Shown here in pieces: positions 1-34,230 of a DNA stretch of 34,230 nt. The first letter of the stretch is position 1; each line of letters begins with the position of its first letter. The notes beneath the pieces are model-generated. The model was not told where the DNA came from. It worked only from the letters and a program-made list of their open reading frames with translations, and did not search any database. The stretch is from Candidatus Ozemibacteraceae bacterium. GTDB lineage: Bacteria; Muiribacteriota; Ozemobacteria; Ozemobacterales; Ozemobacteraceae. The translations under genes were made by a program, and so were the position numbers. The stretch covers positions 1-34,230 of the forward strand of contig JAGOCE010000005.1 in the NCBI GenBank assembly GCA_017998915.1, read 5' to 3'.

Positions 1-2
1 CC

Positions 3-1025
3 GGAACATGGGATCTCGACTTCTCGAAGTCGAACTATGCGGCCACCGGCACGGCGACCTTGATTCATGTCCAGGTGACCAACGGTGAAACCGTTCAGGC
101 GCCGAGGTTCTTCATGGTCAAGGAAAACACCTCCGTGCGCGGCACCCTGAAAGGGTATCCGGTCGATGCCGTCACCGGAAAGCCTCTCCAGAAGTTCACG
201 GTGTCACAGATCGATCCTGCCCGGAGCAAGACGTTCGACACGGCTCAGGACTTCAAGGAAAGCGGCTGGACCGGGCTCGAAGGCGGTAATCGTTCCTACA
301 AGATCACCTGCGACAATTACGAGCCGTTCCTTTCGCAGCCGCTCCTGATCACGAAGGTTGCTTATGACGCGGGCGTCATCGAGATGAATCCGCTCAAGGT
401 TGAGGTTTCCGGAACACTCCGAAACGTCCCCGGATATATCCTCGACGCGAATAACGGATTCACCGGCGTCATCTGGGCCGAGTCGGCCGGCCGGGTCGTC
501 GCGACAGCGACTGCGGGCACCGGCGGCACGACGTTCCAGGGAACCGTCGTTTACTCGCTCCCGAACATCCCCGTCACCGCCGGAAGCGTTGCGGTCAAGA
601 TGAAGATCCGCGGCTACGACACGATCACGATCAACCCGTCGGTGAGCCTGCCCAGCCAGAGACCCGGCGGCACCATCGGCGGCATCGACATCGACTTCAA
701 CAACGTCGAACCGATCACCCGCGATGTCCGTATCGTCGTGCGCGGCTCCGCTCCGTCCGGGCAGAGTGATCCTTCGACACTCGAAAACGGTGAAGTCGTT
801 CGCGTATATATCAAGCAAGGCGGCAAGGATATCGTTCCCTACGTCGATATCGTCGGCAACAACTACCTCGCAGAGGCCTACTTCAGCGGCGTCATCACAG
901 GCTACGAACTCGACATCTTCGCCGTGAACATGAACCGCGGGTATATCAAGGGTGAGCTGACCAGGCTGAAAGTGCCTGAAGACGGCAATTCCGTCTACAC
1001 CTCCGAACTCCAGTTGCAAAAATAA
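3..1025 (+). CDS. C-terminal part of a secreted beta-sandwich (carboxypeptidase-regulatory-like) protein, 5' truncated by the window
   Basis: The reading frame is open from the left edge to the TAA at 1023-1025, so the true start lies outside the window; a TTG at 60 is only an internal codon. The visible 340 residues are rich in G, T, V and D, lack cysteines and have no membrane segment. Stretches such as VRGTLKGYPVDAVTGKPL and VSGTLRNVPG look like the start of carboxypeptidase-regulatory or Cna-B-like beta-sandwich repeats, which usually sit in exported surface or lipoproteins. I infer an extracytoplasmic structural or adhesive role; no enzyme motif is visible. The lipoprotein at 16760 has the same type of repeat. 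The gene ends at a strong terminator and converges with the minus-strand operon. Family call is moderate, function unknown. Confidence 0.7.
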   Translation, partial: GTWDLDFSKSNYAATGTATLIHVQVTNGETVQAPRFFMVKENTSVRGTLKGYPVDAVTGKPLQKFTVSQIDPARSKTFDTAQDFKESGWTGLEGGNRSYKITCDNYEPFLSQPLLITKVAYDAGVIEMNPLKVEVSGTLRNVPGYILDANNGFTGVIWAESAGRVVATATAGTGGTTFQGTVVYSLPNIPVTAGSVAVKMKIRGYDTITINPSVSLPSQRPGGTIGGIDIDFNNVEPITRDVRIVVRGSAPSGQSDPSTLENGEVVRVYIKQGGKDIVPYVDIVGNNYLAEAYFSGVITGYELDIFAVNMNRGYIKGELTRLKVPEDGNSVYTSELQLQK

Positions 1026-1030
1026 CGATC

Positions 1031-1084
1031 ACGCATAAAGACGAATCCCGCGAGGCTCTCCTCGCGGGATTCGTCTTTATGCGG
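1031..1084. terminator. Bidirectional rho-independent terminator between convergent genes
   Basis: A perfect 24-bp inverted repeat: the left arm is 1032-1055, the loop CTCT is 1056-1059 and the right arm is 1060-1083. The stem base is A/T-rich (CATAAAGA on one side, TCTTTATG on the other), giving a U-rich tail on either strand. It lies 7 nt after the stop of the plus-strand gene and 11 nt from the end of the minus-strand TPR gene, so it can stop transcription from both sides. Confidence 0.92.
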
Positions 1085-1094
1085 ACGTTTCGTT

Positions 1095-1652
1095 TCACCC
1101 TTCTGCGAGGAGTTCGTCTGCGTACATCGCGGCGTCGCTGTCTGGGTAGCGGGTCTTGATGATATCGACGTGGCGGCGCACCTGGTCCATGCGGCCGGAT
1201 TGCTTGGCGATGAGGGCGAGGTTGTAATGCGCGTTGTCGGCGAGATCGCTGTCAGGGAACTTTTCGATCAACTCGAGAAAAATCTTCTCGGCGTCGTCCA
1301 TCTTCTTCTCTTTCAGCGCAGACTTGCCGCGGAAGTAGCATTCGTCGGCGGTTTCCCCGGTCCCCTGGCCCATCTGCCGCAGGATTTCGGTCTTTTCGTC
1401 TTCGGCAAAGTAGGCGGCATCGCTCGAAGGATAATGGACCAGGAGGTAATCCAGCCATTCGAGCGCTTTCACCGGGTGTTCCCGACGCATGTAGATCTTG
1501 GCGATATTATAGCACGCATTATCGGCAAGATCACTCGCGGGGTGTTCCCGAAGGAAGTCCCGGAACAGGTCTTCCGCAATGTCGATATCTCCGGATTTGA
1601 ACCGGTCCATCGCCTCCTTGATCTTTTCCTTTTCGATCGGCTGGCTGGTCAT
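1095..1652 (-). CDS. Tetratricopeptide-repeat protein (YbgF/BamD-like TPR), last gene of the obgE operon
   Basis: 185 residues. The frame could extend upstream, but the start at 1652 (MTSQPIEKEK) is chosen because it overlaps the tgt stop as ATGA and has GGGAGG about 8 nt upstream. Helical pairs repeat about every 37 residues with signatures such as DIAEDLFRDFLREHPASDLADNACYNIAKIY and a close second copy (DDAEKIFLELIEKFPDSDLADNAHYNLALIA), typical of TPR units of the Tol-Pal coordination/YbgF and BamD type. There is no signal peptide or membrane segment, so it is probably a cytoplasmic protein-interaction scaffold. Partner unknown. Confidence 0.85.
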   Translation of the reverse strand: MTSQPIEKEKIKEAMDRFKSGDIDIAEDLFRDFLREHPASDLADNACYNIAKIYMRREHPVKALEWLDYLLVHYPSSDAAYFAEDEKTEILRQMGQGTGETADECYFRGKSALKEKKMDDAEKIFLELIEKFPDSDLADNAHYNLALIAKQSGRMDQVRRHVDIIKTRYPDSDAAMYADELLAEG

Positions 1653-2788
1653 CGTTTTTCCTCCCTGGCCAAGTATGTTGCGAGAAACTCGCTTTTGAGC
1701 TTCTGGAACGTTCCGTTCGCGAGGGCCGCGCGGATCTTCCCCATAAGGGTAATCATGAACGTGATATTGTGCAAACTCGCCATCCGCAGGGCGAGAATTT
1801 CCTTTGCCTTGAAGAGGTGGCGCAGGTATCCGCGGGAAAAGGTCCTGCATGCCTGGCATGCGCATTCCGCGTCGATCGGTTCGTCGGATTTCTGCCAGGC
1901 AAGACCGGTCAGGTCGATGCGTCCGGTCGGAGTGAACACCGCCCCGTGGCGGGCGATGCGGGTCGGCATGACGCAGTCGAACATGTCGATCCCGCGTTCG
2001 ACGCCGAACAACAGATCTTCGGGACTGCCGACGCCCATGAGATAGCGAGGCAGATGTTTCGGCATGTGCGGCATCATCCCGTCGAGCGTGTCGATCATCA
2101 GGGGTTTTGGCTCCCCCACCGAGAGACCGCCCACGGCGAGGCCGTCAAAACCGATCTCGGCGGTCCGCTCGATCGATTCCTTGCGGAGATTCAGGAAGGT
2201 CGAGCCCTGGACGATGCCGAACAGGGCCTGGCCGTTGCGCCCTTCGGGATGATCGGTGCGACACCGCTTCGCCCATCTCGCCGAGCGCTCCATCGCGTCA
2301 CGCGCGAGGGTTTCGTCCGCCGGCCAGGGACAACACTCGTCGAACACCATCATGATCTCGGCCCCGATCGACCGCTGGATGCGCATCGACTCCTCGGGCG
2401 TCAGCCACAGCTTCGCGCCGTCGAGGTGCGACGAGAAGTGCACGCCCTCGTCGGTGATCTTGTTCAGCTTTTTCAGAGAGAACACCTGGAAGCCGCCCGA
2501 GTCGGTCAGCATCGGTCTGTCCCATTTCATGAACCGGTGCAGACCTCCGAAATGGTCCAGGATCTCGGTGCCGGGCCGGAGCCAGAGGTGGTAGGTGTTG
2601 CCGAGAATGATCGTCGCGCCTGCCGTCCTGACGTCTTCCGGGGAAAGGGTTTTCACGGAACCACATGTCCCAACGGGCATGAACACGGGGGTCGGAATTT
2701 CCCCACGACGCGTCCTTATGCGCCCCACCCTGCCCCAGCATTCGGAGGACTCGGATTCGATCGAAAATTCGAAAAACCGCTCGCTCAT
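1649..2788 (-). CDS. tgt: Queuine tRNA-ribosyltransferase (tRNA-guanine transglycosylase)
   Basis: 379 residues, the usual length. It exchanges guanine 34 in GUN-anticodon tRNAs for preQ1, the base-exchange step of queuosine synthesis, in the cytoplasm. Visible motifs: TDSGGFQVFSL at 95-105 with the substrate-binding Asp 96, GIVQGS at 191-196, GGLSVGEP at 220-227, the nucleophile motif DCVMPTR at 271-277 (Asp 271) and the zinc ligands Cys 309, Cys 311, Cys 314 and His 340. It lies 15 nt after queA, which makes the next enzyme of the pathway, and shares a 4-nt ATGA overlap with the TPR gene behind it. Nothing is missing. Confidence 0.98.
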   Translation of the reverse strand: MSERFFEFSIESESSECWGRVGRIRTRRGEIPTPVFMPVGTCGSVKTLSPEDVRTAGATIILGNTYHLWLRPGTEILDHFGGLHRFMKWDRPMLTDSGGFQVFSLKKLNKITDEGVHFSSHLDGAKLWLTPEESMRIQRSIGAEIMMVFDECCPWPADETLARDAMERSARWAKRCRTDHPEGRNGQALFGIVQGSTFLNLRKESIERTAEIGFDGLAVGGLSVGEPKPLMIDTLDGMMPHMPKHLPRYLMGVGSPEDLLFGVERGIDMFDCVMPTRIARHGAVFTPTGRIDLTGLAWQKSDEPIDAECACQACRTFSRGYLRHLFKAKEILALRMASLHNITFMITLMGKIRAALANGTFQKLKSEFLATYLAREEKR

Positions 2789-2803
2789 GGTGTCTGATCC
2801 GCC

Positions 2804-3826
2804 TTAGATGATTGCCATCGCATCGCCGAAACTGAAGAACCGGTAGTTTCGAGCGATGGCGTCCCGGTAGAGGTCGAGAATACGTTCGCGTCCGCAGAAG
2901 GCCGCAACGAGCATGATGAGGCTCGAACGCGGCAGGTGAAAGTTCGTGATCAGGCGGTCGACCGCCTTGAACGCGTAGCCGGGTGTGATGAAACAGGATG
3001 TTTCCCGAGGCCCCGTTCGCAGCCGGCCGTCATCGCCCATCGCAGACTCCAGGGATCTGACCGAAGTGGTTCCGCACGCCCAGACAGAACCGCCGGAAGC
3101 TCTGACAGACGCATGCAGATCCGAAAGTTCGGGGCTTATATAATATCTTTCACTATGCATAACATGTTCGTCCGTGTCGTCCGCTTCGACGGGTTTGAAC
3201 GTGCCGAGACCGACGTGGAGAAGGGTCTCCCCGATCAGCACCCCCCTGGCACGAAGGTCGTCCATCAGACGGGCGTCGAAGTGCAACCCCGCCGTCGGCG
3301 CCGCGATCGAACCCTCCTCGGTCGCGAACACGGTCTGATACCGCTCGGGGGCGCTTTCCCGCGACGTGATATAGGGCGGAAGCGGCATCTCTCCGTGCTC
3401 ACGGAAGACGGCGACGATGTCCCGGCAGTGGCCAGCCCGAAGCACGCGCAGCCCTGATTCCAGTACGGCTTCGACGGTCAGCTTGGCACCGCCGGGAACC
3501 GCGTGACAGGCACCTATCTTGAATCGGCGCCCGGGCCGGACCATCGCCTCGCACCGCCCATCGCCCAGATCGCGCACGAGGAGAATCTCCGCGGGCTTCG
3601 CTCCCGGGGGCGGGCAGGTGAACAGCCGCGCCGGAATGACGCGGGAACGGTTCACGACGAGCAGGTCCCCGGGAGGAATCAGCGTGAGGATGTCACGAAA
3701 TGTCAGATGATCGACGGTCTCCGCGGAACGATCGTAGACGAGAAGCCGTGAAGCCGTCCGCTCCGGGGCCGGGGTCTGGGCGATCAATTCCGGGGGAAGC
3801 TCAAAATCGAACAGGGATGTCTTCAT
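2804..3826 (-). CDS. queA: S-adenosylmethionine:tRNA ribosyltransferase-isomerase
   Basis: 340 residues, full length. QueA transfers and isomerises the ribosyl group of SAM to preQ1 in tRNA, giving epoxyqueuosine. Family motifs are present in order: YDR near residue 31, IPARL in the N-terminal part, SIAAPTAGLHF in the middle, HVGLGTFKPV, HSERY, TTSVRSLE, TNFHLPRSSL and YRFFSFGDAM at the C-terminus. The common VVNDTRVIPARL segment reads VVNRSRVIPARL here, a small departure whose effect I cannot judge. It starts 8 nt after the LCP stop and ends 15 nt before tgt, so the two queuosine genes are probably co-transcribed. A short AT-rich patch with non-preferred codons lies around 3131-3170. Confidence 0.97.
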   Translation of the reverse strand: MKTSLFDFELPPELIAQTPAPERTASRLLVYDRSAETVDHLTFRDILTLIPPGDLLVVNRSRVIPARLFTCPPPGAKPAEILLVRDLGDGRCEAMVRPGRRFKIGACHAVPGGAKLTVEAVLESGLRVLRAGHCRDIVAVFREHGEMPLPPYITSRESAPERYQTVFATEEGSIAAPTAGLHFDARLMDDLRARGVLIGETLLHVGLGTFKPVEADDTDEHVMHSERYYISPELSDLHASVRASGGSVWACGTTSVRSLESAMGDDGRLRTGPRETSCFITPGYAFKAVDRLITNFHLPRSSLIMLVAAFCGRERILDLYRDAIARNYRFFSFGDAMAII

Positions 3827-3834
3827 CGTGTTTC

Positions 3835-4929
3835 TCAGCGGGACGGGGACGCGGTGCGTTCCGGGAGGGGGCGAACGGAAGCCGTCGCCGTCTGTGAAAC
3901 CTGGCTCACGCTTCCCCGCGTCGCGAAGGACGCTTCCAGGTCGAGCAGGGAAAGGGTCGCAAAGTGCCTGGCACCAAGCGCGACAGCCTCTTCCTTGAAA
4001 GGGAGGTAGTAGCTGATCTTGTCGATATACCTGGCATCTCCCGGCAGAGACATCGTCTGGATCGAAATCGGACCGCCCTTGAGCGCAAGGGCCAGATCGA
4101 GCATCTCAGCAATGCGCAGGTCGGTGTGGATATGCCCGTAGGCCTCCTGGATCAACTGAGGAAGCCGCACGACGATGGAAGGGGTCTTGATCTTCTCGAG
4201 AACGGCGCTGATGAAGCGCTGCTGGCGCTTGATGCGGCCGAGGTCGGCAGCCGCGTCGGCCCGAAATCGCACGTATTCGAGGGCTTTCTTCCCGTCGAGG
4301 TGCGTCTGGCCCGGGTTGAAATGGATATGGACGTTTCCCCAGTTGTCATCGTAGTGCATGGGCTGCTCGATCATCAGATCGATGCCTCCGAGCAGGTCGA
4401 TGGTGTTCGTGAATCCGGCGAAATCGACCAGGACATACCGGTCGATCGTGATGTCAAGCAGCTCTTCGATCATGCCGCGGAGGGCAAGCTCGCCATGGCG
4501 TGCATACATCTCGTTGATCTTGTGAGCCGCCCCGTTGATGAGCGCCCTCGTATCGCGCGGAATGGAAAGAACCGTCACGCGTCGTTCGTGCGGGTCGATG
4601 CCGACCACCAAGATCGTGTCGGTCCGATGCGATCCTTCGACCGAATCGATGCCGAGACAAAGGATGTTCATGCGCGACAGCCGGGAAATTCCAGCCGCAT
4701 CTGAGACGCCGTCTCGACCCGACACCCCGGTACGCTCGGCAATCTCGCCCGTGGGCACGCGGATCAAAAACCACCTCTGCATCCACCCGGCGAAATAGAG
4801 GACATTCAAGAGAAGAAACAATATTTCGAGAACGGTCCAGATGCGTATTCCGCCCCGACCTCCGGGAAGCAGCCGCTCCCCCGTCTCGACCTCCGGAGCC
4901 GAGGCGGATTCCTGCGCGGGTGGCATCAT
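3835..4929 (-). CDS. LytR-CpsA-Psr (LCP) family cell-envelope glycopolymer transferase
   Basis: 364 residues from the ATG at 4929, chosen because it overlaps the nadD stop as ATGA; an ATG at 4947 in the same frame would add six residues. One membrane helix (TVLEILFLLLNVLYFAGW) near residues 32-50 follows a short cytoplasmic tail. The extracytoplasmic LCP domain follows: MNILCLGIDS, HRTDTILVVGID, VLSIPRDTRALI, KINEMYARHG, DLLGGIDL, LDGKKALEYVRFR and the basic segment DLGRIKRQQRFI. The conserved Arg/Asp residues for the pyrophosphate lipid substrate are there. In known members LCP proteins attach polymers such as teichoic acids or capsule to peptidoglycan or protein; the local polymer is unknown. 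The C-terminal 30 residues are Ser/Thr-rich and variable. Confidence 0.92.
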   Translation of the reverse strand: MMPPAQESASAPEVETGERLLPGGRGGIRIWTVLEILFLLLNVLYFAGWMQRWFLIRVPTGEIAERTGVSGRDGVSDAAGISRLSRMNILCLGIDSVEGSHRTDTILVVGIDPHERRVTVLSIPRDTRALINGAAHKINEMYARHGELALRGMIEELLDITIDRYVLVDFAGFTNTIDLLGGIDLMIEQPMHYDDNWGNVHIHFNPGQTHLDGKKALEYVRFRADAAADLGRIKRQQRFISAVLEKIKTPSIVVRLPQLIQEAYGHIHTDLRIAEMLDLALALKGGPISIQTMSLPGDARYIDKISYYLPFKEEAVALGARHFATLSLLDLEASFATRGSVSQVSQTATASVRPLPERTASPSR

Positions 4930-6104
4930 TTCCGTTCCCATGCACAACCTGCGGCGAGCGTGTCTGAAGGCTGCGCAGAAGCGGGAACGGGCTGCGCAAC
5001 GCTCTTGTCACGGTCCGCACGGCCGGCGCACTCGCGTTTGAGAGCCACGACGCTCTTCCAGCGTTGCTCGATCGAAAGATTCGAGTTTCGAATGCGATCA
5101 CGTTCCGGTTCGCCCCGGGAGGGATCGAGCGCATCGGCCATGATGAGGACGCGCGTCAGGGGCGCATGAGCCGGCCTGGGGAACGTGTGCCATCGGACGG
5201 CACGGCAAAGCTCCGCCGGCGGCGAGGGCTCGAGCGTTGCCAGGAATGCGGCGGCCGCGGCACCGTGCGCGAGCATCGGCACCTTCTTTTCGAGAGTCCC
5301 CAGGCGTATGCGAGCGCGATCGACCATGCCATAGATCTCGGCAGCCCCGGCCCCGCGAAACAGATCGTGCGCAAGCCCTCCGAGCAACCCGAGTCTCGCG
5401 TCAAGGCCGAACTCACAGGCATATGCCGCGGCGAGACGCGCAACGCTCTCGACGTGCGTTCTCAGGCCTGCCGGAAGCGTGGAGACCCGGGCAGATATTA
5501 TATCATGCCATATTTTAAAGAAGCCGCCCCAGCAGTCGTAATATCCCCGCTCGACGATCTGCGCCATGACGGCCGGTGGAACCGGAAGATGCCTCAGGCG
5601 GCCGCGGGCGATCTCGTTCCTGACGGTTTTCGACGACACGGGGTCCGGTTCGAGGGGCACCCAGCCGCTCCGGGAGTTCGGGAGAGACAGATCGGCGTCG
5701 ATCCCCGGTCGGACAACAACGGCAAAACCGATTTCTCGCACGAGCTCTTCCGCGGACATCCAGCCCGGGAGGTCGAAGAGGGAATCCGCCCCGATCACGA
5801 GCATGAAATCGTTCGCGGGATGCCGATCCCGCAGGGCGCGGACGGTGCGGATCGTGTAGGACAAGCCGCCCAGGTCGCGCTCGACATCGCAGATACGAAG
5901 CCCGGGAAGGTCGCGGATGGCCGTTTCCACCAGGGAGCGTCTCGCATCGTAGGACAGAAGGTCATGACGGTCCTTGTGAACGGGCTGGTGAACGGGAATG
6001 AACCAGACTTCGTCGAGGCCGCATGCGTCGCGCGCCGCCTCGGCGATCCTCACGTGATGGCGATGAACCGGATTGAAGCTGCCCCCGAAGAGGCCGATCT
6101 TCAT
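4926..6104 (-). CDS. nadD: Fusion of nicotinate-nucleotide adenylyltransferase (NadD) with a YqeK-like HD hydrolase
   Basis: 392 residues, about twice a normal NadD. Residues 1-190 are NadD: GGSFNPVH at 7-14, the SYT segment at 82-84, VIGADSLFDLPGW at 103-115 and the PVSSKTVR motif at 155-162; it makes NaAD from nicotinate mononucleotide and ATP. The second His of the usual HxGH is present (His 17), but the Gly before it is His 16. Residues about 210-345 are an HD domain of the YqeK type, with His 217, His 246-Asp 247, His 280, His 306 and Asp 324 as metal ligands; YqeK enzymes cleave Ap4A. The C-terminal 45 residues are low-complexity. It overlaps the obgE stop and the LCP start by ATGA, so the operon is translationally coupled. 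Separate nadD and yqeK neighbours are common; here they are one frame with no stop. Confidence 0.93.
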   Translation of the reverse strand: MKIGLFGGSFNPVHRHHVRIAEAARDACGLDEVWFIPVHQPVHKDRHDLLSYDARRSLVETAIRDLPGLRICDVERDLGGLSYTIRTVRALRDRHPANDFMLVIGADSLFDLPGWMSAEELVREIGFAVVVRPGIDADLSLPNSRSGWVPLEPDPVSSKTVRNEIARGRLRHLPVPPAVMAQIVERGYYDCWGGFFKIWHDIISARVSTLPAGLRTHVESVARLAAAYACEFGLDARLGLLGGLAHDLFRGAGAAEIYGMVDRARIRLGTLEKKVPMLAHGAAAAAFLATLEPSPPAELCRAVRWHTFPRPAHAPLTRVLIMADALDPSRGEPERDRIRNSNLSIEQRWKSVVALKRECAGRADRDKSVAQPVPASAQPSDTLAAGCAWERK

Positions 6105-7384
6105 GAGAAGAACTCCCTGAGGGCGAACTCCATTTCCCCGATGGCGACGGTATCGTCTTTGTCCGCGTCGATGCGGGCGAGTTCGTCCGTGAGGCCCATT
6201 TTTTGGATCTTCTTGCGGAAGCGGGCAACCCCTTCGTCGCTGGTGAAGTCGGTCATCGCGACGAGACGTTCGATCTCGGCGCCCTTCACGACCCAGTATC
6301 CCTTGTCGACCTCTTCGATCTGGAACGGGGGCAGGTAAGCGAATACCTTTTCTCCGGCGGCGAGGGTGGTCGTCTCCTGGACCGGCATATTTGCAAGTTC
6401 GGCGCAGATGCGCTCGGCCAGATCCTTGGTGCCTTCCTTGGTCGCACCGGAGAGGGGGAACGCCGGGAGCTTGCGCTTTTTCAAGGCTTTCTCGAATTTC
6501 TTCCAGGCCTCGCGCGCCTCGGGCAAGTCCATTTTGTTGCCAACAACCAGCATCGGCCGCTCGAGTAGCGTGGAATCGAACTCTGCAAGCTCGCGCATGA
6601 TCACGTCGAAGGTGGCGAGAGGCTCTTCCGGGTCGATCTCGCAGAGATCGACGAGGTGCACCAGCAACCGGGTCCGTTCGATGTGCTTCAGGAACTGGAT
6701 GCCGAGACCCGCGCCCATGTGAGCGCCCTCGATCAGTCCCGGCAGATCGGCAACACAGAATGCCGGCAAGCCGTCGGGCTTGACGATACCGAGATGTGGA
6801 ACGAGCGTGGTGAAGGGATAATCCGCGACTTTGGGCCTCGCGTTGCTGATCGCGCGGAGCAGGGTCGATTTTCCCGCGTTCGGAAGGCCGACCAGGCCGA
6901 CGTCGGCAAGCAGTTTCAGTTCGAGGCGGAGGTGTTTCTTTTCGCCAGGCTCGCCTTTTTCGGCAATCCGCGGGGCGCGCCTGACCGAACTCGCAAACCG
7001 GGCATTGCCCTTGCCGCCGCGCCCGCCCCGTGCCGCGACGAACCGCGCATCGGCACTCGCGAGATCGGCAAGCAGCTCGCCGGTTTCGACATCGTATACG
7101 AGCGTTCCAACGGGGACCCGGATCGTTTCATCGAGCGCGTCGGAACCGATCATGTCTTTCGGGCCGCCCTTTTCGCCGGGCTTGGCGCGATAGATGCGCT
7201 GATAGCTCAGTTCATACAGCGTGTTCAGGTCGCGCGTGGCGACCATGACAACGTCGCCTCCCCGACCGCCGTCACCGCCCGAAGGGCCACCGAACGGTAC
7301 GAACTTCTCGCGGCGAAAGGCAATCATGCCATCGCCGCCTTTTCCGGATTCGACTTCAATTACCAATTCATCAACGAATTTCAC
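6101..7384 (-). CDS. obgE: Obg family GTPase (ribosome assembly/stress GTPase), GTG start
   Basis: 427 residues with the GTG at 7384, which gives the family start MKFVDELVIEVESGKGGDG; an ATG nine codons upstream (7411) has no ribosome-binding site. Glycine-rich Obg fold at 1-158 (GGPSGGDGGRGGD, GGRGGKGNARF), GTPase domain at 160-340 with G1 GLPNAGKS at 166-173, switch I YPFTT at 189-193, G3 DLPG at 213-216, G4 NKMD at 283-286 and SGAT for G5, then a C-terminal OCT domain to the end. Obg acts on 50S assembly and growth control. It heads the operon; the start codon lies just behind an extended -10 with no Shine-Dalgarno, suggesting a leaderless mRNA. Confidence 0.96.
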   Translation of the reverse strand: MKFVDELVIEVESGKGGDGMIAFRREKFVPFGGPSGGDGGRGGDVVMVATRDLNTLYELSYQRIYRAKPGEKGGPKDMIGSDALDETIRVPVGTLVYDVETGELLADLASADARFVAARGGRGGKGNARFASSVRRAPRIAEKGEPGEKKHLRLELKLLADVGLVGLPNAGKSTLLRAISNARPKVADYPFTTLVPHLGIVKPDGLPAFCVADLPGLIEGAHMGAGLGIQFLKHIERTRLLVHLVDLCEIDPEEPLATFDVIMRELAEFDSTLLERPMLVVGNKMDLPEAREAWKKFEKALKKRKLPAFPLSGATKEGTKDLAERICAELANMPVQETTTLAAGEKVFAYLPPFQIEEVDKGYWVVKGAEIERLVAMTDFTSDEGVARFRKKIQKMGLTDELARIDADKDDTVAIGEMEFALREFFS

Positions 7385-7390
7385 CCGGTG

Positions 7391-7422
7391 ATTATACCAC
7401 AAACCCCGCATGCGCGCATGCG
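7391..7422 (-). promoter_or_regulatory. Extended -10 promoter for obgE and adjoining 16-bp palindrome
   Basis: Read on the minus strand, TGGTATAAT (7399-7391) is a perfect extended -10 element. Six bases separate it from the GTG at 7384, so the expected transcription start coincides with the start codon. No -35 match is seen. Upstream, CGCATGCGCGCATGCG at 7407-7422 is a perfect 16-bp palindrome placed where a -35 element would lie, a plausible operator. Both are read from the sequence; function is inferred. Confidence 0.55.
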
Positions 7423-7462
7423 ATCGGATGATGTTTTATTCAGGGAATCGGGCAAAGCGGCA

Positions 7463-7491
7463 TTGACGCAACTCCCGTCATGTGATAGTTT
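7463..7491 (+). promoter_or_regulatory. Candidate sigma70 promoter for the DegT aminotransferase
   Basis: TTGACG at 7463-7468 (five of six -35 consensus bases), 17-nt spacer, TAGTTT at 7486-7491 (weak -10 keeping the key T, A and final T). It lies 57 nt before the start codon at 7549, in the intergenic region divergent from obgE. The -10 is poor, so confidence is modest. Confidence 0.4.
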
Positions 7492-7548
7492 TCACGCACC
7501 GTTCCCGATTCGAATTCACCGTGCCGAAGCCGGAGGAGAAACCCGCCA

Positions 7549-8658
7549 ATGAAGGTACCGCTGCTGGATCTCAAGCCTCAATACGCCCAGATCAAGGACA
7601 AGGTCGTTCCCGAAGTTCTTGCCGTGATGGAAAGCCAGGGATTCATTCTCGGTCCGCGCGTGGAAAAGATGGAGCAGGAGCTTGCCGCCTATACGGGCGC
7701 GAAATACGCCGTCGGCGTGTCATCCGGAACCGATGCGCTGTTGCTGTCGCTCATGGCGCTGAACATCGGCGCAGGCGATGAAGTCATCACGACACCGTAC
7801 AGCTTTTTCGCGACCGCCGGGGCAATCGCCCGCGTCGGAGCCCGAGCGGTTTTCGTCGACATCGAGCCCGACACCTACAATATCGACGCCACGAAGATCG
7901 CCGCCGCGATCACGCCGCGCACGAAAGCGATTCTGCCGGTTCACCTGTTCGGCCAGTGCGCCGATATGGATGCGATCATGAAGGTGGCGCGCCAGCACAA
8001 GCTGCCGGTCATCGAAGACGCCTGCCAGTCGATCGGTTCCCGTTTCAACGACAAACAGGCCGGCACGATCGGCGATTTCGGCTGTTTCAGCTTCTTCCCG
8101 AGCAAGAATCTCGGCTGTTTCGGCGACGGCGGCCTCGTCACGACCAACGACGAGCAGCTGTACCAGCGCGTCAAGAAGCTGCGCGTGCATGGCGGCGAAC
8201 GCCAGTATCATCACCTGGAAGTCGGCATCAACGGTCGCCTCGACGCTCTTCAGGCGGCCGTCATCTCGGTCAAACTGCCGCACCTGGCAGGCTGGACAGA
8301 AGGCCGCAGAAAAAATGCCTCCCGCTACAACGAGCTTCTCGCTGGCAACCAAAGCGTCCGCACCCCCGTCGCCAAGCAGGGCCGGTATCACATCTACAAC
8401 CAGTATGTCATCAGCATCGAGCGGCGCGACGAACTGAAACAGTTCCTCACCGAGAAAGAGATCGGCTGCGCCGTGTATTACCCGCTCAGCCTTCATGAAC
8501 AGGAATGCTTCAAATCTCTCGGCTACAAACACGGCGACTTCCCCAACTCGGAAGCAGCCGCTCTGCGCACGCTCGCGCTTCCCGTGTATTCGGAGCTCCC
8601 GGACGGCGCGGTCGAGTTTGTCGCCTCGGCGATAAACGAGTTCACGAAGCGCTCTTGA
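7549..8658 (+). CDS. DegT/DnrJ/EryC1/StrS family sugar aminotransferase
   Basis: 369 residues with GGAGGAGAA upstream of the ATG. A PLP-dependent fold type I enzyme of the group that aminates keto-sugar nucleotides for O-antigen, capsule or glycan building blocks. Motifs: PLLDLKPQY at the N-terminus, GFILGPRVEKME, SSGTDALLLSL at 58-68 (cofactor phosphate), Asp 157 in IEDACQSIGS, and the Schiff-base Lys 186 in FFPSKNLG followed by FGDGG; the C-terminal segment contains YYPLSLHEQ and LALPVYSEL. The pattern resembles WbpE-type UDP-sugar 3-aminotransferases, but the substrate cannot be fixed from sequence. It is a single gene, followed by a terminator and then a Wzz/BY-kinase-like gene, which fits a polysaccharide role. 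Confidence 0.92.
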   Translation: MKVPLLDLKPQYAQIKDKVVPEVLAVMESQGFILGPRVEKMEQELAAYTGAKYAVGVSSGTDALLLSLMALNIGAGDEVITTPYSFFATAGAIARVGARAVFVDIEPDTYNIDATKIAAAITPRTKAILPVHLFGQCADMDAIMKVARQHKLPVIEDACQSIGSRFNDKQAGTIGDFGCFSFFPSKNLGCFGDGGLVTTNDEQLYQRVKKLRVHGGERQYHHLEVGINGRLDALQAAVISVKLPHLAGWTEGRRKNASRYNELLAGNQSVRTPVAKQGRYHIYNQYVISIERRDELKQFLTEKEIGCAVYYPLSLHEQECFKSLGYKHGDFPNSEAAALRTLALPVYSELPDGAVEFVASAINEFTKRS

Positions 8659-8760
8659 TTCCTGCAGAACGAAAGCCTATTTCGTGTCCCGGTCGTGGTG
8701 AATCCGTCGAAGCACGAGAGGCTTTCTGCCGAACTCAATAATCCATCTCCCGTCACGTTC

Positions 8761-8790
8761 AGGGGCACGGTTTTCTACCGTGCCCCTTCG
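8761..8790 (+). terminator. Rho-independent terminator after the aminotransferase
   Basis: An 11-bp perfect stem, arms 8761-8771 and 8777-8787, loop TTTCT, followed by the short T-containing tail TCGATTT. It is 103 nt behind the aminotransferase stop and 89 nt before the next start codon. The rest of the 8659-8875 gap shows only the AGGAGG ribosome-binding site before 8876. Confidence 0.7.
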
Positions 8791-8875
8791 ATTTGGCGTC
8801 GGTTTTGCCGATGGTTCCTGAGACTCCGGTACGCGCGACGCGCCGGGGCAGGATTCGTGCTTAGGAGGCAAAACA

Positions 8876-10834
8876 ATGGCGCAGGAGAACCTGTTCGAAG
8901 GCATCCTCCGCAGCCTCGACCGACATCGGGGAGCGGCCGTCATGATCGTGGCCGCGACGCTGCTCGTCACGGCGCTCGTCAGCCGTGTTTTCCCGACCGT
9001 TTACGAGAGCAAGTCCCTTCTCAGGGTCATGACAAGCGAACTGCGCCCCGGCGACAGCCCGGCAGCGGCGATGAACGGCATCCTCTCCCAGAAAGACGTG
9101 GTCGGCGAAGTTCTTCAGACCTGCGGACTCGACCTGGGAAAATCGGAACCCCGCTACACCCCCTTCACGCTGGAGGATGCCGGCCAGGGCCTCGTAAAGC
9201 TCACCGTTCGTGACCCGAATCCGGCGGAGCTCTCCGCGCTCGGCGATGCCGTCATCAAGATGCTCTCGGAGCGGTTTCTCGGATATTCAAACGAGACGAA
9301 CCTGTTCGAGATCGAGATGCTCGAGAAGAAGAAGAACGTGCTCAAGGAAAAGCTCGAGGAAGCGCGCCGCGGCTCACCCGACACCCTGCCATCCACGCTC
9401 TTCGAGAACGAGGCGCTCGCTCTCGACGAGGAAATCCAGCGCGTCGGCACGAAGCTTCAGGAAAACAAGAAGCGGCTGCAGACTCTTCCACGCATTCGTG
9501 TCGTGCCGTCTTCTCGAACGGACAACGCCCTTGCGGAAGTGCGCGACACCCTCTCGGAAGCGCGCACCGAGCTTGCCCGGCTGCTCGAAACCTATCGCGA
9601 GAAGCATCCGAAGGTGATTGCGGCGAACGAGTTCATCGCCGATCTCCAGGCCCGCCAGCGCAAGCTCGCCTCGCAGCGCGACAGAAAAGAACCGAATCCC
9701 GAGTATGATGCCCTCCAACAGGAAATCGATGCGAACACGGCCAAGCTGGAAGAGCTGAAGAAACGCTGGTTCGAAGCCAATCGAACACCGCCCGAACCGA
9801 CGATTCTGAATCCCCTCGGCGGCCGCGCCCCCGTCCTCGCCTCGTCGGCCGGCACCGCCCGGATCAGATCGCTCGAAGCTCTCTACAACGACGTCACGAT
9901 GCGACTGGAAGAACTGCAGATCAAGCAGTCGACCGCGGTCGGGCGGATCCAGGTCCTCCGCAAGGATATCGACGCGCCGAAGCCGATCGGCCTTTCCCTC
10001 CTCCAGCGCGAGCTCGCGGCGATGCTTGGCGGGGCACTTCTCGCCGTCTTCCTCCTCTACACGCCGATTCCGATGAAGGCGGAGTTTGTGGGTGCCCCCA
10101 CCCCAGTCTTCGTCTCGGCTCCAGGCTACGAGTCCAGGCCGTCCACCCACCTGCTCCAGATGTCGCCCCTCTCTTCGACGCGCCTCGCCCTGCCGGTGCC
10201 CGACTCGGTTCATCACGCCAGCTACGACGAACGGTTGATCGTTCTCAACGAGCCTGATTCAAGGCGGCTCGAGCCATACCGGACCCTCGTGTCGAATCTC
10301 CAGATCGCTCTCGCCGACAACGCCACCCGCATCATCCAGGTCTGTTCTTCGCGCTCGGGAATGGGGAGAAGCACGCTGACGGCGAATCTCGCCATCCTGT
10401 TCGCCCAGGCCAACTACTCGGTCGTCCTGATCGATGCGAACTTCCGGCGGCCCGTCCTGCACCGCATCTTCGACACCGACAACCACACCGGGCTGAGTAC
10501 GGCTCTGTGCGGCCAGTCAACGGCGAACATCGTCAAGCCGACGATGCTCAAGAATCTCGGCCTGATCACTGCCGGCCCGATTCCGCCACACCCGGTCGAG
10601 CTCCTGGGCTCGGTTTCGATGATCGAACTGCTTGACACGCTCAAACGCAGGGTCGAGCTGGTCCTCATCGACACCCCGGCGCTTCTCGAATACCCGGATT
10701 CCGGCATTCTCGCCGAGCAAGCCGGCGGTGTCGTGTTCCTGCACCGCGAGGGCGAGCCCGAAGCCGATATCAAGGCCAGCCAGGATTTCCTGAAAAACAT
10801 CCGGGCAACCGTTCTCGGCTACGTCACGACCTGA
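8876..10834 (+). CDS. Wzz-type chain-length determinant fused to a BY-kinase-like ATPase with altered Walker A
   Basis: 652 residues, AGGAGG 7-8 nt before the ATG. Wzz/GumC topology: membrane helix at about 20-38, a long periplasmic coiled-coil region (about 140-300, many E/K heptads, and the PNAELS-like block at 114-120), second helix at about 380-397. The cytoplasmic C-terminal half (465-652) has EPYRTLVSNLQIAL, the P-loop position SSRSGMGRST at 491-500, Walker A' VVLIDANFRRP at 516-526 and Walker B LVLIDTPALL at 595-604. The P-loop lysine of GxGKST is Arg 498, and the tail has no tyrosine cluster (only Tyr 649). Known relatives couple ATP-driven tyrosine phosphorylation to polysaccharide export; this copy may be a catalytically dead regulator. 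It is monocistronic with its own terminator. Confidence 0.88.
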   Translation: MAQENLFEGILRSLDRHRGAAVMIVAATLLVTALVSRVFPTVYESKSLLRVMTSELRPGDSPAAAMNGILSQKDVVGEVLQTCGLDLGKSEPRYTPFTLEDAGQGLVKLTVRDPNPAELSALGDAVIKMLSERFLGYSNETNLFEIEMLEKKKNVLKEKLEEARRGSPDTLPSTLFENEALALDEEIQRVGTKLQENKKRLQTLPRIRVVPSSRTDNALAEVRDTLSEARTELARLLETYREKHPKVIAANEFIADLQARQRKLASQRDRKEPNPEYDALQQEIDANTAKLEELKKRWFEANRTPPEPTILNPLGGRAPVLASSAGTARIRSLEALYNDVTMRLEELQIKQSTAVGRIQVLRKDIDAPKPIGLSLLQRELAAMLGGALLAVFLLYTPIPMKAEFVGAPTPVFVSAPGYESRPSTHLLQMSPLSSTRLALPVPDSVHHASYDERLIVLNEPDSRRLEPYRTLVSNLQIALADNATRIIQVCSSRSGMGRSTLTANLAILFAQANYSVVLIDANFRRPVLHRIFDTDNHTGLSTALCGQSTANIVKPTMLKNLGLITAGPIPPHPVELLGSVSMIELLDTLKRRVELVLIDTPALLEYPDSGILAEQAGGVVFLHREGEPEADIKASQDFLKNIRATVLGYVTT

Positions 10835-10853
10835 ACCGCTCGTTCCTCGAGAA

Positions 10854-10895
10854 GCAACAGGCCGTCCGACCATCGCGGGCGGCCTGTTGCGTTTT
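10854..10895 (+). terminator. Rho-independent terminator after the Wzz/BY-kinase-like gene
   Basis: Perfect 11-bp arms, GCAACAGGCCG at 10854-10864 and its complement at 10880-10890, followed by GTTTT. It lies 20 nt after the stop codon. Confidence 0.88.
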
Positions 10896-10982
10896 CCCCG
10901 TTCCGTGGTCCCTCCGCGATCTAGGGTTTTGTGAATGAAGAGACCGTGCTAGTATTCAGGCAGCATTTCAGGAGAAAAAGCC

Positions 10983-11528
10983 TTGTTCGAATTCACCGTT
11001 CCACAACCGCCTGACCTCTGGATACGCCTCATCGCGCTCACTGGCGCGGCCATCGGCATGGTTACCGACATGCGACAGGGAAAGATTTACAACTGGCTGA
11101 CGTTTCCACTGATCCTGATCGGCTGGGTGGCAAACGCCTGGTGGTATGGCTGGCCCGGTCTCGGCTACAGTTTTCTCGCGACTCTCGTCGGCATCGCGCT
11201 GTATTTGGGCCCGGCCATGATCGGCATCATCGGCATGGGGGATGTGAAGCTTCTTGGCGGGCTGGCGGCGCTGGCCGGCACGAAGTTCGTCATCGGCACG
11301 TTTCTGTATTCCTGCATTCTCGGCATCCCGCATGCCATCATTATTCAGAGGCTGAACTTCGGCAAAGACGCGCTTCCCATGCTCCTGGCGAGTATCCAGA
11401 GCGGGGCATACCGCGACAAAACGATTCACAACACGGCCGGGCAGACCGGATACAGGTTCTATCTCGGAATTGATATCTTCTTGGGTGCGCTGCTCGCAAC
11501 CTTCATGGAACTCCCCCTGCGCTGGTGA
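10983..11528 (+). CDS. tadV: Prepilin peptidase, A24 family, TadV/CpaA type
   Basis: 181 residues. The start is the TTG at 10983, since AGGAG lies 8 nt before it and no ATG or GTG fits. Several membrane helices are visible (about 14-26, 38-54, 62-82, 90-115, 160-178). The two catalytic aspartates of the A24 family are present: Asp 29 in TDMRQGKIYN and Asp 87 in GMGDVKLLGG. These enzymes cut the leader of Flp prepilins and TadE/TadF pseudopilins at the cytoplasmic face of the inner membrane. The gene opens the Tad region, 133 nt before cpaE. The short length without the N-methylase domain matches the TadV branch rather than PilD. Confidence 0.93.
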   Translation: MFEFTVPQPPDLWIRLIALTGAAIGMVTDMRQGKIYNWLTFPLILIGWVANAWWYGWPGLGYSFLATLVGIALYLGPAMIGIIGMGDVKLLGGLAALAGTKFVIGTFLYSCILGIPHAIIIQRLNFGKDALPMLLASIQSGAYRDKTIHNTAGQTGYRFYLGIDIFLGALLATFMELPLRW

Positions 11529-11570
11529 TCGGCCGCTGCCAGCGGAACCAGCGATTCACAGGATTTTTTT
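11520..11570 (+). terminator. Possible terminator or nested hairpin over the tadV stop codon
   Basis: Outer arms CGCTGGT (11520-11526) and ACCAGCG (11547-11553) enclose a second hairpin CCGCT/AGCGG (11533-11537 and 11541-11545). A run of seven T follows at 11564-11570, 10 nt after the stem. The T run is further from the stem than usual, so it may be weak attenuation between tadV and cpaE rather than full termination. Confidence 0.4.
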
Positions 11571-11588
11571 GAATATCGCGCTTTTCCG

Positions 11589-11616
11589 TTGTCCGGGTAA
11601 GACCTCCTGTGATATG
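11589..11616 (+). promoter_or_regulatory. Weak candidate promoter before cpaE
   Basis: TTGTCC at 11589-11594, a 16-nt spacer ending in TGT, and GATATG at 11611-11616 form a poor sigma70-like promoter with an extended -10 TG. It lies 45 nt before the cpaE start, after the possible tadV terminator. The -10 matches only three of six consensus bases. Confidence 0.28.
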
Positions 11617-11661
11617 TTTTTTGACTTAAACATGGAGTCACCCTCTACCCGGGAGAAGTGA

Positions 11662-12885
11662 ATGGCGCAACGCATCAAGGTGTTCATTGCCGACGACATG
11701 ATCGAGCTGCGCTCGAACGTGCGCCGCATGTTGAGCACCCTTGACAATGTACGCGTCGTCGGCGAAGCCGGCGACGGCGAGGAAGCTCTCAAGCTGATCC
11801 GCGAGCTGTCGCCGCACGTCGTCCTGATGGACATCAACATGCCGAAGCTGGATGGCCTGAAGGCCACGGAAACGCTCACCAAGGAGCGGCCGAACATCCA
11901 GGTCATCATCATGTCGATCCAGAGCGAACAGGAGTATTTCCGCCGGGCGATGAAAGCCGGGGCGAAAGACTTCCTCACGAAGCCCTTTTCCGGAAGCGAG
12001 CTTTCCGAAGCGATCCTGAATGTCTTCAATCAATGGGTGAAGGACACGCCCGATGCGCTCGTCGAGGAGCAGAAGGCGCAGGTCCTGACGTTTTTCTCGA
12101 CGAAGGGCGGGGTCGGCAAGACGACGCTGGCGACGAACCTTGCGGTGAGCCTCGCCAGGCTTGGCAAGCACACGCTGCTGATCGACACGTCACTTCAGTT
12201 CGGCGACGTCGCGATCACGCTGAACCAGAAATGCAACAGGAACATCTACGGCATCATCCAGGACAACAAGGACGAAGTCGCTCCCGAAGACATCGAGAAA
12301 AACACGGTTCGACACCCCAGCGGTCTCGAGCTGCTTCTGGCGCCGATCGAACCGGCATATGCCGAGTCGATCAAGGCCCAGCACATCAAGCAGATTCTCG
12401 ACCATGTATCGGAGAACTATCAGTTCATCATCTTCGACACAGCACCGCATATCGGCGATCTCGAGCTGGCCATTCTCGATCGCACCGATCTCGTGCTGCT
12501 CGTAGCGACGCTCGAAATCAGCTCACTGAAGAATACGAAGCTGTGTCTGAAGACCTTTTCCGACATCAAGTTCGACACGAACAAGATCAAGCTGGTCCTC
12601 AACAAGGATTTTCCGCACGCGGGCATCGGCTGCAAGGATATCGAAGCGGGGCTTGCCATCCCGCTTTTCTCGACCGTTCCGATGGATATGGCGACGGCGC
12701 AGCAGGCACTTAACCAAGGTGAACCTTTTGTGGTAAAATCCCCTGACACTCCGTTGGCCAAAACCATAAAAGACATGGCCATGACGATCGCCGGCGTGGA
12801 GAGAGAGGCTCCCGCGGAAGAGCAGGAGAGTGTCATCGACAAGTTCAAAAACATCCTACTTCGGGTCTTGAATCAAGGGAGGTAA
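11662..12885 (+). CDS. cpaE: CpaE/TadZ-type Flp pilus ATPase with an intact receiver domain
   Basis: 407 residues, GGGAGAAG just before the ATG. Residues 1-125 are a response-regulator receiver: Asp 11 and Asp 12, the phospho-acceptor Asp 57 in VVLMDINMP, Ser 85 and Lys 107 in FLTKPF are all in place. Residues 138-380 are a MinD/ParA-like ATPase: deviant Walker A STKGGVGKTT at 146-155, Walker A' LLIDTSLQFGDV at 172-183, and FIIFDTAPHIGDLELAIL as Walker B. CpaE proteins place the Tad machine at a cell site. Many known CpaE/TadZ receivers have lost the Asp; this one looks able to be phosphorylated. It is 6 nt before cpaF and shares its operon. Confidence 0.93.
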   Translation: MAQRIKVFIADDMIELRSNVRRMLSTLDNVRVVGEAGDGEEALKLIRELSPHVVLMDINMPKLDGLKATETLTKERPNIQVIIMSIQSEQEYFRRAMKAGAKDFLTKPFSGSELSEAILNVFNQWVKDTPDALVEEQKAQVLTFFSTKGGVGKTTLATNLAVSLARLGKHTLLIDTSLQFGDVAITLNQKCNRNIYGIIQDNKDEVAPEDIEKNTVRHPSGLELLLAPIEPAYAESIKAQHIKQILDHVSENYQFIIFDTAPHIGDLELAILDRTDLVLLVATLEISSLKNTKLCLKTFSDIKFDTNKIKLVLNKDFPHAGIGCKDIEAGLAIPLFSTVPMDMATAQQALNQGEPFVVKSPDTPLAKTIKDMAMTIAGVEREAPAEEQESVIDKFKNILLRVLNQGR

Positions 12886-12891
12886 CGTCTG

Positions 12892-14262
12892 ATGGGTGGT
12901 TTACTTTCTCGTCTGAATGAGGAAAAGAAGTCCGTAGAAAAATCCGGCATCCTCGAATCTGCGGTAACCCGCGAAATCACCGGTTTTGAGAGGCTCAAGG
13001 AAAAGGTTCACACGCGGCTGATCGACGACATGCCCCAGGCGATCATGACCGAGACGAACCAGGAAAAGAAGCGCGGCATGCTCCGCGACCGCATCACCCA
13101 GGTCACGACCGAGGAAGGGAGCAAGCTGAACATCTCTCTCTCGCCCCGTGAAATGGAGTCGATGACGCAGGTTCTGCTGGACGACATGATCGGGTTCGGC
13201 CCGATCCAGAAGCTGCTCGACGATGACGACATTTCCGAAGTCATGGTCAATGGCCCCTACCAGATTTACTTCGAAAAGAAAGGGAAGCTGACCCTTTCCG
13301 AGATCAAGTTCAAGGACAACGATCACGTCATGCGCATCATCGAGCGCATCGTCGCACCGATCGGCCGCCGCATCGACGAATCGGTTCCGTACGTCGACGC
13401 GCGTCTTCCCGACGGCTCCCGCGTGAACGCGATCATTCCGCCTCTCGCGCTGAACGGGCCGACGATCACGATCCGAAAGTTCAAGAAGGAAGCCCTCGGA
13501 ATCGCCGATCTGGTGCGTTTCGGCACGCTGACGGACGACATGGCGAAGTTTCTCGAGGCCTGCATCAAGGTCCGCCTCAACTGCGTCGTTTCAGGCGGCA
13601 CGGGCTCCGGAAAGACGACCACGCTGAACATCCTGAGCTCCTTCATTCCGGAAGACGAGCGCATCATCACCTGCGAAGACGCGGCCGAACTCCAGCTGCG
13701 CCAGCCGCATGTCGTGCGCCTCGAAACACGCCCGGCGAACATCGAAGGCAAGGGCGCCGTTCCGATGCGCGAACTCATCAAGAACACGCTCCGCATGCGC
13801 CCCGAGCGCGTCATCGTCGGCGAGTGCCGCGGCGGCGAAGCGCTCGACATGCTCCAGGCCATGAACACCGGTCACGACGGCTCGCTGACCACGGGCCACG
13901 CCAATACGCCCCGCGACATGCTCGCCCGCCTCGAAACGATGGTCCTGATGGCCGGCATGGATCTCCCGGTCCGCGCCATCCGCGAGCAGATCGCCTCGGC
14001 CGTCCACCTGATCATCCAGCAGTCCCGCCTCAAGGACGGTTCACGCAAGATCACGTATCTGACCGAGATTCAGGGCATGGAAGGCGACAAGATCGTCATG
14101 CAGGACATCTTCCGGTTCGAACAGACCGGTGTCGATGAAAAAGGGAAGATCATCGGACGCCTGAAGGCAACCGGCATCAGACCTAAATTCGCATCCAAAT
14201 TCGAAGAAGCTGGAATACATCTGCCGCCGAACGTCTTCACCGACTCCTCCAAAGGATGGTGA
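12892..14262 (+). CDS. cpaF: CpaF/TadA Flp pilus assembly motor ATPase
   Basis: 456 residues, start ATG with GGGAGGT about 8 nt upstream. A VirB11/GspE-like secretion ATPase that powers pilin extrusion, hexameric on the cytoplasmic side of the inner membrane. Seen: N-terminal helical region to about 95, the CpaF signature DISEVMVNGP at 113-122, Walker A GGTGSGKTT at 235-243, Asp box ITCEDAAELQL at 259-269, Walker B RVIVGECRGGEA at 306-317 and His box GHDGSLTTGHAN at 327-338. It lies between cpaE (6 nt) and tadB (4 nt). No defects are seen. Confidence 0.97.
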   Translation: MGGLLSRLNEEKKSVEKSGILESAVTREITGFERLKEKVHTRLIDDMPQAIMTETNQEKKRGMLRDRITQVTTEEGSKLNISLSPREMESMTQVLLDDMIGFGPIQKLLDDDDISEVMVNGPYQIYFEKKGKLTLSEIKFKDNDHVMRIIERIVAPIGRRIDESVPYVDARLPDGSRVNAIIPPLALNGPTITIRKFKKEALGIADLVRFGTLTDDMAKFLEACIKVRLNCVVSGGTGSGKTTTLNILSSFIPEDERIITCEDAAELQLRQPHVVRLETRPANIEGKGAVPMRELIKNTLRMRPERVIVGECRGGEALDMLQAMNTGHDGSLTTGHANTPRDMLARLETMVLMAGMDLPVRAIREQIASAVHLIIQQSRLKDGSRKITYLTEIQGMEGDKIVMQDIFRFEQTGVDEKGKIIGRLKATGIRPKFASKFEEAGIHLPPNVFTDSSKGW

Positions 14263-14266
14263 TGGC

Positions 14267-15313
14267 GTGCAACTGATTTTCATCGTTGTAGCAGGCATTA
14301 CGGCGCTGTTGTTCACGCTCCTGCTGTTTTCCCTCTTCGGATCGGCGCCCGGGGAAGACGTTCGCGCGCGCATGGAGCAGTATCTCGTCGAATCCGAGAT
14401 GATCGCCAAGCAGTACACCCCTCCCGACGAGGATGATGAAAAGCGTGACAAGGGCTCGGAAGAAGGGGAAGATGACTGGGTCAAAGAGACGCGTGGCGAT
14501 GAACAGGGCATCAAAAAGCTCCTCGGCAATGTCGGTTTCGTTCTTACCCCCAAAGGAATGGCGGCACGAATCGCCGACAAGCTTGCAAAAGCCGGCGTTC
14601 CGCTGAAAGCCAACGAATTCGTCTCGGTTGTCTTTCTTGCCACGATCATACCGGCAATTTTCGGGACGCTCATCACCCAGAATCCCTTGATGGGTCTCGG
14701 GCTGGGCGTTGTCGGATTTTTCGTGCCGAATCTCTGGGTCACGATCATGAAATCCCAGCGGTCCGCCGCCTTCGGGAACCAGATCCAGGATGCCCTGATC
14801 ATGATCGCGAACGGTCTGAAAGCCGGCTATTCGCTTCTGCAGGCGATGGAAATGGTCGCCCGCGAGGCTCCGCCGCCCATGTCCACGGAACTGAGGCGGG
14901 TGCTGAAGGAAAACAGCCTCGGCCTGAACCTTGAAGACGCCCTTCGCGGATTGAACATGCGCGTCGAGAACGAAGACTGGGATCTCGTCACGACCGTCGT
15001 GCTCATTCAGCGTCAGGTCGGCGGCAACCTCGCCGAGATTCTCGACAAGATCGGCGCGACGATCAGACAGCGTCAAAAGATCAAAGGCGACATCCAGACG
15101 AAGACGGCTCAGGCGAGGGTCTCCGGTTTCATCGTCGGCGCTCTCCCTGTCGGCCTGGGACTCATGATCTACATCGTCAATCCTTCCTTCATGATGAAAC
15201 TGTTCACGTTCAAACAAGGCTGGTACAGGGGCTGGTTCCTGCTGATCTTCGGTCTCATCTGGGAAGTCATCGGGATGATGATCATCATGAAGATCGTCGA
15301 CATCGAAGTGTAA
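14267..15313 (+). CDS. tadB: TadB-type inner-membrane platform protein (GspF family), GTG start
   Basis: 348 residues. The GTG at 14267 is 4 nt after the cpaF stop, with AAAGGATGG upstream; the nearby ATG at 14262 is out of frame. One helix at about 3-25, an acidic/charged linker at about 50-80 (EDDEKRDKGSEEGEDDW) not common in TadB, helices near 118-160, then the T2SSF domain (about 175-310) with ALIMIANGLKAGYSLLQAMEMV and QVGGNLAEILDKIGATIRQR, and final helices at about 285-345. TadB pairs with TadC as the membrane platform that CpaF turns. The ribosome-binding site lies inside cpaF, suggesting coupling. Confidence 0.93.
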   Translation: MQLIFIVVAGITALLFTLLLFSLFGSAPGEDVRARMEQYLVESEMIAKQYTPPDEDDEKRDKGSEEGEDDWVKETRGDEQGIKKLLGNVGFVLTPKGMAARIADKLAKAGVPLKANEFVSVVFLATIIPAIFGTLITQNPLMGLGLGVVGFFVPNLWVTIMKSQRSAAFGNQIQDALIMIANGLKAGYSLLQAMEMVAREAPPPMSTELRRVLKENSLGLNLEDALRGLNMRVENEDWDLVTTVVLIQRQVGGNLAEILDKIGATIRQRQKIKGDIQTKTAQARVSGFIVGALPVGLGLMIYIVNPSFMMKLFTFKQGWYRGWFLLIFGLIWEVIGMMIIMKIVDIEV

Positions 15314-15323
15314 GGAGAGACGC

Positions 15324-16271
15324 ATGAACACTCTGTTTATGATTACCGGTGCCGCCGTCGTCTTCCTCGTCATTCTTTTGCTGTTCCCTTCCGGTGCGCA
15401 ATCTGACATTCAGAACCGCCTCGCCCAGCTCGACGGGGGCGTTACCACAAGTGAAGCCGCGGCAATCAAGGATGAGGAGCTGAACAAGCCGTTCGTGGAC
15501 CGCGTCATCAGGCCATTCCTGGCAGGCCTCGCCGGGAAGCGCGATCCGAAGGAAATCCGGCAGATCCAGCGCAGCTCGCTCCGGAAGATGCTTGCCCAGG
15601 CCGGGTATCCGGGCGGTCTCACGGTCGGCGAGTTCATGGTCATCCAGAACCTGTTCCGGGTCATTCTGCCCTCGGTCATGATCGCCTTCGGCTTCGTCGT
15701 TCAGATGCAGCCAAGCCAGATCGGGCTGTTCGCGTTCGTTGGAATCGGCCTCGGGACACTGCTTCCGCGCATGTATCTCCAGAACAAGATCGCGACCCGG
15801 CTGCACGGAATCACCCGCCAGCTCCCGGACGTCCTCGACCTTCTGACCGTCGCTGTCGAAGCCGGCCTCGGCTTCGACGCCGCCTGCGACAAGGTCGTCG
15901 AGAAGATGCGCGGTCCGATTCCGGACGAGTTCAGTCTGACCCTCAGACAGATCCGAATGGGCCAGTCACGTCGCGACGCGTTCAAGGATATGGCCGAACG
16001 TGTCAACCACCAGGATCTCTCGGCTTTCGTCTCTGCCATCATTCAGGCTGACCAGCTCGGCGTCTCGATCGGCCAGGTCCTGCGCATTCAATCCGACCAG
16101 CTTCGCGAGAAGCGGCGGCAGCGCGCCGAGGAAGAGGCCGCGAAAGCGCCGGTCAAAATGATGATTCCCCTGGTCTTCTTCATTTTCCCGAATGTCGGCA
16201 TCGTCATCATGGGGCCTGCCGCCTACCAGATCATCGAGGAAATGGGGAAGAGCTCCATGCCCACTGAATGA
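15324..16271 (+). CDS. tadC: TadC-type inner-membrane platform protein (GspF family)
   Basis: 315 residues, start ATG with AAGGAGAG upstream, 10 nt after tadB. N-terminal helix at about 5-22, two helices near 110-150, T2SSF domain with LPDVLDLLTVAVEAGLGFDAA at about 167-187 and LGVSIGQVLRIQSDQLREKR, and a last hydrophobic segment MMIPLVFFIFPNVGIVIMGP. The partner of TadB in the Tad platform. The stop codon is followed in the same frame by the DUF192 gene without another stop. Confidence 0.93.
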   Translation: MNTLFMITGAAVVFLVILLLFPSGAQSDIQNRLAQLDGGVTTSEAAAIKDEELNKPFVDRVIRPFLAGLAGKRDPKEIRQIQRSSLRKMLAQAGYPGGLTVGEFMVIQNLFRVILPSVMIAFGFVVQMQPSQIGLFAFVGIGLGTLLPRMYLQNKIATRLHGITRQLPDVLDLLTVAVEAGLGFDAACDKVVEKMRGPIPDEFSLTLRQIRMGQSRRDAFKDMAERVNHQDLSAFVSAIIQADQLGVSIGQVLRIQSDQLREKRRQRAEEEAAKAPVKMMIPLVFFIFPNVGIVIMGPAAYQIIEEMGKSSMPTE

Positions 16272-16289
16272 TGTCTTCGGCAATGCCAC

Positions 16290-16664
16290 GTGAGGTATCA
16301 TCCGCCCTTGCCATCGTATCGAGTTACAAGATCGAACGGCGAATTGTTGGCCGACCGGGCCAGATATGCCGATACCTTTATCAGCCGTCTGCGAGGTCTG
16401 ATGTTCACATCTCCTCTCCAGCCGGGGGAAGGATTGCTGATCGAACCATGCACGTCGATCCACATGATGTTCATGGGGTACCCGATCGATGCGATTTTTC
16501 TCGACAAGGACAACCAAGTCGTGGCATGCTATGATGTTTTGGCTCCCTGGTGGGGAGTTTCGGGCTGGCACCGCAACGCGGCCAAAGTCCTGGAACTGCC
16601 TGCCGGAGTGCGTGAAAAACGAGGGGTACAAGCCGGTGAGAGGCTCATCGTCGAACCGGCATAG
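16290..16664 (+). CDS. DUF192 family protein in the Tad operon, start uncertain
   Basis: 124 residues if the GTG at 16290 is used; a TTG at 16308 is an alternative. Neither has a clear Shine-Dalgarno. The core is typical of DUF192: RLRGLMFTSPLQPGEGLLIE, CTSIHMMFMGYPIDAIFLDKDNQVV, then WWGVSGWHRNAAKVLELPAG and the C-terminal VQAGERL. These small beta-rich proteins are of unknown function and often lie near tad genes. There is no signal peptide. The frame is the same as tadC and runs straight on from its stop, while an ATGATG overlapping that stop opens a different frame; translational readthrough, coupling or a frameshift at the start are all possible. Confidence 0.8.
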   Translation: MRYHPPLPSYRVTRSNGELLADRARYADTFISRLRGLMFTSPLQPGEGLLIEPCTSIHMMFMGYPIDAIFLDKDNQVVACYDVLAPWWGVSGWHRNAAKVLELPAGVREKRGVQAGERLIVEPA

Positions 16665-16759
16665 GTAACGTCCGAAAAGTCCGTTTTCAGATTCGTCATC
16701 AAAAGTGAGAAGATTCCATGAACAAGCCATCTACCCGTCCCGAAAGGAGACCTGAACGC

Positions 16760-17878
16760 ATGTTTTCCGTCCCGCGTCTCTCAACCCGCTTTTATCTGGG
16801 CCTCGCCCTCGTTGTTTGTCTGGCCAGCCTCATCCTGACCGGCTGCGACTCCAACCCGTCCGGCTCCTCCACCGCTTCGACCAGCACGACTGGCACTGCT
16901 TCTCCGACGGTCAGTGTCGTCGGAACCACGACGCTGTATGGCCGGTTGCTCGATCTCTCCACCGGCAACCCGATCGTGAGCACTGATGCGAACATCGCCG
17001 TCCGATTATATCGAGATGCCGTCCTGGTCGCGGAACGCGATGCCCAGAACAGCAATTTCTATTCGTTTACGGGTATCTCGGGCGGCATTTATTATATCGA
17101 AGCCTATGATAAAAGTGGCATCTACGAAAAGAATTATGCCGTCATCAACCTGGCTGCGAATTCCAATGTCGAGCAGAACCTTTCCTTGCGTCCCAAACCG
17201 GGCGCTGCTCAGGTGGCTGCATCCTATACCGTCATTGGAAAACTCGTCAGCGCTGCTGACAGCACGCCTGTGATGTTTGCCAACGTTTCTCTCGGCGTAG
17301 GCGCCCTCACCACCAGTACCCTGGAAGACGGTTCATTCATTCTGTATGGGGTGTCCGAAGGCCAATACACGGTCACCTTCTCCAAAACCGGATTCACAGA
17401 CCGGAATGTGGTCATCGTCGCAAGCACCACCAATCTTTTCGTCGGAGGAGTTGCCGCGAACAATGGCACGGTCGCCGACGGCGCCGGCCTGAACGTAGCT
17501 GGTAAAAACATAGGAACGATCGCAATCAGTCCCGCTTTCACGTCTACCGGCGCATTGGCGGGTACGATCCGCAATCCGACGACGGACGCTCTCGTCACCA
17601 ACACAAAGGTCGCCCTGTGGTATAAACCGGATAGCAGCGATACCCGCCAGCCGGCGATCATTCACCGACCCACGACGAACGCCGTCGGAAACGTCTCAAT
17701 AGAAAACCTGCCAGCTGGCTGGTATGCGATCACATCTCTGGATACCGTTACCACCCCTGTGTATGACAACAACGGCGCGTTGGTGGCATATAGATTCGTC
17801 GGAGCAGCGATTTATACCGGGGCGTTCCTCCAGGTCACGCCCCCCTATACCACTACCCTCCCCTCTGACGGTCTGTAA
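16760..17878 (+). CDS. Lipoprotein with carboxypeptidase-regulatory-like repeats
   Basis: 372 residues from the ATG at 16760, preferred over the ATG at 16718 (same frame) because AAAGGAGA stands 9 nt before it and the product then starts with a compact lipoprotein signal (RLSTRFYLGLALVVCLASLILTGC, lipid Cys at 29). After a Ser/Thr-rich linker come three beta-sandwich units opening with TTLYGRLLDLSTGNPI, TVIGKLVSAADSTPV and GALAGTIRNPTTDALV, each ending in a G-x-Y pattern such as GVSEGQYTVTFSKTGF. This is the carboxypeptidase D regulatory-like/Cna-B type seen in surface proteins. It sits at the end of the tad motor operon, so it may be an outer-membrane accessory, but this is only position. 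It stops 7 nt before the intron relic. Confidence 0.8.
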   Translation: MFSVPRLSTRFYLGLALVVCLASLILTGCDSNPSGSSTASTSTTGTASPTVSVVGTTTLYGRLLDLSTGNPIVSTDANIAVRLYRDAVLVAERDAQNSNFYSFTGISGGIYYIEAYDKSGIYEKNYAVINLAANSNVEQNLSLRPKPGAAQVAASYTVIGKLVSAADSTPVMFANVSLGVGALTTSTLEDGSFILYGVSEGQYTVTFSKTGFTDRNVVIVASTTNLFVGGVAANNGTVADGAGLNVAGKNIGTIAISPAFTSTGALAGTIRNPTTDALVTNTKVALWYKPDSSDTRQPAIIHRPTTNAVGNVSIENLPAGWYAITSLDTVTTPVYDNNGALVAYRFVGAAIYTGAFLQVTPPYTTTLPSDGL

Positions 17879-17884
17879 TTTCCT

Positions 17885-18506
17885 ATCGAGAGGAGGCGGG
17901 GATACCCCCGCCTCCTCTCACGCTCCCGGCATGTACGGTTCCGTATCCGGGAGTTCATGACTGGCATTGGGATCTCCTGATCAAATCGAGCAGTAACACG
18001 AGACCAAGATCATCAAAGAACCGTTTTTGGAAAAGCCTCGCTCATGTGGCTTGCACCGGCATTCCACCACGGGCTCGCTCGTTGGAAGCCGACTTCCAAG
18101 CCCGGGTTTCATCCAAACCGCGTTTCATCAGTGCTTTCATTCGCGCCCATGGCTTTGTTGAGTTGTCGTCAGATGATGACTCGCGTTTTTCGGCGCAGCC
18201 AGTTGTCGAGTTCCTCAAACGTTTGCCGCACCTCGGCAAAGCGGAAGTAATCTCCCAGCCTCGAATAATCGGGGTTAGTTTCTTTTTGATCCAGAAACCG
18301 AGATTGCATCCATGGCCTTTCCTGACCAGTTCCCGCACTTTCTTCCGGAACCTCTCCACGTTTTGTGGCGCCACTTTCAGACGAGGGAGTTTGTGGAGCG
18401 CCATGATATACCCGAGGAACTTGCGGTCCCAAGGGTGGGCAACGGCACTCTTTTCCCGCCAGCCCCCCGATCATCATTCCGGCTTGCAGGTAGTGACGAA
18501 TGAGCC
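17885..18506 (-). mobile_element. Group II intron relic, copy 1 (3' end with reverse transcriptase/maturase remnants)
   Basis: Read on the minus strand: 18501-18458 encodes IRHYLQAGMMIGGL, a segment before the catalytic part of group II intron reverse transcriptases; it is joined directly to REKSAVAHPWDRKFLGY, which follows that part, so the core with YADD is deleted. The X/maturase region then runs on through several frameshifts (LKVAPQNVERFRKKVREL, IIRGWE, NYFRFAEVRQTFEELDNWLRR, KPWARMKALMKRGLDETRAW) to a stop at 17955. A domain V-like hairpin (17923-17953) and a 14-bp GC hairpin like domain VI (17888-17919) close the element at about 17885. Confidence 0.8.
17955..18460 (-). pseudogene. ltrA: Group II intron reverse transcriptase/maturase, C-terminal remnant, frameshifted
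   Basis: About 160 residues of the C-terminal (maturase and HNH-less tail) half can be rebuilt across at least three frameshifts: near 18250 between GWE and NYFRF, near 18170 after TRVII, and near 18080-18060 in the ...WKSA.NER..WWNAG stretch; an extra A near 18020 breaks the last section. The ending rebuilds to the family tail HMNEAFPK..DDLGLVSLLD. The reverse transcriptase catalytic core is missing, so no activity is expected. Confidence 0.78.
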
Positions 18507-18539
18507 GCTATCTGCATCCTGAAAGATGGTCGTCGGGGG

Positions 18540-18640
18540 GGGCTGGACTATCTTTCACCTGCAGCCTATGCAGTGCGGTTTCAGAAAGAAAAGCTCGCTG
18601 CATGAACAGTTCGGTGTCCCCTATTGCCAACCGACCTCAC
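18540..18640 (+). pseudogene. C-terminal tail of an IS3-family transposase and probable IS end
   Basis: 18540-18605 reads GLDYLSPAAYAVRFQKEKLAA and a TGA; GLDYLSPAAY is the usual near-C-terminal motif of IS3-family OrfB transposases. The upstream part loses frame in a G8 run (18534-18542). The next bases, TGTCCCCTATTGCCAACC from 18619, look like an IS3 terminal inverted repeat, but the matching left end is not seen. It abuts the 5' truncated end of the intron relic, so one element probably broke the other. Confidence 0.5.
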
Positions 18641-18694
18641 ATCCCTGCGGAACTCAGTATCAGACCGCTAACCGAGAATTGCTGAAAAAAGAAA

Positions 18695-18775
18695 TTGATA
18701 TTCCAATTCTCCCGTGACATTATTATATCATCCTATGGATTTTCGCAATGATGCCTTTGGCATTATATTTGCGAA
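18695..18775 (+). promoter_or_regulatory. Candidate promoter and structured leader before the first tadE-like gene
   Basis: TTGATA at 18695-18700, a 17-nt spacer and CATTAT at 18718-18723 make a fair sigma70-like promoter, the first after the mobile-element debris. About 15 nt on, the leader folds into a nested hairpin: outer arms TTCGCAA (18742-18748) and TTGCGAA (18769-18775), inner ATGCC/GGCAT (18751-18755 and 18759-18763). The gene start is at 18828. Both calls are from the sequence only. Confidence 0.35.
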
Positions 18776-18827
18776 TAATTACACCGGAGCGTCCTTTGTA
18801 CATATCTCCACACAGGAGAAGATCCCC

Positions 18828-19295
18828 ATGAACAGCCGATTCCGAACCGGACAGGCTACGCTCGAACTGGCGCTTGTATTGCCGCTTTTCCTTTTCCTTG
18901 TGTTTGCTATTGTCGATTTTGGTCGCATTCTCCATATATGGTCGTGCATCAATCTCCAATGCGTGGAAGCGGCACGTGAAGGCTCGAAGCGACTGAATCA
19001 GCTGGTTGCACGAAATGTTTTCACCAGCACGACCCATCCTTCTCTTGCCCAGGTAGAGGCGGCCTTCGCTGCTCATCGATCTCCAGCCATCAATCCGGCC
19101 AACTACTGCAATCCTACCAGTCCCACCCTTCCCGAGCCTGAATATTCAGGAGTTGGAGACGCATCGCGAGAAATAACAGTCCGTGTCGGATGCCGGATTG
19201 AGATGGTCACTCCTTTCATTGGGAATATTTTTCAAGCCATAACCGGCAAACCCGAAGTGATCGTTTGGGCGTCTGCCACCGAGGCAAAGGAATAA
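18828..19295 (+). CDS. TadE-like pseudopilin 1
   Basis: 155 residues. The frame is open from 18714, but the ATG at 18828 has AGGAGA 8-9 nt upstream and gives the family start MNSRFRTGQATLELALVLPLFLFLVFAIVDFGR: a short basic tail, G before Q-A-T-L-E and a hydrophobic helix with a Pro, as in TadE/TadF pseudopilins. The exported part has three Cys and ends in a beta-rich section (EITVRVGCRIEMVTPF). TadE/TadF are cut by TadV and are minor components of the Tad machine. Codon use and GC (about 50%) are lower than in the motor genes. Confidence 0.85.
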   Translation: MNSRFRTGQATLELALVLPLFLFLVFAIVDFGRILHIWSCINLQCVEAAREGSKRLNQLVARNVFTSTTHPSLAQVEAAFAAHRSPAINPANYCNPTSPTLPEPEYSGVGDASREITVRVGCRIEMVTPFIGNIFQAITGKPEVIVWASATEAKE

Positions 19296-19417
19296 TGGAA
19301 AGCATGAGAGGTTTATTTACCACCATTGTTCAAGCTTGTAACATATTTGCCACTGGGTAATTTTTCTGCGGAATTATTCACCGTTCAATTGCCCGGTTCT
19401 CGAATGGAGGTTTCAGC

Positions 19418-19852
19418 ATGAGATATCAGAAGCGAGGTCAGTCCTTTGTTGAATTCGCACTCATATGCCCTCTGGTTATTCTTCTGTTCACTGGGGGGAT
19501 CGTTGATTTTGGCTTCGCGTTTTACAACATCATAGCCCTTCAGCAAATTGCAAATGCCACGGCAAAGTGGGCTGCCGAAAGTAACGGAACGACGGGAAGG
19601 TCTCCCTCCGAGATCGAAACCTATGCAACCTCAAAAAAACCAGCATGGTGGAACACCTCATTCAAGGTCCAGTCGTCCCCTGATGTCACCATGTCAACCG
19701 GAGGGAAGGCTGTGAGAGTGACCCTTTCTTACGAGTCGCCATTGTATACGCCTTTCTATTCTACGGTCACGATGGGTATTTCCGGCAAACCAGTCATTCC
19801 GTTGAGTGTCGCTGCTTTATATCAGAAGCCAGTGGCTGTATTCACGCGCTAA
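19418..19852 (+). CDS. TadE-like pseudopilin 2
   Basis: 144 residues, ATG with GGAGG about 9 nt upstream. N-terminus MRYQKRGQSFVEFALICPLVILLFTGGIVDFGFAFYN is the TadE pattern: G-Q-S-F-V-E (Glu at the fifth position after the expected cleavage Gly), Pro in the helix and an aromatic-rich exit. The rest is a small beta-rich exported domain with no Cys. It lies 122 nt after the first tadE-like gene; that gap and the 107 nt to the next gene hold no other frame I can support. Confidence 0.87.
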   Translation: MRYQKRGQSFVEFALICPLVILLFTGGIVDFGFAFYNIIALQQIANATAKWAAESNGTTGRSPSEIETYATSKKPAWWNTSFKVQSSPDVTMSTGGKAVRVTLSYESPLYTPFYSTVTMGISGKPVIPLSVAALYQKPVAVFTR

Positions 19853-19959
19853 TAGAGCCTCCCCCACTCGCCATTCCCCATTATTTACAATGCCCGGAGA
19901 GGCGCGAGGACCCAAAATCACAATTTCACTGGAATGTTTGAAAAAAGGGGGAAAATAGT

Positions 19960-22626
19960 ATGTTTTATTCAAAAAGAGGTTCGATTCTGATAATGACTGC
20001 GGTGGCCGCCGTTTTTCTCATCGGATTAACGGCGGTGGTGACAGATGTGGGGTGGATGTATTATCAGAAGAACCGGCTGGAAACAGCTGTCAATGCTGGC
20101 TGGAAAGCCGGTTACGACAAGATGATCGAATTAACTTCCGGTACAAATGCTCCCCTTTCCCAAGTCGGCCAAAATACTGTAAAAGCCAAGATTCTTGATG
20201 TCATTCGCCAGAATGGATACTCTGATGACCAGTTGGCAAACGTTCAAATAACCATCGATCCATCTAACACGCTGGAAGTGACAGCTTCAGAACCCGTCGG
20301 TCTCTTCTTCTCCAGGATTTACGGATATACAACCGCGCGAGTTGCCGCTTCACGTGAAAACGACAGAACGATGAGCGCTTCCATCGTTCCGCTGGCCATT
20401 CCCCATGGCGTGGTGAAAGACCTCACCAAAACGACCTATTCGGTCGATTTTTTCGGTTCCGGAGATGCTTTTGCCAGCGGATCCGAATACATTCTCAAAC
20501 TCGGAAGCGGGGGTGGAAGCAAGCCACCGACGACGCCGGATGATGTCAAAATGATTCTCGTTCCGATGGACACCGGAGCTCAAACAACCCTTGGATACGA
20601 AAGGGCATACGGTGTCGCATTCTGGTGTTTGAAGATCGAGGAGTCAGACCCTGGGTATACCCCTGTGTATTGGCTGCTGGGTTATCGTGGCGGATCGTTC
20701 TTTTTGCCATATGATGACGCTATTATTTCAAAACTCACTGATTATGGCGTTAACTACACCATCATTACCGGTCGCGAAAATGTGCAGGCCGTCTTCGATC
20801 AGGTGAATCCCAACACCCTGGAGTTGTACGATCGCCCCAGAATCGCAGTCTATTCGTCCCAGGACAACCCAGACCCTGTTGAAACAACCCTCCGTGAGGC
20901 AAGGATTCCATACGGTACGTATAGTAAACCTCCCTCGGTCAACGCAAACGGGTGGACACGCAATGCCACCTACGCCCCGTCCAACGCCACCCGGATCTAC
21001 GATGGGGATATTCTAGCCGGGGCCTTGGATGGATATCACTGGGTTCACCTTCACCATGAAGATTTCACAGGATTCAACGGCGGGTGTTATTACTATGGCT
21101 ATACGTGTAAAAATTTCTATGACAAACGCTTGTTAGGTTCCACAAGCAGCTCTTCAAAGAGAACGACGTGCAGAAATCGCATGTGCAGCTACTGTAAGAG
21201 CTATTTCACAGCATCCTCCGGATCCTGGGGAGGCACATACAATCCCGAACCAAGCGATACCGTGACCAACTGCCAAAACGCGAGAAGACGGTGTACCGAG
21301 AAGGCTTGTGCGGATGGGACCTTGTGGCGAACAATTTCCTCAATTAAGATTTGTAACCAAACCGACCCCGACAGACCGCAATGTCTCGAATATGCGAATC
21401 TGCTGTCGTTCGCAACCGGATTCACAAGCGATCCGGGATCCGAGCCCAAGCCTCAGTATGAAGTATATACGAACGGCGGGAGACCTGTTCCTGACAACGC
21501 GGACGGATGGTTCAACAAAGGCACCAACGTTCAAAAGATGAAATGGGAAGTCACGAAAAAGGTTCGTGAGCATGTTCAACTCGGGGGCTTCCTCTTCGCG
21601 CAATGCTTTGCTCCTGAAACGCTTGATCTGGCTTTGTGGGAATCAGGTATTCACGCCGGGGAATCTGCGACAACCGCATATGATGAATGTCTCGCCTTCA
21701 CAGGGATGCATTATAAGACGTTCCCTTGGAGATCCGGTGCTACATGGTTCTCAGATATCAATTCCCGAGATACGTCATCGAATCAGCCGTTCACCCTGTC
21801 GGCGCCACTCGATCCGAGATGCCAGAATCATTCTGGAAATCCCGACACGGGAAGCGGTCACACCGCAAGTTTCCTCAGATCCCAGATCAAAAGCTCCGTT
21901 ACAATATTGGGAACTCGGACATCGAACTCGAACTATGTAAAGTATATTTCAGGAAATTACGCAAGAGGAACGTTTACCTTCCTTGGAGGCCATTATCACC
22001 ACAATGTCCAAGCTAAACGTCTCGTGCTGAACAATGTTCTACTAGGCTCGTTGGTAACCAAAGAACTTGCAGAAGGAGAGGATACTCCCGTCACGGGAAA
22101 ACAGAAAAGCAACTACGGTGTCATCGATCCGGACAATACCACCGGGGGCGGAGCCAACGACTACAGAGATCGCTTCGAATACGGCTTCAATCAGCCCCTC
22201 CAGATGAACGACCGCATTATCCCCGAACCTGGGAACCAGTCAGGACCAACGGATCAGGCAGTAAGTTTTCGCGTGAATGGAGACGCCACATATCCTCCCA
22301 ATCGTCGGGTTCTCATCCCCATCACAGACATTCCTCCGGAAGTTCCGATTAATAACACTCATAATGCAACCGCAGCTGCAATTTACGATCTCCAAGGCCA
22401 GGATCACCCCAACGGCGCATATCTTCCCTCGCAATATGCGTTCGGTTCTTCGGTTCGCATCATCGGTTTTGCCGTGTTCGAAATTCTCGATCCATCGGAA
22501 TATACGCGCGCAGGAAGCACTATTTCGGCGGGTGACACGGGAGATCTTGGCAACTATCAGACAGGCCAAGTTCGTGGCCGGTTCGTCGAATATTACATCA
22601 AGCCAGGTGACGTCCCCCTGAATTGA
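19960..22626 (+). CDS. Very large TadG-like protein with a Cys-rich insert
   Basis: 888 residues, start ATG 5 nt after GGGGGAAAA. The first 50 residues, MFYSKRGSILIMTAVAAVFLIGLTAVVTDVGWMYY then NRLETAVNAGWKAGYDKM, match the putative Flp pilus-assembly TadG N-terminal region: a membrane helix then an amphipathic segment. The rest is outside the cytoplasm. About 292-365 and 535-620 alternate strand and helix (RPRIAVYSSQ, HWVHLHHEDF, GGFLFAQCFA with Cys near 548) in a way that recalls glutamine-amidotransferase-like/DUF4159-type folds; a ten-Cys insert (about 374-475, e.g. CRNRMCSYC) splits them. The C-terminal 200 residues are beta-rich. Typical TadG is 400-600 residues. The enzyme-like fold is an inference; the TadG N-terminus is clear. 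Confidence 0.75.
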   Translation: MFYSKRGSILIMTAVAAVFLIGLTAVVTDVGWMYYQKNRLETAVNAGWKAGYDKMIELTSGTNAPLSQVGQNTVKAKILDVIRQNGYSDDQLANVQITIDPSNTLEVTASEPVGLFFSRIYGYTTARVAASRENDRTMSASIVPLAIPHGVVKDLTKTTYSVDFFGSGDAFASGSEYILKLGSGGGSKPPTTPDDVKMILVPMDTGAQTTLGYERAYGVAFWCLKIEESDPGYTPVYWLLGYRGGSFFLPYDDAIISKLTDYGVNYTIITGRENVQAVFDQVNPNTLELYDRPRIAVYSSQDNPDPVETTLREARIPYGTYSKPPSVNANGWTRNATYAPSNATRIYDGDILAGALDGYHWVHLHHEDFTGFNGGCYYYGYTCKNFYDKRLLGSTSSSSKRTTCRNRMCSYCKSYFTASSGSWGGTYNPEPSDTVTNCQNARRRCTEKACADGTLWRTISSIKICNQTDPDRPQCLEYANLLSFATGFTSDPGSEPKPQYEVYTNGGRPVPDNADGWFNKGTNVQKMKWEVTKKVREHVQLGGFLFAQCFAPETLDLALWESGIHAGESATTAYDECLAFTGMHYKTFPWRSGATWFSDINSRDTSSNQPFTLSAPLDPRCQNHSGNPDTGSGHTASFLRSQIKSSVTILGTRTSNSNYVKYISGNYARGTFTFLGGHYHHNVQAKRLVLNNVLLGSLVTKELAEGEDTPVTGKQKSNYGVIDPDNTTGGGANDYRDRFEYGFNQPLQMNDRIIPEPGNQSGPTDQAVSFRVNGDATYPPNRRVLIPITDIPPEVPINNTHNATAAAIYDLQGQDHPNGAYLPSQYAFGSSVRIIGFAVFEILDPSEYTRAGSTISAGDTGDLGNYQTGQVRGRFVEYYIKPGDVPLN

Positions 22627-22663
22627 CGACGTTATCCCAAGAAGCCAACGCGGAAGATGTTTC

Positions 22664-22714
22664 TGGCTGCCCAAAGACACCCTCGTCGAAATCGAAATGG
22701 TTGTTCTTGTCTGA
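22664..22714 (+). pseudogene. 3' fragment of a ridA gene, inverted relative to the intact copy
   Basis: These 51 bases read WLPKDTLVEIEMVVLV and stop, almost the same as the C-terminus of the intact RidA at 23451 (LPKDSLVEIEMVALV). The similarity goes on past the stop for about 40 nt, to 22755, where the intron relic begins. No upstream part of ridA is left. The intact gene is on the other strand about 0.75 kb away, so this looks like the leftover of an inverted duplication or of a second locus. Confidence 0.8.
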
Positions 22715-22755
22715 ACGGCATTGAAGCGACAATGGGTGCCGCTGCAAAGAGGCAT

Positions 22756-23018
22756 ATCGAGCAGGAGGCGGGGTTACCCCCGCCTCCTTTTGTAACACCA
22801 GACGTCCGGTTCCGTATCCGACAGTTCACGACTGACATTGGAATCTCCTGATCAAATCAAGCAGTGACACGAGACCAAGATCATCAAAGAACCCTTTCGG
22901 GAAAGCCTCGTTCATGTGACTTGTACCAGCGTTCCACCACGGGCCTTGCCCGTTGTATGCCGATTTCCAAACCCGAGTTTCATCCAAACCTCGTTTCATC
23001 AGTGCTTTCACTCGCGCT
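22756..23018 (-). mobile_element. Group II intron relic, copy 2 (maturase C-terminus, domain V/VI-like end)
   Basis: It has the same layout and orientation as copy 1 at 17885-18145 and is roughly 80-85% identical to it by eye. Minus-strand frame 23011-22826 reads MKALMKRGLDETRVWKSAYN ... WWNAGTSHMNEAFPKGFFDDLGLVSLLDLI, the intact family ending that copy 1 has lost to frameshifts. A decayed domain V-like hairpin (about 22794-22824) and an 11-bp GC hairpin (22763-22788) follow; both copies end at the same CTCGAT. On the other side it is cut at about 23018 by the transposase fragment. Confidence 0.8.
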
Positions 23019-23066
23019 CATTTTACAGGACTCAATTATTGAGTATTGGAAAATGATAAACAAGAT

Positions 23067-23302
23067 TCATGCTGCATGGCCCCACGCATGTTGAATAAAG
23101 GCCCTCAACAAACTAGTGAGGTCGGTCGGTTTGGTCCGCAGCAACTCGGGGTCTTCCAAGAATTTCCCGAACCATTTGCACACCGTAGTTGGGTCTACTC
23201 CCAACACCTTCGCAACTTCCTTCTGCGGCACTCCGTCAGCCACCGCCTTTACCGCCCGTAGCGGATCCGCTCCAATTCTTCCGGCTTCCCTTTTGTACGC
23301 AT
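23067..23302 (-). pseudogene. Frameshifted N-terminal fragment of a helix-turn-helix transposase (IS630-like)
   Basis: Minus strand, start ATG at 23302 with GGGAGGT about 5 nt upstream, reads MRTKGKPEELERIR and then hits a stop; one extra base near 23262 restores RAVKAVADGVPQKEVAKVLGVDPTTVCKWFGKF, a helix-turn-helix like those at the N-terminus of IS630-type transposases. The frame ends about 60 residues later with no catalytic domain. Imperfect 18-nt direct repeats (23019-23036 and 23364-23381) lie outside it. Family is a best guess; an orphan regulator is less likely because of the frameshift. Confidence 0.5.
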
Positions 23303-23450
23303 GGTCCACCTCCCGTATAGGGGAGGATACGGGAACCGGAGAAAAAGTACAAAAGCTGGTTTTCATTTTGCAGGATTCAATAGGAAGTGCGCCCTGCGGG
23401 CGGCTTTCGGTATGTCCCTTTGCTGGCACCCTTTGCCGCCTCAATGCCGT

Positions 23451-23831
23451 TCAGACAAGAGCGACCATTTCGATTTCGACGAGGGAGTCTTTGGGGAGCT
23501 TGGAGACCTGGATGCAGGAGCGGGCGGGGGGTTCCTTGGGGAAGCGTTTGGCGTAGATCTCGTTGACGATCGCGAAATGGGCGAGGTCGACGAGGAAGAT
23601 CGTCGTTTTCACGACCTTGGAGAAATCGGCGCCGGCGGCTTTCAACACGGCCTCGAGATTCTTCATGACCTGTTCGGTCTGGCCGGTGATGTCGGATGCC
23701 TCGATATTCCCCGAGGTCGGGTCGATCGGGATCTGGCCCGAGGTGAACACGAAACCGCCCGCCTTGATGGCCTGCGAATACGGCCCGATCGCCGCCGGAG
23801 CCTTGTCCGTGGAAACAACCTGTCGTGACAT
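23451..23831 (-). CDS. ridA: RidA/YjgF/UK114 family reactive-intermediate deaminase
   Basis: 126 residues, the standard length, with AAGGAG 8 nt before the ATG. RidA hydrolyses reactive enamine/imine products of PLP enzymes (e.g. from serine or threonine) to keto acids in the cytoplasm. Seen: APAAIGPYSQAI, GFVFTSGQIPIDP, TEQVMKNLEAVLKAAG, DFSKVVKTTIFLVD, and PARSCIQVSKLPKDSLVEIEMVA, with the substrate-binding Arg in PARS and the Glu of VEIE. It is divergent from the gene at 24135, and its 3' side meets the mobile-element debris; a CGCCC/GGGCG hairpin about 50 nt downstream may end its transcript. Confidence 0.96.
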   Translation of the reverse strand: MSRQVVSTDKAPAAIGPYSQAIKAGGFVFTSGQIPIDPTSGNIEASDITGQTEQVMKNLEAVLKAAGADFSKVVKTTIFLVDLAHFAIVNEIYAKRFPKEPPARSCIQVSKLPKDSLVEIEMVALV

Positions 23832-23864
23832 TGATGAACTCCTTATCAGAAATGAAAAGACTTC

Positions 23865-23966
23865 ATCACAGAGCCCACAAAGAGCACAGAGATTTCACAG
23901 AGAATTTATATGTATAACGATATATTTTCTCTGTGTTTCCTCCGTGTCCTTTGTGGTCTCTGTGAT
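23865..23966. repeat. Long imperfect palindrome (40-nt arms)
   Basis: Arms 23865-23904 and 23927-23966 are complementary at about 30 of 40 positions, built of CACAGAG and CACAAAG words; the loop of 22 nt is AT-only but for a few bases. It lies between the divergent ridA and the gene at 24135. Similar CACAGAG-rich hairpins occur between genes in many bacteria, so it may be a dispersed REP/MITE-like element; it might also carry promoter or terminator function. The rest of 23832-24134 shows no gene. Confidence 0.75.
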
Positions 23967-24134
23967 TCAGCTTTTGTGCAATTCATTCATAATGCTGAAA
24001 GAATGATACGTCAAGAGACGGGCGACTTGTTCCGATAGAGGGGCTTAACCCGCTTCCTTCGGGGGATGGGACGTCGCGGTTTGCTCACGAAGCCGCGACG
24101 GATGTAGAATATGTGAATGGAGGGCCACGGACCC

Positions 24135-24683
24135 ATGCTCGTCAACCGTCGCTGGCTGAAACTTCTCTCTCTGGCCGCGCTCCTGTTCCAGGCCGATCCC
24201 GCGCCTGCGGTGCAGGAGATCAAGGAGACGATGATCGTCTCGAAAACGATGAACGAACAACTCACGATGTGCAAGAACCTTCTCAAAACCGCCCACTTCA
24301 TGGCCGAGGAAGCAGAGCCGTTCACGCACCCCCGCCACCAGGCCCGCTACAGGTTCGCCCCATCGGACAAGCGCGCCCGTTCCGTCCTCGACATGTCTCG
24401 CGGCCTTTCCTCGCGGTTTCATCTTCTGATGGGCGTGCTGTCCCAGGCCCCGATGCAGAACCGTGATTCCATCTTCAAATCGGGGCTCGCCTCGACCGAC
24501 AACCTTTCGAAATACGCCAAACGCTCCCTCAGAGCCATCAAGGATGGTAATCACGCCCTGTATATCGCGTCCGCCCAGGGAATCGAGAAGGAAGCCTTCG
24601 TCGTCGAAAAAATTCTCAAAGACCTTGAAGACGCTATCAACGAGTCCATTCGAGAAAGTGACGCCCGCAAGGAAGACCTGTGA
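24135..24683 (+). CDS. Secreted protein of unknown function
   Basis: 182 residues from the ATG at 24135, which has GGAGG 10-11 nt upstream; an ATG at 24117 in frame has no ribosome-binding site. The first 25 residues (MLVNRRWLKLLSLAALLFQADPAPAV) form a signal peptide with cleavage likely after APA. The mature part is all-alpha by pattern, with one Cys and no known motif. I do not recognise the family. It stops 17 nt before the secreted TPR protein, and the two plus the polytopic protein at 26152 look like one operon. Confidence 0.75.
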   Translation: MLVNRRWLKLLSLAALLFQADPAPAVQEIKETMIVSKTMNEQLTMCKNLLKTAHFMAEEAEPFTHPRHQARYRFAPSDKRARSVLDMSRGLSSRFHLLMGVLSQAPMQNRDSIFKSGLASTDNLSKYAKRSLRAIKDGNHALYIASAQGIEKEAFVVEKILKDLEDAINESIRESDARKEDL

Positions 24684-24700
24684 GCGTTCGAGGAGGTCGC

Positions 24701-26155
24701 ATGTTCCCCATTCGCCCCAAAACCGGCCGCCTGCTGGCCCTGATTCTCTCGCTGCTTCCGGCGACCGGGCCGCTCATCGCGGCTCCGCAAAACCCTTCCC
24801 AGGTGGCCCAGGAAGCGGGCAAACCTGCCGACGCGCGGACGGCCAAGGAGATGGCGAAGGAACTGATCCGGGAGGGCTTGAACAGCCTGCTGCTCGAACA
24901 GGAACAGAAGGCCGAAGAAGCCTTTCTGAAGGCGAAATCGCTCGATCCGTATTCGGAAGAGGCCTGCAACTTCCTCGGTCTGCTGTATCTCCAGCAGAAT
25001 CTGCCTCAGAAAGCGGAAGACATGCTCAAGCGGGCGATCGCGATCGAACCAATGTATGCCGAAGCGCTCCGTAATCTCGGGAAGTTGTATCTCCAGCAGG
25101 AACGATATGCGGAAGCGGCCGGCTACCTCCGTCGCACCCTCGCGATCGACAAAAACCAGGCCTACACCTCGTATCTGCTGGGGATGTCGCTGTATTTCGA
25201 AGGAAAGCCCGAAGAGGCCGTCAAAGCCTACGAAGCGGCGTTCGCCCTCGACGCGAACCTGCCGCCCGAGGCGCATTACAACCTCGGCGTCGCCTACCAC
25301 GAGATTTCGCGCTATCTCGACGCCGTGCGCGAATACGAGGCGGTCTTGAAGTCCGACCCGGAACACGTCAACGCCCTGAACAACCTCGGCCTCGTCTACT
25401 CGGTCGTGGGAGAAAAAGACCGTGCGATCGAGCAGTTCAACCGTGTTCTAACCCTCGACCCCTCGAACGTGAAAGCCCGGATCAACCTCGGCAACGTCTA
25501 CCTTGGAACGAAAGACCTCGTCGAGGCCGAACGGATTTACCGAAGCGCCATCGCGACCGACCAGTCGGACATCAGCCCCCAGCTGAATCTCGGCGTCGTG
25601 TATTTCGAAAAAGGCGACTTCGAAAAGGCGCGACAGGAATGGGAAACCCTTCTCGATCGGAACCCGGACAATCTGCGCGTGCTCTCGGTGATGGGCTCGG
25701 CGTTCCTCGAGAAGCGTCGTTTCGACGACGCCATCAGGGTTTTCGGGCGCATGGTCGAGCTGATGCCCGACAACGGAAGCCTGGCGAACACGCTCGGCTA
25801 CCTTCTGGCAGACCAGAATCTCGAACTGGAGCGAGCCGGAAAGCTGATCAACAAGGCCATCGAGCTCGACAAGCCGAACCGGGCGACGTATCTCGACTCG
25901 CTCGCCTGGGTGAAATATCGCCAGGGAAAGTTTGAAGACGCCCGTAATATCCAGGAAAAAGCGCTGAAGATCTTCAGGCTGTCGCACGAGCCCATCTCGA
26001 GCGAAGTACATCTCCACATGGGCCGGATCTACGAAAAGCTGTCGAAAAAAGAACTCGCCGTCGCAGCCTATGAAAACGCTGTGAAGAGCGGAACGGATCC
26101 CGACGCTGTCCGGTTGGCCTCGGAAAGCATCTCGACCCTGACACCGAAACGGTGA
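24701..26155 (+). CDS. Exported tetratricopeptide-repeat protein
   Basis: 484 residues. The ATG at 24701 has GAGGAGG 5 nt upstream; the frame extends to a GTG at 24680 that lacks one. Signal peptide at about 1-29 (LALILSLLPATGPLIAA). About eleven TPR units follow from about residue 60 to 480, with the usual ALNNLGLVYSVVGEKDRAIEQFNRVLTLDPSN pattern every 34 residues. It is a periplasmic or membrane-associated scaffold; partner unknown. The stop TGA overlaps the next start by GTGA, so the two are translationally coupled. Confidence 0.88.
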   Translation: MFPIRPKTGRLLALILSLLPATGPLIAAPQNPSQVAQEAGKPADARTAKEMAKELIREGLNSLLLEQEQKAEEAFLKAKSLDPYSEEACNFLGLLYLQQNLPQKAEDMLKRAIAIEPMYAEALRNLGKLYLQQERYAEAAGYLRRTLAIDKNQAYTSYLLGMSLYFEGKPEEAVKAYEAAFALDANLPPEAHYNLGVAYHEISRYLDAVREYEAVLKSDPEHVNALNNLGLVYSVVGEKDRAIEQFNRVLTLDPSNVKARINLGNVYLGTKDLVEAERIYRSAIATDQSDISPQLNLGVVYFEKGDFEKARQEWETLLDRNPDNLRVLSVMGSAFLEKRRFDDAIRVFGRMVELMPDNGSLANTLGYLLADQNLELERAGKLINKAIELDKPNRATYLDSLAWVKYRQGKFEDARNIQEKALKIFRLSHEPISSEVHLHMGRIYEKLSKKELAVAAYENAVKSGTDPDAVRLASESISTLTPKR

Positions 26156-27195
26156 CCGGCGACACGCCCCTCACGACCGGAACAGGCGAGAGCGTCCCTG
26201 CTGGCGGCGACACGATCCCCCGCCCCTCCTGGAAGCCTCTCGCGGGAGCCGTCACCGGCTGGATCGCCGCTTTTTCTGCCGCCCTCCACTTCGGCGGCGC
26301 TCTGCCCGCCTGGTCGCAGACCACGGCCCTGTTTTTCACGGCGTCCCTTCTCGTTGCGCTTGCCATCTGTTTCGTCGCAGCCGGCACGCGTCTGTCGTGG
26401 CATCGAAGCACCTATCTCGCCGCCGGCGCGATCGGGCTGGCTCTGGTGGTTCTTTGTGCAAAGCCCCTCGTGCTGCGCGGCCGGGTCATCAATGCCGCCG
26501 CAGCGGTGCCCGGCGAAGTTCTGTTCGTCTCGGCGGCTCATGCCATGCTGCCCGTCGCCGCCGCGTCTGACGGTCTCGTTCACGCGCGCAACGCCGTCTA
26601 TGAAGCCGTCTCGGAGCATGTCGAGGACACCTGGCCCGAGCCTCCGTCAGGCATTCTCGCCCTGGGGCTGGCGCAGCTGCTTCTCGCAGCGGGAATCGGT
26701 CTCTGGATCGGCAGCGGCATCGACGAGAAGGCGCATCTCATTCCCATCGCCGTCATCGCGACCTGCGCCGACATCTGGAGCGTCTCGGCGGGGGCGACGG
26801 CCGTCATCATCCGGAGCGAGCAGATCCATTATTTTCTTCTCAGATTCCCCATTCTCGGCGGTCCCCGGCCGGCCATGCCTTTTTTGATCGGGTTGACGGA
26901 TTTTCTCTTTTTTGGCATTTTCTATCAGGCCGCATTGAGGTTCGGGCTCGGCGAGCGAAGGAATATCCTGCTTCTGGCTGCTTCGTTCCTGATTGCCGTG
27001 TCGAGCGCCCTGCTGGCGGGGGTAGGCCTGCCGGTTCTTCCGTTCATGGGGCTGCTGTTCACGGCCGGCAACTGGAAGAACCTCCAGCTGAAGCGTGAGG
27101 ATCTGAAGCAGATGCTCCTGTTCCTGGCCGGAGTGTTGATCGTGTTCGTTGCGACGACAAAACTGATTCCATTGCTGAGATCGAATGCCGGTTGA
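26152..27195 (+). CDS. Polytopic membrane protein with presenilin/signal-peptide-peptidase-like aspartates
   Basis: 347 residues from the GTG at 26152, which overlaps the TPR stop as GTGA. About nine hydrophobic segments after a polar 27-residue N-terminus. Two aspartates sit in the C-terminal helices: Asp 207 in ATCADIWSVSAG and Asp 250 in FLIGLTDFLFFGIFYQAALRFG; a helix start with GVGLPVLPFMG (Pro 294, Pro 297) follows. Spacing and context match the YD, GxGD and PAL motifs of presenilin and signal peptide peptidase intramembrane proteases (typical form LGLGDIVIPGIFIALLLRF). That match is mine by eye; the Tyr and first Gly of GxGD are not kept, so an inactive or diverged member is possible. 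Confidence 0.55.
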   Translation: MTGDTPLTTGTGESVPAGGDTIPRPSWKPLAGAVTGWIAAFSAALHFGGALPAWSQTTALFFTASLLVALAICFVAAGTRLSWHRSTYLAAGAIGLALVVLCAKPLVLRGRVINAAAAVPGEVLFVSAAHAMLPVAAASDGLVHARNAVYEAVSEHVEDTWPEPPSGILALGLAQLLLAAGIGLWIGSGIDEKAHLIPIAVIATCADIWSVSAGATAVIIRSEQIHYFLLRFPILGGPRPAMPFLIGLTDFLFFGIFYQAALRFGLGERRNILLLAASFLIAVSSALLAGVGLPVLPFMGLLFTAGNWKNLQLKREDLKQMLLFLAGVLIVFVATTKLIPLLRSNAG

Positions 27196-27225
27196 TGTGA
27201 CAAATCATCCCTGAGAGGAGTCGCC

Positions 27226-28086
27226 ATGTATTCTTTTCATAAAATGCACGCCCTGGGAAATCATTTCGTCTTTTTCGACGAGGTGGGACAGGATTTTTCC
27301 CGGCTCAAGAAACCCCGCATCCTTCAGCTTCTCTGTGATCCCCGGCGCGGCATCGGTGCCGACGGCATCGTTTTCATCATGGATCCGCGTGATCCGAAGC
27401 ACCATTGCCGGATGCAGATGTTCAACACCGACGGAACCGAGGCCGAAATGTGCGGAAACGCCATCCGATGCGTCGCCCACCTGTTCAAGAACCATTGTCT
27501 CGGCATCGAACCCGTGCTGGTCGAAACCGGCGGCGGCATTCGCGAAGTCCGATTCGAGAGCGCAGGCGATGGCACGGCCGTGTATCGCGTCGAGATGGGC
27601 TCGGCCTCGTTCGATCTCGTCTCGTCAGGCGAGCTGGTCGGCGAAAAAGACCGCAAATCACTCGACTGGGAAGGGGAGATCCTCGAGCCCATCCATGTGA
27701 ACGTCGGGAACCCCCATGCGGTGCTGTTCATCGACGAACCGTGGGACGAGGACAAGATGGTCCGCGCAGGCGCCTGGCTGGAAACACACGCGAATCATCC
27801 CCGGCGCATCAACGTCGAGTTCGTGCAGATCCTCTCGTCCCACGAAGTTCGCGTTCATGTCTGGGAGCGTGGCTGCGGCATGACACAGGCCTGCGGCACC
27901 GGCGCGACGGCTGTCACGGCGGCCGGTATCAGGGCGAAGAAGCTGCAGTCGCCGGTGACGGTCCATATGCCGGGCGGCGATCTCTCGATTTCGCAGGAAA
28001 AGAACGGCGTGCTGTTCATGGCAGGAGCCGTGCAGGAAATCGCATCAGGCCAGCTCACTCCCGCCTATCTTCACACCCTGGCGTAA
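27226..28086 (+). CDS. dapF: Diaminopimelate epimerase
   Basis: 286 residues, GAGAGGAG about 7 nt before the ATG. DapF converts LL- to meso-diaminopimelate for lysine and peptidoglycan. Motifs: MHALGNHFVFFD at 7-18, the first catalytic Cys 76 in AEMCGNAIRC, NVGNPHAVLF at 159-168, and the second catalytic Cys 223 in QACGTGATAV; ERGCGMT precedes it. The C-terminus with MPGGDLSISQ is complete. It is single-domain and probably starts a unit with its own ribosome-binding site; a 10-bp hairpin (28065-28103) spans its stop codon. Confidence 0.97.
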   Translation: MYSFHKMHALGNHFVFFDEVGQDFSRLKKPRILQLLCDPRRGIGADGIVFIMDPRDPKHHCRMQMFNTDGTEAEMCGNAIRCVAHLFKNHCLGIEPVLVETGGGIREVRFESAGDGTAVYRVEMGSASFDLVSSGELVGEKDRKSLDWEGEILEPIHVNVGNPHAVLFIDEPWDEDKMVRAGAWLETHANHPRRINVEFVQILSSHEVRVHVWERGCGMTQACGTGATAVTAAGIRAKKLQSPVTVHMPGGDLSISQEKNGVLFMAGAVQEIASGQLTPAYLHTLA

Positions 28087-28103
28087 CCAAGGCGTGAAGA
28101 TAG
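28065..28103. repeat. 10-bp inverted repeat across the dapF stop codon
   Basis: CTATCTTCAC at 28065-28074 and GTGAAGATAG at 28094-28103 pair perfectly, with an inner CCTGG/CCAAGG near-pair in the 19-nt loop. There is no T run, so it may only weaken or pause transcription. Function unknown. Confidence 0.5.
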
Positions 28104-28205
28104 ACAGAAGTTCGAAGGAGAGAGAGCTCGAGATGGTTGTCAGGGCGCGTCGGAGCGCGCCCGGGCACGTGCTATGCAACCCACTTATTCTATAGCGAGA
28201 GATAC

Positions 28206-29768
28206 ATGATAAGGTTCGGGAGGGTATTCCGGGACGGGTTCCTGGCGGCGGGAATGCTGGCGTTAAGCGTCTGCGCGGCTCAGGCGCAGGTCAGGCCGGC
28301 GGCCATGGCGGACCTGTTCTATCCGGGAGATCCGGCGAAACTTGAAACGGTTCTCGACGGATTGTTCGGCGAGGCGGGAGAGATCGTTCCCGTTGGCACC
28401 GCTTCACGACTCGTCGGGCTGATCGCGCCGCACGCCGGGTATCAATATTCCGGCCCGACGGCGGCGAAGGCGTTCAAGGCGATTGCAGGTCAGCGGTTCG
28501 ACCGGGTGTATGTTCTCGGCCTCGATCACCGGTCCGGCCGGCCCACGATCTCGGTGTGGCCGGAAGGGGCGTTCGATACGCCGCTGGGGCCGGTTCCGGC
28601 AGACGCCGGTGCGTCACGGGAGCTGCTCGAGGCCGGCGTCTGCATCGCGGATCCCGATCAGCATGCCGAGGAGCATTCGATCGAAGTCGTTCTGCCCTTC
28701 CTCATCAAGGCGATCGGCCTCCGCCCCTCCGTGTTTCTCAGTCTCGGCGGCCCGGCGGGAAACGGCTCTCTTCTCGGGCGCGAACTGGTGAAAAAGCTCT
28801 CGGGTCGGTCTGAACGCATTCTTCTCGTGGCATCGACCGACTGGTCGCATTATCACGATGCGGCCGAAGCGGAAAAGCTTGACACCCAGGGACTCGAGGC
28901 CGTCAGAGCCCTCGATCCCGACGGTCTGCGCGAAGCCTGCGAGGCGGGCAGGACAGAGTTGTGCGGATTGAACGGCGTTACGGCGCTGCTCACGGTGATG
29001 AAAGCGGCATCCGCCACGGTCCGAGTGATCGAACGAACCGACTCCAGCCACGAAGCCGGGCCGGAGCGGGTTGTCGGCTATGCCGCCGTAGTGTTCGAGG
29101 CTCCCGGGCTTCCCCCGGCACTGCCACAGACGGGGCACGCAGCTCCGCCCCAGCGAGAGACATCGAAGGCGGATTCCCAGAAAAATGGAAAACCGGAGGA
29201 TCAGATGAACGAGTTTCACAGGGAAGCGCTCTCAGCGGTGCGAACGACGCTCGAAGCCGTCCTGAGCGGGAAAGGGCGGCCGGCCCTCACGCTCAAGAGC
29301 CCGAGATTCGCGGAGAAATGCGGCGTTTTCGTCACGCTGAAGATCGATGGCGACCTGCGCGGCTGCATCGGGCTGATCGAGGGGCGGGCCCCGCTTTCGC
29401 AGGGCATCCAGGATATGGCGATCGCCGCGGCGACCGAGGATCCGCGATTTCCCGTCGTCGAACCGGGCGAGCTGGCGAAGATCGACATCGAGATTTCCGT
29501 TCTCTCACCGATGATACCCGTTTCCGACCTTGCCCAGATCCAGGTCGGCCGTGATGGGCTCCTGCTGCGTAAGTATCCGGGGTCCGGGCTGCTGCTGCCG
29601 CAAGTGCCGACGGAATACGGCTGGGACCGAGACACCTTTCTGAACCATCTCTGCCTCAAGGCCGGCCTGCCGCCGGGAAGCCATCTCGGCGCCGACGGGA
29701 AGAGCCTCGCGGCTGACGCAAAGCTGTGGCGTTTCACCGCCGAGGTGTTCGGCGAAAAAGAGGAATAG
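28206..29768 (+). CDS. Exported Memo-AMMECR1 fusion (AmmeMemoRadiSam B and A)
   Basis: 520 residues from the ATG at 28206, which gives a signal peptide (MIRFGRVFRDGFLAAGMLALSVCAAQA, cut near 27); an upstream TTG in frame would spoil it. Residues 30-300 are a Memo domain: APHAGYQYSG with His 76, GLDHR with His 108, DQHAEEHSIEVVLPFL, ASTDWSHYH and Cys 253 in ELCGLNG. A Pro/Gln linker (about 300-330) joins an AMMECR1 domain (335-515) with LRGCIG at 384-389 and EDPRFPVV. In the AmmeMemoRadiSam group a radical-SAM enzyme is normally adjacent; none is here. An exported version suggests periplasmic redox or a metal-dependent role, unproven. Confidence 0.88.
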   Translation: MIRFGRVFRDGFLAAGMLALSVCAAQAQVRPAAMADLFYPGDPAKLETVLDGLFGEAGEIVPVGTASRLVGLIAPHAGYQYSGPTAAKAFKAIAGQRFDRVYVLGLDHRSGRPTISVWPEGAFDTPLGPVPADAGASRELLEAGVCIADPDQHAEEHSIEVVLPFLIKAIGLRPSVFLSLGGPAGNGSLLGRELVKKLSGRSERILLVASTDWSHYHDAAEAEKLDTQGLEAVRALDPDGLREACEAGRTELCGLNGVTALLTVMKAASATVRVIERTDSSHEAGPERVVGYAAVVFEAPGLPPALPQTGHAAPPQRETSKADSQKNGKPEDQMNEFHREALSAVRTTLEAVLSGKGRPALTLKSPRFAEKCGVFVTLKIDGDLRGCIGLIEGRAPLSQGIQDMAIAAATEDPRFPVVEPGELAKIDIEISVLSPMIPVSDLAQIQVGRDGLLLRKYPGSGLLLPQVPTEYGWDRDTFLNHLCLKAGLPPGSHLGADGKSLAADAKLWRFTAEVFGEKEE

Positions 29769-29855
29769 TGGACGCTTTTCGCGGCGTCTGATAGACTGGA
29801 AAGAGCACGTTTGTCGAGAGCGAGCCTGTTCCAGAGCGGGCGAAAGGGGGAGATC

Positions 29856-32249
29856 ATGAACCGACGCGGTTTTGCCTACATCATCGCCGTCCTGATCCTC
29901 GGTCTCCTCGCCTTCATGGGCATGTTCCTCAAGCAGACGACCAGCACGGAATACACCCAGGCGGCGTTTTCGGTGTATGCGACGATGGCCCAGCAGCTGG
30001 CCGAGGCCGCCGCCGACGAAGCGACCGTCCAGCTCTACAAGCTGTTCAAGGACGGCTCGGAAGACGGCAAGAAGGGGCCGCTGCTTCGTCAGTTGTCCAC
30101 CTCCGACTATCGCGACAAGGGCGGCTCGACGGGCCTGAACCCGACGCTCCTCGACGTTCTGCCGCCGTTCAAGAACTACGTCACCCAGACGAACGCGCTG
30201 ATCTCGCTCCACATGACGCGCGCCGGCTTCGAGATCGAGAAGGTCCAGCCGCGCATCACCGACTGCCGGCCGATCGACCACCGCCCGCTCAGCAAGCCGG
30301 AGTGCGTCTACACCCCGAAAGACCGCGCCGACAAGTCGTTCGACAACACGATGACCCGGGACTTCTACCTGAGCGTCGGGTTCGACGTCACCGTCGCCGT
30401 CACCAGCGGCCTGAAGAAAAGCCGGTTCCTGTTCCAGATCACCCGCGACATGAAAGTCGTGAACGTCGGTCCCATCGGCCGGAACTACACGCTGTACAGC
30501 TGCCTCGGCGTCGATCCGCGCGACTCGAGCGAGGTTGCGAACGATCTTTCCCGGGGAAACGGCAGGCTCGTTCTCTGGAACCATCCCTACCAGTCGCGCG
30601 TCTACATTCACGGCCCCGCCGTGATCGGTCTCGAGAATTCCGACACGAATCCGGGTTCGACCGACAAGGCCGAGATGTACGGCGCCTTCATGCAGACGAG
30701 CACGGACGGCAGGCCCGGCTTCAACCTCGCGTTCCAGTATTCCGATACATATAATGGATTATCTTATCTTCCCTTCCCTGCCCGAGCTTTGTGGGAAGGG
30801 CGAGACTACGCGTGGTGGAACAACCTCGACAACACAAAAAAAGACCTCGAGACGATGTCCGACAGCGAGAAGCAGATGTTCGAACACAATACCTACAAGA
30901 AGGGATATCTGCCGCAACGCGAAAAGACGACCTGGTCAGACCTGGGCAAGTTTCTTACGACCGGCATCAGCGAGCTCCAGAAGGAGTATATCCGGGGCAC
31001 GCGGAAAAAACAGGTGTTCTTCCCGGCGGGCCCGTTCTGCCGCTTCCCCTGGAAATATGTTCCGCAGCGCCGCAAGGCCGCGTTTGCCCCCAACCAGATC
31101 GAAGACACCTGGCCCGACCCCGACCCCGACCTGCGCATCGAGCACCGCAACCTGTTCAACGACGCCGACGTCGATGAGCAGACGAAGATTTATGCCGAAG
31201 TCCGCCATTTCATCATCCGGAATGCCGCCGGCATCCGCATTCTCGACACGACCAACAACTACCCGCGCCTCGAGATGCCTGAGTTCAGCCTCAATTACGG
31301 GAATTTCCGCGACGCCGAAGGCCTGTTCGACGCGCTCTGGAGCGGCGTCAAGGATCTCGCCGTGGGCGCCTGGCGGAACATCACCACGCCGGCCAAGCTG
31401 CTCTGGCACGCCGGCGGCTCTCTCGTCGGGCTCGTCATCAAACCACAGGATCCAAAGTCCCCGACGGCCATGAACGATTCCGATCTGCGCAATTTTTACC
31501 CGACCAATTTCAAGTATTTCTTCAAGGCCGCCACGCACAAGCTGAAGAGCACGGCGGAGATCCCGAAAGACAAGGACGGCTTCTGGATTCTCGACGGCCT
31601 CTACTGGCTCGACACGTTCGAGACGTCCGGCCCGGTCGTCTACAAGGGAAAAGGAATGATCTTCGTCGGCGACAATTACAAGCCGGCGGTGATCCGCGGC
31701 AACATCATCGCCGCGCGCGCCAGCGACGGCACGCGCAGCGACAGCCACCTGACCATCGTCTATTACCCGTTCAACAGCAACGGCACCCTGCCCGACCTGA
31801 ACCAGTGCCAGCTGATCATCGAAGGCAAGGGGAAGAAGATCGAAGCGTCGGTGTTCTCGCTCGCCGGCATCCGCACCACTGACGGAGCCATGAGCGAACA
31901 GGATTTCCGCGACTGCGGTCTGAATCCCGAGGACATTCCCGCAAAGTGGAGCACGTCCCTCAAGCTGCCCGACCTGCGGGACAAGGTCAACTCGATCATC
32001 GGCAACTACTGCAACTTTTTCATGAAGAAGTCCCGCATCGACGGCGACCTCTGGGTGTTTCACGATGTAAACAATCCATTATTTTTCACGAAGACGGCGG
32101 ACAAAACCTGGACGATCAACCAGTTCCTCGAAGACCAGGAGCGTGACAACGACGCAAAACCGAACACCGAAGCTCACGAGATCGCAGCCCATGTCGTCGT
32201 CATGAGTCCGCGAATCCAGCACCTCCATTTCTCCGGAGCCACCCAGTGA
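29856..32249 (+). CDS. Large PilX-like protein with a pilin-type N-terminus
   Basis: 797 residues from the ATG at 29856 (GGGGGAGA 3-4 nt upstream; a start at 29811 would add 15 residues). N-terminus MNRRGFAYIIAVLILGLLAFMG then an amphipathic run (QQLAEAAADEATVQLYKLF) resembles PilX-type minor pilin starts: G-F at the expected cut, no Glu at position 5. The rest, unusually long for PilX (about 200), is an exported region rich in aromatic and charged residues; it includes a stretch with a TCRPIDHRP-like Cys and many Trp/Tyr, no enzyme motif that I know. It overlaps the PilV-like gene by GTGA, first of a minor-pilin operon. Confidence 0.72.
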   Translation: MNRRGFAYIIAVLILGLLAFMGMFLKQTTSTEYTQAAFSVYATMAQQLAEAAADEATVQLYKLFKDGSEDGKKGPLLRQLSTSDYRDKGGSTGLNPTLLDVLPPFKNYVTQTNALISLHMTRAGFEIEKVQPRITDCRPIDHRPLSKPECVYTPKDRADKSFDNTMTRDFYLSVGFDVTVAVTSGLKKSRFLFQITRDMKVVNVGPIGRNYTLYSCLGVDPRDSSEVANDLSRGNGRLVLWNHPYQSRVYIHGPAVIGLENSDTNPGSTDKAEMYGAFMQTSTDGRPGFNLAFQYSDTYNGLSYLPFPARALWEGRDYAWWNNLDNTKKDLETMSDSEKQMFEHNTYKKGYLPQREKTTWSDLGKFLTTGISELQKEYIRGTRKKQVFFPAGPFCRFPWKYVPQRRKAAFAPNQIEDTWPDPDPDLRIEHRNLFNDADVDEQTKIYAEVRHFIIRNAAGIRILDTTNNYPRLEMPEFSLNYGNFRDAEGLFDALWSGVKDLAVGAWRNITTPAKLLWHAGGSLVGLVIKPQDPKSPTAMNDSDLRNFYPTNFKYFFKAATHKLKSTAEIPKDKDGFWILDGLYWLDTFETSGPVVYKGKGMIFVGDNYKPAVIRGNIIAARASDGTRSDSHLTIVYYPFNSNGTLPDLNQCQLIIEGKGKKIEASVFSLAGIRTTDGAMSEQDFRDCGLNPEDIPAKWSTSLKLPDLRDKVNSIIGNYCNFFMKKSRIDGDLWVFHDVNNPLFFTKTADKTWTINQFLEDQERDNDAKPNTEAHEIAAHVVVMSPRIQHLHFSGATQ

Positions 32250-32740
32250 TCACTCCTTCTTCCGGGCGTTCTGCCGACAACTCGCGGTTTTCCAGCCGGT
32301 CGGCATTTTCCACGCCGGAGCTGCTGATGACGATTCTCATCTTCTCGTTCGGCATGCTCCCCCTGATCGTGCTGTTCCAGAGCAGCCACAAGACGACGGC
32401 CCAGGCGAAGAACCTGATGATCGCCCAGAGCCTCGGACGGACGATCATCGACGAAGTCCGGAGTCTCGGCTTCGCCGGGATCAGACGAGAACTCGACGAT
32501 CCGACGTTCGGCCTGTTCCACGACTGGAAGCAGGTCAAGGGCAAGATGGTCGAATCGGACGATACCTCGATCACCTGGCCGACCTATTACGAGCGGTTTG
32601 AGACGAAGGTGGCAGCAAACGCCGACGACGATGCCCACCCGACGAAATACCGCATCGAGATGGAAGTCCGGTGGCGCGAGCCCGACCGCACGTTCAGCCT
32701 CGGGTTCGGCACCGTGGTGGTGAATTATGCCGAGAACTGA
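32246..32740 (+). CDS. PilV/GspI-like minor pseudopilin
   Basis: 164 residues from the GTG at 32246, which overlaps the stop of the previous gene (GTGA). A 20-residue leader rich in S and R is followed by FSTPELLMTILIFSFGMLPLIVLF: Glu 25 is at position 5 after the likely cut between Ala 20 and Phe 21 (Ala instead of the usual Gly). The helix and the amphipathic AQAKNLMIAQSLGRTIIDEVRS match PilV/GspI-type minor pilins. The exported part is about 110 residues and lacks Cys. The next gene starts inside it (14-nt overlap). Confidence 0.8.
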   Translation: MITPSSGRSADNSRFSSRSAFSTPELLMTILIFSFGMLPLIVLFQSSHKTTAQAKNLMIAQSLGRTIIDEVRSLGFAGIRRELDDPTFGLFHDWKQVKGKMVESDDTSITWPTYYERFETKVAANADDDAHPTKYRIEMEVRWREPDRTFSLGFGTVVVNYAEN

Positions 32741-33524
32741 GACGATGCCGCTGCGCCGGGGTTTCACCCTCATGGAAATGATGGTGACGGTCGTCATCGT
32801 CACGTTCCTGATGGGCTACGCATGGAAGATCTATTTCGGCGGCCGGGAAACGATGCGGTATAACGTCTCGATGAGCCAGATGCAGTCGGAGGCTCGCTGG
32901 TTCTTCGACCAGATCAGCCGCGACGTCGCCGCCTGCTACCGGTTCTACGCCGTCAACCCGGCCGAAAAGAAACTCGGGATGTATTGTTTTCAATATACAA
33001 GGACCCCGCTCGACTACATTCTCTACGACGACAGCGCCGGTGGAGCCGCCATTCCACCCGCACGCCAGCAGATCGACGTGCTGAAGGTTGAGTATGTCTG
33101 GAGCGCCGACGGCAAGGTCAAGCGCACCCAGACCCCCGGGAAGCTCAGGTTCCAGGAAGCGTCCTCCACCTTCACCGAGGGACCTGCATCGCAGTATTCA
33201 GGTACCGAGAACGAAGCGAAGGAAAAGGTCGTTCTCGAAAATATCGCCGACTTTCTGTTCAAACCCTACGCGCAGGAGTTCGCCCCGAACGCCGCTTCCG
33301 GTGAAGATTACGTGAAGATCGTCCCCGTCGACACCGCAAACGCGGCGAATGCGTCGGCGACGGCATTCATCACCCTCCGGGTCCATAGCAGGATCGACGA
33401 ACGCCATGCCGACCGGCGCGACGAGGAATTGGACATCGTTGCCAAGCTGTACAGCCGCGTCAAGCTCGCCGAAGGGATGAACCCCGGCACGTTCTGCAGC
33501 ACCGACGCGGACGGCAGGTTCTGA
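32727..33524 (+). CDS. PilW/GspJ-like minor pseudopilin
   Basis: 265 residues. Starts with MPRTETMPLRRG then FTLMEMMVTVVIVTFLMGYAWKIYF: a type III prepilin leader, cut after Gly 12, Glu 17 at position 5. Length and beta-rich body with an aromatic core (MSQMQSEARWFFDQISRDVAACYRF) fit PilW/GspJ. ATG 32727 is chosen; an ATG at 32745 in frame is also possible. Overlaps the PilV-like gene by 14 nt. Its processing enzyme should be a PilD-type peptidase, and the only one in the window is the TadV-like enzyme at 10983. Confidence 0.85.
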   Translation: MPRTETMPLRRGFTLMEMMVTVVIVTFLMGYAWKIYFGGRETMRYNVSMSQMQSEARWFFDQISRDVAACYRFYAVNPAEKKLGMYCFQYTRTPLDYILYDDSAGGAAIPPARQQIDVLKVEYVWSADGKVKRTQTPGKLRFQEASSTFTEGPASQYSGTENEAKEKVVLENIADFLFKPYAQEFAPNAASGEDYVKIVPVDTANAANASATAFITLRVHSRIDERHADRRDEELDIVAKLYSRVKLAEGMNPGTFCSTDADGRF

Positions 33525-33527
33525 AGC

Positions 33528-34230
33528 ATGGAACCGAAACGCTGGCCCGTCGTCGTCGCGACGATCGTTCTGCTTCTCTTGATCTACAATTTCCTGAGCA
33601 CCATCTTCAAATCGAACATCAAGCGCTTCTCACACGACCGGATTTACGTCGATTACGCGACGTACAAAAAGGCTCCAAAAGGAACACCGGAAGCTTCATA
33701 TCGTTCGTCGTCGGGGATTTCCCACCAGATGGCCCTCGCCGAACGCCACATGGATACGGATCGTGTCGAAGCCGCCATGACGGCCTTCGATCAGGGAATG
33801 GCCCTCTCGCTTTCGAAGCGGAAGCTGCCGAAAGGCGATGCCCCTCTGCGAGACGAGGCCTACGAGGAAGCGAAACGGCTGGCGGCAATCACGCATCCCG
33901 AAATTGCCCAGGGAAACGCGCTGTATACGGCCGGCAAATTCGACCAAGCCCTTTCCAAATTCAACGAGATCCTGTCGGATCTATCAGAAAAAGATCTCCA
34001 GAACCGCATGAAGTTGTATGACAGCATGTCGGAATGTTACTTCCGGCTGAAGAACAAAGACGGATACGTCCAGTACAAAACGAAGTTCGTCCAGGCCCAG
34101 AAAGAACTCCGGGATATGATCAGACGCGTGTATCCACGCTCGGCTCCGCCCGAAACACCTCTCTGGATCAGCTCGGAAGAGGCGATGACGCACCTGCTCC
34201 GCGTCAAGACGCTCGCCATCCAGCACCTCA
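33528..34230 (+). CDS. Membrane-anchored helical (TPR-like) protein, 3' truncated by the window
   Basis: Frame open from the ATG at 33528 (3 nt after the previous stop) to the right edge, so no stop is seen and the product is at least 234 residues. One membrane helix at about 7-24 (VVVATIVLLLLIYNFLSTIF) after a 5-residue tail, then an outside helical region with TPR-like pairs, e.g. EIAQGNALYTAGKFDQALSKFNEIL at about 126-150 and KLYDSMSECYFRLKN. It is probably in the same operon as the minor pilins. I do not know the family; a scaffold for the pilus is a guess from position. Confidence 0.7.
   Translation, partial: MEPKRWPVVVATIVLLLLIYNFLSTIFKSNIKRFSHDRIYVDYATYKKAPKGTPEASYRSSSGISHQMALAERHMDTDRVEAAMTAFDQGMALSLSKRKLPKGDAPLRDEAYEEAKRLAAITHPEIAQGNALYTAGKFDQALSKFNEILSDLSEKDLQNRMKLYDSMSECYFRLKNKDGYVQYKTKFVQAQKELRDMIRRVYPRSAPPETPLWISSEEAMTHLLRVKTLAIQHL

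Follow-up and report, generated by a model that had tools for sequence, protein, structure and literature searches.

What might the tip of a Tad pilus do to the surface it meets? The question is raised by a protein from a Candidatus Ozemibacteraceae bacterium (GenBank assembly GCA_017998915.1), encoded in the stretch of DNA analysed here (contig JAGOCE010000005.1, positions 1 to 34,230; hereafter the window, 34,230 nucleotides). The original prediction, made from the letters alone, held that this 888-residue protein joins a TadG membrane start to an exported, amidotransferase-like region split by a segment with ten cysteines, and that it could be a pilus tip with catalytic or binding action.

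A large TadG-type pilin in a tad operon

The protein is read as one open reading frame with an ATG start. Residues 7-45 match the Tad domain PF13400 (E=1.8e-5; 25.4 bits as against a cut-off of 22.3); the same residues match TadE below the cut-off, and the protein has no further Pfam match. This match and the location of the gene inside a tad operon bear out the predicted TadG start. The protein (P0001) found no match in NCBIfam, and PDB sequence and profile searches with P0001, A2 and A4 were empty; the single PDB match of A3, to IRS1 (E 0.56), was taken as chance. Orthologues in the same family align over residues 4-888 at 38-62% identity, and conservation over this full length implies that the protein is neither a chimera nor a chance reading. 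The named orthologues are from Candidatus Riflebacteria, among them Ca. Ozemobacter sibiricus (62% identity) and Ca. Rifleibacterium amylolyticum, and the viral contigs searched hold no relative. The gene lies in the following setting:

11662-12885, +: TadZ/CpaE-like ATPase (Response_reg and AAA_31)
12892-14262, +: TadA/CpaF-like ATPase (T2SSE, E=1.5e-64)
14267-15313, +: TadB-like platform protein (T2SSF)
15324-16271, +: TadC-like platform protein (T2SSF)
16718-17878, +: exported CarboxypepD_reg-type protein (PF13620), with homologues upstream of TadG in relatives
18714-19295, +: TadE-type minor pilin (PF07811, residues 46-90, E=6.1e-12), with a homologue upstream of TadG in relatives
19418-19852, +: second TadE-type minor pilin (PF07811, E=7.9e-10), with a homologue upstream of TadG in relatives
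19960-22626, +: TadG-type large minor pilin, 888 aa, with full-length orthologues

The true start of the first TadE-type pilin is probably the internal ATG at 18828, and a small conserved open reading frame lies between the TadC gene and that for the CarboxypepD_reg-type protein. Relatives (L079, L084, L085, L099 and L102) have the same operon order, TadZ-A-B-C followed further on by TadE-TadE-TadG, and other loci retain at least TadE-TadE-TadG or have the TadE genes downstream (L090, L094). Its Tad helix and its place in a tad operon beside TadE-type pilins mark the protein as a TadG-type minor pilin. By analogy with characterised TadEFG homologues (PMC12075869, PMC12607857), it would be located at the pilus tip, with its head presumably exposed.

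Several further features were seen around these genes. Gut and rumen Riflebacteria (loci L093, L099 and L102) have two tip sets in one tad operon, a TadE with a small TadG (~360 aa) and then TadE-TadE with a large TadG. The window's own genome has a part of another TadG, of which the start of the contig leaves only the C-terminal end, with a TadE-like gene adjoining on the opposite strand (L010:2-310 and 532-1050). Adjoining the tad operon in the window is a Wzz/ParA-like protein (8876-10834; N-terminal Wzz, C-terminal ParA/CbiA) that resembles exopolysaccharide chain-length regulators, and a DegT aminotransferase is encoded at 7549-8658. The TadE-TadE-TadG cassette is bracketed by a non-coding direct repeat of ~267 bp (17884-18150 and 22755-23021, 85% identical), a third, partial copy of which stands at the start of contig C335 (L147), away from tip genes; the pair could aid swapping of the tip cassette, or two dispersed repeats may have come to lie there by chance. 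A 75-nt inverted repeat (91% complementary) links 22666-22740, immediately past the TadG stop, with 23425-23499: the 3' end of ridA (23451-23831, -) is copied there in part and in inverted orientation. A long imperfect palindrome with 56-nt arms and an 8-nt loop follows at 23856-23975; its matches to Rfam microRNA families are sub-threshold and were set aside as spurious.

An amidotransferase-like domain and its exported relatives

An AlphaFold2 model built on a 20-sequence alignment (mean pLDDT 80; means over 10-residue blocks above 90 across much of 200-370, 390-440, 520-580 and 610-690) was compared with the PDB by Foldseek, whose matches are mostly of the class-I amidotransferase-like kind, and residues ~197-708 have a fold like that of class-I glutamine amidotransferases. 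This upholds the alpha/beta fold of the original prediction. The motifs it had quoted are all present (RPRIAVYSSQ at 292-301, HWVHLHHEDF at 360-369 and GGFLFAQCFAPETLD at 542-556), and the cysteine it had put near 548 is Cys549. The region it had marked, 20830-21830 (residues 291-624), is real, but those bounds cut through the domain, which extends over ~197-708 (20548-22083). The parts of the protein, some of them defined with the help of a stand-alone exported family described below, are as follows:

19978-20094, +: Tad N-terminal pilin-like helix, residues 7-45 (PF13400; helix 6-59 in the AlphaFold2 model)
20380-20520, +: TadG beta module, first part, residues 141-187 (joined to residues 713-885 in 360-aa TadGs)
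20548-21075, +: amidotransferase-like domain, first half, residues 197-372, ending in HLHHEDFTGF (Foldseek, hhalign)
21046-21057, +: HLHH motif (His363, His365, His366), putative part of an active site (invariant in the stand-alone family; His366 and Cys549 lost together)
21076-21525, +: Cys-rich insert module, residues 373-522 (alignments and model; ten Cys, eight near-invariant)
21526-22083, +: amidotransferase-like domain, second half, residues 523-708, with nucleophile-elbow-like GGFLFAQC and GGH (Foldseek, hhalign)
21604-21606, +: Cys549, in elbow position between strand 544-548 and helix 551-565 (AlphaFold2 secondary structure; invariant Cys in the stand-alone family)
21991-21993, +: His678, after strand 670-675, in a position like that of the class-I amidotransferase His (invariant in the stand-alone family; lost together with Cys549)
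22096-22614, +: TadG beta module, second part, residues 713-885 (common to small TadGs without the inserted domain)

The best Foldseek matches are STM3548 (2gk3, E 4e-4) and lin1909 (3fij, E 7e-4), with several members of the fold at E <0.005; others include PabA (8rp0, TMt 0.50), a ThuA-like protein (1t0b), CarA and homoserine succinyltransferase, and TM-scores to the best PDB matches are modest (TMt 0.40-0.50). GH42 beta-galactosidases match over ~180 residues, a stretch that we take to be their trimerisation domain, which is amidotransferase-like. In secondary structure and in the alignment, Cys549 and His678 fit the elbow Cys and the His of the class-I triad. The HPE acid and GGP oxyanion motifs of that class are absent from TadG, where the sequence reads GGHYHH and HLHHEDFTG, and the Pfam GATase profile has no match in P0001 and one in P0003 (E=0.023) that is below the cut-off.

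The window's genome encodes two stand-alone homologues of the domain, P0002 (426 aa, with a signal-peptide-like start) and P0003. With hhalign the profile of the TadG domain aligns to that of the stand-alone family (350 columns, probability 100, E 1.8e-65), and on this comparison the homology of the two is unambiguous. At E<=1e-20 the stand-alone family turns up in 35 of the 40 genomes of Riflebacteria and, beyond them, in 59 of 247 genomes sampled from other phyla; the plasmids searched have no stand-alone homologue. Neither the stand-alone proteins nor the Cys insert has a Pfam or NCBIfam match above the cut-off. Proteins like P0002 are often annotated as 'asparagine synthetase B'. In several genomes the family is encoded in an operon with DUF4159, a ~1,100-aa protein, a TPR protein, MoxR, DUF58 and BatA, and in the window's genome all of these up to DUF58 stand together on contig C61. 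The kinship of the domain with DUF4159 that the original prediction had entertained did not hold up: there is no PF13709 match in Pfam, and an hhalign probability of 6.5 rules DUF4159 out as a sequence relative, though its gene is a neighbour of the stand-alone homologue in this operon.

These results also bear on the plainest account of the protein, an ordinary von Willebrand (vWA) or beta-rich TadG that looks like an enzyme by chance. It has a precedent in Caulobacter CpaL, whose Rossmann domain is likewise interrupted by an insert (PMC12607857). However, no VWA was found in the window protein by Pfam or among the 50 Foldseek matches listed, and this, with the kinship to the stand-alone family, makes such an account hardly credible.

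Nested modules and the putative Cys549/His366/His678 pocket

The small TadGs of the same genomes (360-416 aa) match residues 4-190 and ~700-885 only and, judging by these alignments, are the host protein of a nested architecture, in which the small TadG contains the amidotransferase-like domain and the latter in turn the Cys module. That the Cys-rich segment splits the domain was rightly predicted, and the insert occupies ~373-522; its ten cysteines are at 376, 383, 404, 409, 412, 438, 445, 450, 465 and 475. Opposite it, the stand-alone proteins have a short loop (~30-40 aa) in the hhalign alignment, and a 711-aa TadG (L071/L096) has the amidotransferase-like domain without the Cys module. The slot after HHEDFTG carries a Cys module of ~145-220 aa with 8-12 Cys in Ozemobacteraceae, larger Cys inserts of 316-543 aa in some TadGs and, in family f5, ~1,140 aa that include a TIG domain; TIG/Ig-like domains there take the place of the Cys module. 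The f5 TadGs of 1808-1943 aa (L058:4535-10231, L059:4660-10491, L067:3411-8837) all fill the slot with more than 1,000 aa, the TIG domain having been found in L058, the one scanned. Families f4 and f6 have an additional copy of the TadG beta module, and it enters at another point, before the HHEDF strand. Genome G026 has a tandem array of four TadGs of ~930-948 aa (L061:2537-14604), in each of which the domain is interrupted elsewhere by a second beta module copy.

The Cys module is restricted to TadG of Ozemobacteraceae: its profile matches in 22 of 24 genomes, in every case within a TadG ORF of family f1. Modelled alone, it reaches a pLDDT of 83.8 and a pTM of 0.80, and Foldseek against PDB and BFVD gave no match at E<=10. 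Eight of the ten cysteines, a CxxC among them, recur in 16-19 of the 19 orthologues that bear the insert, while Cys404 and Cys450 are lineage-specific. Profiles of VKOR and DsbB matched none of 40 genomes of the phylum (control genomes were positive), and the only DSBA-family match of the window's genome starts MAADALTFYFDFTCPYSYLGW, without a signal peptide; disulfides are thus not assured, and metal binding by the Cys module is a live alternative. A wider proposal, that the head is a metal-binding or redox module of the tip, with metal bound at the pocket (HxHH, Cys549, His678) and perhaps at the Cys module too, draws on the same uncertainty of oxidative folding, on the conserved cysteines with their CxxC and on the joint variation of the three clustered His with His678 and Cys549. 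Nevertheless, we deem it unlikely, given that no known metal-site signature is seen, that secreted cysteines are able to oxidise without dedicated enzymes, and that Cys counts are mostly even (8, 10, 12), as disulfides predict, though nine occurs. The four proteins with nine led us to drop parity as a proof of disulfides.

The insert enters the loop just past the HLHH strand and ahead of the helix leading to Cys549, a position from which, on the alignments, the Cys module probably adjoins the putative pocket. The stand-alone family keeps HxHHxDFTGQ, GGFxFAMCSA, QxH and GGHxP invariant. In TadG, Cys549, His366 and His678 are either all kept, as in the window's protein, or all missing wherever all three can be read (L027 is a fragment in which position 678 is not scorable). 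In the order Cys549/His366/His678, the pocket is replaced by S/S/D in L076, G/P/S in L044, D/Q/G in L071, G/N/D in L054 and G/D/T or S in L062, L068 and L046. When these columns are left out of the tree, every one of the three traits shows three changes, and the places are the same for all. With three events a sign test is too limited for significance (p 0.25), and the case for co-loss rests on the three residues changing at the same three places. Such joint loss argues that the residues work as one site, and on this sequence evidence Cys549, His366 and His678 are a single putative functional site. The sisters L053 (pocket intact) and L054 (pocket lost) indicate that the loss can be recent, and since the three lineages that lost the pocket kept the pilin parts, it is dispensable for the pilus.

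The pattern can be read in two further ways. In the first, Cys549 and His678 would make the tip an active cysteine hydrolase or transferase, whose targets would be glycans or peptides of the cell that the pilus contacts and whose substrate-recognition lid would be the Cys module. The strand-helix elbow at Cys549, the invariance of the Cys and His in the exported stand-alone family together with their strictly joint loss in TadG, and the presence of the active amidotransferases PabA and CarA among the Foldseek matches all speak for this. Yet conservation does not extend to the triad acid (TadG has H-Y-H, the stand-alone family H-D-P), the stand-alone family was found to have no described substrate, and three lineages have lost the site, so that we consider an active enzyme possible but doubtful. 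In the second, the domain would be a degenerate enzyme scaffold, a spacer that merely holds variable modules, Cys-rich or TIG, off the pilus. Unrelated modules do fill the slot in different families, and the insert is kept in most of the proteins that lost the pocket. However, most rows, that of the window's protein among them, keep the whole pocket, and neutral decay would not strip Cys549, His366 and His678 on the same branches while sparing them on all others; a mere spacer therefore seems improbable.

A probable borrowed head at the pilus tip and its counterparts

Taking these lines together, we favor, with a probability of roughly 0.6, a pilus-tip complex of TadG and the two TadE pilins, whose captured amidotransferase-like head, with the Cys module inside it, most likely binds a ligand. 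The Tad helix would pack with the two TadE-type pilins at the end of the filament, leaving the head distal, as in the KilLMN and CpaL models. The head would be a class-I-amidotransferase-like domain captured from the exported protein of a MoxR/DUF58/Bat-type operon and placed in the beta module of a small TadG, the Cys-rich module having been inserted later beside the Cys-His pocket. The pocket (Cys549, His363/365/366, His678) and the Cys module would then form a contact face that binds a ligand on the contacted surface. Ligand recognition is the most likely role of this putative face, and catalysis by it is conceivable, if distinctly less probable. A more far-reaching proposal, to which we lend still a little less credence, makes the tip itself enzymatic. 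Its Cys-His or metal site, taken over from an exported protein of envelope maintenance, would modify the surface of other cells or particles on contact, and the clade-specific Cys module, of new fold, would be the recognition lid.

TadG heads are thought to determine the targets that a Tad pilus binds to, senses or kills, and only a few show a fold that can be recognised. The head described here has a traceable source in an exported protein found across phyla, a site that is either retained or lost whole, and a slot filled by different modules in different families. It may be that the tip binds, or acts chemically on, whatever the pilus touches, and the question of whether a pilus tip does chemistry becomes testable by single point mutants. 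At the same time, the uncharacterised exported protein of the MoxR/DUF58 operon gains a second context. In the literature searched, no paper combined an amidotransferase-like domain with the tip of a Tad pilus, and no paper on pili in Ozemobacter was found.

Among known systems, tip complexes of the Tad pilus have been published for TadEFG/KilLMN of Myxococcus xanthus (PMC12075869). As there, a large TadG-like minor pilin is encoded beside smaller TadE/F-like pilins, the head is variable and a genome may have several tip gene sets; in contrast, the KilN4 head has no PDB homologue (PMC12075869), whereas the present one is amidotransferase-like with a Cys module, and its placement at the tip is presumed from homologues. 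CpaL is a minor pilin of similar plan, in which a pilin-like start leads into a Rossmann-type domain that is interrupted by an inserted module (PMC12607857), but its domain is a vWA with a MIDAS, as opposed to the amidotransferase-like fold with a Cys-His pocket seen here. The stand-alone P0002 is homologous over the whole domain, with identical pocket residues, yet it is a ~425-aa signal-peptide protein that lacks the Tad parts and has a short loop where TadG has the Cys module. Class-I amidotransferase-like folds (2gk3, 3fij, 1t0b, 8rp0, the GH42 trimerisation domain) share the fold, the elbow Cys and the late-strand His, while the TadG domain differs in its lack of the GGP and HPE motifs, its export and its splitting by an insert. 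The window's protein is a real, conserved variant of a TadG tip protein with an unusual borrowed head.
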